A stretch of 64,000 nucleotides of DNA from Gammaproteobacteria bacterium. Lineage in GTDB: Bacteria > Pseudomonadota > Gammaproteobacteria > SURF-13. The position numbers and the translations under genes were made by a program. The stretch is taken from assembly GCA_003599485.1 (NCBI GenBank), contig QZKM01000027.1, positions 28,801 through 92,800 on the forward strand, in the 5' to 3' direction. Shown piece after piece: positions 1-64,000 of this stretch (position 1 is its first letter; every line of letters begins with the position of its first letter). A model generated the notes under the pieces. It was given only the letters and a program-made list of their open reading frames with translations. It was not told where the DNA came from and ran no database searches.

Positions 1-285
1 ATAAGGCGCGTCGCGCCCGTGGTGATCGGCGAGCGCGATGCCGAGCGCCGCCACCAGCGGGATGCCCTTATAGGCCGGGCCGAACAGCATGTCGTAGGCC
101 ACGCCGGAGTCCACCAGCGCGCTGGCGTAATAGCGCCCCAGGCGGGCGAGGCTCGCGCCGCTGTTGAACAGGCCGCTGTTGAAGAAATACGGGCTCACCC
201 GCCCTGATTTAAGCGTGAACTCGCCGAATCTGAGCACGCCGATGCGCAAAGTGAAATCAAGAAATTCGCGTTGGTAGTCTTGCAT
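1..285 (-). CDS. pyrE: Orotate phosphoribosyltransferase (3' end lies beyond the window)
   Basis: Reverse translation from 285: [43 protein letters not shown]..., characteristic PyrE N-terminus. Confidence 0.9.
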
Positions 286-296
286 GATTGCAATTG

Positions 297-1574
297 TCAG
301 ATGATCAAGGCGTGCAGTATACCCAATATGGCGCAGGCGGCGAGCACCGGAATAACGCCCGCGTTAAAACGCGCAAGCGCGAGGAAGGCGGCGATGCTCA
401 CCAGCACCGGAAACACATCGAGGCCCGCGGCATAACCCTGCGGCCAGAACACGTTATAGGCAAAAAACAGCGCGAGATTGAGAATCACGCCCACCACGGC
501 GGCGGTGATGGCGGAAAGCGGCGCGGTGAACTTGAGCGCGTGGCGCGTGGCCTCGACCAGCGGCGCGCCCACCAGGATGAACAGGAATGAGGGCAGGAAG
601 GTAAACCAGGTCGCCACCAGTCCGCCCGCAAGACCCGCGAGCGCCAGGGCATCCGGGCCGAACACCTGCTTGGTCCAGGCGCCGACGAATCCCACATAGG
701 TGACTACCATGATGAGCGGCCCCGGCGTGGTCTCGCCGAGCGCGAGGCCGTCCATCATCTGCCCAGTGCTGAGCCACTGGTAATGCTCCACCGCGCCCTG
801 ATGCACGTACGGCAACACCGCGTAGGCCCCGCCGAAGGTGAGCAGCGCCACCTTGGTGAAAAACCAGCCCATTTGCGTGAGCGCGCCGTCCCAGCCGTAA
901 CGGCCATAGAGCAGCGCCATCATGGCGATCCAAAGCGCCGCCCCCGCCGCGGCAAAACTCAGCGCATGCGCGAGCCTGAAACGCGCGTGTTCCGGCGGCG
1001 CCGTGTGATCGTCAATCAACGCCTGGCTGTGGCCCGCACCGGGCGCGCCATGCTGATTGGCGGAAGAAAACAGCGCGGGGCGGAATCGTCCGGCGAGATA
1101 GCCTGCGAGACCCGCGCCTGCGATGATGTAGGGAAACGGAACGTTGAACACAAAAATGGCCGCGAACGCCCCCGCGGCCACCGCCCACAGCAGGGCATTC
1201 TTGAGCGCGCGCCTGCCGATGCGATACGCGGCGAACAACACGATGGCCGTAACGGCCGGCTTGATTCCGTAAAAAATCCCCGCCACCAGCGGCACACCGC
1301 CAAATACCAGATACACCCAGGTCAGGCCGAGCAGCACGAACAGCGACGGCAGGATAAACAGCACGCCCGCCAGGATGCCGCCCCTGACGCCGTGCAGCAG
1401 CCAGCCGATATAGGTCGCAAGCTGCTGCGCCTCCGGGCCGGGCAGCATCATGCAATAATTGAGCGCGTGCAAAAAGCGCCGCTCCGAAATCCAGCGCCGC
1501 CGCTCCACCAGCTCCTCATGCATCAGGCTGATTTGCGCCACCGGCCCGCCGAAGCTGATGCAGCCGAGCTTCAA
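297..1574 (-). CDS. chrA: Chromate transporter ChrA family; no ATG/GTG start found
   Basis: [33 protein letters not shown] and [20 protein letters not shown] motifs with a duplicated domain layout. Confidence 0.85.
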
Positions 1575-1662
1575 CCAATACAGCAGCGCTGTTTTGAGTG
1601 AAACGTGTGAAAGGGTATGCGTTGCACGAGTGGCGGTTATGGGCTGTCTCCCGAAAAATCGC

Positions 1663-2073
1663 TCAGACCCAACTGATTTTTACGGCATTCTCTATCTGTT
1701 TAAACTCCTTGTCACCCGTGACCAAGTCTGCTTTATGTTCCTTGGCCAACGCCGCGGCGAAACAATCAGCAAAGGACATACGATTATTGGCTTTGAATGT
1801 TCCAGCGACACGCGCCAACTGCCAGTCGGCGTCCACAAATTCGATGCCAAGCAGTCTCAGCCCGTCTACTGCCTTGTCCGCTTCGGTTTCGGATACCTCT
1901 CGCGCGAGGATGTACCAAACCTCTCCGGCGTTTACGACCGACATGAGCAGCGGTATGCCATGCTCATGGGCATCGCCGATCATATCTGCCACTTTCTGGC
2001 CCGAGCTTTCGTCCTCCAGATAGGCCAGCACCGCCCATGAGTCGAGGACCAGCGCCTTGGGTTTGCGTGACAC
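1663..2073 (-). CDS. PIN-domain toxin, VapC-like
   Basis: ALVLDSWAVLAYLEDE ... GIEFVDADWQLARVAGTFKANNRMSFADCFAAALAKEHKADLVTGDKEFK: PIN acidic-residue pattern; adjacent to an AbrB-type antitoxin. Confidence 0.88.
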   Translation of the reverse strand: MSRKPKALVLDSWAVLAYLEDESSGQKVADMIGDAHEHGIPLLMSVVNAGEVWYILAREVSETEADKAVDGLRLLGIEFVDADWQLARVAGTFKANNRMSFADCFAAALAKEHKADLVTGDKEFKQIENAVKISWV

Positions 2074-2304
2074 TTACAATTCCTTCTCGCGCTTTTTTTC
2101 CGCCGCCAGCGCCTTGAGCAGCCCCTTGCCCTTGTATTTTCCCCGCATGCTCTGGATATACTCATGGGTAATCGGGGTGAGAACAATCTTGTGCGTCTGC
2201 TCGTCCACGTCAATCTGGATTCTTGTCCCTTCCTTCATTCCAAGCCTTCTCCGCACTTTTGACGGGATCACGATCTGCCCCTTGACGGTCAGGTAGGTTT
2301 CCAT
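2074..2304 (-). CDS. AbrB/SpoVT-type antitoxin, VapB-like (track ORF extends to 2328)
   Basis: METYLTVKGQIVIPSKVRRRLGMKEGTRIQIDVDE; GAGGG Shine-Dalgarno precedes the ATG at 2304. Confidence 0.85.
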   Translation of the reverse strand: METYLTVKGQIVIPSKVRRRLGMKEGTRIQIDVDEQTHKIVLTPITHEYIQSMRGKYKGKGLLKALAAEKKREKEL

Positions 2305-2329
2305 GGCGACACCCTCTATTTCTGACATT

Positions 2330-2365
2330 AATGGAATTTATACCATTATTTAAAATGTAAGTCAA
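2330..2365 (-). promoter_or_regulatory. Candidate sigma70 promoter with overlapping palindrome for the AbrB/PIN module
   Basis: Minus strand TTGACT-N17-TATAAA (2365..2337); inverted repeat AATGG-N8-CCATT at 2330-2347 overlaps the -10. Confidence 0.6.
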
Positions 2366-2464
2366 CATTTATATTTCTTACTTTTTTATAAGGTGGGCAT
2401 ACTGATGGCCCGCGCATGCAGCCGGCGGGGTGCGCCGCGGCGCAATTTCAGGTAGGCTGCGCGC

Positions 2465-3241
2465 ATGCGCATCATCACCCTCAACGTCAACGGCATCCGC
2501 TCCGCGGCCAGCAAGGGGTTTTTCCCGTGGATGCTGAAGCAAAAACCCGACGTGGTCTGCCTGCAGGAGACCAAGGCGCAGGAGCATCAACTGACCGACA
2601 GCGCGCTGCGCCCGGACGGCTACCATTCCTGTTTCCACGACGCGGTGAAAAAGGGCTACAGCGGCGTGGCGCTGTACTGCAAGCATACGCCGGACAAGAT
2701 CATCATGGGACTGGGCTGGCCGGATTTCGACGCCGAGGGGCGTTATATCGAGGCGCGCTTTGGAAACCTGAGCGTGGTATCGTTGTACCTCCCTTCCGGC
2801 TCATCGGGACCGGAGCGGCAGGCGGTGAAATTTGATTTCATGGAGCGCTTGGCGCCGGTGCTGAAAAAAATGCGCCGCAGCAAACGCGAATACATCCTGT
2901 GCGGCGACTGGAACATCGCGCATAAAAACATTGATCTCAAGAACTGGCGCGGGAATCAAAAGAACTCCGGCTTTCTGCCCGAAGAGCGCGCGTGGATGGA
3001 TCAACTATTCGGCAAGCTCGGCTTCGTGGATGCGTTCCGCGTGGTGAATCAGGAGCCGGAGCAATACACCTGGTGGTCGAACCGCGGTCAGGCGTGGGCT
3101 AAAAACGTGGGCTGGCGCATTGACTATCATGTCATCACGCCGGGCCTCGCGGATAAAGTGAAATCGGCTTCGATTTATAAAGCGCAGCGCTTCTCCGATC
3201 ACGCGCCGTTGACGATGGACTATGATTATACTTTGTCGTGA
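2465..3241 (+). CDS. xth: Exodeoxyribonuclease III family
   Basis: MRIITLNVNGIRSAASKGFFPWM ... LCGDWNIAHKNIDLKNW ... RIDYHVITPGL ... FSDHAPLTMDYD. Confidence 0.93.
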   Translation: MRIITLNVNGIRSAASKGFFPWMLKQKPDVVCLQETKAQEHQLTDSALRPDGYHSCFHDAVKKGYSGVALYCKHTPDKIIMGLGWPDFDAEGRYIEARFGNLSVVSLYLPSGSSGPERQAVKFDFMERLAPVLKKMRRSKREYILCGDWNIAHKNIDLKNWRGNQKNSGFLPEERAWMDQLFGKLGFVDAFRVVNQEPEQYTWWSNRGQAWAKNVGWRIDYHVITPGLADKVKSASIYKAQRFSDHAPLTMDYDYTLS

Positions 3242-3260
3242 TGAGTTACTTGAGAAACTG

Positions 3261-3290
3261 ATGGGTTGCGATTAAGCTCAATCCATCCTA
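3261..3290. repeat. Degenerate REP-like palindrome
   Basis: atgggttgcgattaagctcaatccatccta: imperfect inverted repeat with the same ends as the copies flanking the transposase at 3968. Confidence 0.5.
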
Positions 3291-3383
3291 ACACAGTACA
3301 CGGCCGCCCAAGAACAATGCAACTAAAGAATGAGGGAAGGGGCCGAGGGTAGCCTCGACCCCTTTTGTCGCAGTGCTACAGAA

Positions 3384-3557
3384 CTATTTTGCCTCGTATA
3401 CTGGTGCAGTATAAGACTGCTTAACAAGCTGAATGCCTGATTCACAGTCTTGCTTGTTGGCATATCCCTCGCCGGAATCAGCTATAGTCCTATTGTTAGC
3501 AGCCAGTAGACGCCAGCGCCAATAGCCCTGTACATCTTTATACACATAATATTTCAA
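3384..3557 (-). CDS. DUF1508/YegP-like small protein, 57 aa, TTG start (not in the ORF track)
   Basis: Reverse translation: (M)KYYVYKDVQGYWRWRLLAANNRTIADSGEGYANKQDCESGIQLVKQSYTAPVYEAK*; AGGAG about 8 nt upstream of the TTG. Confidence 0.75.
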   Translation of the reverse strand: MKYYVYKDVQGYWRWRLLAANNRTIADSGEGYANKQDCESGIQLVKQSYTAPVYEAK

Positions 3558-3570
3558 AAGGATTTCTCCT

Positions 3571-3798
3571 ATGAACTTTGGTTACAAAACATATCTTTTT
3601 AGCTACCACCATGACGGTGCGCAGTGGAACTTTGAAATTCCGGCCAAAGATGCAGAAGACGCGAAGACGAGATTAGCCAAGTTAGTTTACGCGAAGCTCG
3701 ATGGTGAGCTTATAGCGAAGCTTCCAGCTACAGTCGGTTTCTTCGGGTGGTTCCTTACCCTTTTAAGGAATCTCATTAAGATACGGCCTCCCGCCTAA
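3571..3798 (+). CDS. Small conserved-type hypothetical protein, 75 aa
   Basis: MNFGYKTYLFSYHHDGAQWNFEIPAKDAEDAKTRLAKLVYAKLDGELIAKLPA; upstream AAAGGA. Confidence 0.6.
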   Translation: MNFGYKTYLFSYHHDGAQWNFEIPAKDAEDAKTRLAKLVYAKLDGELIAKLPATVGFFGWFLTLLRNLIKIRPPA

Positions 3799-3895
3799 CA
3801 CAACATAATGTGTGCGGTTAACTAAATTATACCATATATTGTGTCAATACAGAATGACAGGGCTGCCCCCTAAATAGGAAGGCGATTTTAGCCAA

Positions 3896-3951
3896 CGTAG
3901 GATGGGTGGAGCATGCGTAGGATGGGTGAAGCGTAAGCGCAACCCATCATC
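3896..3951. repeat. REP-like palindrome upstream of the REP-associated transposase
   Basis: cgtaggatgggtggagcatgcgtaggatgggtgaagcgtaagcgcaacccatcatc. Confidence 0.7.
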
Positions 3952-3967
3952 AATGCCGCAATAAGAC

Positions 3968-4498
3968 ATGACCAATTACCGACGCCACTTTGTACCCGGT
4001 GGGAGCTATTTCTTTACCGTCGCTCTGGCGGATCGCTCGGCAACGCTATTGACGGATCACATTGATGTGCTGCGAAAGGCCTTTCAACGCATTCGGAGAG
4101 AGCTGCCGTTCAACATTGAGGCCATGGTGGTGTTACCTGACCACTTGCACTGTGTTTGGACGCTGCCGCCTGAAACGGCTGACTTCTCCACCCGTTGGAA
4201 AAGGATAAAAGCAGAGTTTTCGCATGCCCTGCCCGCCGGGGAGCAGCGCTCGGCTAGCCGGATGAAAAAAGGCGAACGCGGCATCTGGCAGCGGCGGTTT
4301 TGGGAACATGCGTTACAAGATGAACTGGATTGGCAGAGGTATGTGGATTACGTCCATTACAATCCGGTAAAACACGGATATATGAAGCGGGTCGCGCAAT
4401 GGCCGTATTCGACCTTTCGCCGTTATGTGAAGCTCGGGCTTTACCCGCTGGAGTGGGGCGGTGCGGGGGCGGATGACGGTGACGAATTTGGGGAATAA
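3968..4498 (+). mobile_element. REP-associated tyrosine transposase (RAYT, Y1_Tnp family)
   Basis: MTNYRRHFVPGGSYFFTVALADRS ... VVLPDHLHCVWTLP ... WQRRFWEHALQDELDWQRYVDYVHYNPVKHGYMKRVAQWPYSTFRRYV: HLH and Tyr motifs. Confidence 0.93.
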
Positions 4499-4531
4499 TG
4501 GGTTACGCTTGCGTTCCACCCATCCTACCCG
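4498..4531. repeat. REP-like palindrome downstream of the RAYT
   Basis: atgggttacgcttgcgttccacccatcctacccg: inverted counterpart of 3896-3951. Confidence 0.7.
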
Positions 4532-4634
4532 CTACGCAGGCATATAGGCTATTTTCTGATACTATCGTTGTGCCTATATAATTAGGGAAGTGGCAAAGTT
4601 GATCGTTTCGCGCCTACAAGATAAGGACCGCTTC

Positions 4635-5456
4635 ATGACAACTGTTTCCCCAATTCCACCAAACGCCCTCTCAAGTTCTGGTAACTGGACAAAAGAACAA
4701 TTGAAGTTGGCTTTCCACTATTACTGCCAAACACCTTTCGGTAAGCTCCATAGCCGTAATCCAGAAATAATCGAGCTGGCATCATTGATTGGCCGCACTC
4801 CGTCGGCGCTTGCTATGAAGCTAGTCAACTTTGCCAGCTTAGACCCATCCATCACCAGCACTGGACGAAAGGGACTGAAAGGTGCATCCAATCTGGATCG
4901 TGAAATATGGGATGAGTTTCACGCTGATTGGGATCGGTTGGCCGTTGAGTGCGAGAAACTTCGTCAGCATCTTATCCAAGATCACGCCCCGACAAAAGAT
5001 GCCTCAGTCGAGGTGAATGACGATATCGCCATTGAGAATTTCACCGGAGAAACCCGACAAGTTTTCATTGAGCAGAGAATTAAACAAGCATTCTTCCGTC
5101 GCGCCGTATTGAGTAGTTACCGGGGGCGTTGTTGTATCTCTGGCGTGTCGGAGACCAGGTTGTTGGTTGCCAGCCATATCGTGCCCTGGAGCAAAGACAA
5201 AGCCAATCGACTCAACCCAAGCAACGGTCTATGCTTGTCGGCAATACATGATAAGGCTTTCGATACAGGGCTTATCACTTTGTCGGATGATCTTCGAGTT
5301 ATCCTTTCCGACGAGCTTCGCAGACGCGACGAGGTCTTTATAAAGAATGTATTTCTGCCTATCGAAAATCAAATGATCGAGGCGCCAGAACGATTCGCGC
5401 CGAGCATTGAGTTCTTGTCATACCACAGAAATCACGTCTTCGTCGGAAGGCAATAA
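4635..5456 (+). CDS. HNH endonuclease, predicted restriction-endonuclease-like
   Basis: C-terminal FFRRAVLSSYRGRCCISGVSETRLLVASHIVPWSKDKANRLNPSNGLCLSAIHDKAFDTGLITL; ATG at 4635 preferred to the track start at 4590. Confidence 0.82.
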   Translation: MTTVSPIPPNALSSSGNWTKEQLKLAFHYYCQTPFGKLHSRNPEIIELASLIGRTPSALAMKLVNFASLDPSITSTGRKGLKGASNLDREIWDEFHADWDRLAVECEKLRQHLIQDHAPTKDASVEVNDDIAIENFTGETRQVFIEQRIKQAFFRRAVLSSYRGRCCISGVSETRLLVASHIVPWSKDKANRLNPSNGLCLSAIHDKAFDTGLITLSDDLRVILSDELRRRDEVFIKNVFLPIENQMIEAPERFAPSIEFLSYHRNHVFVGRQ

Positions 5457-5458
5457 TC

Positions 5459-5830
5459 ATGAGGAATAGCTTCTCAGTCTTCGAGTATCTCTATCGCGAT
5501 GGTGGTAACTACAAGTCGCGTGGTTTTCTCTTATTGCATGGCACGTCATCGGAAGATGATGTAACTGCTTTGCGAGATTACCTTGATTCTAGGGAGTTCT
5601 TTGTCGCAGAGCAGGTTGGTATTCCTGTGTTGTATCAAGCTCTATGGGACCTGAGTGGTGGCCCAACCGAAGACGATCATGCATATCATGAATTTGTAGA
5701 TTTGCGTCCCGCGACAAAAGAAGAGGCGGTATCATTGCTGTTATGGGGCGATGTATCACATTTACTAGGAGCCTTTCGTAAAGCAAGTAAGCGCTGGAGT
5801 TGCGCGTTGTCACCGCACTGCTATTTATGA
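5459..5830 (+). CDS. Hypothetical protein, 123 aa, 2 nt after the HNH stop
   Basis: MRNSFSVFEYLYRDGGNYKSRGFLLLHGTSSEDDVTALRDYLDSREFFVAEQVGIPVLYQALWDLSGGPTEDDHAYHEF. Confidence 0.65.
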   Translation: MRNSFSVFEYLYRDGGNYKSRGFLLLHGTSSEDDVTALRDYLDSREFFVAEQVGIPVLYQALWDLSGGPTEDDHAYHEFVDLRPATKEEAVSLLLWGDVSHLLGAFRKASKRWSCALSPHCYL

Positions 5831-5895
5831 AAAAATTAGCCAATAGTGTTTTCGGAGATGCCTGCAAGGATGCATGGCATGGTGCCATACCTTAG
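5827..5895 (+). CDS. Candidate 22-aa small ORF (not in the track)
   Basis: ATGA overlap with the upstream stop; MKKLANSVFGDACKDAWHGAIP*. Confidence 0.3.
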   Translation: MKKLANSVFGDACKDAWHGAIP

Positions 5896-5901
5896 AGGAC
5901 A

Positions 5902-6231
5902 ATGATCGTGACAAACAAACCTGCGGCAGAGACTAGATATTGCATTTACATTGATACCCTCCTTGAAGGGCAGCGCCCGGTAGAATGGGACGATCAAGGT
6001 AATCCATTTGTATATTCAACACTACTGGATGCGCAACGCGTCATTGCCGAGGACATAATTGAACGTATCCAACAGTTTCTCGATGGCGAAAGAGATTTCG
6101 ATGATGCTATGACGGTAGAGGAATATATTGTTGAGGTTAATGTGCACCCTGATGGCATTGTTTGTGATGAGGGCGGACAGTGTTTTGGTCGAAGCGTGGG
6201 AACGCAGGAGAGTCACGGCCTTCTAGAATGA
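5902..6231 (+). CDS. Hypothetical protein, 109 aa
   Basis: MIVTNKPAAETRYCIYIDTLLEGQRPVEWDDQGNPFVYSTLLDAQRVIAEDIIERIQQFLDGERDFDDAMTVEEYIVEVNVHPDG; AGAGGA upstream. Confidence 0.65.
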   Translation: MIVTNKPAAETRYCIYIDTLLEGQRPVEWDDQGNPFVYSTLLDAQRVIAEDIIERIQQFLDGERDFDDAMTVEEYIVEVNVHPDGIVCDEGGQCFGRSVGTQESHGLLE

Positions 6232-6329
6232 TGAGTGGGGGCCAAACGATGGGCACACAACTAGGTGAAGGAACTCGATCTGTTCCTGCGGAGGAAGCCA
6301 GACGCAAGGCACAGGCATTATTACTGTGA
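6228..6329 (+). CDS. Candidate 33-aa small ORF (not in the track)
   Basis: ATGA overlap with the upstream stop; MMSGGQTMGTQLGEGTRSVPAEEARRKAQALLL*. Confidence 0.35.
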   Translation: MMSGGQTMGTQLGEGTRSVPAEEARRKAQALLL

Positions 6330-6397
6330 GTTATGCGTTTCATCCAGCCGAAGAGGCTCTAATTAACCTATCAATTCAATACCAGAAAATCAGTGAT
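6326..6397 (+). pseudogene. Possible RelE/ParE-like toxin N-terminal remnant
   Basis: GTG start overlapping the previous TGA; (M)SYAFHPAEEALINLSIQYQKISD then the frame runs into REP-like sequence. Confidence 0.35.
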
Positions 6398-6481
6398 CGC
6401 AGGATGCGTGAAGTGAAGCGTGGCCCATCATCAGGCCGGCAGGCATGCGCCCTCACCCTGCCCTCTCCCAGAGGGAGAGGG
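6398..6481. repeat. Degenerate REP-like sequence plus ccctctccc/gggagaggg hairpin
   Basis: cgcaggatgcgtgaagtgaagcgtggcccatcatc resembles 3896-3951; 9-bp stem at 6461-6469/6473-6481. Confidence 0.55.
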
Positions 6482-6501
6482 TTTACAACAACTCTTAAAA
6501 A

Positions 6502-7806
6502 ATGACGCCTAAAGACTATCTCACCATCTTCACCAACCGCCGCGTGGGTGTGGTGCTGCTCCTTGGGTTTTCCTCCGGGCTGCCGCTGGCGCTCACCGGC
6601 GGGACGTTGCAGGCGTGGATGACGACGGCGGGGGTGGATTTGAAAACCATCGGCATCTTCACGCTGGTGGGCTTGCCTTACACGATAAAGTTCCTGTGGG
6701 CGCCGCTCATGGACCGGTTTGTGCCGCCGTGGCTGGGGCGGCGGCGTGGCTGGATGGTCACCACGCAGCTTGCGCTCATGCTGGGCATCGCGGCGATGGG
6801 GCTTTCTTCGCCGCAGCACGCGCTGTGGGCGCTGGCGGCGCTCGCCCTGTTCGTCGCCTTCACCTCCGCTTCGCAGGACGTTGCCCTCGACGCCTACCGG
6901 GCCGACGTGCTGCGTCCGGCGGAACGCGGCGCGGGTGCGGCGGTGTCGGTGATGGGTTATCGCATCGCCATGCTGGCGTCGGGCGCGGGCGCGTTGATTC
7001 TCGCCGACCATTTCGGCTGGCAGACCACGTATCTCATTCTGGCGGGCTTGATGATGATCGGCGTGATCGCCACGCTGCTCGGCCCGGAGCCGGACGGGCG
7101 CATCATTCCGCCGCGCACCCTGCAGGAGGCGGTGACCGGGCCGATAAAAGCCTTCGTTTCGCTGCACTCTCTCGCGGGGGCGTTGTGGATACTGCTGCTG
7201 ATCGTGCTGTACAAATTCGGCGACGCCTTCGCGGGCACGTTGAGCACCGCCTTTCTGCTGCGCGGCGTGGGCTTTTCCCTGAGCGAGGTGGGCGCAGTCA
7301 ACAAGGGGCTGGGGTTGCTGGCGCTGATTCTGGGCGCGCTGTTTGGCGGCGCGCTGTTGCCGAAACTCGGGCTCTACCGCGCCTTGATGCTGTTCGGCGT
7401 GCTGCAGGCGGTTTCCAACCTGAGCTTCATGCTGCTGGCGTGGGCGGGAAAGAGTTACGCGCTGCTCGTCGCCGCCGTGGTGTTCGAGCAGGTAAGCGGC
7501 GGCATGGGCACGGCGGCGTTTGTGGCGTTGCTCATGGCGCTGTGCGACCACCGTTACACGGCGATGCAGTTTGCGCTGTTTTCCGCGCTGGCCGCGTTCG
7601 GCCGGCAATATCTCGGCCCGCCCGCGGGGCTGCTGGCCGACGAGCTGGGCTGGGTGATTTTTTTCTTCCTCACCGCGCTTGCGGCGCTGCCGGGATTGTG
7701 GCTGCTGTGGAGGATGCGCGCGCGCATCAGCGGTCTGGAGGGCGGCACCCCGGTCAATCCGGACGGCGCCGGAAACGGTACAGCGCAATCTCGCCCAGCA
7801 GATTAG
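6502..7806 (+). CDS. ampG: AmpG-like muropeptide MFS permease
   Basis: VVLLLGFSSGLPLALTGGTLQAWMTTAGVDLKTIGIFTLVGLPYTIKFLWAPLMDRF. Confidence 0.92.
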   Translation: MTPKDYLTIFTNRRVGVVLLLGFSSGLPLALTGGTLQAWMTTAGVDLKTIGIFTLVGLPYTIKFLWAPLMDRFVPPWLGRRRGWMVTTQLALMLGIAAMGLSSPQHALWALAALALFVAFTSASQDVALDAYRADVLRPAERGAGAAVSVMGYRIAMLASGAGALILADHFGWQTTYLILAGLMMIGVIATLLGPEPDGRIIPPRTLQEAVTGPIKAFVSLHSLAGALWILLLIVLYKFGDAFAGTLSTAFLLRGVGFSLSEVGAVNKGLGLLALILGALFGGALLPKLGLYRALMLFGVLQAVSNLSFMLLAWAGKSYALLVAAVVFEQVSGGMGTAAFVALLMALCDHRYTAMQFALFSALAAFGRQYLGPPAGLLADELGWVIFFFLTALAALPGLWLLWRMRARISGLEGGTPVNPDGAGNGTAQSRPAD

Positions 7807-8362
7807 GCAGCAGCGTCATTCCCAGGCTGGTGCGGTGCGCCTGGTCCACCACCGTGCGTTGCAGAATCACGATGTCTTTTTTCGCGCACAGGTTTTCAAA
7901 ATCCCTGAGCGTGCACAGATGGATGTTGGGCGTGTTGTACCAGTCGTTAGGCAGGTTGCGCGATACCGGCATGCGCCCGCCAAGTGCGATTTGCAGACGA
8001 TTTTGCCAGTAACCGAAATTGGGGAAGCTGACGATGCCCTCGCTGCCCACGTGCAGCATTTCATCCAGCAGCCGCTCCGGGTAACGCACCGCCTGCAGGG
8101 TGAGCGACAGGATCACGTAGTCAAACGAATCCGCGTCGAAATAACCCGACAGGCCGGCGTCGAGGTCGCTCTGAATCACGTTCACCTTGTTCTCGACGCA
8201 TTTCTGGATTTTATCCTCGTCCAGCTCCAGGCCGTAGCCGGTGACTTCGCGCGTCGCATTGAGGTAGGACAACAGCGCGCCGTCGCCGCAGCCGAGATCG
8301 AGCACGCGGCTGTGGGGCGCGATCCACTCGCTGATGATCTCAAGATCGGGACGCAGGGCCAT
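7754..8362 (-). CDS. metW: Methionine biosynthesis protein MetW
   Basis: [34 protein letters not shown] ... EWYNTPNIH-type C-terminus; adjacent to metX. Confidence 0.93.
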   Translation of the reverse strand: MALRPDLEIISEWIAPHSRVLDLGCGDGALLSYLNATREVTGYGLELDEDKIQKCVENKVNVIQSDLDAGLSGYFDADSFDYVILSLTLQAVRYPERLLDEMLHVGSEGIVSFPNFGYWQNRLQIALGGRMPVSRNLPNDWYNTPNIHLCTLRDFENLCAKKDIVILQRTVVDQAHRTSLGMTLLPNLLGEIALYRFRRRPD

Positions 8363-9510
8363 TACACGCCCGCCTCCGCGGCCACGCGCTCCATGTAGGC
8401 GCGCAGCAGCGCCTGGTAGCGCGGATTGGGTATGAGAAAGGCGTCATGCCCTTCGTGCGAGGCGATCTCGGCGTAGCTCACGTCGTGGTCGTTATCCAGC
8501 AGCGCACGCACGATCTCGCGCGAGCGCACGGGCGGGAAGCGCCAGTCGCTGGTGAAGGCCAGCACCAGAAATCCCGCCTGGGCGTTTTTCAGCGCCGCCG
8601 CCAGATCATGATCGAAATCGGCGGCGGGATCAAAATAATCCAGCGCCTTGGTCATCAGCAAATAGGTATTGGCGTCGAAGCGCTCGACAAACGACTGGCC
8701 CTGATAGCGCAGATAGCTCTCGACCTGGAATTCCACGTCAAAGCCGAAACCGAGCTTGCCTTCGCGCAACTCGCGCCCGAACTTGGCGCGCATCGCGTCG
8801 TCGGAAAGATAGGTGATGTGGCCGAGCATGCGCGCCAGCATCAGCCCGCGGCGCGGCGTGACGTTGTGTTCATAATAATGGCCGGCGTGAAACTCGGGGT
8901 CGGACATGATGGCCTGGCGCGCGACCTCGTTGAATGCGATGTTCTGCGCGGAAAGCTTGCTTGCCGCGGCGATCACCAGCGCGTGGCGCAGTCCGTCAGG
9001 ATAATCCATCGCCCACTGCAGGCTCTGCATCCCGCCCAGGCTTCCGCCTATCACCGCCGCCCACTGCGTGATGCCGAGCGCATCGCCCAGGCGCTTCTGG
9101 CTCCGCACCCAGTCGCGCACCGTGATGATGGGGAAGTCCGGGCCGTAAGGTTTGCCGGTGGCGGGATTCACGCTCACCGGCCCGGTGGAGCCCTTGCAGC
9201 CGCCAAGATTGTTCAGCGACACCACAAAGAAGCGCCGGGTATCAAACGGCTTGCCGGGACCGATGCAGGAGTCCCACCAGCCCGGTTTTTTGTCCTGCGG
9301 CGTATGATAGCCCGCGGCGTGATGATCGCCGGACAGCGCGTGACAGATCAACAGCGCGTTGGAACGCGCCGCGTTCAGCTCGCCGTAGGTTTCGTAGACC
9401 AGATCGTAGCTCTCCAGCGTGCGCCCGCAATCAAGCGCCAGCGGTTCGCTGAAGCGCAGCGTTCGCGGCGTGACCAAGCCGACGGAGTCAGCGGGGAGAT
9501 TTGCAGGCAT
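8362..9510 (-). CDS. metX: Homoserine O-acyltransferase
   Basis: [16 protein letters not shown] ... [15 protein letters not shown] ... [18 protein letters not shown]. Confidence 0.95.
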
Positions 9511-9549
9511 TTCGTGCAGTGCTGTAAAAGACTTGTGCGTGCGCCAGGC

Positions 9550-9816
9550 TTACGCCGCCTTTCTCCGCTTCATCACCTGATCCAGATCGTAGGTGGCCTG
9601 AAGATTCATCCACACCTTGGCTGACGTGCCCAGCACCTTGGCCAAATCCAGAGCCGCCTCCGCGGTAACGCCCCGCTTGCCCTTAATCAGTTCGTTCAAT
9701 CGTGCACGTGTCCAGCCCAGCCTTTTCGCAAAGGCGACCTGGGTCACTCCACCCGGAATGAGAAACTCCTCCAGCAGAATCTCCCCCGGATGAAACGGAT
9801 TTTTTGGTTGACGCAT
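9550..9816 (-). CDS. higA: HigA-family antitoxin (XRE-type HTH)
   Basis: MRQPKNPFHPGEILLEEFLIPGGVTQVAFAKRLGWTRARLNELIKGKRGVTAEAALDLAKVLGTSAKVWMNLQATYDL. Confidence 0.92.
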   Translation of the reverse strand: MRQPKNPFHPGEILLEEFLIPGGVTQVAFAKRLGWTRARLNELIKGKRGVTAEAALDLAKVLGTSAKVWMNLQATYDLDQVMKRRKAA

Positions 9817-9839
9817 AATAGTTACCTCTCCATCGAGCT

Positions 9840-10130
9840 TCAATGGTAATCAACAACCTGTACATCGCAGGCATTACCCTCCTGCCACCTGAAAACCACC
9901 CGCCACTGATCGTTGATACGAATAGAATAGTAACCCTTCAACTTGCCTTTTAATAGTTCAAGCCGGTTACCGGGCGGAACCCGCAAATCCAGTAAATCGT
10001 CGGCATCATGCAGATAGAGCAGCTTTCTGCGCGCCGCGCGCTTTACGTCGGGTGGAAATGACAGCGCCTCCTTGCTGCGCCGGTCCAGGAACAGGTCCTG
10101 CGCAAGCTTGTTCCCGAAGCCCACAATCAT
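9840..10130 (-). CDS. higB: HigB-family toxin (RelE/ParE superfamily)
   Basis: KLLYLHDADDLLDLRVPPGNRLELLKGKLKGYYSIRINDQWRVVFRWQEGNACDVQVVDYH. Confidence 0.92.
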   Translation of the reverse strand: MIVGFGNKLAQDLFLDRRSKEALSFPPDVKRAARRKLLYLHDADDLLDLRVPPGNRLELLKGKLKGYYSIRINDQWRVVFRWQEGNACDVQVVDYH

Positions 10131-10133
10131 ATA

Positions 10134-10150
10134 TTATCGAAACTCGATAA
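10134..10150 (-). promoter_or_regulatory. Perfect 7-bp inverted repeat upstream of higB, candidate operator
   Basis: TTATCGA-AAC-TCGATAA, 3 nt from the higB start codon. Confidence 0.6.
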
Positions 10151-10173
10151 CACCAGCAAATCACCGGCTGCCT

Positions 10174-11844
10174 TTATCCTGTGAGCTTCTTGTATTTCAG
10201 CCGGTGCGGCTGGTCGGCCTCTATTCCCAGGCGGCGCTTGCGGTCGGCTTCGTAGTCGGCGTAGTTGCCTTCGAACCAGGTGACCACGCCCTCGCCCTCG
10301 AAGGCCAGCATGTGGGTGGCGATGCGGTCCAGGAACCAGCGGTCGTGCGAGATCACCACCACGCAGCCGGCGAAATCCAACAGCGCCTCTTCCAGCGCGC
10401 GCAGGGTTTCCACGTCGAGATCGTTGGTCGGCTCGTCGAGCAGCAGCACGTTGCCGCCGCTCTTGAGCAGCTTGGCGAGGTGCAGGCGGTTGCGCTCGCC
10501 GCCGGATAAATCCTTCACCAGCTTTTGCTGATCACTGCCCTTGAAGTTGAAGCGCCCCAGGTAGGCGCGCGAGGGCATCTCGAACTTGCCCACGGTAATC
10601 ATGTCGAGGCCGCCGGAGAGTTCCTGCCACACGGTTTTGCCGCCGTCCAGCGCGTCGCGCGACTGATCCACGTAGGCCAGTTGCACCGTCTCGCCGATGC
10701 GCAGCGTGCCGCCGTCCGGCTTTTCCTGCCCCACCAGCATGCGGAACAAGGTGGTCTTGCCCGCGCCGTTGGGGCCGATCACGCCCACGATGCCGCCGCG
10801 CGGCAGATTGAAGCTCAAGCCGTCAATCAATACCCGTTCGCCGAACGATTTGCGCAGAGCATCCGCCTCGATGACCAAATCGCCCAAACGCGGCCCGGGC
10901 GGAATGTAGATATCCTTGGTTTCGTTGCGCTTCTGCACGTCCTGCGCGGCAAGTTCGTCGAACGCCGCGAGGCGCGCCTTGCTCTTGGCGTGGCGCCCCT
11001 TGGGATTGCTGCGCACCCATTCCAGTTCCGCCTTCATGGCGCGCTGACGCGCGGTCTCCTGCTTTTCCTCGACCTCCAGGCGTTTTTCCTTTTGTTCCAG
11101 CCACGAAGAATAGTTGCCCTGCCAGGGGATGCCGTGGCCGCGATCCAGCTCCAGTATCCAGCCCGCGACGTTATCGAGAAAATAGCGGTCGTGGGTGACT
11201 GCGATGACGGTGCCGGGATACTCGTGCAGAAAACGCTCCAGCCACGCGACTGACTCGGCGTCGAGGTGGTTGGTCGGCTCGTCCAGCAGCAGCATGTCGG
11301 GCTTGGACAGCAACAGCCTGCACAGCGCCACGCGCCGCTTCTCGCCGCCGGAGAGCTTGTTCACCCCGGTCTCCCACGGTGGCAGGCGCAGCGCGTCGGC
11401 GGCCACCTCCAGGGTGCGATCCAGTTCCCACGCGCCCGCCGCGTCAATCTTTTCCTGCAACTGCGCCTGCTCTTCGAGCAGCGCGTTCATTTCATCGTCG
11501 CCCATCGGCTCGGCGAAGCGCATGCTCACCTCGTCGAAGCGTTTGAGCAGCGCCCTGGTCTCGGCCACCGCCTCCTCCACGTTGCCGCGCACGTCCTTTT
11601 CCGGATCGAGCTGCGGCTCCTGCGCCAGCAAACCGATGCGGATGCCAGGCTGCGGGCGCGCCTCGCCGATGTAGTCCTTGTCCACGCCCGCCATGATGCG
11701 CAGCAGCGTGGATTTGCCGGAGCCGTTCAAGCCCAGCACGCCGATCTTGGCGCCGGGAAAAAACGAGAGCGAGATGTCTTTCAGGATTTCGCGTTTCGGC
11801 GGCACCACCTTGCCGACGCGGTTCATGGTGTAGATGTATTGCAT
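10174..11844 (-). CDS. ettA: ABC-F energy-dependent translational throttle protein EttA
   Basis: [53 protein letters not shown]; two ABC domains with [16 protein letters not shown]. Confidence 0.96.
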
Positions 11845-11917
11845 AGAGGCGGTTGCGAGCGGCTGGTTGCCAGTGGTAAAGCAACTATGATACTGGATAT
11901 TCGCCTTTGATTGCTTG

Positions 11918-12493
11918 CTACATGGCGCCTGCTATTGGTTTCTCCAGACGCAGCGCCGGGGCGTGGTCTTCGTAGTAACCGGCGATCTGACGCACGAGAT
12001 TAAAGCCCGCCTTTTGATACAGGCGCAAGGCGGGGGCGTTAGTGGCGCGCACTTCAAGGCTCAGGCACCCTCGCCCGCGCAGCGCAGCGGCCCGTTCGGC
12101 GTGTTTGAGCAGCGCGCGTGCGATGCCGCGGCCTTGATAACGGGGATGAACCACGAGGGAATAGAGCCGCGCCTGGGCTGAATTGCGCCGGTAGAGCAGC
12201 ACGGCGTCGCCCGCCACACACCCCGCCGCTTCATACACCCACACCTCGGCGCTGGCCCGGTGCAGCAGGCGGCGCAGGCTGGTCCGCGACAGGCGGTCGC
12301 CGGGGAAGTGGCGCTCCAGAGCGACCAGGGCGTCGAGATCGGTGAGCAGCGCGGCGCGTATTTCCGCGCCGTGCCTGTCTGCGCGCGAACACGCACAGGC
12401 AGACGCATTACTCTGTAGCCCTGCGCCGCCGGACGGCGCGGAGGTGGATTCAGCCTTGAGCACTGTAACGGCTGAGGGTGAACTTTTCGCCAA
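11918..12493 (-). CDS. GNAT-family N-acetyltransferase, RimI-like (start uncertain)
   Basis: [56 protein letters not shown]. Confidence 0.8.
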
Positions 12494-13544
12494 ACAGCGC
12501 CGGGCGGTAGCTCATCTTCACCTTGCGCAGGTTTTCCAAGCCCAGATCGTCACCGACGTTGATGAAGGTGCAGTCGCGGTAGGTCTTGGCGAATTCGCGG
12601 AACAGGTACTGCGCCGATCCCTGAATGGTGAAGTTGGTTTTTTCCACCAGCACGCTCGCTACATTTGCGGTGATGCGCTCGCCGAAGGTGAAGCCTTCGA
12701 TGCGCCCGCCGATGACGAGGCACAGGCCGTCCAATTGCAGATAGTCGTAGTGCTCCAGCGCGCGGTTGATGGCGGTGCGCTCCAGTTCGGCGGTGCACAG
12801 GAAATCGGGTATCTCCTGCGCGGGCAGATATTTGATGCGTTCCTGCAGCCAGCGGTTGACGAGGTCGCGGATGCCGTCCCAGTGCTCGCGCCCGACCGGC
12901 TCCATGCGGTGACCGGGATAGCTGCGCCGGAACTGGTTGATCTCGTTGCGCTTGGTCTTGTAGGCGTTGCCCTTGAGCTCGATCAGGTCGGAGGTGGTGT
13001 AGATGTAATCCGGCAGCGCGCGCTCCACCAGCCAGTCATGGGTCACGGCGGGGAACGGGATGTCCTGATCCAGATTCAGCGCCTGGAGAAAATCGCGGTA
13101 CACGAACTCGACCCTGCCGAGCCAGGGCGTGGCGTTGTAGCCGTCCATGATCTCGAAGCAGGCGGTGAGCGCGCCGGGTTGATCCTGCGGCGCGCCGAGC
13201 GGCGGCAGCAGCATGGTGAGCCCGTCGCCGGTCAGGCTGAACAGGCAGAAGCAGTCTTCAATGATCTGGTAAAAGCCGCTCTTCTGGGTCAGCCAGATGA
13301 TGTTGTTGGCGAAGGTGTAATCGGAGAGCGGGACTTGAGCGCGGCGCTGATAGGCTTCGAACAGCGGTTTGACGTCGGCGGTGAACGGGTAAAGCTTGTG
13401 GCCTTCTATGGCGAGGTAGCGGTTGGGGAAACTTTTATTGACATGCAGCGTCAGGTTTTCAACGGCGGGGGAAGGTCTTTCCCATCGGAGATGATGACTG
13501 GATGACTGGCTACTACCGGGAGGTTCTTCAAGCGTGCGTAACAT
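12450..13544 (-). CDS. DUF2156-type (phosphatidylglycerol lysyltransferase C-terminal-like) protein
   Basis: YLAIEGHKLYPFTADVKPLFEAYQRRAQVPLSDYTFANNIIWL ... KTKRNEINQFRRSYPGHRMEPV ... FINVGDDLGLENLRKVKMSYRP. Confidence 0.8.
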   Translation of the reverse strand: MLRTLEEPPGSSQSSSHHLRWERPSPAVENLTLHVNKSFPNRYLAIEGHKLYPFTADVKPLFEAYQRRAQVPLSDYTFANNIIWLTQKSGFYQIIEDCFCLFSLTGDGLTMLLPPLGAPQDQPGALTACFEIMDGYNATPWLGRVEFVYRDFLQALNLDQDIPFPAVTHDWLVERALPDYIYTTSDLIELKGNAYKTKRNEINQFRRSYPGHRMEPVGREHWDGIRDLVNRWLQERIKYLPAQEIPDFLCTAELERTAINRALEHYDYLQLDGLCLVIGGRIEGFTFGERITANVASVLVEKTNFTIQGSAQYLFREFAKTYRDCTFINVGDDLGLENLRKVKMSYRPALFGEKFTLSRYSAQG

Positions 13545-13626
13545 AAAGGGGGTAAGGCTCCTGTGTGATTTAGGTGGCGCTAATAGACCAAAATAAAGCC
13601 CGCCTGTCAACGACTATTTATGATTT

Positions 13627-13775
13627 CGCCCGCGCGGATTTACTCCGCGCGGGCGACCAAAGGGGGTGAGGTGCAACGCACCGAACAGGTTTGCAAGGGA
13701 TGCAAACCCTGGGCTTGCAAGCGAAGCAGGATGCGAGAGTGCAGCAAGGCTGCGCCACTCCCCTTTGGGAACCCC
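13627..13775. repeat. Structured palindromic intergenic element
   Basis: Perfect 12-bp hairpin cgcccgcgcgga-tttac-tccgcgcgggcg (13627-13655), then nested stems closed by ccaaaggggg...ccactcccctttggg. Confidence 0.5.
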
Positions 13776-13834
13776 ATTGCTGGAGAGTCCGCGCCAATGC
13801 CGCGGAGAGATATTCAAGGGTGGTAAACTGATTT

Positions 13835-14791
13835 GTGATGAATCAGGTATGCGTATATATCGGCGCGGCGCTGGCGCGTTACGGCTTCGGCCACGGCCAC
13901 CCGTTCGGCCCGGACCGGATGGATGCGTTTTGGGATGAAGCGCAGCGGCTGGGGCTGGACCGGCGCGTCAGCGTGTGCGCGCCGGTGCAGGCGGCCCAGG
14001 AAGAGATCGAGCGCTTTCACACCCGCGAGTATGTGGAGCGCGTCAAGCTGCACTCGCAAACCGGCCAAGGCTATCTCGACTACGGCGACACGCCCGCATT
14101 TCCCGGCGTGTACGAAGCGGCGGCCACCGTAACCGGCTCCGCGCTCGACGCCATGCGCCGTATCATGCGCGGAGAATGCCGGCGCGCCTTCGTGCCCATC
14201 GCGGGCCTGCACCACGCGCGGCGCGACACGGCGGCGGGCTTTTGCGTGTTCAACGACTGCGGCGTGGTGATCGAGAGCCTGCGCGCGGAGTTCGGCGTAA
14301 AGCGCATCGCCTACGTGGACATAGACGCGCACCACGGCGATGGCGTGTTCTACGCCTATCAGGATGATCCGCAGGTGTTCATCGCCGACCTGCATGAAGA
14401 CGGGCGCTATTTATACCCCGGCACCGGCGCGGCGCACGAGCGCGGCACGGGCGCCGCCGTGGGCACCAAGCTTAATATACCGCTGCCGCCGGGCGCGACC
14501 GATCAGGATTTTATTGCCGCCTGGCCGCGCGTGGAGCATTTCCTGCGCGACGCGCGTCCGGAGTTCATCCTTTTGCAATGCGGCGCGGACAGCCTGGCCG
14601 ATGATCCCATCACTCACCTGCGCTACAGCCGCGAAGCGCACCGCCACGCCGCCGCGAGCCTGTGTGCGATTGCTGACGAATGTTGCGCGGGACGCCTGCT
14701 CGCCCTCGGCGGCGGCGGTTACAACCGGGCCAATCTGTCGTCCGCGTGGACAGCGGTGGTGCAAGCCTTGGTGGAATGCCAGCCGTTATGA
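13835..14791 (+). CDS. Histone deacetylase / AcuC-AphA family protein
   Basis: PFGPDRMDAFWDEA ... IAGLHHARRDTAAGFCVFNDCGVVIESLR ... AYVDIDAHHGDGVFYAY ... LQCGADSLADDP. Confidence 0.93.
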   Translation: MMNQVCVYIGAALARYGFGHGHPFGPDRMDAFWDEAQRLGLDRRVSVCAPVQAAQEEIERFHTREYVERVKLHSQTGQGYLDYGDTPAFPGVYEAAATVTGSALDAMRRIMRGECRRAFVPIAGLHHARRDTAAGFCVFNDCGVVIESLRAEFGVKRIAYVDIDAHHGDGVFYAYQDDPQVFIADLHEDGRYLYPGTGAAHERGTGAAVGTKLNIPLPPGATDQDFIAAWPRVEHFLRDARPEFILLQCGADSLADDPITHLRYSREAHRHAAASLCAIADECCAGRLLALGGGGYNRANLSSAWTAVVQALVECQPL

Positions 14792-15274
14792 AGCAATGCT
14801 CACCTTCTGCATCACCACCGGCTCGATGGGCTTGTCGCCGCGGTCACGCGCCACGCAGGCGATGGCGTCCACCACCTCCTGGCCTTCAGTGACGCGCCCG
14901 AAGATGGTGTAGTTGGGCGGCAGCGGGTAGTCCGCGTGCATGATGAAAAACTGCGAACGGTTGGTGTCCGGCCCGGCGTTGGCCATCGCCACCGTACCAG
15001 CCTTATAGCCGTGCTGGTAGAGTTCAGATGTTGCGGCGATCTCATCGGCAAAGCGCCCGCCCCAGGCCGAGTCGCCGCCACGCCCGGTGCCGGTGGGGTC
15101 GCCGCCCTGGATCATGAAGCCCTTGATGACGCGGTGAAAGATCACGCCGTCGTAATAGCCGCGCCCGGCGAGGGTGATGAAGTTTTCCGTGGTCCTGGGC
15201 GCGTCCGTCTCCAGCAACTCAAACCGGATGGTTCCCTTATTGGTTTCAATTACCGCGCTGCGCGATGATTTCAC
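14786..15274 (-). CDS. Peptidyl-prolyl cis-trans isomerase, cyclophilin type
   Basis: VIETNKGTIRFELLETDAPRTTENFITLAGRGYYDGVIFHRVIKGFMIQGGDPTGTGRGG. Confidence 0.95.
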   Translation of the reverse strand: MKSSRSAVIETNKGTIRFELLETDAPRTTENFITLAGRGYYDGVIFHRVIKGFMIQGGDPTGTGRGGDSAWGGRFADEIAATSELYQHGYKAGTVAMANAGPDTNRSQFFIMHADYPLPPNYTIFGRVTEGQEVVDAIACVARDRGDKPIEPVVMQKVSIAS

Positions 15275-15486
15275 TCTTGCCGCTCCGCACCCGCCTTATG
15301 GCTGTTCAAGGCCTTGAAGAAACACCACAGCAGCGAGACCAGCCAATACAACAGGCTCCAGCCCACACCCGCCGCCATCATGAGCGCAGGACTGAAGCTA
15401 AACCAGGTCAGGATCAGCACGATGATGAGCGAGACGATCCAGGCGGGAATGCGGTTTTGCAGGCACACGTACAGGCGTTGCATCAT
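15271..15486 (-). CDS. Small membrane protein, 71 aa
   Basis: Two hydrophobic segments; TGA/ATG overlap with the downstream PPIase. Confidence 0.55.
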   Translation of the reverse strand: MMQRLYVCLQNRIPAWIVSLIIVLILTWFSFSPALMMAAGVGWSLLYWLVSLLWCFFKALNSHKAGAERQE

Positions 15487-15633
15487 GGGTCACTCCTTGG
15501 CCGGTTATATGGCCGCCGTTTTAGTCCGGTTCAGTGTAGCGCAAGCATTTCTTTTCCGCACTAAAATCACCGCCGGGCCGCGAAACAGCGGGTGAAATCG
15601 GCTATCATTAGGGTTTTTACTTCAGGGAAAGCC

Positions 15634-16890
15634 ATGTTCAGCAAAAGCATGAAAATCGCCGGCTTCGACGACGAGTTGTGGAACGCCATGCAGGCGGAAA
15701 GCCGGCGTCAGGAGGAACACATCGAACTCATCGCATCGGAAAATTACGCCAGCCCCAGGGTGCTGGAGGCGCAGGGCTCGGTGCTCACCAATAAATACGC
15801 CGAAGGCTACCCCGGCAAGCGCTACTACGGCGGCTGCGAACACGTGGACGTGGCCGAGCAGCTTGCCATCACGCGCGTGAAAAAACTGTTCGGCGCGGAT
15901 TATGCCAACGTGCAGCCGCACTCCGGCTCGCAGGCCAACGCCGCGGTATACATGGCGCTGCTCAACCCGGGCGACACCATCCTGGGGATGAGCCTCGCGC
16001 ACGGCGGGCACCTCACGCACGGGGCCAAGGTGAATTTTTCCGGCAAAATTTACAACGCCGTGCAGTACGGTCTCGACCCCGCCACGGGCGAGATTGATTA
16101 CGGTCAGGTTGAAAGGCTCGCGCTGGAACACAAACCCAAGATGGTCGTGGCGGGTTTTTCCGCCTATTCGCGCGTGGTGGACTGGCAACGCTTCCGCGCC
16201 ATCGCGGACAAGGTAGGCGCCTATTTATTCGTGGACATCGCGCATCCCGCGGGGCTCATCGCGGCGGGCGTGTACCCCAGTCCGGTGAATATCGCGGACA
16301 TCACCACCTCCACCACCCACAAGACGCTGCGCGGCCCGCGCGGCGGCATCATCTTGGCGCGCGCCAATCCGGACATCGAGAAAAAACTCAACTCCATCGT
16401 GTTCCCCGGCATCCAGGGCGGGCCGCTGATGCACGTGATCGCCGCCAAGGCGGTGGCCTTCAAGGAGGCGCTGGCCCCGGAGTTCAAGGCCTATCAGCAA
16501 CAGGTGCTCGACAACGCGCGCGCCATGGCCAAGACCGTGATCGAGCGCGGCTATAACGTGGTCTCCGGCGGCACCGACAATCATTTATTCCTGGTGGACC
16601 TGGTGAGCAAAAATCTCACCGGCAAGGACGCCGAGGCGGCGCTCGGCAAGGCGAACATCACGGTGAACAAAAACGCCGTGCCCAACGATCCGCAGTCGCC
16701 GTTTGTCACCAGCGGCATCCGCATCGGCACCCCGGCCATCACCACGCGCGGTTTTAACGAAAATGACGCGCGTCTGCTCGCGGGCTGGATCTGCGACGTG
16801 CTGGACAACATCGCGGATGAAAAGGTGATCGCGCGCGTCAAGCAACAGGCGCTCGACATCTGCCACCGCCTGCCGGTGTATGGCAACTAA
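15634..16890 (+). CDS. glyA: Serine hydroxymethyltransferase
   Basis: [47 protein letters not shown]; start at [10 protein letters not shown]. Confidence 0.98.
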
Positions 16891-16915
16891 CCACCCTTAA
16901 ACGGAAGACGCATCC

Positions 16916-17422
16916 ATGCGCTGCCCCTTTTGCGGAGCCGAAGACACCAAGGTAGTGGACTCGCGCCTGGCGAGCGAAGGCAGCCAGGTGCGCCGCCGCC
17001 GCGAGTGTCTGGTGTGCGGCGAGCGCTACACCACCTTCGAGTCCGCTGAACTTACCATGCCGCGCATCATCAAGCGCGACGGCAGCCGGGTCAATTTTGA
17101 TGAAGACAAGCTGCGCGGCGGCATGATGCGCGCCCTGGAGAAACGCCCGGTGGCGAGCGACCAGATCGAGGCCGCCGTGCAGCGCCTCAAGCAGCGCCTG
17201 CGCGCCAGCGGCGAGCGCGAACTGCCTTCGCGCACCCTGGGCGAGTGGGTGATGGACGAGCTGCGGGCGCTGGATGAAGTCGCCTACGTGCGCTTCGCCT
17301 CGGTGTACCGCAGCTTCCAGGACGTGCGCGCCTTCCGCGAAGAGATCGAGCGCCTGGAAAACCGGCCCGCCGCAGAGGCCAAAAATCAACTCCCGCTGAT
17401 TACCGAAGTTTCCAAAAAATGA
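16916..17422 (+). CDS. nrdR: Transcriptional repressor NrdR
   Basis: [42 protein letters not shown]. Confidence 0.98.
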
Positions 17423-18519
17423 CGGCGCAGGATCACGCCTGCATGGCGCACGCCCTGCGACTGGCGGCGCGCGGCTTGTACACGGCGCACCCGAATCCGC
17501 GCGTCGGCTGCGTCATCGTGCAGGGCGGCGAGATCGTGGGAGAAGGCTGGCACCAGCGCACCGGCGAGGCGCACGCGGAAATCCACGCATTAAATGAAGC
17601 CGGTGAGCGCGCGCGCGGCGCGACGGCGTACGTCACGCTGGAGCCCTGCTGCCATCACGGCCGCACCCCGCCCTGCACCGAAGCGCTCATCCAGGCGGGC
17701 GTGGCGCGCGTGGTGACGGCCATGCTTGACCCCAATCCGAAAGTAGCGGGCCACGGGTTACAGCAGTTAAGCGCGGCAGGCATCAGTGTAGAACACGGCC
17801 TCATGCAGGCCGAGGCCGAGAAGCTGAATCGCGGCTTTGTCACGCGCATGCAATCGGGCCGCCCGTTCGTGCGCGTGAAGCTGGCCATGACGCTGGACGG
17901 ACGCACCGCGGCGGCCGATGGCGAGAGCAGGTGGATCAGCGGCGAGGCGGCGCGGGCCGATGTGCAGCGCCTGCGCGCCGAGAGCGGCGCGATTCTGACC
18001 GGCATCAATACCGTGCTGCACGATGATCCGCTGCTCACCGTGCGCCTGCCGGAGCTCGATGAGGCGGAAGGCAAGCCGCCGCTGCGCGTGGTGCTGGATT
18101 CGCGCCTGCGCTTCCCGCCCAACGCGCGCATGCTCACCCGGCCGGGACACACCCTGGTCATCACCGGCGCGCTGGGTATGGTAGAAAAAAATCATCTGGC
18201 CGCGGCCGAGGTCATCACGCTCGCCGGGCCGAAGGGGAAGGTGGATCTCTACGCCGCGCTGCATCATCTCTCCGCGCGGCATGAGATCAACGACGTGCTG
18301 GTCGAGGCCGGGCCGGTTTTAAGCGGCGCACTGGTCGAGGCACAGCTTGTGGATGAGTTCATTATTTATCTCGCGCCTGCGCTGCTCGGCGATAACGCGC
18401 GCGGCCTGCTGCACTTGCCCGCGTTGCAACACCTGGCGCAGCGCGTCGCGCTCGACATCCTCGATCTGCGCGCGATTGGCCGGGACTGGCGCATCACGGC
18501 CAAACCGCTGTATACCTGA
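17419..18519 (+). CDS. ribD: Bifunctional riboflavin deaminase/reductase RibD
   Basis: [50 protein letters not shown] ... [16 protein letters not shown]. Confidence 0.96.
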
Positions 18520-18568
18520 CGTCTGGCCACTCTGGTGTTTACCCGCTAAGATGAACTCTTAATGTCCC

Positions 18569-19162
18569 ATGTTCACCGGCATTATTCAGTCTGTAGGCGC
18601 CATCGCCGAGCTGCAACGCAAAGGCGCGGACACGCGTGCGCGCATTGCAACCGGCGGCCTTGATCTGTCCAGTATACGCGTGGGCGACAGCATCGCGGTT
18701 TCAGGCGTGTGTCTTACCGTGACGGAACATGACGCGAAAAGTTTTGCCGTGGACATCTCGGCGGAGACGCTGCGCTGTACCACGTTTTCCTCGCTCGCCG
18801 CGGGTGCGCGCGTCAATCTGGAGCCGGCGCTCGCCGCGGGCGCGCCGCTGGGCGGCCATTTCGTCACCGGGCACGTGGACGGCGTGGGGCGCGTGCTGGA
18901 CTGCCGGCCTGAAGGCGCATCGCGGCGAGTGAGCATCGAGGTTCCTCATGCGCTGGCGAAATACATCGCTGCGAAAGGCTCCCTCTGCGTGGACGGCGTG
19001 AGCCTCACTGTGAATGAGATCAATGGCAATGCCTGCACCGTCAATCTCATTCCACACACCCTGCAACACACCACGCTGGGCGCGCTGGCCGCGGGCGCGC
19101 AGGTCAACCTGGAAGTGGACATCATCGCGCGTTATCTGGAGAGGCTGCACGCATGCCGCTGA
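18569..19162 (+). CDS. ribE: Riboflavin synthase subunit alpha
   Basis: MFTGIIQSVGAIAELQRKGADTRARI ... VDGVSLTVNEINGNACTVNLIPHTLQHTTLG. Confidence 0.95.
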   Translation: MFTGIIQSVGAIAELQRKGADTRARIATGGLDLSSIRVGDSIAVSGVCLTVTEHDAKSFAVDISAETLRCTTFSSLAAGARVNLEPALAAGAPLGGHFVTGHVDGVGRVLDCRPEGASRRVSIEVPHALAKYIAAKGSLCVDGVSLTVNEINGNACTVNLIPHTLQHTTLGALAAGAQVNLEVDIIARYLERLHACR

Positions 19163-20250
19163 ACACCATTGAAGACATCATCGCCGACATCCGCGCCGGC
19201 AAAATGGTCATCCTGATGGACGACGAGGGGCGCGAGAACGAGGGCGATCTCATCATGGCCGCGATCCACGTGCGCCCGGAGGACATCAACTTCATGGCGC
19301 GCTACGGGCGCGGCCTGATCTGCCTCACGCTCACGCGCGAGCGCTGCGCCGCGCTGCGCCTGCCGCTCATGGTAAGCGACAATTACACCCAGCACGGCAC
19401 CAATTTCACCCTCTCCATCGAGGCCGCGCGCGGCGTGAGCACCGGCATCTCGGCGCAGGATCGCGCGCGCACCATCCGCGCCGCGGTGGCCCCGAACGCC
19501 CAACCCTCCGACCTGGTGCAACCCGGCCACATCTTCCCGCTCATGGCGCAGCCGGGCGGGGTGCTGACGCGCGCCGGCCACACCGAGGCGGCGTGCGACC
19601 TCGCCTATCTCGCGGGGCTGGAACCAGCGGGCGTGATCGTGGAAATCCTGAATGAGGACGGCAGCATGGCGCGCCGCGCCGATCTGGAAAAATTCGCGCG
19701 CGAACACGGCCTCAAGATCGGCACCATCGCCGACCTGATCCGTTATCGCGTGCAGTCCGAAAAAACCGTGCAGCGCGTATCCGATACGCGGGTGCAGACC
19801 GGCAGCGGCGAGTTCAGGCTGGTGACCTATCGTGATACCATGGATAACGAACTGCACCTTGCCCTGGTGCGCGGCGTGATTGAGAAGGACAAGCCGGCGC
19901 CGGTGCGCGTGCACCTGCCCACCACCTGCGATGCGCTGGGCATGCTGCGCGCCGATGGCAACTGGACCCTGCACAGCGCGCTGCAATATATTGCAGCGCA
20001 GAATCACGGCGTGGTGGTCGTGCTGCGCCGGCCCGAAACCCCGGATGAGCTGTTGCAACGCCTGGAGCAGCGCGGCGCAGCGCACGAGGCCGCGGAGGAC
20101 ATCCGCACCTATGGCGTGGGCGCGCAGATTCTCGCCGACCTCGGCGTGCGCAAGATGCGCGTGTTGAGCGCGCCCAAGAAAATACACGCGCTTTCGGGGT
20201 TTGATCTTGAAATCGTGGAATACCTGACTCCGCCGCAGGCGGGAAAATAA
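19153..20250 (+). CDS. ribBA: DHBP synthase / GTP cyclohydrolase II-like protein RibBA
   Basis: IEDIIADIRAGKMVILMDDEGRENEGDLIMAA ... GHTEAACDLAYLAGLEPAGVIVEILNEDG. Confidence 0.93.
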   Translation: MPLNTIEDIIADIRAGKMVILMDDEGRENEGDLIMAAIHVRPEDINFMARYGRGLICLTLTRERCAALRLPLMVSDNYTQHGTNFTLSIEAARGVSTGISAQDRARTIRAAVAPNAQPSDLVQPGHIFPLMAQPGGVLTRAGHTEAACDLAYLAGLEPAGVIVEILNEDGSMARRADLEKFAREHGLKIGTIADLIRYRVQSEKTVQRVSDTRVQTGSGEFRLVTYRDTMDNELHLALVRGVIEKDKPAPVRVHLPTTCDALGMLRADGNWTLHSALQYIAAQNHGVVVVLRRPETPDELLQRLEQRGAAHEAAEDIRTYGVGAQILADLGVRKMRVLSAPKKIHALSGFDLEIVEYLTPPQAGK

Positions 20251-20263
20251 TCCGTAGCCACCC

Positions 20264-20791
20264 ATGAATAAGTCCAAACCCGCAAAAATTGATTTCACCC
20301 TGCGCGATGTGCGCCTCGCCATCATCGCGGCGCGCTTCAACGCCGACATCGTGGAAGGCCTGTTAAACGGGGCGCTGGACGCGCTACAGCGCCACGGCGT
20401 GACGCGGCGGCAGATCCGCGTGGTGCGCGTGCCGGGCGCGTTCGAGATACCGCTGGCGGCCAAACTTTTAAGCGGCGTCGAGGGCGGCTATGACGCGCTC
20501 ATCGCGCTCGGCGCGGTGGTGCGCGGCGAAACGCCGCACTTTGAATATGTGTGCGGCGCCTGCACCCAGGGCCTGCTGCAAACCGGCTGGTGGCTCAACA
20601 TGCCGGTCGGCTTCGGCGTGCTGACCGTGAACACCACGCGTCAGGCCGCCGCGCGCGCACGGCCCGGCGCCAACAACAAAGGCGCCGAGGCGGCCCTCGC
20701 CGCGCTGGAGATGATTCAACTCAAGCGCGAACTCGGCGCTCCGCCTGCCAAACCCCGCCGCAGGATACGCGCAAAACGCGGTGCGGCATGA
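20264..20791 (+). CDS. ribH: 6,7-dimethyl-8-ribityllumazine synthase
   Basis: LAIIAARFNADIVEGLLNGALDAL ... VPGAFEIPLAAKLL ... ALGAVVRGETPHFEYVC. Confidence 0.96.
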   Translation: MNKSKPAKIDFTLRDVRLAIIAARFNADIVEGLLNGALDALQRHGVTRRQIRVVRVPGAFEIPLAAKLLSGVEGGYDALIALGAVVRGETPHFEYVCGACTQGLLQTGWWLNMPVGFGVLTVNTTRQAAARARPGANNKGAEAALAALEMIQLKRELGAPPAKPRRRIRAKRGAA

Positions 20792-21213
20792 GCCGCGCCC
20801 GCAGCCGCGCGCGGCAGCTTGCGTTGCAAGCGCTGTATCAGTGGCACGTCACGCGCCAGGACAGCGCCGAGATCAGCGCGCAGTTTGCCGCGGAGCAGGA
20901 CTTGCGCCAGGCCGAAGTGGAATATTTTCAGGAACTGCTGAAAAACATCGCGCTGCATCACGCGGAGCTTGACGCGCTGTACGCCCCGCTGCTGGACCGC
21001 CCGCTTGATGAAGTGGACCCGGTGGAGTGCGCCATCCTGCGTATCGGCGCCTATGAGCTGCAACATCGCCCGGACATCCCGTATCGCGTGGTCATCAACG
21101 AGGCGCTGGAACTCGCCAAGCTGTTCGGCAGCGCGCACAGCCACAAATACATCAACGGCATCCTGGACAAACTCGCGCGCCAATTGCGCGCGGCGGAACT
21201 CGCCGGGCCCTGA
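20788..21213 (+). CDS. nusB: Transcription antitermination protein NusB
   Basis: RARQLALQALYQWHVTRQD ... VDPVECAILRIGAYEL ... VVINEALELAKLFGSAHSHKYINGILDKLA; ATGA overlap with ribH. Confidence 0.95.
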   Translation: MSRARSRARQLALQALYQWHVTRQDSAEISAQFAAEQDLRQAEVEYFQELLKNIALHHAELDALYAPLLDRPLDEVDPVECAILRIGAYELQHRPDIPYRVVINEALELAKLFGSAHSHKYINGILDKLARQLRAAELAGP

Positions 21214-21215
21214 AC

Positions 21216-22169
21216 ATGGACGAGTTTGCGCTGATCAAGCGCTATTTCACGCGCCGCACGCCGCGCTCACCGCACGTCGTCCTCGGCATCGGCGACGACG
21301 CGGCCGTGCTCGATATTCCCGCTGGCATGCAGCTTGCCGTATCCGTGGATACGCTGGTTTCAGGCGTGCATTTTCCAACCAGCACCGAACCTTACGACAT
21401 CGGCTACAAAGCGCTGGCGGTGAATTTAAGCGACATGGCGGCGATGGGCGCGGAACCCTTCGCCGCCACGCTCGCGCTCACCCTGCCGCAGGCGGATGAA
21501 GCCTGGCTGCAACGCTTCAGCGGCGGCTTTTTCGATCTCGCCGCGCGCTACCACGTCCAGCTCATCGGCGGCGACACCACGTGCGGCCCGCTTTCCATCA
21601 CGGTGCAAATTCACGGCCTGTTGCCGCAGGGCGCGGCGCTGCTGCGCAGCGGCGCACGCCCGGATGACGCGATTTACGTCACCGGCACGCTGGGCGATGC
21701 GGGCCTGGGGCTGCTTGCCGCGCAAAACAAGATGACATTACCCGATCCGCAGCGCGCGCTGGACAAACTCAATCGCCCCGAGCCGCGCGTGCTGGAAGGC
21801 ATGGCGCTGCGCGGCATCGCCGGCAGCGCAATAGACGTTTCCGACGGCCTCCTGGCCGACCTCGGCCACATCCTCAAGGCAAGCGGCGCGGGCGCGCGGC
21901 TCAACCTGGACGCGCTGCCGCTCTCGCCCGATGTGCGCGCCTGCGACGAGGAACAAGCTCACGCGATTGCGCTCAGCGCTGGAGATGATTACGAACTCTG
22001 CTTCACCGTTCCATCTTCTAAAGAAGCGGCGCTCAAGCGCGCGTTTGAAACATTCTCCTGCGCCTGCACGCGCGTGGGGGTGATAGAACGCGAACCCGGT
22101 TTGCGCTGCGTGCGCGCCGATGGCTCGCTTTATGTACCCAAAGCTTCCGGCTATGACCACTTCAGGTAA
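21216..22169 (+). CDS. thiL: Thiamine-monophosphate kinase
   Basis: MDEFALIKRYFTRRTPRSPHVVLGIGDDAAVLDIPAGMQLAVSVDTLVSGVHFP. Confidence 0.96.
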   Translation: MDEFALIKRYFTRRTPRSPHVVLGIGDDAAVLDIPAGMQLAVSVDTLVSGVHFPTSTEPYDIGYKALAVNLSDMAAMGAEPFAATLALTLPQADEAWLQRFSGGFFDLAARYHVQLIGGDTTCGPLSITVQIHGLLPQGAALLRSGARPDDAIYVTGTLGDAGLGLLAAQNKMTLPDPQRALDKLNRPEPRVLEGMALRGIAGSAIDVSDGLLADLGHILKASGAGARLNLDALPLSPDVRACDEEQAHAIALSAGDDYELCFTVPSSKEAALKRAFETFSCACTRVGVIEREPGLRCVRADGSLYVPKASGYDHFR

Positions 22170-22653
22170 AAGGCCCAAGCTCCCCGCCCACGCGTGGCGT
22201 AATCCGGTGCACTGGCTGGCCTTTGGTCTCGGCCTCGGCGCGCTGCCTTACGCGCCCGGCACCTTCGGCACCCTGCTTGGCGTGGCGTTGTACCTCGCCA
22301 TGCAGTCTTTGCCGCTGTGGCAGTATCTCGCGCTGACCTCGCTGCTGTTCGTGACCGGCATCGCACTCTGCGCCAGCGCCGCGCGCGCGCTCGGTGTGCG
22401 CGACCATCCCGGCATCGTGTGGGACGAAGCGGTGGGCTATCTCATCACCATGTTTGCCGCCCCTCCGGGCTGGGCCTGGATGCTGGCGGGCTTCATCCTG
22501 TTCCGTCTGTTTGACATCTGGAAGCCGTGGCCGGTACGCCTGTGCGATCAAAAAATTCACGGCGGCTTCGGCATCATGCTGGACGATGCGCTGGCCGCCC
22601 TTTATTCCATGTTAGTATTGCACTCCGGTTATTTTTTATATGGACAAATTTGA
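22153..22653 (+). CDS. pgpA: Phosphatidylglycerophosphatase A
   Basis: GLGALPYAPGTFGTLLGVALY ... DHPGIVWDEAVGYLITM ... RLFDIWKPWPVRLCDQKIHGGFGIMLDD. Confidence 0.95.
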   Translation: MTTSGKRPKLPAHAWRNPVHWLAFGLGLGALPYAPGTFGTLLGVALYLAMQSLPLWQYLALTSLLFVTGIALCASAARALGVRDHPGIVWDEAVGYLITMFAAPPGWAWMLAGFILFRLFDIWKPWPVRLCDQKIHGGFGIMLDDALAALYSMLVLHSGYFLYGQI

Positions 22654-23500
22654 AAAACTGCGCGACATGGAATCGTTCAGCGATGACATGTTCAATCGTA
22701 TCTTTGGATTCCAGCAGAAGCTGCATCCGGCGTGGAATACCACATTATCCTTCGACCAGCGCATCCAGGATTTGCCGTTGCATTATCTGGTATTCAGCAA
22801 CCCTGATCGTGATCCCAAACAGTTCGGCTCCACGGTTGCGCCGTATTACCCGCTGCGCGGCGAGATGCGCACGCTGGCGCACTATATTAAACAGGTGGCG
22901 CAAAATCCCGTGGTGTGCGATCTGCACCCCGGCAACGGCTTCACCGGCAGCCTGCTGGCGCGCGAGGGCGTAAAGGTGATCGGCGTGCGTGACGCGCAGG
23001 CCAAGCCAAACCAGATCAAGGACTTTTACGACGGCGCCTGTTATGAAATGCGTGAGGCGCGCATCGAGCAGATTGGTTTTGCGTTTGACGTGGCGCTCTC
23101 CTCCTGGATGCCCGCGGGCGAAAACTTCACGCCGCAAATACTCCGGTACACACCCAAACTCATCATCTTTATCCACACTGACCACGTGGACGAAACCACT
23201 CACATCCCCCAGACCGGCACGCCTGAGGCGTTCCGTGACTTGCCGGCGCGCTACCAATTAATCGCCGAGTGGAGCATCACGCGCCCGCAAGACATGTTCC
23301 ACGAAATCTGGCCGGACTTGAGTCAAAATATCGAAGAAACGCGCCGGGTAAAAATCTACGCCGACGCACCGTTTCATCACCTGGCAGCTCCAGGCGACGA
23401 ATTGGGCGGTGAAAAATACCCGTGGGAGAATGAACTGGACATGATTCTGCTGGCGCTGGAGGCCAAGACCCACTTGCGCGCCATGGGGCATCAGCTATAG
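22640..23500 (+). CDS. Hypothetical protein, possibly methyltransferase-like
   Basis: 286 aa; NPVVCDLHPGNGFTGSLLAREGVKVIGVRD resembles a Rossmann SAM-binding start. Confidence 0.55.
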   Translation: MDKFEKLRDMESFSDDMFNRIFGFQQKLHPAWNTTLSFDQRIQDLPLHYLVFSNPDRDPKQFGSTVAPYYPLRGEMRTLAHYIKQVAQNPVVCDLHPGNGFTGSLLAREGVKVIGVRDAQAKPNQIKDFYDGACYEMREARIEQIGFAFDVALSSWMPAGENFTPQILRYTPKLIIFIHTDHVDETTHIPQTGTPEAFRDLPARYQLIAEWSITRPQDMFHEIWPDLSQNIEETRRVKIYADAPFHHLAAPGDELGGEKYPWENELDMILLALEAKTHLRAMGHQL

Positions 23501-24328
23501 AAAGCGCATGGACAGGTCAACGGCGCGCACGTTTTTTGTAAGGTCGCCCACGGAGATAAAATCCACCCCGGTTTCCGCGATGGCGCGGACGTTTTCCAGC
23601 GTCACGCCGCCGGAGACTTCCAGCAGGGCGCGCTTACCGGTTTCACGCACCGCGACGTTCAGATCGGGCAGGATGAAATTGTCGAGCAGGATGCGTTGGG
23701 CGCCCGCATGCAGCGCCTCATCCAACTCAACCAGATTACGCACCTCGACCTCAACCAGACTATCCGGTGGCGCGGAAATCTGCGCCGCGCGCAGCGCGGC
23801 GGTCAACGAGCCTGCGGCGCGGATGTGGTTTTCCTTGATTAGAATTCCGTCGTAGAGGCCCATGCGGTGATTGTGGCCGCCGCCGCAACTGACCGCGTAT
23901 TTTTGCGCGCGGCGCAGGCCGGGCAGGGTCTTGCGCGTGTCCAGCACTTTAACGCCCGTGCCGCGCACCGCATCCGCATAACAGCGCGCCAGCGTCGCCG
24001 TGCCGGACAAGGTCTGCAAAAAATTCAGCGCCGTGCGCTCGCCGCTGAGCAGGGCGCGCGCCGGGCCCTGCACCGTGCACACGACCTGATCCGGCGCTAT
24101 GGCCTCACCGTCCGCCGCGCGCCAGGCCACCCTCGCCGCCGCATCCAGTTCACGAAATACGGCGTCAAACCACGCCGCGCCGCACAGCACCGCCGCCTCG
24201 CGGCTGACGACCTCCGCCCTGGCTGAAGCGCCGGGCGAGATGAGCGCCGCGGTAAGATCACCCGCGCCGATATCCTCGGCCAGCGCGCGGCGCACGTCTT
24301 CAAGAATAGTTGGCGCAGGCGGCAACAT
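23495..24328 (-). CDS. nadC: Nicotinate-nucleotide pyrophosphorylase (carboxylating)
   Basis: ALAEDIGAGDLTAALI ... LNFLQTLSGTATL ... VLDTRKTLPGLRRAQKYAVSCGGGHNHRMGLYDGILIKENHI. Confidence 0.97.
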   Translation of the reverse strand: MLPPAPTILEDVRRALAEDIGAGDLTAALISPGASARAEVVSREAAVLCGAAWFDAVFRELDAAARVAWRAADGEAIAPDQVVCTVQGPARALLSGERTALNFLQTLSGTATLARCYADAVRGTGVKVLDTRKTLPGLRRAQKYAVSCGGGHNHRMGLYDGILIKENHIRAAGSLTAALRAAQISAPPDSLVEVEVRNLVELDEALHAGAQRILLDNFILPDLNVAVRETGKRALLEVSGGVTLENVRAIAETGVDFISVGDLTKNVRAVDLSMRFL

Positions 24329-24352
24329 GCGCCTAGGGTAAGGTCAAACCAT

Positions 24353-24372
24353 AAAAAAGACCAGTCTGGCCT
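24353..24372 (-). terminator. Candidate intrinsic terminator downstream of the orphan 577-aa gene
   Basis: Minus strand AGGCC-AGACT-GGTCT followed by TTTTTT. Confidence 0.45.
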
Positions 24373-24415
24373 CCCGTGACGCTGCACCGGGTAGCGGCGG
24401 ATGCAGTGAGCGCCG

Positions 24416-26149
24416 CTATCTGCTCTTTTCCAAGGCGGATTTCAACACCGACGCCACGTGGCCGTTGGTCTGTTCCGCCTCCTTCATGTGTTCCAGCAAC
24501 GCCTGCACGCCGGCCTGTACGCCTTTTTCGCACAAACCCAACAGCTCTTTATCACTGGGCAACTTCCCGGACTGAAACTTTTCCTGTTTTGCGGTCAACA
24601 AGGTGTGCAACACGCCGCCGATCATGAACTCATCCAGCATCTTGAGACCGTTCACCGGCACCTTGATGCGGCGCGGGTCAAGCAATTCCTGGAACGGGAA
24701 TTTTCTGATAAACAGCGGCCACCAGAGCCGCACATTGCATTGCCCGGCGTAGTTCCCCAGCACGTTGATCGCGTGATGTCCGATGACCCAGATCGGCATA
24801 TGGATATGCAGGTCGGCCACGAGCGGGAAGCGGAACAGGCTGCCCCACAAGGCGCGCCCCGCCATGCATTGCAGTTTGGCGGGCGGCGCCAGCCAGATCG
24901 CCACGTTGCGGTAGTAGTTCTTGATGCGCTCCAGATAGGCCTGGCCGGAAGGCGTATCGTTGAAGCCGTTGTACTTGCGCGCGTCGCTGGAACCGAACAG
25001 ACTGGAGCGACCGGTGAGGTTCACGTCGAACCAGTGGTGCCAGGTTGAGTCGGTAATCACGCGCCCCACGTTCACGCAGTGACCGTTGTAGGCGCCTATG
25101 GCGCCGAACTCCTTGCCGTTGGCCTGCCCTTTGGTGACGTCGCTGGTGTTGGTGTGATCGTTCTGCACCCGCGCCCAGGCGATGATCTCCGGTGACAAGG
25201 GACTGCCTGATAAATCGGGGTATTCACGCGCGCTGTAGGCGTTGAAGGTCAAGGTATCGGTGAGCGCGGACGGCGTCACCACCTCGCCCTCGTGCGGATG
25301 ATCGGGCAGGATAGTGATCGGTCCGTCGGTGCCGCACAGCACCGGGTGCGGCGAGCGTGACCAGAAGTACGGCCAGTGCCAGTGCAGCGGGTGCAGGTGG
25401 AAATGCGCGCAGTGGTGATGATAATACCAGCGCAACCGGATGTTCATGGGGATGTCGTCGGACTCGTCGTCGAAGCTGTACTGCGCCGACTCGTCCGTGC
25501 CCATGGTGCCGGGGTCGTCATGCCCTTTGCGGTTGGTATCATGCCGGTCCGGCCCGGAGCCCGGCGGCACGCCATCGGCGACACGCCACTTGCGCATGTT
25601 GCGCACGCGCGGAATGCGGTAGCACAACGCCTCGCCGAGATTGTAATGATCGCCCATCGCCAGCACACCGCCGCCTCTATCCATCCAGCGGAACAGGACT
25701 TCCAGTTCGGCGTCGGTCAGCGATACAGGCGGGCTGCCGGCCACGCTGGTACCGCTGTTGAAGCCGTAAAACCAGACTTCATCGTAGTCGTCAATGTTGA
25801 AGCCGGCCTGGGTGAAGGAAAAATTTTCGTGGTGCGGGCCATACAGGGCAAAGGCGGGGTCCGCCGCGGCCGGCTTAAATAGATCGGTCTGGCGGTGCGC
25901 GCGCGTGATGTCGAACTTCACCCACCATTCAGGATTGAGACGCAGCGTATCCAGCACCGTGCTCAAGCCGAAGTAAGAGTGGTTAAATGAAACCTGATAA
26001 TCCACCAGCATCAGGATTTTCACGCGACAGGGCTTGAGAAAGATCGGAAAATCGAGCAGCCCCGCATCTATCAGGGCGAAACGTTCGCGTTGTATGTTTT
26101 TCACGACGGCCAGATCAGTAAGACTCGGATTTTTATTTTTGTTAGCCAT
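24416..26149 (-). CDS. Orphan 577-aa protein with His-rich segment; glutamine-amidotransferase-like fold possible
   Basis: ATG at 26149 with CAGGAGATC upstream; KILMLVDYQVSFNHSYFGLSTVLDTL ... RWMDRGGGVLAMGDHYNLGEALCYRIPRVRNMRKW ... YYHHHCAHFHLHPLHWHWPYFWSRSPHP. Confidence 0.7.
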   Translation of the reverse strand: MANKNKNPSLTDLAVVKNIQRERFALIDAGLLDFPIFLKPCRVKILMLVDYQVSFNHSYFGLSTVLDTLRLNPEWWVKFDITRAHRQTDLFKPAAADPAFALYGPHHENFSFTQAGFNIDDYDEVWFYGFNSGTSVAGSPPVSLTDAELEVLFRWMDRGGGVLAMGDHYNLGEALCYRIPRVRNMRKWRVADGVPPGSGPDRHDTNRKGHDDPGTMGTDESAQYSFDDESDDIPMNIRLRWYYHHHCAHFHLHPLHWHWPYFWSRSPHPVLCGTDGPITILPDHPHEGEVVTPSALTDTLTFNAYSAREYPDLSGSPLSPEIIAWARVQNDHTNTSDVTKGQANGKEFGAIGAYNGHCVNVGRVITDSTWHHWFDVNLTGRSSLFGSSDARKYNGFNDTPSGQAYLERIKNYYRNVAIWLAPPAKLQCMAGRALWGSLFRFPLVADLHIHMPIWVIGHHAINVLGNYAGQCNVRLWWPLFIRKFPFQELLDPRRIKVPVNGLKMLDEFMIGGVLHTLLTAKQEKFQSGKLPSDKELLGLCEKGVQAGVQALLEHMKEAEQTNGHVASVLKSALEKSR

Positions 26150-26241
26150 ATTGATGATCTCCTGTAACGATTGGTATCTAACGGATTTTTTACATATAGA
26201 TCGTACAGCCATATTTAGTTTACAGAACCATAATTTTTTCC

Positions 26242-26275
26242 ATATACCTATAAGGAGGTATATTGCGCTTGTCAA
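26242..26275 (-). promoter_or_regulatory. Candidate sigma70 promoter with overlapping palindromic operator
   Basis: Minus TTGACA (26275-26270) N17 TATAGG (26252-26247); palindrome ATATACCT-N6-AGGTATAT at 26242-26263. Confidence 0.6.
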
Positions 26276-26299
26276 AAATCCGGCGCATTCCAAAAAATT

Positions 26300-27271
26300 T
26301 TACTGATGCGCCTGCGCAGCGCGCGTCAGACGGTCGCGCACCGCGAGCCAGGCCTCATCTTCCGGCACGGCTTCGAGCAACAGCACGTCGTACCGGGCGG
26401 CATCGGCCGCGCGCAGCGTGGCGTATAAGTCGTGGGCGTAGGACACCGGATCGGAAGACAGAAAATAATAGTGCGCCGGAATGATTTCCATGCGTTGAGT
26501 GCAGGCAATCACCGCCACGCGTTTGTTTTGCGCCAGCAGCGCGCGGATTTGCTGCTCCAGATTTTCACGCGCGGCGATGCAGAGAGGTGTGCTGGGCGCA
26601 TAATGCGCGGCCAGCAGGCCGGGGGCGCGCAGGCGTTTTTCTTCCACGCCGCCGAGCCCGACGGCGACGCCGAGCGCGGCGCTCAACTGCGGTGGGGAGA
26701 TGGCGCCGGGACGTAAAATCACCGGCTGCGCATCGAGCAAACTGACGATGGTGGACTCCAGTCCCACGCGGCATGGACCGCCGTCCAGTATCATGTCCAC
26801 CTCCTCGCCCAATTCGTCACGCACGTGTTGCGCGGTGGTAGGACTGACATGGCCGAAGCGGTTGGCCGAAGGCGCGGCGACGGCGCCGCCGAATTGTTGC
26901 AGCAGCGCCAGGGCCACCGGATGGCCCGGCACGCGCAGGCCCACGCTGTCCTGCCCTCCGGTGATGCTGTCCGGGACGATGCGCGCGCGTTTTAAAATCA
27001 GGGTGAGCGGCCCGGGCCAGAATTTTTCCGCGAGCCGATACGCCGCGTCCGGAATATCACGCGCCCATCTCTCAAGATAAGAGGCATCCGGCAAATGTAC
27101 GATGAGCGGGTGGTCCGGAGGGCGCCGCTTGATGGCGAAGATGCGCGCGACCGCCCTGGGATTGAGCGCGTCCGCGCCCAGGCCGTAAACCGTTTCGGTG
27201 GGAAACGCCACGACCAGGCCGGCGCGCAGGCACCCGGCGGCGCGCGCGATATCCTCGCGCATTGCTGTCAT
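26300..27271 (-). CDS. tsaC: L-threonylcarbamoyladenylate synthase (Sua5/YciO/YrdC)
   Basis: AGLVVAFPTETVYGLGADALNPRAVARIFAIKRRPPDHPLIVHLPD; extended Sua5-type C-terminus. Confidence 0.94.
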   Translation of the reverse strand: MTAMREDIARAAGCLRAGLVVAFPTETVYGLGADALNPRAVARIFAIKRRPPDHPLIVHLPDASYLERWARDIPDAAYRLAEKFWPGPLTLILKRARIVPDSITGGQDSVGLRVPGHPVALALLQQFGGAVAAPSANRFGHVSPTTAQHVRDELGEEVDMILDGGPCRVGLESTIVSLLDAQPVILRPGAISPPQLSAALGVAVGLGGVEEKRLRAPGLLAAHYAPSTPLCIAARENLEQQIRALLAQNKRVAVIACTQRMEIIPAHYYFLSSDPVSYAHDLYATLRAADAARYDVLLLEAVPEDEAWLAVRDRLTRAAQAHQ

Positions 27272-28149
27272 CCGGCCAGCAGGCGCAGCGCCTGCTGGTA
27301 TCTTTCCGCCGTGGCGCGCACCACCTCCGGCGGCAGTTCCGGCGCGGGAGGCTGCTTGTTCCAGCCGATGCTCTCCAGATAATCGCGCACGTATTGTTTG
27401 TCGAAGCTGGGCGGATTCGTGCCTGGCTCATAACTCGATGTGGCCCAGAAACGCGAGGAGTCGGGGGTGAGCACCTCGTCCATCAAGGTGAGCTCGCCCC
27501 GCTCATCTGTCCCGAACTCGAACTTGGTGTCGGCGATGATGATGCCGCGCTCGGAGGCGTACTTCATGGACTCCAGATACAGAGTCAGGCTCATGACTTC
27601 CACTTCGCGCGCCCGTTCATCTCCAAGCAGGTGTTCCATTTGCCGCAGGGACATCGGCTCATCGTGCTCGCCGGGGCCGCCCTTGGTAGTGGGGGTGAAC
27701 AACGCCTCCGGTATCCATTCGGCCTGCTGCATGTCCGGAGGCATGCGCATGCCGCCCACCGTGCCCTTTTCCCGGTACTCTTTCCACGCGGAACCGGCGA
27801 GAAAGCCGCGCACCACGGCTTCCACCGGCAGCGCCTTGAGCTTGCGCACCACCACGGCGCGGCCCGCAACCTGCGCGCGCTCATCATCGGTCTTCACCAC
27901 CTCTTCCGGAGCTATCGCGGTGAGATGATTGGGCATGATATAGGCGAGCCGCTCGAACCAGAAGTTGGACAGGGCGTTCAGCACCTTGCCCTTGCCGGGA
28001 ATAGGCGTGGGCAGCACCACGTCGAAGGCCGAGATGCGGTCCGTGGTAACGATGAGCAGATGCCGCTCATCCACCGTATACAGATCGCGCACCTTGCCGC
28101 GCGCGCGCAGGGGAAGGCTTTGGATAGTAGAGTGATACAGGGTGTCCAT
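27268..28149 (-). CDS. purC: Phosphoribosylaminoimidazole-succinocarboxamide synthase
   Basis: ARGKVRDLYTVDERHLLIVTTDRISAFDVVLPTPIPGKGKVLNALSNFWF. Confidence 0.97.
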   Translation of the reverse strand: MDTLYHSTIQSLPLRARGKVRDLYTVDERHLLIVTTDRISAFDVVLPTPIPGKGKVLNALSNFWFERLAYIMPNHLTAIAPEEVVKTDDERAQVAGRAVVVRKLKALPVEAVVRGFLAGSAWKEYREKGTVGGMRMPPDMQQAEWIPEALFTPTTKGGPGEHDEPMSLRQMEHLLGDERAREVEVMSLTLYLESMKYASERGIIIADTKFEFGTDERGELTLMDEVLTPDSSRFWATSSYEPGTNPPSFDKQYVRDYLESIGWNKQPPAPELPPEVVRATAERYQQALRLLAG

Positions 28150-28171
28150 AGTTTAAGTTGATAATTACCGT

Positions 28172-30148
28172 TTATCCTCGCATCAGCGCTATCTCTGCGC
28201 GCTCCAGCGCGCGCGGCGCGCCGTACAGCACCAGCACGTCGCCCTCCTGCAGGCGCATGTCGAGGCTGGGCGCCACGCCGCGGATGCCACGCCGCCGCAC
28301 TGCCGTCACCATCACGCCGAACTGCTCCAGTTGCAGTTCGCGCAAGGTGCGTTCCACCGCATGATCGCGCTCGGACAGCGTCACGGTGTGCAATTGTTCG
28401 CGCGCGGCTTCCGCCTGCGCGCCCGCGCGCTCTTCGCCGGGGAAAAATCCGCGCAGCAAGCGGTAGCGGTCATTGTGTGCCTCACGGATACGGCGGAACA
28501 CCTTGGACATGGGCACGCCGAGGATGAGCAAGAGGTGCGACGACAGCATCAGGCTCGCCTCCAGCGTTTCCGGCACCACCTCGGTCGCGCCCGCCGCCTG
28601 CAGACGCTCCAGTTCCGCGTCGTCGCGCGTGCGCACCAGCACCGGCAGTTCGGGACGCAGGCGGCGCACCTGCGCCAGTATCTTGAGGCTCGCCGCCAGG
28701 TCATTAAAGCTGATAATCAATGCGCGTGCCTTGTCCAGCCCCGCCGCTTCCAGAATCGCGCGCCGCGCCGAGTCACCGTAACTCACCGGGTCGCCCGCCT
28801 CGCGCGCCTCGCGCACGCGCAGCGGGTCGAGATCGAGCGCGATGAAATCAAATCCTTCCTGTTCCAGAAAGCGCCCTATGTTCTGCCCCACGCGTCCATA
28901 GCCGCAGATGATGATGTGATTCTCCATGCCTCCGCGCGTAACGCTCACCTCTTCCTGCATCTGCGTCAGGCTGTTGCCGTAACTCAGCGCAAAAACACGC
29001 TTTGCGATCCAGCCGTTGTAACGGATCAGCAACGGCGCCAGCGCCATGCTGAGCAACACCGCGGCCAGCACGATCTGTCCCGCCTGGCCGCCGATCAGTT
29101 TGTGATCGAGCGCCAGCGACAACAGCACAAAGCCGAATTCACCCCCCTGCGCCAGCACCAGCCCGGCGCGCAGCGCCACGCCCTGCTGCGCGCCGGATAG
29201 GCGCGCGAGCAGCAGGACGAGCAGCGCCTTGAACACCACCAGCGCGCCGAGCAGCAGCACGACCCAGTGCCACAGCGCCGGCAGCGCGGCGAGATCGAGG
29301 CGCATGCCCACGGTGATGAAAAACAGGCCGAGCAGCACATCCTGGAACGGCCGGATGTCGGCCTCCACCTGGTGGCGGAATTCACTTTCGGAGAGCATCA
29401 TGCCGGCGAGAAACGCGCCCAGCGCGAGCGACAGCCCGGCCTGTTGCGTGCTCCAGGCGGCGGTGAGAATCACCAGCAGCACCGCAAGCATGAACAGCTC
29501 CGGCGACTGGCCGGCGGCGATGGCGCGAAACAGCGGACGCAGCAGCCAGTGGCCCGCGGCGAGCAGCGCCGCCGTCACCAGGATGCCCTTGATGAGCGCC
29601 ATCAGCAGCGATTGCGCCACCGCGCCCTCGATGCCGCCCGCCAAGGCCGGGATCACGATTAAAAACGGGATGACCGCCAGGTCCTGGAACAGCACCACGC
29701 CCATGGCCAGCCGTCCGTGCCGGGTGGCGAGCTCGAACTGGTCGGCAAGCTGCTTGCTCACGATGGCGGTGGACGACATGGCGAGCAAGCCGCCCACCGC
29801 GAATGCGCCCGCCGGGCTCATGCCCAGCGCCCACGCCAGCCCCGCGCCGGCCACGGTGCTGATCAGCACCTGCGCCGCCCCCAGTCCGAACACCACGCCC
29901 CTCATGCGCAGCATGCGCGCCAGGGAAAACTCCAGTCCGATGCTGAACATCAAAAACACCACGCCGAACTCGGCCAGCGCGCGCGTGTCGTCTCCGGCGT
30001 CAAAGCCCGCGATGTGCAACTGCCCCACCAGCACGCCGACGGACAAATAGCCGAGGATGGTAGGCAGGTTGAAACGCCGGAACAGCGCCACCACCAGCAC
30101 CGCCACGGCGAGCAGTATCAGTATCTGAACGAAGAGTCCTGGGACCAT
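28172..30148 (-). CDS. KefB/YbaL-type monovalent cation:proton antiporter with TrkA-N and TrkA-C domains
   Basis: ILGYLSVGVLVGQLHIAGF ... FGVVFLMFSIGLEFSLARM ... NHIIICGYGRVGQNIGRFLEQEGFDFIALDLDP. Confidence 0.92.
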   Translation of the reverse strand: MVPGLFVQILILLAVAVLVVALFRRFNLPTILGYLSVGVLVGQLHIAGFDAGDDTRALAEFGVVFLMFSIGLEFSLARMLRMRGVVFGLGAAQVLISTVAGAGLAWALGMSPAGAFAVGGLLAMSSTAIVSKQLADQFELATRHGRLAMGVVLFQDLAVIPFLIVIPALAGGIEGAVAQSLLMALIKGILVTAALLAAGHWLLRPLFRAIAAGQSPELFMLAVLLVILTAAWSTQQAGLSLALGAFLAGMMLSESEFRHQVEADIRPFQDVLLGLFFITVGMRLDLAALPALWHWVVLLLGALVVFKALLVLLLARLSGAQQGVALRAGLVLAQGGEFGFVLLSLALDHKLIGGQAGQIVLAAVLLSMALAPLLIRYNGWIAKRVFALSYGNSLTQMQEEVSVTRGGMENHIIICGYGRVGQNIGRFLEQEGFDFIALDLDPLRVREAREAGDPVSYGDSARRAILEAAGLDKARALIISFNDLAASLKILAQVRRLRPELPVLVRTRDDAELERLQAAGATEVVPETLEASLMLSSHLLLILGVPMSKVFRRIREAHNDRYRLLRGFFPGEERAGAQAEAAREQLHTVTLSERDHAVERTLRELQLEQFGVMVTAVRRRGIRGVAPSLDMRLQEGDVLVLYGAPRALERAEIALMRG

Positions 30149-30178
30149 GACGCCATAATGCATTAAGATAGGAGGTGG

Positions 30179-30754
30179 ATGCAAAACCCTATATCTGCAG
30201 GCGCGAGGATGGAGATACAAAACGGCTGGCTCACGGGCGTGCGCCGCGTCGTCTCACCCAACCGCGACGCGCGCCCGGCGGACGCGGCGATAGACCTGCT
30301 GGTGATACACGGCATCAGCCTGCCGCCCGGCGAGTTCGGAGGCCCGCACATCGAGGCGCTGTTCACCAACACGCTCAACCCCGCCGCCCACCCTTATTTC
30401 GCCAAGGCGTGCGCGGCGCCCGTGTCGTCCCACGTGCTGATCCGGCGCGGCGGCGAGCTGATCCAGTTTGTGCCGTTTCACCAACGCGCCTGGCACGCGG
30501 GGGCATCCTGCTTCGAAAACCGCGCGCGTTGCAACGATTTCTCCATCGGCGTCGAGATGGAAGGCGCGGACGATCTGCCCTATGAGGACGCGCAATACCG
30601 GGCGCTGGCCGAGGTCGCGCGCGCCCTGATGCGCCGCTATCCCGGCATCACGCCTGAGCGTATCGTGGGCCATTCGGATATCGCGCCGGAGCGCAAGACC
30701 GACCCCGGGCCGCACTTTGACTGGCCGCGCCTGCGCGCGCTGATAGCAAGTTAA
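30179..30754 (+). CDS. ampD: 1,6-anhydro-N-acetylmuramyl-L-alanine amidase AmpD
   Basis: LLVIHGISLPPGEFGGPHIEALFTNTLNPAAHPYFAK ... RARCNDFSIGVEMEG ... GHSDIAPERKTDPGPHFDW; AGGAGGTGG upstream. Confidence 0.97.
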   Translation: MQNPISAGARMEIQNGWLTGVRRVVSPNRDARPADAAIDLLVIHGISLPPGEFGGPHIEALFTNTLNPAAHPYFAKACAAPVSSHVLIRRGGELIQFVPFHQRAWHAGASCFENRARCNDFSIGVEMEGADDLPYEDAQYRALAEVARALMRRYPGITPERIVGHSDIAPERKTDPGPHFDWPRLRALIAS

Positions 30755-30830
30755 AAAGCCCATACGGGCTTGGTGAGAACACCCGTCATCCTGTACACTT
30801 TAGCATTGTGGAATTGAAACAGGACTCCCC

Positions 30831-31712
30831 ATGAACCTGCTTGTCATCCTGTTCGCGTTAGGCGCGGACAAACTGTTCCCCGGCATCCAGGGCGCGCGGC
30901 GCTACGGCTGGCTCACGGATTTCGGCAACTGGCTGCGCGAGAACCTGCCCAACGTGAGACTGGGCGCGGGCTACGTGCTGCTCGCCATCGGCATTCCTGC
31001 GTTTGCGGTGGGCTTGGCGTATTGGCTGCTGGATCACACCCACATGCTGCTCGGCTTCGCCTTCAGCGTCGCGGTATTGCTGTATTGCCTCGGCCCCAAG
31101 AACCTGGACGACCAGATCCAGGCTTACCTGAAGGCGCGCGAGGCCGGAGAAACGGAGCGCGCGCACCAGGCCGCCACCGAGATACTGCATGAGGACATCC
31201 CGGTCACCCATTTTGAAATCTCACGCGCGGTGATCGAATCCATCCTGTTGCAGGCCAATGAACGGCTGTTCGGCACGCTGCTGTGGTTCATGCTGCTGGG
31301 GCCGCTGGGCGCGCTGCTGTACCGGCTCGCCGCCGTGCTGAAAAGCGAGACGCGCACCGAGCGCACCACCAGCGATTTCGCCCGCGCCGCGCGCCGCCTG
31401 TACGCTATCCTCAACTGGCCGGCGGCGCGCCTGGTGGCGCTCGGCTACGCCGTAATCGGCAGTTTCGTGGACGCCTTGACCGAATGGCGCCACGCCGCCG
31501 CCGAGTGGCGCGAGGACTGGGAAGAATTCAACGCCAAACTCCTGGTGGCCAGCGGCCTGGGCGCGCTGCAGATCGAAAACGGCGTCGCGCTGGAAAGCGA
31601 CATGGAGATTCACCAGATCAAAACCGCGCAGGCGCTGGTGTGGCGCTCCCTGGTCGTCTGGCTGGTGATTATCGCCCTGCTCACCCTGGCCGGCTGGTCC
31701 GGGTTCCGCTGA
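30831..31712 (+). CDS. ampE: AmpE-like membrane protein
   Basis: Polytopic; DKLFPGIQGARRYGWLTDFGNWL ... ANERLFGTLLWFMLLGPLGALLYRL; adjacent to ampD. Confidence 0.85.
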   Translation: MNLLVILFALGADKLFPGIQGARRYGWLTDFGNWLRENLPNVRLGAGYVLLAIGIPAFAVGLAYWLLDHTHMLLGFAFSVAVLLYCLGPKNLDDQIQAYLKAREAGETERAHQAATEILHEDIPVTHFEISRAVIESILLQANERLFGTLLWFMLLGPLGALLYRLAAVLKSETRTERTTSDFARAARRLYAILNWPAARLVALGYAVIGSFVDALTEWRHAAAEWREDWEEFNAKLLVASGLGALQIENGVALESDMEIHQIKTAQALVWRSLVVWLVIIALLTLAGWSGFR

Positions 31713-31747
31713 TTACGTTCGCACGCAAAAGCCTTCCTTACTGAAAA

Positions 31748-33103
31748 ATGGCTGACCCTGCTCGTTTCCACCTCGCGCCGGCGTGGAACAGCGCAAGTCT
31801 CGCCACGATCATCGAGGATGCGCTCAAGGCCGCGCGCGCGCAGGGGGCGGGGGCGGCCGAGGCCGCGGTAAGCGCCGACAGCGGACTGTCGGTCACGGTG
31901 CGCATGGGCGAGGTGGAGACCGTCGAGCACCAGCGCGACAAGGGCCTCAGCGTGACGGTGTATTTCGGCCGACGCCAGGGCTCGGCCAGCAGCACCGATT
32001 TCAGCGCCAAGGCGATACAGGACACGGTGCGCGCGGCCTGCAACATCGCGCGCTTCACCGCCGAGGATGAGTGCGCGGGCCTGGCCGACGCCGAACGGAT
32101 GGCGCGCGAGGCTCCCGATCTCGATTTGCATTACCCGTGGCCGCTCAGCGCGGAACAGGCCATCGCCCTGGCGCGCGAGGCGGAAGACGCAGGCATGGCC
32201 TGCGACAAGCGCATCACCAACTCGGAGGGCGCGAGCGTGGCGAGCCACGACGGCGTGCATGCCTATGGCAATACGCACGGTTTTCTCGGCAGCTATGCGA
32301 GCAGCCGCCACAGCGTGAGCTGCACCCTAATCGGCCAGGAAGGCGACAGCCTGCAACGCGATTACTGGTACAGCGTGGCGCGCGATCCGCGTGACCTGGA
32401 AGCGCCCGTTGCCATAGGCCGGCGCGCCGCCAGGCGCACCGTGCGCCGCCTGCATGCGCGGCGCCTGTCCACGCGCACCGCGCCGGTGCTGTTCGAGGCG
32501 CAAGCCGCCACCGGCCTGCTCGGCCATCTAGTGGGCGCGGTGCGCGGCGCGAGCCTGTATCGCAAGGCTTCGTTCCTGCTCGATCACCTCGGCAAGCAAA
32601 TCTTCCCCGCCTTTGTGCACCTGCACGAACAGCCGCACTTGAAAAAGGCCCTGGGCAGCGCGCCGTTCGACAATGAGGGTGTGGCGACGCGCGCGCGCGA
32701 CCTGGTGACGGGTGGTGTGCTGCAGGGCTATGTACTGGACAGCTACTCCGCGCGCAAGCTTGGCATGCAGACCACCGGCAACGCGGGCGGCGTGCACAAC
32801 CTGTGCATGGACCCCGGCCAGCATGATCTCCCCGGCCTGCTGCGCCTGATGGACACCGGCCTCCTGGTGACCGAGCTGCTGGGCTATGGCGTGAACATCG
32901 TCACCGGCGACTACTCGCGCGGCGCGGCGGGCTTCTGGGTGGAGCGCGGCGAGATCCAATATCCGGTGGAAGAAATCACCATCGCCGGAAACCTGCGCGA
33001 CATGTTTCTGCGCCTCAGCGCAGCGGGCGCGGACATCGAAACGCGCGGCAACATCCGCACCGGTTCGATCTTGATAGAAAGCATGACCATCGCGGGTGAA
33101 TAA
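31748..33103 (+). CDS. pmbA: Metalloprotease PmbA/TldE
   Basis: VRMGEVETVEHQRDKGLSVTVYFGRRQGSASSTDFS ... DNEGVATRARDLVTGGVLQGYVLDSYSARKLGMQTTGNAGG. Confidence 0.96.
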   Translation: MADPARFHLAPAWNSASLATIIEDALKAARAQGAGAAEAAVSADSGLSVTVRMGEVETVEHQRDKGLSVTVYFGRRQGSASSTDFSAKAIQDTVRAACNIARFTAEDECAGLADAERMAREAPDLDLHYPWPLSAEQAIALAREAEDAGMACDKRITNSEGASVASHDGVHAYGNTHGFLGSYASSRHSVSCTLIGQEGDSLQRDYWYSVARDPRDLEAPVAIGRRAARRTVRRLHARRLSTRTAPVLFEAQAATGLLGHLVGAVRGASLYRKASFLLDHLGKQIFPAFVHLHEQPHLKKALGSAPFDNEGVATRARDLVTGGVLQGYVLDSYSARKLGMQTTGNAGGVHNLCMDPGQHDLPGLLRLMDTGLLVTELLGYGVNIVTGDYSRGAAGFWVERGEIQYPVEEITIAGNLRDMFLRLSAAGADIETRGNIRTGSILIESMTIAGE

Positions 33104-33173
33104 TGCCCGGATTTGACGTCCGAACCGGTCTCAGCGATACTTATAATGTTTCACGCCGCCTGCAAAAACAATA

Positions 33174-34004
33174 ATGGATCAGACGCCGGTAACAGAACAG
33201 CGCGAGCCTGTGGTGCAGATCCGCGGGCTCACCTTCAGGCGCGGCGCGCGCGTGATCTTCGACAACGTTGACCTCGACATCGAGCGCGGCAGGATCACCG
33301 CCATCATGGGGCCAAGCGGCACCGGCAAGACCACCCTGCTGCGCCTGATCGGCGGCCAGTTGCGCCCGGACGCGGGCAGCATCAAAGTGTTCGGCCAGGA
33401 GGTCGGCAAGCTGTCGCGGCGCGAACTGTTTGAGTTGCGCAAGCGCATCGGCATGTTGTTTCAAAGCGGCGCGCTGCTCACCGACCTCACCGTGTTCGAC
33501 AACGTGGCCTTCCCGCTGCGCGAGCACACCGGCCTGCCCGAACGCATGATCCGCGACCTGGTGCTGATCAAGCTTGAAGCCGTCGGCCTGCGCGGAGCGC
33601 GCGGCCTCATGCCGAGCGAACTCTCCGGCGGCATGGCCCGGCGCGTGGCGCTCGCCCGCGCCATCGCGTTGGATCCGATGATGATCCTCTACGACGAACC
33701 GTTCACCGGCCAGGACCCGATCTCCATGGGCACGCTGGCGCAGTTGATTCACGCCCTGAACGGCACCTTGAGCCTCACCAGCGTCGTGGTGTCGCACGAC
33801 GTGCACGAAACCTCCCTCATAGCCGATTACATCTACGTGATGTCCGGCGGCAAGCTCATCGGAGAGGGCAGCCCGCAGACGCTCGCTCAATCGGACTCAC
33901 CCTGGGTGCGCCAGTTCATGGACGGCCTGCCCGATGGTCCGGTGCCGTTCCATTATCCGGCGCCGGCCTACGGCGACGACCTGCTGAGTAACGACGATGC
34001 TTGA
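33174..34004 (+). CDS. mlaF: Phospholipid ABC transporter ATP-binding protein MlaF
   Basis: [25 protein letters not shown] ... [21 protein letters not shown]. Confidence 0.95.
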
Positions 34005-34773
34005 CGCCGTACAAAACCTGGGCCGCTGGGCGCTCAACATCCTTGAGCGCGCCGGACGCGCCACGCTGTTTCTGATTCTGACGCTGCGCGGCCTCCCGCC
34101 CATCCTCGCGCGTCCGCTGCTGGTGATACAGCAGATGCACGCAGTGGGCGTAAGATCGCTGCTCATCATCGTGGTGTCCGGCCTGTTCGTCGGCATGGTG
34201 CTTGGCTTGCAGGGCTACAATACCCTGGTGGATTTCGGCGCCGAGCAGACGCTCGGTGTGATGGTGGCCCTGGCCCTGGTGCGCGAGCTGGGGCCGGTGA
34301 TCTCGGCGTTGCTGTTCGCCGGGCGCGCCTGCTCCGCGCTCACCGCCGAGATCGGCCTGATGAAGGCCACCGAGCAGCTCTCCGCCATGGAGATGATGGC
34401 CACCGATCCGCTTTCGCGCGTGATCGCGCCGCGCCTGCTGGCGGGCTTTCTCGCCCTGCCGCTGCTGGCCGCGATCTTCAGCGCGATAGGCGTGCTGGGC
34501 GGCTATTTCGTGGGCGTAGGCCTGCTGGGCGTGGATGACGGCGCGTTCTGGTCGCAGATGCAGGCCAAGGTGGATCCGGACGATATTTATAACGGCATCA
34601 TCAAGAGTGTGGCGTTCGGCTTCGTGACGACGTGGATCGCCGTGTTCCAGGGCTATGACGCTACCCCCACCTCGGAGGGCGTGAGCCGCGCCACCACTTA
34701 TACCGTGGTGCACGGTTCGCTCGCGGTGCTGGGGCTGGATTTTGTATTAACCTCATTCATGTTTGGAGATTGA
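33997..34773 (+). CDS. mlaE: Phospholipid ABC transporter permease MlaE
   Basis: [70 protein letters not shown]. Confidence 0.97.
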
Positions 34774-34774
34774 A

Positions 34775-35269
34775 ATGATTAAAACCAAAACCGTGGAGGT
34801 CACCGTCGGCCTGTTCGTGATCCTGGGTTTCGCGGCGCTGTTTTATCTCGCCATGCAGGTAAGCAACCTGAGCGCCTTCGGCATCAGCCGCATGGACGGC
34901 TACAGCGTGACGGCGCATTTTGAAAACGTCGGCAGCCTCAAGGTGGGCGCACCAGTAACCATCGCCGGGGTGCGCGTGGGGCGCGTCACCGCCATCGGCA
35001 TAGACCACAAGACGCAGGAAGCGGCCGTGCAGCTCACCATTTCCTCCGAGCACAACGATATCCCGCTCGATACCACCGCGAGCATTCTCACCTCCGGCCT
35101 GCTGGGCGAGCAGTACGTGGGGCTGGAACCGGGCGGCGACGAAAAGGTCTTAAAGGAGGGTGATGAAATCAAGCTCACCCAGTCGGCTCTGGTGCTGGAA
35201 AAAATCATCAGCCAGGTGCTGTTCAGCAAGGCGGCCGAGGGCCCCGGCGAGAGCCCGGCCAGGAAATAG
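34775..35269 (+). CDS. mlaD: MCE-domain protein MlaD
   Basis: VEVTVGLFVILGFAALFYLAMQVSNL ... YSVTAHFENVGSLKVGAPVTIAGVRVGRVT. Confidence 0.96.
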   Translation: MIKTKTVEVTVGLFVILGFAALFYLAMQVSNLSAFGISRMDGYSVTAHFENVGSLKVGAPVTIAGVRVGRVTAIGIDHKTQEAAVQLTISSEHNDIPLDTTASILTSGLLGEQYVGLEPGGDEKVLKEGDEIKLTQSALVLEKIISQVLFSKAAEGPGESPARK

Positions 35270-35326
35270 AATTGGCGCATATTTTGCTGTAAAATGAATC
35301 GTTCTCCGGCAGCAGGTGTTCCTAAC

Positions 35327-35959
35327 ATGAAACGTCTGGCGTACTTATTTCTGGCGCTGTTCTGCGCCAGCAACGCGGCCTGGGCCATGGCCGAAGCGCC
35401 CGCATCGGCGCAGGAACTGGTGCAGAAACAAACCGAGCTCATGCTCAGCACCTTCAAGGCCCAGCGCGAGCAGATTACCAAAGACCAGCAGTTGCTGTAC
35501 AAGCTGGTGGACGAGATCGTGTTGCCGCACTTCGATTTTGAGAAGATGTCGAGCTGGGTGATCGGCAAACACTGGCGCAACGCAACGGGTGAACAAAAGG
35601 CGCGGTTTGTGCAGGAGTTCCGCACCCTGCTGGTGCGCACTTACGCCGTCGCCCTGTACGAGTATACCGACCAGCAGGTAGTCTATCTTCCCTCCAGGAG
35701 CGATCCGGCCGCCACCGAGGCCTCGGTGAAGACCGAGGTACGCCAGTCAGGCGGCGCGCCGCCCATTTCGATCAATTACGACCTTTACCTCAAAGACGGC
35801 GCGTGGAAGGTGTATGACGTGATCATCGAAGGCACCAGCCTGGTTACCAATTACCGCAGCAACTACGCGAGTGAAATCCGCCAGAACGGGCTGGACAGCC
35901 TGATCGCCAAACTTGCGGCGCGCAATCAGCAAAACGTCAAAACCAGCGCGAGTGAGTAA
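35327..35959 (+). CDS. mlaC: Periplasmic phospholipid-binding protein MlaC
   Basis: LVDEIVLPHFDFEKMSSWVIGKHWRNATGEQKARFVQEFRTLLVRTYAVALYEY. Confidence 0.95.
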   Translation: MKRLAYLFLALFCASNAAWAMAEAPASAQELVQKQTELMLSTFKAQREQITKDQQLLYKLVDEIVLPHFDFEKMSSWVIGKHWRNATGEQKARFVQEFRTLLVRTYAVALYEYTDQQVVYLPSRSDPAATEASVKTEVRQSGGAPPISINYDLYLKDGAWKVYDVIIEGTSLVTNYRSNYASEIRQNGLDSLIAKLAARNQQNVKTSASE

Positions 35960-36260
35960 CCTCAGCCCCGACCCGAATCAAGCAGGGCGTTACCTGCTGT
36001 CCGGCGAACTCACCTTCGACACCGTGCCGGCCGTGTACGAACAGGGCCACGCCATGTTCGCCACCCCCGCCCCTACCCTCATCTTGAGTTTTATCAACGG
36101 CGCGGCGCGCACTGACAGCGCGGGCCTGGCGCTGCTGGTGGAGTGGCTGCGGGAGGCGCGTCAGCACGGCAAAACCCTGCGTTTTGAAAACATCCCCGCG
36201 CAACTCAAGGACTTGGCGCGGGTGTCTGGTTTGGAGCGTGTGCTGCCGCTCGACACCTGA
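35952..36260 (+). CDS. mlaB: STAS-domain protein MlaB (GTG start)
   Basis: GELTFDTVPAVYEQGHAMF ... FINGAARTDSAGLALLVEWLREARQHGKTLRFENIP. Confidence 0.9.
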   Translation: MSNLSPDPNQAGRYLLSGELTFDTVPAVYEQGHAMFATPAPTLILSFINGAARTDSAGLALLVEWLREARQHGKTLRFENIPAQLKDLARVSGLERVLPLDT

Positions 36261-36262
36261 CC

Positions 36263-36576
36263 GTCCGCCGGAAAATCCTTTTCCGCGATTTTGGCGAACA
36301 TCTTCGAGCAGCTTTCCGCGTTTCAGAATTTCATCATACTATCGCTGCCCGTTTCTGAGCGGCGTGTTTTATTCGCTGGACTCCCTGCCGCCATTTTGGC
36401 AAACGGTTTCGCGTTTCAACCCGTTTTTCTATATGATAGATGGTTTTCGATACGGTTTTCTGGGCGCCCACGACGGGGCGCCTACCCTGGGCCTTGCGGT
36501 GAGCACCGGCTTTTTGTTGTTGATATCGCTGGTTTCAATATTTTTATTACACAAAGGTTACAAATTGCGTCATTGA
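36263..36576 (+). pseudogene. 3' remnant of an ABC-2 permease (YadH-like), truncated and frameshifted
   Basis: ILANIFEQLSAFQNFIIL in one frame, then FLSGVFYSLDSLPPFWQTVSRFNPFFYMIDGFRYGFLG...LLHKGYKLRH* in another; frame change near ctgcccgtttctg (about 36348). Confidence 0.85.
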
Positions 36577-36593
36577 AAATTCCATGGGCGAAC

Positions 36594-36636
36594 TGCGAAG
36601 CAGCGAGCGCCCAGCCAGGGATGGCTGGGCCGGTGC
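36594..36636 (+). repeat. 43-bp dispersed hairpin repeat, copy 1
   Basis: tgcgaagcagcgagcgcccagccagggatggctgggccggtgc; stem gcccagcca-ggga-tggctgggc; 40/43 identical to the reverse complement of 52901-52943. Confidence 0.85.
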
Positions 36637-36706
36637 GTAATTAGGTGGATGAAGTCCCGCCACGGACGGCCGCGACTGCTATCACAAGGACCATAAAGAA
36701 GAGATC

Positions 36707-36946
36707 ATGGAAACCAACACCATCAAGCACATGATTGAACAAGGCCTCGCGGACTGCCGCGCCGAGGTGACGGGCGACGGCACGCACTTCGAGGCAATCA
36801 TCGTAAGCCCGGCGTTCGCGGGCAAAAACTCCCTGGCGCGCCACCGCATGGTATACGCGGCGCTAGGTGAGGCCATGCGCTCCGCTATTCACGCCCTGTC
36901 CATGCGCACCTACACGCCCGACGAGCACGCGGCGCAGACCAAATAA
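36707..36946 (+). CDS. ibaG: BolA-family protein IbaG
   Basis: IKHMIEQGLADCRAEVTGDGTHFEAIIVSPAFAGKNSLARHRMVYAALGEAM; next to murA. Confidence 0.94.
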   Translation: METNTIKHMIEQGLADCRAEVTGDGTHFEAIIVSPAFAGKNSLARHRMVYAALGEAMRSAIHALSMRTYTPDEHAAQTK

Positions 36947-38215
<1,269 letters not shown>

Positions 38216-38220
38216 AAACA

Positions 38221-38276
38221 GGGAAAAGAGTAAAGGGAAAAGAGTAAAGGGAAAAGAGTAAAGGGAAAGGATAAAA
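38221..38276 (+). repeat. Purine-rich 14-bp tandem repeat
   Basis: gggaaaagagtaaa x3 exact plus a diverged 4th unit gggaaaggataaaa; followed by complementary pyrimidine-rich ttttattcccttttccctttcctc. Confidence 0.9.
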
Positions 38277-38344
38277 CAATCGAGTCTTTTATTCCCTTTT
38301 CCCTTTCCTCTTTGCCCTTATATCTTGTATCTTGCGATAACAGA

Positions 38345-38992
38345 ATGACCAACAGCACACTTACCATCGCCCTCTCCAAAGGCCGCATCCTGAATGAGAC
38401 GCTGCCACTGCTCGCGCACGCGGGGATCACGCCGGCCGAGGACGTGGACAAGAGCCGCAGGTTGATCCTCGCCACCAGCCAGCCGGATGTGAAATTGCTC
38501 ATCATCCGCGCGGCGGACGTGCCCACCTACGTGGAACACGGCGCGGCCGATTTGGGCGTCGCGGGCAAGGACGTGCTGATGGAATACGACGGCGACGGCC
38601 TGTATGAGCCGCTGGATCTGAACATCGCGCGTTGCCGCATGATGGTGGCCGGCGTACCCGGCGCGCAAGCCTCCGGCGCACGGCTGCGCGTCGCCACCAA
38701 ATACGTCAACGTCACGCGGCGCTACTATGCGGAACAGGGTGAGCAGGTGGAGATCATCAAGCTGTACGGCTCGATGGAGCTTGCGCCGCTGGTCGGCCTG
38801 GCCGAACGCATCGTGGACTTGGTGGACACCGGCGGCACGCTGAAGGCGAACGGCCTGGCGCCGATGGAAACCATCGCCACCATCAGCGCGCGCCTGATCG
38901 TGAACAAGGCCGCCATGAAGATGAAGCATGCGCGCGTCAAGGCGCTCATCGCCAGGCTTGCCAAAGCGGTGGAGAAAAACAGTGACGAGTAG
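38345..38992 (+). CDS. hisG: ATP phosphoribosyltransferase, short form
   Basis: [23 protein letters not shown] ... [24 protein letters not shown]. Confidence 0.97.
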
Positions 38993-39053
38993 CGACTGGC
39001 GAGTTTCCAGTAAAAAGCTTTCCCCCGCTACTCGCTACCAGCCACTCGCTACT
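38984..39053. repeat. Heptad-based palindromic repeat, hisG-hisD boundary
   Basis: agtagcga/tcgctact (38988-38995/39046-39053) and ctgg/ccag arms; right arm built from ACTCGCT/ACCAGCC heptads. Confidence 0.75.
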
Positions 39054-39061
39054 TTATTTAT

Positions 39062-40363
39062 ATGACTCATATCCTGCGACTCAACAGCACAGAGCCCGGC
39101 TTCTGGGACAAGCTGGCGGCACGCCTCGACTGGGACGAGGGCATGGACGACGCCATCAGCGCCAGCGTGCGCGAGATCGTGCACGCGGTGCGTGCGCGCG
39201 GCGACGCGGCATTGCTCGACTACACGCGTAGCTTTGATCGCGTCACGGTTTCCTCCGTAGCCGCGCTGGAAATCCCCGGGGCGCGCCTTGCCCGGGCGCT
39301 CAACACGCTGCCCGCCCCGCAACGTGAGGCGCTGGAGACCGCCGCCGCGCGCATCCGCGATTACCATGCACGACAGAAGATCGAATCATGGAGTTATCAG
39401 GACAGCGGCGGCACCCTGCTCGGCCAGCAGGTCACCGCCATCCAGCGCGCCGGACTGTATGTGCCGGGCGGCAAGGCGGCCTATCCTTCCTCGGTGCTGA
39501 TGAACGCCATCCCGGCCAAGGTCGCCGGGGTCAGCGAACTCATCATGACCGTACCCGCGCCGGATGGGGTGTTGAACGAGCTGGTGCTGGCCGCCGCCAT
39601 GCTGGCGGGGGTGGATCGCGTATTCACCCTGGGCGGGGCGCAGGCCATCGCCGCGCTGGCCTACGGCACCGAAACCATACCGCGGGTGGACAAAATCGTC
39701 GGCCCCGGCAACATCTACGTCGCCACCGCCAAGCGCATGGTGTTCGGCGCGGTGGGCATAGACATGGTGGCCGGACCGTCCGAGATTCTGGTGCTGTCCG
39801 ACGGCTCGGCCGATCCAGACTGGTGCGCGATGGATTTATTCTCCCAGGCCGAACACGACGAAGACGCACGCGCGCTGCTGGTGTCGCCGGACGCGGCCTT
39901 CCTCGACCGGGTGGAGGCCAGCATCGCACGCCTGCTGCCGGAAATGGAGCGCGCGGCGACCATCCGCGCGTCACTTGCCGCGCGCGCCGCATTCATTCAG
40001 GTGCGTGACCTGGAACAGGCCATCGCCGTGGCGAACTTCATCGCGCCGGAGCACCTGGAACTGGCGCTCGACCATCCCGGAACCCTCGCGCCACGCATCC
40101 GCAACGCAGGCGCGATTTTTCTCGGCCACTACACGCCGGAGGCGATCGGCGATTACTGCGCCGGCCCGAATCACGTGCTGCCCACCTCACGCACCGCGCG
40201 CTACAGCTCGCCGCTCGGCGTGTACGATTTCCAGAAACGCACCAGCCTGATTCAGTGCAGCGCCGGGAGCGCCGCAGAACTCGGCAAGACCGCCTCAGTC
40301 CTCGCGCGCGGCGAAGGCCTCACCGCGCACGCGCGTTCGGCGGAATATCGGATAAAACAGTAG
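39062..40363 (+). CDS. hisD: Histidinol dehydrogenase
   Basis: [27 protein letters not shown] ... [36 protein letters not shown]. Confidence 0.98.
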
Positions 40364-40432
40364 CGAGTGGCTAGTAGCGAGGAGAAGCACCTTCCCATCT
40401 TTTTTTCTAGCCACTCGCTACTAGCCACTCGC
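40361..40432. repeat. Heptad-based palindromic repeat, hisD-hisC boundary
   Basis: Perfect 19-bp arms gcgagtggctagtagcgag (40363-40381) / ctcgctactagccactcgc (40414-40432). Confidence 0.85.
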
Positions 40433-40439
40433 AACTTCC

Positions 40440-41525
40440 ATGAAAAAATCCCTCACGCACATGGTGGAACAACTTATCCGCCCCGAAATCCGCGCCCTCT
40501 CCGCTTATCACGTAACGGATGCGCGCGGGCTGGTGAAGCTCGACGCCATGGAGAATCCCTATTCCTGGCCGGAGGAGATCAAGCAGGCGTGGCTGGAGGC
40601 GCTGCGCGACGCCCCGCTCAACCGCTATCCCGATCCGGAGGCGCGGGCGACTAAAGAACGGCTGCGTGCCGCGCAGGGCGTGCCCGCGGAGGCCGGGCTC
40701 CTGCTCGGCAACGGCTCAGACGAACTGATTCAGATGCTCGCCCTCGCGCTCGCCCAGCCTGAGCGGGTCATACTCGCGCCCGAACCGGGTTTTGTCATGT
40801 ACCGCCTGATCGCACTCTGGTGCGGCATGACTTATGTGGGCGTGCCGCTGCGCGGCGATTTCACGCTTGATCTTGACGCCATGATCGAGGCCACCCAGCG
40901 CCATCAGCCCGCGCTGACGTTCATCGCCTACCCCAACAACCCCACCGGCAACCTGTTTGACGAGCACGCCGTGCGCCGGATCATCGAACAAAGCCCCGGC
41001 CTGGTGGTGCTGGATGAGGCCTATCACGCCTTCGCCGGCGCGAGCTTCATGCAGGACGTGCTGCGCCATCCCAACCTGCTGGTGATGCGCACGCTGTCAA
41101 AACTGGGCCTGGCCGGCCTGCGTCTGGGGCTGCTCGCGGGCGATGTCCGCTGGCTGGAGCAAATCAACAAGACGCGCCTGCCTTATAACATCAACGTGCT
41201 CACCCAACTCAGCGTGGAATTCGCGCTGCAATACGGCGAGATCATGCAACGCCAGGCCGGACTTATCTGCGCCGGGCGCGAGCGGCTGTTTGCGGAACTG
41301 GAGAAACTTCCCGGTGTCACGGCGTATCCCAGCCGCGCCAATTTTATTTTGTTCCGCACCGCAGAGGGGCGCGCCAATGGGCTATTCGACGCCCTCAAAC
41401 GATCCGGCGTGCTGGTTAAAAATCTGCACGGCGCCCATCCCCTGCTCGACGATTGCCTGCGTGTCACGGTCGGGACAGCCGAGGAGAATCGCATCTTTAT
41501 CGCCGCACTGCGCAAGGCATTGTAG
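40440..41525 (+). CDS. hisC: Histidinol-phosphate aminotransferase
   Basis: [38 protein letters not shown] ... [14 protein letters not shown] ... [19 protein letters not shown]. Confidence 0.97.
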
Positions 41526-41559
41526 CGCCAAGCCAGCCGGTTTATTCTATAATATCAAT

Positions 41560-42168
41560 ATGAGCACCCCGCCCCTACCCGCGCGTCAGGCCGTCGTCAC
41601 GCGCCACACCCAGGAAACGCAGATCAGCGTCACGCTTAATCTGGACGGCAGCGGCCAGTCGCGCCTGGAAACCGGCCTCCCGTTTCTCGATCACATGCTG
41701 GATCAGATCGCGCGTCACGGGCTGATTGATCTTGCCATTGACGCCAAGGGCGACCTGAGCGTGGACGCGCATCACACGGTGGAGGACATCGGCATCACAC
41801 TGGGCCAGGCGCTCAGCAAGGCGCTCGGCGGCAAACACGGCATCCGCCGCTACGGCCATGCCTACGTGCCGCTGGACGAAGCCCTGTCGCGCGTGGTGAT
41901 TGATCTCTCCGGGCGCCCGGGGCTGGAATATCACATCGCGTTCCCGCGCGCGCGCATCAGCGACTTCGACGTGGACCTGCTGCGCGAGTTTTTCCAGGGT
42001 TTTGTCAACCACGCCATGTGCACGCTGCACATAGATTGCCTGCGCGGCAAGAACGCGCACCACATCGCGGAGACCATGTTCAAGGCCTTCGCGCGCGCGC
42101 TGCGCGCGGCGACGGAAATGGACCCGCGCATGCAGGGACAACTGCCTTCCACCAAGGGGAAACTGTAA
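41560..42168 (+). CDS. hisB: Imidazoleglycerol-phosphate dehydratase
   Basis: [48 protein letters not shown]. Confidence 0.97.
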
Positions 42169-42192
42169 CGCCGCCGTTCCCTCTGCCCCTCG

Positions 42193-42846
42193 ATGCACAC
42201 TAATAACAGCGTGGCTGTGATTGACTACGGCATGGGCAACCTGCGCTCGGTATCCAAGGCGCTGGAGCACGTGGCGGGGGCTGACACCCAAGTGGAAGTC
42301 ACCAGTGACGCGCGGCGTATCCGGGCCGCGCGGCGCGTGGTGTTTCCCGGACAGGGCGCGATGCGCGACTGCATGAATGAACTGGAACGCCTCGGTCTCG
42401 ATGACGTCGTGCGTGCCTCGGTGCGCGACAAGCCGTTCCTCGGCATCTGCATGGGCATGCAGGCGCTGATGGACTTCAGCGAGGAAAATGACGGGCGCGC
42501 GGGGCTCGGTATCATTCCCGGCCAGGTGCGCCGCTTTGCCGGAAACCTGAGCGACCCGCAAACGCGGGAGCGGCTCAAGATACCGCATATGGGCTGGAAC
42601 GAGGTGCGCCAGACGCGCGCGCATCCGCTATGGAAAGACATCCCCGATAACAGCCGCTTCTATTTTGTGCATAGTTATTACGTCGCGCCTGAAGACCCCG
42701 CCATCACCAGCGGGGAGACGCGCTATCCCGGCGCGTTCACCTCGGCCATTGCGCGCGCCAACATCTTCGCGGTGCAATTTCACCCGGAAAAGAGCCAGCG
42801 CGCCGGGCTCACGCTGCTGGCCAATTTCCTCAACTGGTCTCCTTGA
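42193..42846 (+). CDS. hisH: Imidazole glycerol phosphate synthase subunit HisH
   Basis: [21 protein letters not shown] ... [20 protein letters not shown]. Confidence 0.97.
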
Positions 42847-42860
42847 AGAACGAGAGCACC

Positions 42861-43610
42861 ATGCTGCTGATACCGGCCATTGACCTTAAAGACGGCAAGT
42901 GCGTACGCTTGCGTCAGGGGCGCATGCAGGACGATACCGTGTTTTCAGACAACCCGCTTGAGGTCGCGGAGCGGTGGGTGAAGGCCGGCGCGCGGCGCCT
43001 GCACATCGTGGATTTGAACGGCGCGATTGCGGGGAGGCCGGTGAACGCCGAGATCATCCACCGTATTGCAAAAGCCCATCCCGATATGCCCATCCAGGCG
43101 GGCGGCGGCATCCGCGATGAAGACACCATCCAGAGCTACCTGGACGCGGGCGTGCACTACGTCATCATCGGCACCAAGGCGGTCAACACTCCGCACTTCG
43201 TCGCCGACATGTGCCTGGAGTTTCCCGGCCACATCATCGTCGGCCTGGACGCCAGGGACGGCAAGGTGGCGATTGAGGGCTGGTCCAAGCTCTCCAACCA
43301 CGACGTGATAGACATCGCGCGGCGCTTCGAAAAGGACGGCGTCGAAGCGATCATCTACACCGACATCGGGCGCGACGGCATGATGAAGGGCGTCAACATC
43401 GAGGCCACGGTTCAGCTTGCGCGCGCCATCACCATTCCGGTGATCGCCTCCGGCGGCATCACCAACCTCGACGACATCCGCGCGCTGTGCAAGGTGACAC
43501 AGGACGGCGTCATGGGCGCGGTGGTCGGACGCGCGATTTACGAAGGCACGCTGGATTTCGCCGCAGGCCAGAAGCTGGCCGATAAGTTGTCTAAAAAAAG
43601 CAGCAAGTGA
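42861..43610 (+). CDS. hisA: Phosphoribosylformimino-5-aminoimidazole carboxamide ribotide isomerase
   Basis: [55 protein letters not shown]. Confidence 0.97.
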
Positions 43611-43635
43611 GATGACTCTATTGTTCTGCGTTTTT

Positions 43636-43658
43636 ACTCGCCACTCGCCACTCGCTAC
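43636..43658. repeat. Heptad repeat, hisA-hisF boundary (single arm)
   Basis: ACTCGCC ACTCGCC ACTCGCT AC. Confidence 0.75.
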
Positions 43659-43667
43659 TGATTTTTT

Positions 43668-44435
43668 ATGGGATTAGCCAAACGCATCATCCCCTGCCTG
43701 GACGTGGACAATGGGCGCGTGGTCAAGGGCGTGCGCTTTGTTGAGTTGCGTGACGCGGGCGATCCGGTGGAGATCGCGCGCCGTTACGACGAAGCCGGCG
43801 CCGACGAACTCACCTTTCTCGACATCACCGCCAGTTCCGGCGAGCGCGACACCCTGGTGCACGTGGTCGAGCAGGTCGCGGCGGAGGTGTTCATCCCGCT
43901 CACCGTGGGCGGCGGCGTGCGCACCCTCTCCGACGTGCGCAAGCTGCTCAACGCGGGCGCGGACAAGGTGTCCATCAACACCGCCGCGGTGCAGAACCCG
44001 GAGTTCGTGCGCGAAGCCAGCGGCAAATACGGCTCACAATGCATCGTGGTCGCGGTGGACGCACGTCAGGTCCCAGGTGAACTGCGCTGGGCGGTCTACA
44101 CCCACGGCGGACGCAAGGCGACGGGACTGGACGTGATCGCCTGGTGTAAAAAAATGGCGGACTTCGGCGCGGGTGAAATCCTGCTCACCAGCATGGACCG
44201 CGATGGCACCAAGAGCGGTTTCGACATTGCCCTCACGCGCGCGGTGAGCGAGGCCGTACCGGCGCCGGTGATCGCCTCCGGCGGCGTGGGCACACTTGAT
44301 CACCTGGTCGCTGGCATCCAGGAAGGCAAGGCCGACGCGGTACTCGCCGCCAGCATCTTTCACTTCGGCGAGTATACTATCCAGCAGGCCAAAACCTACA
44401 TGGCGCAGCGCGGCATCGAAATGAGGCTCACGTGA
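43668..44435 (+). CDS. hisF: Imidazole glycerol phosphate synthase subunit HisF
   Basis: [54 protein letters not shown]. Confidence 0.98.
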
Positions 44436-44821
44436 AGCAAGACTGGCTAAGCCGGGTAAAATGGGACGAACAGGGTCTCGTGCCCGCCGTCGCGCAGGAG
44501 GCGCGCAGCGGCAAGGTGTTGACGCTGGCCTGGATGAACCGCGCGGCACTGGAGCAAACGCACAAGACCGGACGCGCCACCTATTGGTCGCGTTCGCGCG
44601 GCAAGCTGTGGCAGAAGGGCGAAGAGTCCGGCCATGTCCAGACCGTGCGCGAAATCCGTCTGGACTGCGACGGCGACGCGATCCTGCTGCTGGTCGAGCA
44701 GCAGGGTGGTATTGCCTGCCATACCGGGCGTGAGCGCTGTTTTTTCCACAGGCTCGAAGACGGGGAATGGCGCGCGGTAGAGCCGGTACTCAAAGACCCC
44801 GGCCTGATATATAATGAATAA
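44432..44821 (+). CDS. hisI: Phosphoribosyl-AMP cyclohydrolase
   Basis: [43 protein letters not shown]. Confidence 0.97.
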
Positions 44822-44858
44822 TTTCGCCTAACGGTCTTAAACTATCGGGTTGCTTCCC

Positions 44859-45182
44859 ATGGACGATGTGCTGACGCGCCTCGGTCAACTCCTGGAGCAG
44901 CGTAAAACCGCCGCGCCGGAGAGTTCGTATGTGGCCAGCCTGTATGCCAGGGGCGCGGATGTGATCCTGAAAAAGATCGGCGAGGAGGCGGCGGAGCTTT
45001 TGGTCGCCGCCAAGAACCGGGAACCGGGCGCCATCGTGCACGAAGCCGCCGATTTATGGTTCCATACCCTGGTGCTGTTGGCCGCCAGCGGCCTGAAACC
45101 GGATGACGTGTTACAGGAACTGGAGCGCCGTTTCGGCGTCTCCGGTCACGAGGAAAAGGCGCAGCGGGCGCGCGGATCATGA
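44859..45182 (+). CDS. hisE: Phosphoribosyl-ATP pyrophosphatase
   Basis: [53 protein letters not shown]. Confidence 0.96.
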
Positions 45183-45514
45183 CGGACTGCGTGTTTTGCA
45201 ACATCATCGCCGGCAAAATTCCGGGCCAGTTCGTGCATCAGGACGAACAGGTGGTGGTATTCAAGGACATCCACCCCAAGGCGCGGGTGCATTTGCTGGT
45301 GGTGCCACGCGTGCATGTGGAGAGTCTCGCTGAACTGACCGGGCAACATGATGGTCTGACTGCACACATGATGCGTCTCCTGTCGCAGGTGGCGCGGGCA
45401 CAGGGCCTTGACAACGGCTTTCGCACCGTCATCAACACCGGGCCGGGCGGCGGGCAGGAAGTGCCCCATCTTCACATTCACTTGCTGGGCGGCGGACCGC
45501 TGCCGGGTTTTTAA
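45179..45514 (+). CDS. hinT: HIT-family nucleotide-binding protein
   Basis: [40 protein letters not shown] ... HLHIHLLGG. Confidence 0.95.
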
Positions 45515-45544
45515 TTTAAAACTGTTTCAATCTGGAGAGAAGAC

Positions 45545-45775
45545 ATGATTAGCGTTCCACAATTACTGATTATCCTTGCCATCGTGCTGGTGTTGTTCGG
45601 CGCGAAAAAACTGCGTAACATCGGCGCTGACCTCGGCGGGGCCATCAAAAACTTCCGCAGTTCCATGAAGGAAGGCGGCGAAGAGGGCAAGGCCGAGGAT
45701 AAGGAAAAGATTGCCCAGCAGCCGGGCCAGGTCATCGAAGGCGAGGCCACGGTCAAGGAAAAAGAAAAGGTCTAG
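45545..45775 (+). CDS. tatA: Twin-arginine translocase TatA
   Basis: [41 protein letters not shown]. Confidence 0.95.
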
Positions 45776-45796
45776 CCGTCTGCGCGGGCGCGGCCC

Positions 45797-46219
45797 ATGT
45801 TTGACATCAATTTTTCCGAACTCGCGGTCGTCGGCATCGTCGCGCTGCTCGTCATCGGCCCCAAGCGGCTGCCGGAGGTAGCGCGCACGGCGGGCAAGTG
45901 GCTGGGCAAGGCGCGGCGTATGGTGGAGCGCTTCCGCGCCGACATGGACCGCGAATTCAAAACCGATGAACTGCGTAACCTGCTTACCCAGCAGCAGGAG
46001 GAGATGCAGGAACTGCGCAAGATCGTGGAGGAAACCCGCGGCACACTGGATGACGCCGGACATCAGATCGAGAGTCTCGCCTCACCCGACGACGTACAGG
46101 GATATACCAGTGTCGCGGGAGTCAGGACGCCGGGAGCGACGACCCAGCCCGCCACCCCCACTCAGATAGCCCCTCCCGGCGACAGCCCACCCCATGGCGG
46201 AGCCACACCACACCCCTGA
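45797..46219 (+). CDS. tatB: Twin-arginine translocase TatB
   Basis: MFDINFSELAVVGIVALLVIGPKRLPEVARTAGKWLGKARR. Confidence 0.95.
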   Translation: MFDINFSELAVVGIVALLVIGPKRLPEVARTAGKWLGKARRMVERFRADMDREFKTDELRNLLTQQQEEMQELRKIVEETRGTLDDAGHQIESLASPDDVQGYTSVAGVRTPGATTQPATPTQIAPPGDSPPHGGATPHP

Positions 46220-47075
46220 ACAGGAAACACCCGCCGCACAGGAACTCCCTTTGGTCGCTCATCTGCTGGAACTGCGCGACCGGCTGGTAAAGGTGATTCT
46301 CTCGGTGCTGGTGGTGTTTCTTGCGCTGTTCTGGTTCCGCAACGATCTGTATACGCTGCTGGCTCAGCCGCTGCTGGCGCATTTACCGGCGGGATCCAGC
46401 ATGATCGCCACCGAAGTGGCCTCTCCCTTTATCGCGCCGGTGAAACTGACGCTGTGGCTTTCGGTGTTTATCGCCATCCCGGTCATTCTGTATCACCTGT
46501 GGGCCTTTGTCGCACCCGGTTTGTACAAACACGAACGGCGTCTGGTGCTGCCGCTGGTGGTATCCAGCACGCTGCTGTTCTTCGCCGGCGCGGCGTTCGC
46601 CTATTTCCTGGTATTCCCGCTGATATTCAAGTTCTTCACCCTGACCGCGCCGGAGGGCGTGGCGGTGATGACCGATATCACCAAATATCTGGATTTTGTA
46701 CTGAACCTGTTCTTCGCCTTCGGGCTGGCGTTTGAAACGCCGGTGCTGGTGGTGCTGCTGGTGTGGACAGGTATCGTCACGCCGCAGGCTCTGGCCGAGA
46801 AGCGCCGTTACATCATCGTGCTCGCGTTCATCATCGCCATGCTGCTCACCCCGCCGGACGTGACTTCGCAGTTCCTGCTCGCGATACCGCTGTGCCTGTT
46901 GTTCGAACTGGGCCTGCTGCTGGCGCGCCTGTATGTGCAGCCCCAACAGGCGGAAGAGGAAGTGACGGAGGATTTTTCCAATCCGGAGGGCGGCGCGCCA
47001 CTGCTGCCGCGTAACTTTACTACTCCGCAGGGAACTGAACCGGTCAGCCCGGATCGCCCGGGCGATGTCAAATAG
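46194..47075 (+). CDS. tatC: Twin-arginine translocase TatC
   Basis: LPLVAHLLELRDRLVKVILSVLVVF ... LTPPDVTSQFLLAIPLCLLFELGLLLAR. Confidence 0.97.
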   Translation: MAEPHHTPEQETPAAQELPLVAHLLELRDRLVKVILSVLVVFLALFWFRNDLYTLLAQPLLAHLPAGSSMIATEVASPFIAPVKLTLWLSVFIAIPVILYHLWAFVAPGLYKHERRLVLPLVVSSTLLFFAGAAFAYFLVFPLIFKFFTLTAPEGVAVMTDITKYLDFVLNLFFAFGLAFETPVLVVLLVWTGIVTPQALAEKRRYIIVLAFIIAMLLTPPDVTSQFLLAIPLCLLFELGLLLARLYVQPQQAEEEVTEDFSNPEGGAPLLPRNFTTPQGTEPVSPDRPGDVK

Positions 47076-47086
47076 GCGTCAGCCGC

Positions 47087-48235
47087 TCACTGCGCGGCAG
47101 CAGGAGTCGGCCGTTCGCCTATCTTGGCGGAAAGGTTGAGCGGCGCGCCGTTGCGCTGGGCCAGCAGTTCCACGCGCGTGCCGGGGGCAAATCCCGCCAT
47201 CATGTTCATGAACACGCGTGGCTCGCTCACCTCCCGGCCGTTGACGGCTTTAATCACGTCGCCCGGCTGGAGCCCGGCCTTGTCCGCCGGGCCGTCAGGC
47301 ACAACACCCGCCACGATGACGCCGCGCGCATCGGCCAGTCCGAATGACTCAGCCAGTTCCGGCGTGATGGCCTGCGCCTCCACACCCAGCCAGCCGCGTA
47401 TGGTGTGGCCGTGTTCGATGATCTGGCGCATCACCCCGCTGGCGATGCTCACCGGAATCGCAAAGCCGATGCCGAGCGAGCCGCCGCTGCGCGAATAGAT
47501 TGCGCTGTTGACCCCGACCATCTGCCCCTGCGCGTTGATGAGCGGGCCGCCGGAGTTGCCGGGATTGATCGCGGCATCGGTCTGGATGAAATTTTCAAAG
47601 GTGTTGATTCCAAGATGAGTGCGTCCGGTGGCGCTTACGATGCCGAGCGTCACGGTCTGCCCCACGCCGAACGGGTCGCCGATGGCCAGCACCACGTCAC
47701 CCACGCGCAATCGCTCGGAATCGCCAAACGCGATCACCGGCAGGTTGTTGAGGTCGAGCTTCAGCACCGCGAGGTCGCTCTCCGGGTCGCCGCCCACCAC
47801 GCTGGCTTGCGCGCTGCGCCCGTCGCTCAGCGTCACCTGTATCTCGTCCGCCCCGGCGATCACGTGGTGGTTGGTCAGCACATAGCCGTCGCTGCTCACG
47901 ATCACGCCCGATCCGAGGCTGGTCTCCATCTGGCGGCGCGGGGCAAGCAGCGGATTATCCCTGAAGAAGCGCTGCATGAACGGATCATCAAAGAAGGGGT
48001 TACGCTGGACCACCAGCTTGCTGGTGTTGATATTCACCACCGCGGGCGCGGCTTGCTCCACCGCTGCGGCATAGGACGCCGGTCCGGCCACCGGCGGCGG
48101 TGTGGACGCAATCGGGGTTTGCGGCGCACGCGGCTTGTTCAGCAGATCAGGCCACAGATAGAGAACGATGAACGCCGCCGCCAGGCCGGCAATGACGGCC
48201 TTGGCGAGAAATGCAAGGAGTTTTTTGGGCTGCAT
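47087..48235 (-). CDS. degS: DegS/AlgW-type S1C serine protease with PDZ domain
   Basis: ETSLGSGVIVSSDGYVLTNHHVIAGADEIQVTLSDGR ... QTDAAINPGNSGGPLINAQGQMVGVNSAIYSRSGGSLGIGFAIP; single N-terminal TM and one PDZ. Confidence 0.9.
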   Translation of the reverse strand: MQPKKLLAFLAKAVIAGLAAAFIVLYLWPDLLNKPRAPQTPIASTPPPVAGPASYAAAVEQAAPAVVNINTSKLVVQRNPFFDDPFMQRFFRDNPLLAPRRQMETSLGSGVIVSSDGYVLTNHHVIAGADEIQVTLSDGRSAQASVVGGDPESDLAVLKLDLNNLPVIAFGDSERLRVGDVVLAIGDPFGVGQTVTLGIVSATGRTHLGINTFENFIQTDAAINPGNSGGPLINAQGQMVGVNSAIYSRSGGSLGIGFAIPVSIASGVMRQIIEHGHTIRGWLGVEAQAITPELAESFGLADARGVIVAGVVPDGPADKAGLQPGDVIKAVNGREVSEPRVFMNMMAGFAPGTRVELLAQRNGAPLNLSAKIGERPTPAAAQ

Positions 48236-48345
48236 GAGGCTTATATGCACCGTATCCGTGCGTCTATGGTAGCACGCTCAACAGCGGGAAACCGGGGGCC
48301 ATCAGCCGCCGCCGCAACAGGCGGCTGGCTGTTTTCAGCAACCTG

Positions 48346-49410
48346 TCAGGCCCGCACCAGGCCGTAGCGCTTAAGTGACCAACGCACGGCGAAGAAGGCA
48401 ATCGTGGCGATGACCAGCGTCACCACTACGTCGAACACGGCGGTCATCGGCAAATGGTAGAACTCCGGACTTACCGAACCGGAAATCCAGGTGTAGCGCT
48501 CGATCCAGCTGCCGATGACGATCCCGGCGCCGACCGTGGTGATCACCGGGATGCTGTGACGGTTGGCGGTGAATAGAAAGGTGGCGAACGGAATCATGAA
48601 CTTGAGCGGGAAGAAGGTCCACCACAACACGGCGTAGCCGCCGCCCTGCTCCATGCCGGCGTAAGGCATGCCACCGTACATCATGTTGAAGAAGCGCAAC
48701 GTGTCGTCCGGCAGGCGCCCGTACCAGAAGATCAGGAACTGGGTGAAGAACAGATAAGTCCACAGGATGGTGAAGGCGAACATCATCTGCGCCATGTAGT
48801 TGAACACATGCTCCGGGATCGGCTTGGCGAGCTTGCCGGAGCGGTGCAGCAGGAACAAAAACACCGTGAAGAAACCCAGGAACAGGTGGAAGTTGCTTAC
48901 GAAGTGATAGGCGCCGTAGCTCGCGCTATGCCACAGCGGCATCATGGTCATCTCGAAATCCCACGCCACCAGGGTCGCGTACGGCACATAGGCGAAGGGA
49001 ATGAGCAGCGCGATATTGCGCAGGCGGCGCTGCGCCGCATAAGACGGATCTATCTCGCTTTGGTACTGGTACTTGATGAACAGCCCGAACAGACCGGCCA
49101 CGATCAGGAAGGCGATAATCTGCCGCGCCGCCAGGAAGGTATAGTTGTGCCAGCCGGGCAGGTGATGCTCGCCCTCCTGCGCGTGCTTCAGCCACTGGAA
49201 GGTGTGCTCGCCGTTAAACAGCAGTATCAACAACAGCACGAAGGCGATGGGGAACAGCACCGCGAGCGACACCGCCAGCTTGCGCACGTAAAAGCGCCAC
49301 TGCGCGTTCGCCATGTGCAGCAGCGAGCACAGCAGCACGCCGCACACCGCGAGATACAGCACCACCAGAAAATTGGTGGTGAGAACGGACCAACTGCCGA
49401 AATTTTCCAT
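48346..49410 (-). CDS. actF: Alternative complex III quinol:cytochrome c oxidoreductase subunit ActF
   Basis: Polytopic 354-aa protein terminating the act cluster; LAARQIIAFLIVAGLFGLFIKYQYQSEIDPSYAAQRRLRNIALL. Confidence 0.85.
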   Translation of the reverse strand: MENFGSWSVLTTNFLVVLYLAVCGVLLCSLLHMANAQWRFYVRKLAVSLAVLFPIAFVLLLILLFNGEHTFQWLKHAQEGEHHLPGWHNYTFLAARQIIAFLIVAGLFGLFIKYQYQSEIDPSYAAQRRLRNIALLIPFAYVPYATLVAWDFEMTMMPLWHSASYGAYHFVSNFHLFLGFFTVFLFLLHRSGKLAKPIPEHVFNYMAQMMFAFTILWTYLFFTQFLIFWYGRLPDDTLRFFNMMYGGMPYAGMEQGGGYAVLWWTFFPLKFMIPFATFLFTANRHSIPVITTVGAGIVIGSWIERYTWISGSVSPEFYHLPMTAVFDVVVTLVIATIAFFAVRWSLKRYGLVRA

Positions 49411-49425
49411 GATCTCTCCTGTGGC

Positions 49426-49989
49426 CTACTGTGCCTGGGCCTGCGCGGCCGATTCCGCCGCCTCTTTGGCCAGGCCGTGCTTGACGTAATTCACCACGTG
49501 CCAGCGCTCCTCCACGCTCAGGTCGTTGGAGCCGGTCTGCCCTTCGCGCTTCTGCGGCGCGCCGTAGGCCGGCATGATGGCGCTGCCGAAGGTGATGGTG
49601 CCGAACACCCAGCCTTCGGTGAGCTGCTTCTGCACGTAGTCATCGTTGAGCGGGATGGCGCCGATCTTTTCCGTCACCGGCGTGTCGGCCTGGCCGGTCA
49701 GGCCGTGGCAGGCGGCGCAGTATATACGGAACAGGGTGCGGCCCTGGTGCAGCGATGCGTCGCTGACCGGTACCGGATTGGCGAGGTCTTTGGTCTCCTC
49801 GCGGTTGTTGTAAGGCGTGGGAATGCCCTGCACCGGCACGGAATGCGCGGGAAACGGCCTGGGCGCGCCCTCCTGCGGCTTCACGCTGGGCTGGTTCATC
49901 ATGTCCTGCGACCACGGCCAGGCCCATACCAGCGCCGGGGTAAGCGCGCCGGCGAGCAAGGCGGCGGATACGATACGGCGCGCGTTCAT
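49426..49989 (-). CDS. actE: Alternative complex III monoheme cytochrome c subunit ActE
   Basis: CAACH heme motif; LANPVPVSDASLHQGRTLFRIYCAACHGLTGQADTPVTEKIGAIPLNDDYVQ; ATG at 49989. Confidence 0.9.
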   Translation of the reverse strand: MNARRIVSAALLAGALTPALVWAWPWSQDMMNQPSVKPQEGAPRPFPAHSVPVQGIPTPYNNREETKDLANPVPVSDASLHQGRTLFRIYCAACHGLTGQADTPVTEKIGAIPLNDDYVQKQLTEGWVFGTITFGSAIMPAYGAPQKREGQTGSNDLSVEERWHVVNYVKHGLAKEAAESAAQAQAQ

Positions 49990-50516
49990 GTATTTACCTC
50001 TTCCCTGATTTCCAATGCCTTGTGGGCGCGGAACAGGCTCTTGGCCGGCTCCACCTGATTTTGCTCCAGTTCCAGTATGATGCCGATCTGATCCAGGCTC
50101 ACCTTCTCGCTGTACAACGAGCCAGGTTTGGAAGGCAGGCGCGAGCCGGCCAGAAATCCGATCAGGGTAAACAACACGCTGCCCAGAATCATCATTTCGT
50201 AATTTAATACGAAGTTGGACACCAGCGTCACCACCGCCTTGCCGCCCTGCGGCTGCACCAGAAACGTGGCCTGCGCGGAGGAAATCCACAACCAGCTTCC
50301 GATCAGCCCGAACAGGCCGCCAAACATAGTGAAAAACTGCACGTACACCGGTCGGTCGCCCAGCGCCTCCTCCACCTCCGGGTGTTCGATGGGCGAGATC
50401 AGGGTCACGTCATCCACCGATACGCCGCGCACCTTATCGGCGCGGATGTCGTAAATCGCGTTGGTCGCCTCGTCGAAGTTGCTGAACAGGCCCAGGATGC
50501 GATGGGTCTTCTTCAT
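49986..50516 (-). CDS. actD: Alternative complex III subunit ActD (DUF3341)
   Basis: ILGLFSNFDEATNAIYDIRADKVRGVSVDDVTLISPIEHPEVEEALG then two TM segments. Confidence 0.88.
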   Translation of the reverse strand: MKKTHRILGLFSNFDEATNAIYDIRADKVRGVSVDDVTLISPIEHPEVEEALGDRPVYVQFFTMFGGLFGLIGSWLWISSAQATFLVQPQGGKAVVTLVSNFVLNYEMMILGSVLFTLIGFLAGSRLPSKPGSLYSEKVSLDQIGIILELEQNQVEPAKSLFRAHKALEIREEVNT

Positions 50517-51958
50517 GGATTGCCCTCCTTCTTCATGCTCGGGCTGTGCGCCGGCTGCGCGCCACCCGCGTGACCATGTACAGCGCCGTGCGCCACACCT
50601 TTCTCGCGCGCGAGTTTACGGTGATACACCATTTCCTTCACCTCATACATCGAAACCGACGGGAAGATCTTCACGAACACCAGGAACAAGAGGCCGAACC
50701 AGCCGAAGCTGCCGAGCACGATAGCCCAGGAGGTGATCGTGGGCCACATCACGTCCCAGGCCCAGGGATAGAACGACTGGGACAGCGTGGGCGACACGAT
50801 CATCCAGCGCTCCAGCCACATGCCGACGTTGAGCAGGATCGAGACCACCATCATGGCCGGGATGTGGCGGCGCAGCTTCTGGAACGCGAGCGTAAACGGC
50901 AGCACCGAGCCGAAGAACATCATGCTCCAGAACGCGGGCGCGTAGGCGCCGGTCATCTTGCCCCACAGCACTTCCTTGGCGTACACGTCGTGCCCGTACC
51001 ACACCGAGGCGAACTCGACCAGGTTGAGGTAGGTCCACACCATGGCGATGGCGAAGGTGAGCTTGCAGATCTTCTCCAGGATCGCCAGCGTCATGTACTC
51101 CTCCCAGCGGAAGTAGTAGCGCAGCAGGATGAACAGCGTGATGATGGCGGCGCAGCCGGAATAGAGCGCCCCCGCCACGAAGTACGGCGGGAACGTGGTC
51201 ACGTGCCAGCCGGGCATGATGGACATGGCAAAGTCGGACGACACGATGGAGTGCACCGACACCGCGAGCGGAATCAGGAAGATCGCCATCAGCATGTAGG
51301 CCTTGCGGAACACGCGCCATTGACGGTCGTCGCCGCGCCAGCCGAGCGACAGGATGGTATACAGCCGCTTGCGCCAGCCGCTGGTGTTGTCGCGCGCTAT
51401 CGCCAGGTCGGGCAGCATGCCGACGTAGAGGAACAGCGCGCTGGAGGTGAGGTAGGTCATGATGGCGAAGCCGTCCCACGACAGCGGCGAGCGGAAGTTG
51501 GGCCAGGTGCCGCGCGACGGGATGTAGGGGATGACCCAGTAAAAATTCCACAATCTGCCCAGGTGTATCACCGGGAACAGCAGGGCGGTCATGAGCGAGA
51601 AGGTGGTCATGGCCTCGGCGAAGCGGTAGATCGGCTTGCGCCAGTCGGCGTGCACAATGTGCAGAATCGCCGACAGCAAGGTGCCGGAGTGGCTCATGCC
51701 GATCCAGAAGATGAAGGTGGCGATGTACAGATTCCACATGTGCGGGTGGTTCTTCGCCATGCCCAGACCATACCGGTATTGCAGCACTGCGGCGGTGATT
51801 CCGATGGCGAGCAGAACCAGGCAGCCGATCACGGTGTACCAGTAACCGCGGCGCGGATTCTCCAGGCTCTTCAGGATATCCTTGTTGATCTGCGCCCAGG
51901 CGATGTCGTCGCGGATGTCTTTATCGTGGTGTAGTGGATTCATGGCGCGCCCTCTCAA
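50513..51958 (-). CDS. actC: Alternative complex III NrfD-like membrane subunit ActC
   Basis: Polytopic NrfD/PsrC-like; FWIGMSHSGTLLSAILHIVHADWRKPIYRFAEAMTTF. Confidence 0.93.
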   Translation of the reverse strand: MRGRAMNPLHHDKDIRDDIAWAQINKDILKSLENPRRGYWYTVIGCLVLLAIGITAAVLQYRYGLGMAKNHPHMWNLYIATFIFWIGMSHSGTLLSAILHIVHADWRKPIYRFAEAMTTFSLMTALLFPVIHLGRLWNFYWVIPYIPSRGTWPNFRSPLSWDGFAIMTYLTSSALFLYVGMLPDLAIARDNTSGWRKRLYTILSLGWRGDDRQWRVFRKAYMLMAIFLIPLAVSVHSIVSSDFAMSIMPGWHVTTFPPYFVAGALYSGCAAIITLFILLRYYFRWEEYMTLAILEKICKLTFAIAMVWTYLNLVEFASVWYGHDVYAKEVLWGKMTGAYAPAFWSMMFFGSVLPFTLAFQKLRRHIPAMMVVSILLNVGMWLERWMIVSPTLSQSFYPWAWDVMWPTITSWAIVLGSFGWFGLLFLVFVKIFPSVSMYEVKEMVYHRKLAREKGVAHGAVHGHAGGAQPAHSPSMKKEGNP

Positions 51959-52815
51959 GCCAGTTCTTCGCGCACGCGCTCGAGATACATCACCGATGGA
52001 TCAACATTGAGCTCTTCCAGCACGCGGTAACCACGCAGTTCCGGATGCGCCTTGTTTTGCTCCTGCACCGGACGGCCTTTGTCGTCATACCGGCTGACCT
52101 CGTGTTTGGCCCACAACCTGGTCACGGCGCTGTCCTGATCCATGAGGTCGCCGAAGGTGATGGCGCTGGTCGGGCAGGCCTGGGCGCAGGCGGTGGTGAA
52201 TTCGCCGTCCTTGACCTTGCGGTTTTCCATCCTGGCCTTGTCCTTGGCCACGCGGATGCGCTGCACGCAGAAGGTGCACTTTTCCATCACGCCCTTGTCG
52301 CGCACCGTGAGATCGGGATTCAGTTGCAGGTTGAGCGGTTCCGGCCAGGACGACTCGTAATATGACCAGAAATTAAAATAGCGCACGCGATAGGGACAGT
52401 TGTTGTTGCAATAGCGCGAGCCGATGCAGCGGTTGTACACCTGCGCGTTGAGGCCGTCCGGCGTGTGGTAGGTGGCCACCACCGGGCACACCGGTTCGCA
52501 CGGCGCCGCGCCGCACTGCTGGCACAGCATGGGCATGAAATGCGCGCCCTGCTCCGGGTGCTGCTGTTCGGCGTAATTCTCGTCCCAGTAACGCTCGATG
52601 CGCATCCAGTGCATGAAGTGGCCCTTGGCGAAGCGCTCCTTGCCCACCACGGCGAGATTGTTTTCCGCATAACACGCGGTGGAGCAGGCGTTGCAGCCGA
52701 TGCACGCGTTCAGGTCTATGGCCATGCCCCAGCGGTGTTCGTAGTGCTGGAAGCCACCCTCCTCGATGCCCTGGCGGTAGCGCGGCCAGTCGGTGACTAG
52801 ATTTTTTAACGACAT
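51955..52815 (-). CDS. actB2: Alternative complex III iron-sulfur subunit ActB2
   Basis: CIGCNACSTACYAENN ... CQQCGAAPCEPVC ... CIGSRYCNNNCPY ... CTFCVQRI. Confidence 0.9.
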   Translation of the reverse strand: MSLKNLVTDWPRYRQGIEEGGFQHYEHRWGMAIDLNACIGCNACSTACYAENNLAVVGKERFAKGHFMHWMRIERYWDENYAEQQHPEQGAHFMPMLCQQCGAAPCEPVCPVVATYHTPDGLNAQVYNRCIGSRYCNNNCPYRVRYFNFWSYYESSWPEPLNLQLNPDLTVRDKGVMEKCTFCVQRIRVAKDKARMENRKVKDGEFTTACAQACPTSAITFGDLMDQDSAVTRLWAKHEVSRYDDKGRPVQEQNKAHPELRGYRVLEELNVDPSVMYLERVREELA

Positions 52816-52900
52816 ACGGTTCAGACTCCTGTTAACCTGCGCTGGCTTGATCTATCATCAAATAATGCCATCCCTGGCGGAACTTCAGTAAAACCTCTCA

Positions 52901-52943
52901 GCACCGGCCCAGCCATCCCTGGCTGGGCGTTCGTTGCTTCACA
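52901..52943 (-). repeat. 43-bp dispersed hairpin repeat, copy 2
   Basis: Reverse complement tgtgaagcaacgaacgcccagccagggatggctgggccggtgc; 3 differences from 36594-36636; just 3' of the actB1 stop. Confidence 0.85.
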
Positions 52944-52945
52944 AC

Positions 52946-55138
52946 TCACCCTTCGGTGCGGCGGAACTGTTCGGCGGAAATGGTGCCCGCCAGTTTGCGT
53001 CCGCGTTGCGAGATGTTGTCGCGCCCGGCCTTGACCAGCATCTGGCGCTCGCCGGTGGGCGCGGCCTTGACGCGCGTGCCGTACAGCGCCAGCTCGCCGG
53101 TTCTGGCGTCGGTCACGGGGTTCAAAATCCTGAGCGGATTGGCGCCGCGGTTTTTGGCGTAACGGCCGTAGTCGTCATGGCCCTGCCCCATGGGTACGGC
53201 GATGGCGTCTGGATGCACGCCTTTATGGATAAAGGCCTTGACCTTGATCGCGCCCTGTTCGGAGGCGATCTCCAGCACGTCGCCCTCCTCCACCCCGAGC
53301 TGCGCGGCGGTCGAGGGATGAATCTCGGCCCACGAGTCCCACACCACCTTGGTGATCTGGTCCGGCGCCTCCTGTATCCAGGGCAGATTGGCGTGACGCC
53401 CGTCCCAGAACGACAGACGCGGCGAAGGTATGAGCGTAAGCGGATACTCGCCGCCCGCGGCAGGCGCAGAAAGGCTGATTCCACTTAGGGGTTTGACCTG
53501 CAACGCGCCGCCCTTTACTTCCACCTTGAGTTGGCCCTTTTGCAGCACCGACTGCCAGAACGCCTCGTCCGTCTGCCCGGCGGTTCTGTACTGCGCCGGC
53601 AGGCTGGTCACGGCCTGTTTCAGATAACCGTAATAATTGTTCCACGCGCCGTATTTGGCGGCATTGTGCGTTTTGAGCAGCGCGAGCAGCGCATCGCCCA
53701 GGCCCGGCGTGCCGGGATACAGCGTCTCCATCAACGGCTGCTGCAATCCAATCACGCCATCGGGCTGATAGGCGGGCGCGTGCGTGCCCCAGTCTTCCAG
53801 ATACGAGGCGACGGGCATGATGAGGTCGCACGCTGCCGCGGTCTCGTCCGGGAACTGGGTGAAGGCGACTTTAAACGGAATGTTCTTGAGACGGTCGGCC
53901 AGATTGAGCGCGGCGGGCGCGGTAAAGACTGGATTCGCGCCGTAGAAAAACACCACGTCGTGCGCCCTGTTATGCGCCGCCTCGGCGAAGGCGATGAGGT
54001 CGCGCGTGTTGCCGCTCTTGGCGGCAAGCTGCGGAAAGGGAAATTCGCCGCCGGAAGTAATGGTTTGCCCCGCGTTGCCGAGCATCACGTTGAGCAGCAT
54101 GATGGCGGCGGTGGTTTCATAGCCTTGCGTCTGCCCCTGCGCGCTATGGCCGGGCAACACCAGGCTGGGCGCGTGTTTCTGCAGCAGGTCGGCGAGCTGC
54201 ATGATGCGGGCCTCGGACACGCCGGTGATCCCGGCCACCTTGCTCGGCGCGTAATCACTGATCACGCCTTGCAGCACCGCCGGCGCGGTAACGCCGTTTT
54301 GCGCCAGTACGTACGCCAGACCCAGTGCCAGCGCGCCTTCCGTGCCGGGGCGGATGGCCAGCCACAGGTCGGCGTTGGCGCCGGTGAGCGACATGGCCGG
54401 CTCGACTTGAACCAGTATCCCGCGCGGGGCCTTGCGGAACTCTGCGTATTCGGTGGAGAAGTGCACCGGCGACAGCCAGGCGCCGAGGAAGTCCGCGCCG
54501 AACGACAGCGCCAGTTTCGCCTTGGCGAGATGCAGGCGCGGCATGGCCTCGCCGAATAAATCCCTGTTTACCGCCTCCCACACCGCGGAGTTAATCACCT
54601 CGTGGCCGTAGTGCTTGCCCTGCACCGCTTCGATATGCGCCGCCATGAGCGCCGCCTGATGGCCGCTTAACGTGCCGGTCAACCAGGCCACACGCCCTGC
54701 GCCCGCCGCGCCGGTTTTTTCCGCAATCAGCTTCCACGCTTCGTCCCAGCTGATGTCCACCAGCGCGCCGTCACGGCGCAGCCTGGGCGTGCTGTAACGA
54801 TCCGGGTTGTAATGGTTCTGCACCCCGGCCTGGCCCATCTGGCACAGCTTGCCGCGGTTGATGGACGAGCCGGGATTACCTTCCAGCTTCAGTACGCGCC
54901 CTTCGCGCACCTTGCCGTGGATGCCGCAACCCGCCGCGCACTGCATGCAGGTGGAGGCATACCATACGCCAACGCCGGGAATGGCGTACTCTTCGGGAGA
55001 CAGATAGGCGACGACTTCTTCCTTGCCCTCTTCCAGGGTGACGGTGGTGGGCAGGTCGCAGCCCGCGAGCGTGGCGCCCGCCGTGCCCCAGCCCATCAAT
55101 TGCAGAAATTCCCTGCGTTTCAGCTTCAGATTAATCAT
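52946..55138 (-). CDS. actB1: Alternative complex III molybdopterin-oxidoreductase-like subunit ActB1
   Basis: Tat-like KRREFLQLMGWG; CMQCAAGCGIHGKVREGRVLKLEGNPGSSINRGKLC Fe-S motif; molybdopterin oxidoreductase fold. Confidence 0.88.
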   Translation of the reverse strand: MINLKLKRREFLQLMGWGTAGATLAGCDLPTTVTLEEGKEEVVAYLSPEEYAIPGVGVWYASTCMQCAAGCGIHGKVREGRVLKLEGNPGSSINRGKLCQMGQAGVQNHYNPDRYSTPRLRRDGALVDISWDEAWKLIAEKTGAAGAGRVAWLTGTLSGHQAALMAAHIEAVQGKHYGHEVINSAVWEAVNRDLFGEAMPRLHLAKAKLALSFGADFLGAWLSPVHFSTEYAEFRKAPRGILVQVEPAMSLTGANADLWLAIRPGTEGALALGLAYVLAQNGVTAPAVLQGVISDYAPSKVAGITGVSEARIMQLADLLQKHAPSLVLPGHSAQGQTQGYETTAAIMLLNVMLGNAGQTITSGGEFPFPQLAAKSGNTRDLIAFAEAAHNRAHDVVFFYGANPVFTAPAALNLADRLKNIPFKVAFTQFPDETAAACDLIMPVASYLEDWGTHAPAYQPDGVIGLQQPLMETLYPGTPGLGDALLALLKTHNAAKYGAWNNYYGYLKQAVTSLPAQYRTAGQTDEAFWQSVLQKGQLKVEVKGGALQVKPLSGISLSAPAAGGEYPLTLIPSPRLSFWDGRHANLPWIQEAPDQITKVVWDSWAEIHPSTAAQLGVEEGDVLEIASEQGAIKVKAFIHKGVHPDAIAVPMGQGHDDYGRYAKNRGANPLRILNPVTDARTGELALYGTRVKAAPTGERQMLVKAGRDNISQRGRKLAGTISAEQFRRTEG

Positions 55139-55159
55139 GGTGGTTATCTCCGGCGGCGA

Positions 55160-55783
55160 TCATTTATGGCATTGCCAGCAGTCGCCGGGGCCGCCGTTCT
55201 TCTCATGACACGACACGCACCAGCCCATGGTCATGGGCTTGTCTTTCTTGGCCACGGTCTTGGCGCGCAGATCGCCGTGGCACAGGGCGCACACCGGCGC
55301 CACCGTATCCACCGACAGGTCATTCATGACTTCGGGGTTATCAAAGATAAACCGCTTCAGGTGCTTTTCATGCGTGAAATGCACGAAGTCCGGCACGTCA
55401 TGCACCTTGAGCCAGGGGATGGGCTGCTTCTTTTCCCAGAATTCGGTGAGTTGCTGGATGCGCGGCTTGTCGGTGGCGATGACGCTGTGACAACCCATGC
55501 ACTTGCTGGTGGGAGGAATGCCGGCCACCTTGCTCTGTCTGCCGTAGGTGTGGCAGTACAGGCAGTTGATCTTGTTGTCGCGGGTGTGGATGTCGTGCGG
55601 AAAATCAATCGGCTGCGGCACGTCAACGCCGTTATGGCTCCCTTGCGGCGCGATGGGGTACTGCACGCTCACCGGCTCCGCGGCCGAGGCCACGCTCAGT
55701 ACGCCCGCCATACACCATGTAGCCGCCATCACCGGCCACCCATAACGGCCGGCGTGCGTCCGGCTTGCACCTATCAGTTGCAT
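55160..55783 (-). CDS. actA: Alternative complex III pentaheme cytochrome c subunit ActA
   Basis: Five CXXCH motifs: CLYCH, CMGCH, CALCH, CVSCH, CWQCH; start at MQLIGASR preceded by GAGGAGAG. Confidence 0.88.
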   Translation of the reverse strand: MQLIGASRTHAGRYGWPVMAATWCMAGVLSVASAAEPVSVQYPIAPQGSHNGVDVPQPIDFPHDIHTRDNKINCLYCHTYGRQSKVAGIPPTSKCMGCHSVIATDKPRIQQLTEFWEKKQPIPWLKVHDVPDFVHFTHEKHLKRFIFDNPEVMNDLSVDTVAPVCALCHGDLRAKTVAKKDKPMTMGWCVSCHEKNGGPGDCWQCHK

Positions 55784-55816
55784 TGAATCACTCTCCTCGT
55801 CTCCAGCCAATTTGCT

Positions 55817-55876
55817 AAAAAAGCCATCCATGGCCTTTTTTAGCCCGCAAAGCAAAAAGTGTCATTTTTGCTTTGC
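55817..55876 (-). promoter_or_regulatory. Tandem hairpins in the actA 5' leader
   Basis: gcaaagcaaaaa-gtgtca-tttttgctttgc (perfect 12-bp stem, 55847-55876) and aaaaaagccatccatggcctttttt (about 55817-55841). Confidence 0.6.
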
Positions 55877-56250
55877 TCAAGGTCCAAACGGCGCATCCGC
55901 ATGGAGTGCGTCCGTGACGACGGACCTCGAGTGTGTACCCTAATTAAAGTTTGAACGCCAGGATTGAAGCGGTTGACGACTACCCAAGCCCGACCTGCCT
56001 AATCTGAATCTAAACAGCCGTTCCCCAAATTTCGATGGCGAAAAACGTCAAGTCTAGGACGTGATTTTTATGCTGTCAACGCCCGGACCGTTAAAAAAGC
56101 CGCATCGGCAAGGAGCGGGATTATAGAAGGGGGGCAGAAAAGGTGCAATTGTTTGGACAGGGCGCGTCACTTTGAGTGAAAATGCGGCATAATGGCCCTC
56201 AACAAGAATTGGGCCCATAAAAATCAACCACTAAGGTCGGGAAGCACGAC

Positions 56251-56880
56251 ATGATATCCACGGACAGGCGGTCGGGCATGGTGCTGTATTCGGGACACGT
56301 GTGCCCTTTCAGTCACCGCACGCGCATGGTGCTGGCCGAGAAAAATGTCGAGGTGGACATCGTGCTGGTGGATCCCCAGCATCCGCCGCGCGAACTTGGC
56401 GAACTGAATCCCTACCGCAGCGTGCCCACCTTCGCCGACCGCGACGTGGTGTTGTACGAGTCGCGCATCATCGCGGAATACCTGGATGAGCGCTATCCGC
56501 ACCCGCCCCTGATGCCGGTGGATCCAATGGCGCGCGCGCGCGCGCGTTTGCTGATGTTCCGTATCGAGCATGACTGGTACAGCCTGATTGAAGAGATCGA
56601 ACGCGGCACCGAGAAGCAGGCGGCGAAACCGCGCAAGCTGTTGAGCGACGGCCTGCTCGCCAGCACGCCGCTGTTCGCACAAAAACGCTATTTCATGAGT
56701 GAGGAGTTTTCCCTGGTGGACTGCACCCTCGCCCCGCTGCTGTGGCGCCTGCCGCACGCCGGCATCCGGCTCCCCGCGCAGGCGCGCGCCATCGGCAAAT
56801 ACGCCGACCGGTTGTTTGCGCGCCACTCGTTCCAGGCCAGCCTGACCGCCGCCGAGCGCGCCATCGGGGGCAACGACTGA
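56251..56880 (+). CDS. sspA: Stringent starvation protein A
   Basis: MVLYSGHVCPFSHRTRMVLAEKNVEVDIVLVDPQHPPRELGELNPYRSVPTFADRDVVLYESRIIAEYLDERYPHPPLMPVDP. Confidence 0.97.
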   Translation: MISTDRRSGMVLYSGHVCPFSHRTRMVLAEKNVEVDIVLVDPQHPPRELGELNPYRSVPTFADRDVVLYESRIIAEYLDERYPHPPLMPVDPMARARARLLMFRIEHDWYSLIEEIERGTEKQAAKPRKLLSDGLLASTPLFAQKRYFMSEEFSLVDCTLAPLLWRLPHAGIRLPAQARAIGKYADRLFARHSFQASLTAAERAIGGND

Positions 56881-56892
56881 TGGGCGCCTGAT

Positions 56893-57306
56893 ATGAGCGA
56901 CACCCCTCCCTCCAGCAAGCCCATGACCCCAAGCCGGCCCTATCTGCTGCGCGCCATGTATGACTGGATCAGCGACAACGGACTGACCCCGCACATTCTG
57001 GTGAATGCCGCGGAGAGCGGCGTGCAGGTGCCGCATCAGCATGTGCAGGACGGCAAGATCATCTTGAATGTGAACGCGCAGGCCGCGCGGCACTTGCGCA
57101 TCGGCAATGACCGGGTTGAGATGGAGGCGCGCTTCGGCGGCGTCGCCACGCCGGTGAGCGTGCCGCTCAACGCCGTGCTTGCGATCTACGCGCGCGAAAA
57201 CGGGCAGGGCATGGTGTTTAATGAAGAGGCCGCACCGCCTCCCCCCGCCGGCCCGGAAAAGCCCGACACCAAGCCGGGCAAGCCGAAACTCAAACTGGTG
57301 ACGTGA
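56893..57306 (+). CDS. sspB: ClpXP protease specificity-enhancing factor SspB
   Basis: MTPSRPYLLRAMYDWISDNGLTPHILVNAAESGVQVP. Confidence 0.96.
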   Translation: MSDTPPSSKPMTPSRPYLLRAMYDWISDNGLTPHILVNAAESGVQVPHQHVQDGKIILNVNAQAARHLRIGNDRVEMEARFGGVATPVSVPLNAVLAIYARENGQGMVFNEEAAPPPPAGPEKPDTKPGKPKLKLVT

Positions 57307-57309
57307 GCT

Positions 57310-57945
57310 TTATTGTATCCCGGGCGCCGCGTCAAGCACAGACTCATCGGGTTGCGCTTTCTCCTCTTCCACGTACTCGAAGATACGCACCACGCGCTGC
57401 ACGCCTGAGGTGGTGCGCGCGGCCTCGGTGGCGGTTTCCGCCTCGGCGCGCGTCACCAGGCCCAGCAGGTACACCACGCCGTTTTCCGTGACCACCTTGA
57501 CGCGCGTGGGGTCGAAGCCCTTGATACCCACCATGGCGGTCTTGACCCTGCCGGTGAGCAGCGTGTCGGCGCTGCGCGAAGTGAACGAACTCGGCGCAGC
57601 GAGCGTGATCTCGTTGTGCACGCGCCGCACCTTTTCAATGCCGCGCACGATCTCCGCGGCGCGATTTTTCAATTCCTCCGTGGGCGCCTCGCCGGTGAGC
57701 AGCGCCACCCTGTTGTAGCTGGTGACGTTGATGTGCGCCTGCTTGTACAGTTCCTTGTCGGCGTGCAGACCGCCCAGCGCCTGGAACTCGATGGTCTGAT
57801 CGTCCAGCACCGTGCCCGCGCTGCGCCGGTCATGCACCACGGCGGCCCCGGTCGCGGCAGCGCCGCCCACCACCAGAGGCGCGCAGCCGGTGGTGAGCCA
57901 GAGCGGCGTCAGGCACAACGCAAATAAAATGTTCCTTGCTTTCAT
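57310..57945 (-). CDS. BON-domain lipoprotein (DolP/YraP-like)
   Basis: LTTGCAPLVVGGAAATGAAVVHDRRSAGTVLDDQTIEFQA ... VKVVTENGVVYLLGLVTRAEAE. Confidence 0.93.
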   Translation of the reverse strand: MKARNILFALCLTPLWLTTGCAPLVVGGAAATGAAVVHDRRSAGTVLDDQTIEFQALGGLHADKELYKQAHINVTSYNRVALLTGEAPTEELKNRAAEIVRGIEKVRRVHNEITLAAPSSFTSRSADTLLTGRVKTAMVGIKGFDPTRVKVVTENGVVYLLGLVTRAEAETATEAARTTSGVQRVVRIFEYVEEEKAQPDESVLDAAPGIQ

Positions 57946-57948
57946 GAT

Positions 57949-58897
<949 letters not shown>

Positions 58898-58901
58898 GGC
58901 G

Positions 58902-60873
58902 CTAGGGCGCCGGGAGCGCAACACCGGCAGCGGCCTCCAGCAATTGCGCCTCGCCGCCCGCAAAGCGCGCCCACACCAGGCGGCGGTGAAGACGTCCCGC
59001 GCCGTCCATGGACAGGATGCCGGTCTCGCCCGCGAAACGCTCATCGGAAGACTGGCGCAAACGTTCCAGATCGGCCAGCAGATGATAGGCGTCCACGCCC
59101 ATCGCATACAAGCGCGTGTACTGCGCGAACGCCGCAGGCGCCTGATCCAGCAATGCGGCGCGCAAGGCTTGCTGGCCGGTAGCCTCCAGCAGCACCCAGG
59201 GCATATCGCCGAATATGACGCCGTCCAGGTCTTGATCCAGGTCCGGATCGGAGCGCGCGCCATAGAGATGCGAGGTACTGTACACCGGCAAGTCATCCGC
59301 GTAATAAAACTGCAACAGCGGGCGCAGTTGACGCGCGGCGGCGGGTTGCGCGGCGAGGAAAATCATATCCGCGTCCTCGCGCCGCGTGGCCTTGGGCAGC
59401 TTTTTCTCCGGCGGCAGTTTGCTGTTCTGGGCCAGCAGTTCCTTGGGCGTTTCCTTGAATTGCAGCAGGCGCTGCACCGGCTCCCTGAAGTCGGTATCCC
59501 CCGGCGCATAGCTTTGACTGTCCGCCACTACGCCGCCCAGTTCCTCAAAGCGCGCGCTGAAGGTCTGGCGCATGCGTTCGCCCCATTCCCCTTGCGGAAT
59601 AAGCAGCAGCGCCTGGCGCTTTCCTTCGAACCAGGCGCGCTCGGCGGCCTGCTGCGCCTCGTCTTCCGGCAACAAGCCGAATTGATACAGGTTGGCGGGC
59701 GCGCCGCCCGTATTCTCCACCGCATTGAGCGCCAGCGTCGGCACGGGTACAGACGCGAGGGAGAACAACGCCCTGACGTCTTCTTTATCGAGCGGGCCGA
59801 CGATGAATTGCGCGCCATCCTGCACCGCCTGCTGATAAACCGTAAGTGTATCGGTTTGCGCCGCGGCCACGTCGTACACGCGCACCTGTGGATCAGCCGC
59901 GCTGTCGGCATGCGCCGCGCTGAGAAAGGCGTCGCGCAACGCCCCGCCCGCGCCCGCCAGGTTACCGCTCAAGGGCAGCAACAGCGCAATGCGCCTGCCC
60001 TGGGCGAAGCCGAAGGATTTACCCTGACTCGCGCCAAACGGCGCGCCATTTGCCGGACTGATTTGCACCGGGGCTGAGGCGGACGGGCGCGGCGGATTGG
60101 CAAACAGCGCGGCGATCACCGGCTCGCGCGCCGGGTGTCCCGCATAGCGCATGCGCCAATCGGCGATCTGACGCGGTGCGTCGGCGGCGGAAATGTTGCG
60201 CGCGATGAACAGCAACTCCATCCAGCCGCTTAATGCATCGGTGGAGGTGCGCAATTCCTGCAGCGCGTTATCGGAAAGCTGGCCGAGACTGTGCAGAATC
60301 GCTCGCTGATTGTCTTCAATGGCGATGCTTTCGCTTAGCAGCGATTCGCGCAGCACGCGCTCTCGCGCGGCCTCCAGGTGATTGCCCGCCATGTCGTGGG
60401 CCTCGGCGCGCAGCAGCTCGGCCTCCGCCTGCATGGCCGGGCCGTGCGCGGACAGGGGCGCCTGTAATGCATTCAAGGCCTGTTGCGGGACACGCAGCGC
60501 CAGCGCGATGCGCGCATCCAGCAGGCGTTTGCGCGCAGATTGCCCGGCATCGAGCCGGGCCACGGAAACGGCGGCCAGCGCGGTTTGCGCCCGGTCCGGC
60601 TCCCCGGCGCGCAGCCACAGCGCGGCGGCGCGCAACTGGTATTCAGCGCGCACGGAAACGTCAACAGATTCGGCCAGGCGCGCGTATTCCTGCGCGGCGC
60701 GCGTGAAATCGCCCTGCCGTTCCAGCGCCTCGGCCTGCCGCGTATCCACCGCGGCCCGGCCCTGTTGCGGCGCCGGTTTAGCCGCTACACTGTAAGGTAC
60801 GGACTCACATCCCGTCAGCGCGAACGCGCACGCGGCGGCGAAGAAAATCGCTATGCGTTGCGTTGTGAACATG
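58902..60873 (-). CDS. lpoA: Penicillin-binding protein activator LpoA-like lipoprotein
   Basis: AFALTGCESV lipobox; RRIALLLPLSGNLAGAGGALRDAFLSAAH; flanked by yraN and rsmI. Confidence 0.88.
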
Positions 60874-60913
60874 CGCGGCAGTATGTAAGCCACGGCAAAA
60901 ACTGTCAACGATC

Positions 60914-61756
60914 ATGCCCGCCTCTCCCGGCCTGCTGTACATCGTCGCCACGCCCATCGGCAATCTGGGCGACATGAGTCCGCGCGCCGTCGAGACACTG
61001 AAAAGCGTTGACTTGATCGCCGCCGAGGACACGCGCCACAGCCTGCCGCTGCTGAAGCAATTCGGCGTCGCCACCCCGCTCACCGCGCTGCATGAGCACA
61101 ATGAACGCGAGGCCGTGCCCACGCTGATTGCGCGGCTGCAACAGGGCGCTTCCATCGCCCTCATCTCGGACGCGGGCACGCCGCTGTTGTCCGACCCCGG
61201 TTACCACCTCACCCGCGCCGCGCACGAAGCGGGTATTCGCGTGACGCCCATCCCCGGAGCCAGCGCGCTCAGCGCCGCCCTGTCCGCCTCCGGCCTGCGC
61301 GCCGGTCAATTCGTGTTCGAAGGCTTCCTGCCGCCGCGCGCGGCGGCGCGGCGCGCGCGGCTGGAGGCGCTGCGCGGGGAGACGCGCACCCTGGCCTTGT
61401 TCGAGGCCCCGCATCGCCTGCTGGAAACACTGGAGGACCTGGCCGCGCTGCTCGGCGCACAGCGGCGCGCGCTGCTGGCGCGCGAACTGACCAAAACCTT
61501 TGAAACCCTGCGCCTCGACACCCTGCGCGGGCTTCATGAATTTGTACGCGGCGACCCGCAGCAGCAAAAAGGCGAGTCGGTGATACTGGTGGAGGGCGCG
61601 GAACCGTCCGCGCCCCTCGCCACCGAGGCGGAAAAGGTACTGCGCGCGCTGCTCGCCGAACTGCCGCTGAAACAGGCGGTAAAGCTCGCCAGCGCCATTA
61701 CCGGCGTCAAAAAAAATGATCTCTACGATCTTGCGCTTAAGCTACAATTAAAATAG
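60914..61756 (+). CDS. rsmI: 16S rRNA 2'-O-ribose C1402 methyltransferase
   Basis: GLLYIVATPIGNLGDMSPRAVETLKSVDLIAAEDTRHSLPLL ... LISDAGTPLLSDPGYHL. Confidence 0.97.
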   Translation: MPASPGLLYIVATPIGNLGDMSPRAVETLKSVDLIAAEDTRHSLPLLKQFGVATPLTALHEHNEREAVPTLIARLQQGASIALISDAGTPLLSDPGYHLTRAAHEAGIRVTPIPGASALSAALSASGLRAGQFVFEGFLPPRAAARRARLEALRGETRTLALFEAPHRLLETLEDLAALLGAQRRALLARELTKTFETLRLDTLRGLHEFVRGDPQQQKGESVILVEGAEPSAPLATEAEKVLRALLAELPLKQAVKLASAITGVKKNDLYDLALKLQLK

Positions 61757-61759
61757 ATC

Positions 61760-62743
61760 ATGACCACTGCCCTCATAGACCGTTTTGGCCGCCGCATCGA
61801 ATATCTGCGCCTGTCCGTCACCGACAAGTGCGACCTGCGCTGCGTGTATTGCCTGCCCAGGGGATTCAAGGCCTTCGAGGAGCCGGAGCACTGGTTGAGC
61901 TTTGATGAAATCGAGCGCGTGCTGCGCGTGTTCGGCGCGCTGGGCGTGGCGCGTGTGCGCATTACCGGCGGGGAGCCGCTGCTGCGCAAAAACCTCGCCG
62001 GGCTCGCCGCGCGCATCAAGCGCCTGCCCGGCATCAAGGACCTCTCGCTCAGCACCAACGCCACGCAGTTGCCGAAGCAGGCCCTGGCGCTGAGGGAGGC
62101 GGGCGTAACACGCATCAACGTCAGTCTCGACAGCTTGCAAGCCGAGCGCTTCCATGAGCTTACCGGCGGGCGGCTGGATCAAGTGCTCACCGGCCTCGAG
62201 GCCGCGCGCCAGGCAGGATTTGATCCGATCAGGATCAACATGGTCGCCCTGCGCGGCGTGAACGAGGATGAAATCGCCGACATGGTGGAATTTTGCATCG
62301 AACATGATTTCACCCTGCGCCTGATCGAGACCATGCCCGTGGGCAGCACCGGACGCGCGGCGGCGGATCATTATCTCGACCTGCAAAAAGTAAGGGAACG
62401 TCTCGCGCAACACTATGAACTCATCCCCAGCGTGATGCCGGGCGGCGGGCCGGCGCGTTATGTGCGGGTCGCGGGCACGAACCTGCGCATCGGTTTCATC
62501 ACACCCATCTCCCAGCACTTCTGTGAAACCTGCAACCGCGTGCGCCTCTCCGTGGACGGCACGCTGTACCTGTGTCTGGGCCAGGAAGACAAGCTGGAGC
62601 TGCGCCCCCTGCTGCGCGCGGGGGTAGGCGACGACGAATTGAAGCAGGCCCTGGTGGATGCCATCGCGCGCAAGCCGGAGCGGCACGAGTTCCTCGAAAA
62701 GCCGGCGCAGGTGCTGCGCTTCATGTCCATGACCGGAGGGTGA
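61760..62743 (+). CDS. moaA: GTP 3',8-cyclase MoaA
   Basis: [33 protein letters not shown] ... [13 protein letters not shown]. Confidence 0.97.
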
Positions 62744-62744
62744 A

Positions 62745-63398
62745 ATGGATACCGGACGCCCCGCACTCACCCCGCCCGACGGTGCCTCGCGTGTGCTGTT
62801 GCACTCGTGCTGCGCCCCCTGCGCAGCCGACATCATGAGCGAAATGACCCGCTCCGGCGTTGATTACACCATCTTGTTCTACAACCCCAACATCCATCCC
62901 AAACAGGAATACGAGCTGCGCAAGGCGGAAAACAAACGCTACGCGGAAAAGCTCGGCGTGCCGTTTGTGGACCTGGATTACGACGCCGATAACTGGTTCG
63001 CGCGCGTCAAGGGGCTGGAATATGAACCCGAGCGCGGCGCGCGCTGCACCGCGTGCTTCGACATGCGCTTCGAGCGCAGCGCGCTGTACGCGATCGAGCA
63101 CGGCTACACGGTATTCACCAGCTCGCTTGGCATTTCGCGCTGGAAAGACATGGAGCAGATCAACGCCTGCGGCGTACGCGCCGCCGCGCGCTATCCCGCA
63201 CTCACCTACTGGACCTTCAACTGGCGCAAGAACGGCGGCAGCGCGCGCACCGTGGAAATCTCCAAGCAGGAGCGGTTCTATCAACAGGAATACTGCGGCT
63301 GTGTCTATTCACTGCGCGACACCAACCTCCACCGCCGCGCCCAAGGCCGGGAAAAGATCAAGTTCGGCATGAAATTTTACGGCAAAAACGACGCTTAA
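62745..63398 (+). CDS. queH: Epoxyqueuosine reductase QueH
   Basis: [18 protein letters not shown] ... [27 protein letters not shown] ... [16 protein letters not shown]. Confidence 0.93.
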
Positions 63399-63474
<76 letters not shown>

Positions 63475-63508
63475 CAATCATACCAAGCGCGCAGCGCCTC
63501 GGCTCGCC

Positions 63509-63532
63509 CCCTTCTCCCATTGGGGAGAAGGG
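63509..63532. repeat. cccttctccc/gggagaaggg hairpin
   Basis: Perfect 10-bp stem with attg loop; resembles the hairpin at 6461-6481. Confidence 0.65.
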
Positions 63533-63559
63533 ATGGGGATAAGGGCGACCTTATCAAGA

Positions 63560-63988
63560 TTAATGGCTGTTACGCACGCGGATAATGACATCCACGCCCT
63601 CGGCCACGGTGCCCTCCGGCAGCGGGGGCAGGGCGGGCAGGTTGATCCGGTCGGCGTCAACGTCCATCAGCATGCCGGTGTCCGCGTTATAAATGTGGTG
63701 ATGCGCGCCGGTGTTGGAGTCGTAAAACACCTTGCTCGGATCCACGATCACCTCATGGATCAGCCCGTGCTGCACAAACAGGCGCAGGGTGTTGTACACG
63801 GTCGCCTTGGACACCGTGGCGCGCTCGCGGTTGACCACGTCCAGCAGCTGATCCGCCGAGAGGTGCTGCGGGCGCGCCAGCATGATCTGGGCGATCTCCA
63901 CCCGCTGCTGGGTGGGGTTGATGCCCTGCTTGCGCAGCAGCTGCGCGACGTCTTGCGCCGTGCCGGTAAGGATATTGTCCTGCTTCAT
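63560..63988 (-). CDS. Fur-family transcriptional regulator
   Basis: LRKQGINPTQQRVEIAQIMLARPQHLSADQLLDVVNRERATVSKATVYNTLRLFVQHGLI ... GAHHHIYNADTG. Confidence 0.93.
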   Translation of the reverse strand: MKQDNILTGTAQDVAQLLRKQGINPTQQRVEIAQIMLARPQHLSADQLLDVVNRERATVSKATVYNTLRLFVQHGLIHEVIVDPSKVFYDSNTGAHHHIYNADTGMLMDVDADRINLPALPPLPEGTVAEGVDVIIRVRNSH

Positions 63989-64000
63989 CGCGGCAAGTAT

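Follow-up and report, generated by a model that had tools for sequence, protein, structure and literature searches.

We found that the segment between mlaB and ibaG in the window, the whole stretch of 64,000 nucleotides analysed here, is very probably a pseudogene remnant left by ordinary loss of a YadGH exporter. The yadH remnant occupies positions 36283-36576, corresponds to the final third of an ABC-2 permease of YadH type and lies immediately downstream of the mlaB stop. The features of the locus are as follows (G000 is the genome of the window, G001 the sole same-genus genome in the comparison and G003 a genome of the same family).

35952-36260, + strand: mlaB (STAS domain), the intact upstream flank; Pfam STAS_2 match (2.4e-15), equal in length to G001 mlaB, 91% DNA identity.
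36261-36282, + strand: junction filler, the deletion scar from the mlaB stop to the resumption of yadH; no match above shuffled sequence in the 1531-base interval of G001.
36283-36347, + strand: yadH remnant, first part, in frame 1, from G001 codon ~163; 89% alignment to G001 L066.
36348-36350, + strand: +1 frameshift by comparison with G001; one gap in a 95-base blastn alignment.
36351-36576, + strand: C-terminal section of the yadH remnant, read in the shifted frame and closed by TGA; PRK15066 5e-21, ABC2_membrane 4.8e-9.
36585-36670, + strand: palindromic repeat of a dispersed family, lying between stub and ibaG; copies in G000 on C9, C1:81667, C16 and C45, and in G003.
36707-36946, + strand: ibaG (BolA family), the intact downstream flank; Pfam BolA match (2.9e-21).

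Translation of the window placed the stop of the mlaB frame at 36260. Frame 1, beginning PSAGKSFSAILANIFEQLSAFQNFIILSLPVSE... at 36261, loses its likeness to YadH after PSAGKSFSAILANIFEQLSAFQNFIILSLP; the +1 frame, FLSGVFYSLDSLPPFWQTVSRFNPFFYMIDGFRYGFLG...HKGYKLRH*, takes over with FLSGVFYSLDSLPPFWQTVSRFNPFFYMIDGFRYGF... and runs through 36576. In the +1 frame the tail matched Pfam ABC2_membrane above the cut-off (4.8e-9) and the NCBIfam permease model NF011648/PRK15066 with 5.3e-21 at model positions 184-256 of 257, the C-terminal 73; its PRK15066 score is 75 bits, the cut-off for a whole protein being 225 and the intact G003 homologue itself reaching 224.3. Protein identity of the C-terminal part with intact family members is 61-64%. 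The match to the C-terminus of a YadH-type permease is far above chance, which bears out the first-pass annotation in its proposal of a split YadH C-terminus after mlaB. That annotation had the segment extending over 36261-36576; its end stands, but comparison with G001 showed that the likeness to yadH begins at ~36283, and the preceding bases match nothing above shuffled sequence. An intact exporter locus would carry a full-length open frame of ~260 aa and a partner ATPase gene, whereas the stub has ~100 codons, is frameshifted and lacks yadG.

The locus was compared in a set of 37 genomes, the window's own included. G001 is a thin metagenome-assembled genome (MAG FK_Sedi_A_Bin.151, contig coverage 1.5), in which contig C22 carries mlaD-mlaC-mlaB-yadG-yadH in this order, with yadG open (319 aa), and ends within yadH at codon ~194. 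The last ~38 codons of yadH are found on contig C103, so that this yadH is read as two fragments, ~86 bases between them being unseen; mlaB and the yadH pieces share 89-91% nucleotide identity with the window. In the four same-family genomes G002-G005, an open yadH frame of 264-334 aa stands directly upstream of ibaG, an ATPase-gene match lies between mlaB and yadH, and the mlaB-ibaG spacing is 1.8-2.0 kb; the yadG-yadH pair is intact in G003, and G002, G004 and G005 have the open yadH with the ATPase match. A check of sister genomes had been advised; since G001 keeps the pair after mlaB (over two contigs, its yadH in two pieces) and G002-G005 keep it between mlaB and ibaG, comparison of these sequences indicates that yadGH is ancestral and that its loss is confined to the lineage of the window. 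An ATPase and a permease had been said to lie between mlaB and ibaG in many gammaproteobacteria; this holds for the family, but yadH adjoins ibaG in just 2 of the 31 other class members sampled (G030 and G031). In G026 the gap between mlaB and ibaG is 109 bases, with no gene between. Searched by title and abstract, the literature yielded no report of yadGH inside mla operons.

From the end of mlaB to the resumption of yadH we counted 1531 bases in G001 and ~34 in the window. The missing DNA, ~1.5 kb, corresponds to yadG in its entirety plus ~162 codons from the start of yadH, in agreement with the large internal deletion of the pair that had been postulated. Alignment of the stub to G001 (89% identity) revealed exactly one additional base, at 36348-36350, which accords with the +1 indel proposed earlier. 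The yadH remnant thus bears two disabling lesions, a deletion of ~1.5 kb and a +1 frameshift, and because G001 keeps mlaB-yadG-yadH and an open yadH preceded by an ATPase gene still occupies the mlaB-ibaG interval in G002-G005, both lesions are by sequence comparison assigned to the window's lineage as derived. The filler bases after the mlaB stop matched neither strand of the deleted G001 interval better than shuffled sequence did. A near match of 17 bases at another place in the window lacked significance, since 6 of 100 shuffles were equally good, and neither microhomology nor a donor was identified for this short filler.

Alternatively, the chromosome might really carry an intact yadGH, with the draft having collapsed 1.5 kb and added a base. 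The genome is indeed a draft in 50 contigs (96% completeness, 1.69 Mb), and the G001 assembly itself has a visible fault in this gene, with the yadH tail plus a run of Ns fused into murA on contig C103. We nevertheless consider an error of assembly or sequencing improbable: two errors, independent and unlike in kind, would have to fall within ~70 bases, the junction has no N run and is 300 bases away from the repeat, the search of the other contigs of the draft genome found no orphan yadG or yadH 5' part, and the fault in G001 is accounted for by its contig coverage of 1.5. On C103 (L044 3960-4130), which looks chimeric, the yadH tail and N run lie inside murA, a portion of which is duplicated on both sides of them.

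The pattern of substitution also bears on this question. As a baseline we compared the window with G001 over the intact neighbours mlaD, mlaC and mlaB and parts of murA, hisG and hisD (1529 codons); differences fell on the first codon position 92 times, on the second 78 times and on the third 324 times, as against 9, 4 and 7 in the stub. The third-position share is therefore 7/20 (35%) in the stub versus 324/494 (66%) in the neighbours (Fisher p = 0.008, on a small sample that includes differences predating the deletion or arising on the G001 side), and between intact homologues this share is 51-67% over the same stretch. A share this low is what relaxed constraint in a pseudogene would give, albeit on few differences (20). 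The missing third-position bias argues against an intact gene merely misassembled, and the pattern, with so few differences, agrees more closely with a pseudogene than with faulty assembly. It likewise weighs against continued translation of the stub, be it into a short membrane protein or through programmed frameshifting. A 130-aa ORF with a TTG start (36184-36576) does span the tail, but its start lies within mlaB and out of frame, the permease is short of nearly two thirds of its length and has no ATPase, and a coding-type substitution pattern is absent; we regard continued translation as highly improbable.

Just 3' of the stub lies the palindromic repeat of ~85 bases (36585-36670), for which alignment identified four further genomic copies, plus two in G003. 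Its core, AGCGARSGCCMRGCCANGGATGGC, was found by pattern search at 11 sites in the genome, with none for the reversed control. Members of this repeat family (L078-L083) occur in the window at 36585-36670, 52867-52951 and 55823-55834 and also in G001, G003 and G004, some copies being near tRNA-Met and tRNA-Ser genes, and the G001 contig turns to Ns at about the repeat position. As the repeat lies away from the deletion junction, it is not needed to account for the deletion. An Rfam search of 35900-37000 gave no credible match, and RNA folding of 36577-36700 predicted a stable hairpin that is unremarkable (z = -1.5). Another idea is that the tail was kept for a cis-acting signal, a promoter or leader, serving ibaG-murA. 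Such a role would suit the final ~66 bases up to 36587, which differ from G001 at one or two sites compared with ~10% overall; yet that conservation comparison is short and post hoc, the repeat stands between the tail and ibaG, and a search for a sigma-70-like promoter was negative. A retained cis signal is accordingly unlikely, and slightly more doubtful still is the further proposal that the unusually conserved 3' end survives through an ibaG-murA control signal and that selection set the deletion boundary.

A search for a paralogous YadGH elsewhere had also been advised. Queried with intact YadG and YadH from G003, the draft genome of the window yielded no second pair, the best other matches being 47% identical for the ATPase and 25% for the permease. 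The nearest other pair, an ABC-2 pair on contig C21 (L001 305-2232), is NodIJ-like, its permease scoring above the NodJ cut-off and its ATPase having NodI as best match. A counterpart is present in G001 on C14, in addition to that genome's own yadGH, and we therefore rejected the C21 pair as a moved copy of the lost yadGH.

Ordinary gene loss remains our preferred explanation. The ancestral order would have been mlaFEDCB-yadG-yadH-ibaG-murA, and after the split from G001 a simple internal deletion of ~1.5 kb, from just past the mlaB stop to yadH codon ~162, would have taken out yadG entirely and yadH for nearly two thirds of its length. The leftover yadH tail also bears the +1 frameshift and would now be decaying, the deletion presumably having preceded the frameshift. 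The exporter, having been lost, was presumably dispensable, and its loss may have been tolerated for this reason and because mlaB and ibaG-murA were untouched. A YadGH-type exporter tied to the Mla phospholipid-transport operon would thus be dispensable in one lineage of a gammaproteobacterial family with small genomes; for annotation, no gene should be called at the stub, whose significance is otherwise small.

Compared with the YadH-type permease model (NF011648/PRK15066), the stub shares the C-terminal positions, whereas, measured against an intact permease gene of this type, nearly two thirds have been deleted and the remainder is frameshifted. The flanking genes and their order equal those of mlaB-yadG-yadH-ibaG in G002-G005 and mlaB-yadG-yadH in G001; in these five genomes, however, yadH is open with an ATPase gene ahead, and the window retains the tail alone. 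Deletion pseudogenes of small bacterial genomes combine a large deletion with a small frameshift in a dispensable gene, and the stub is alike in its large deletion, small frameshift and 1.69 Mb genome, with no notable difference.
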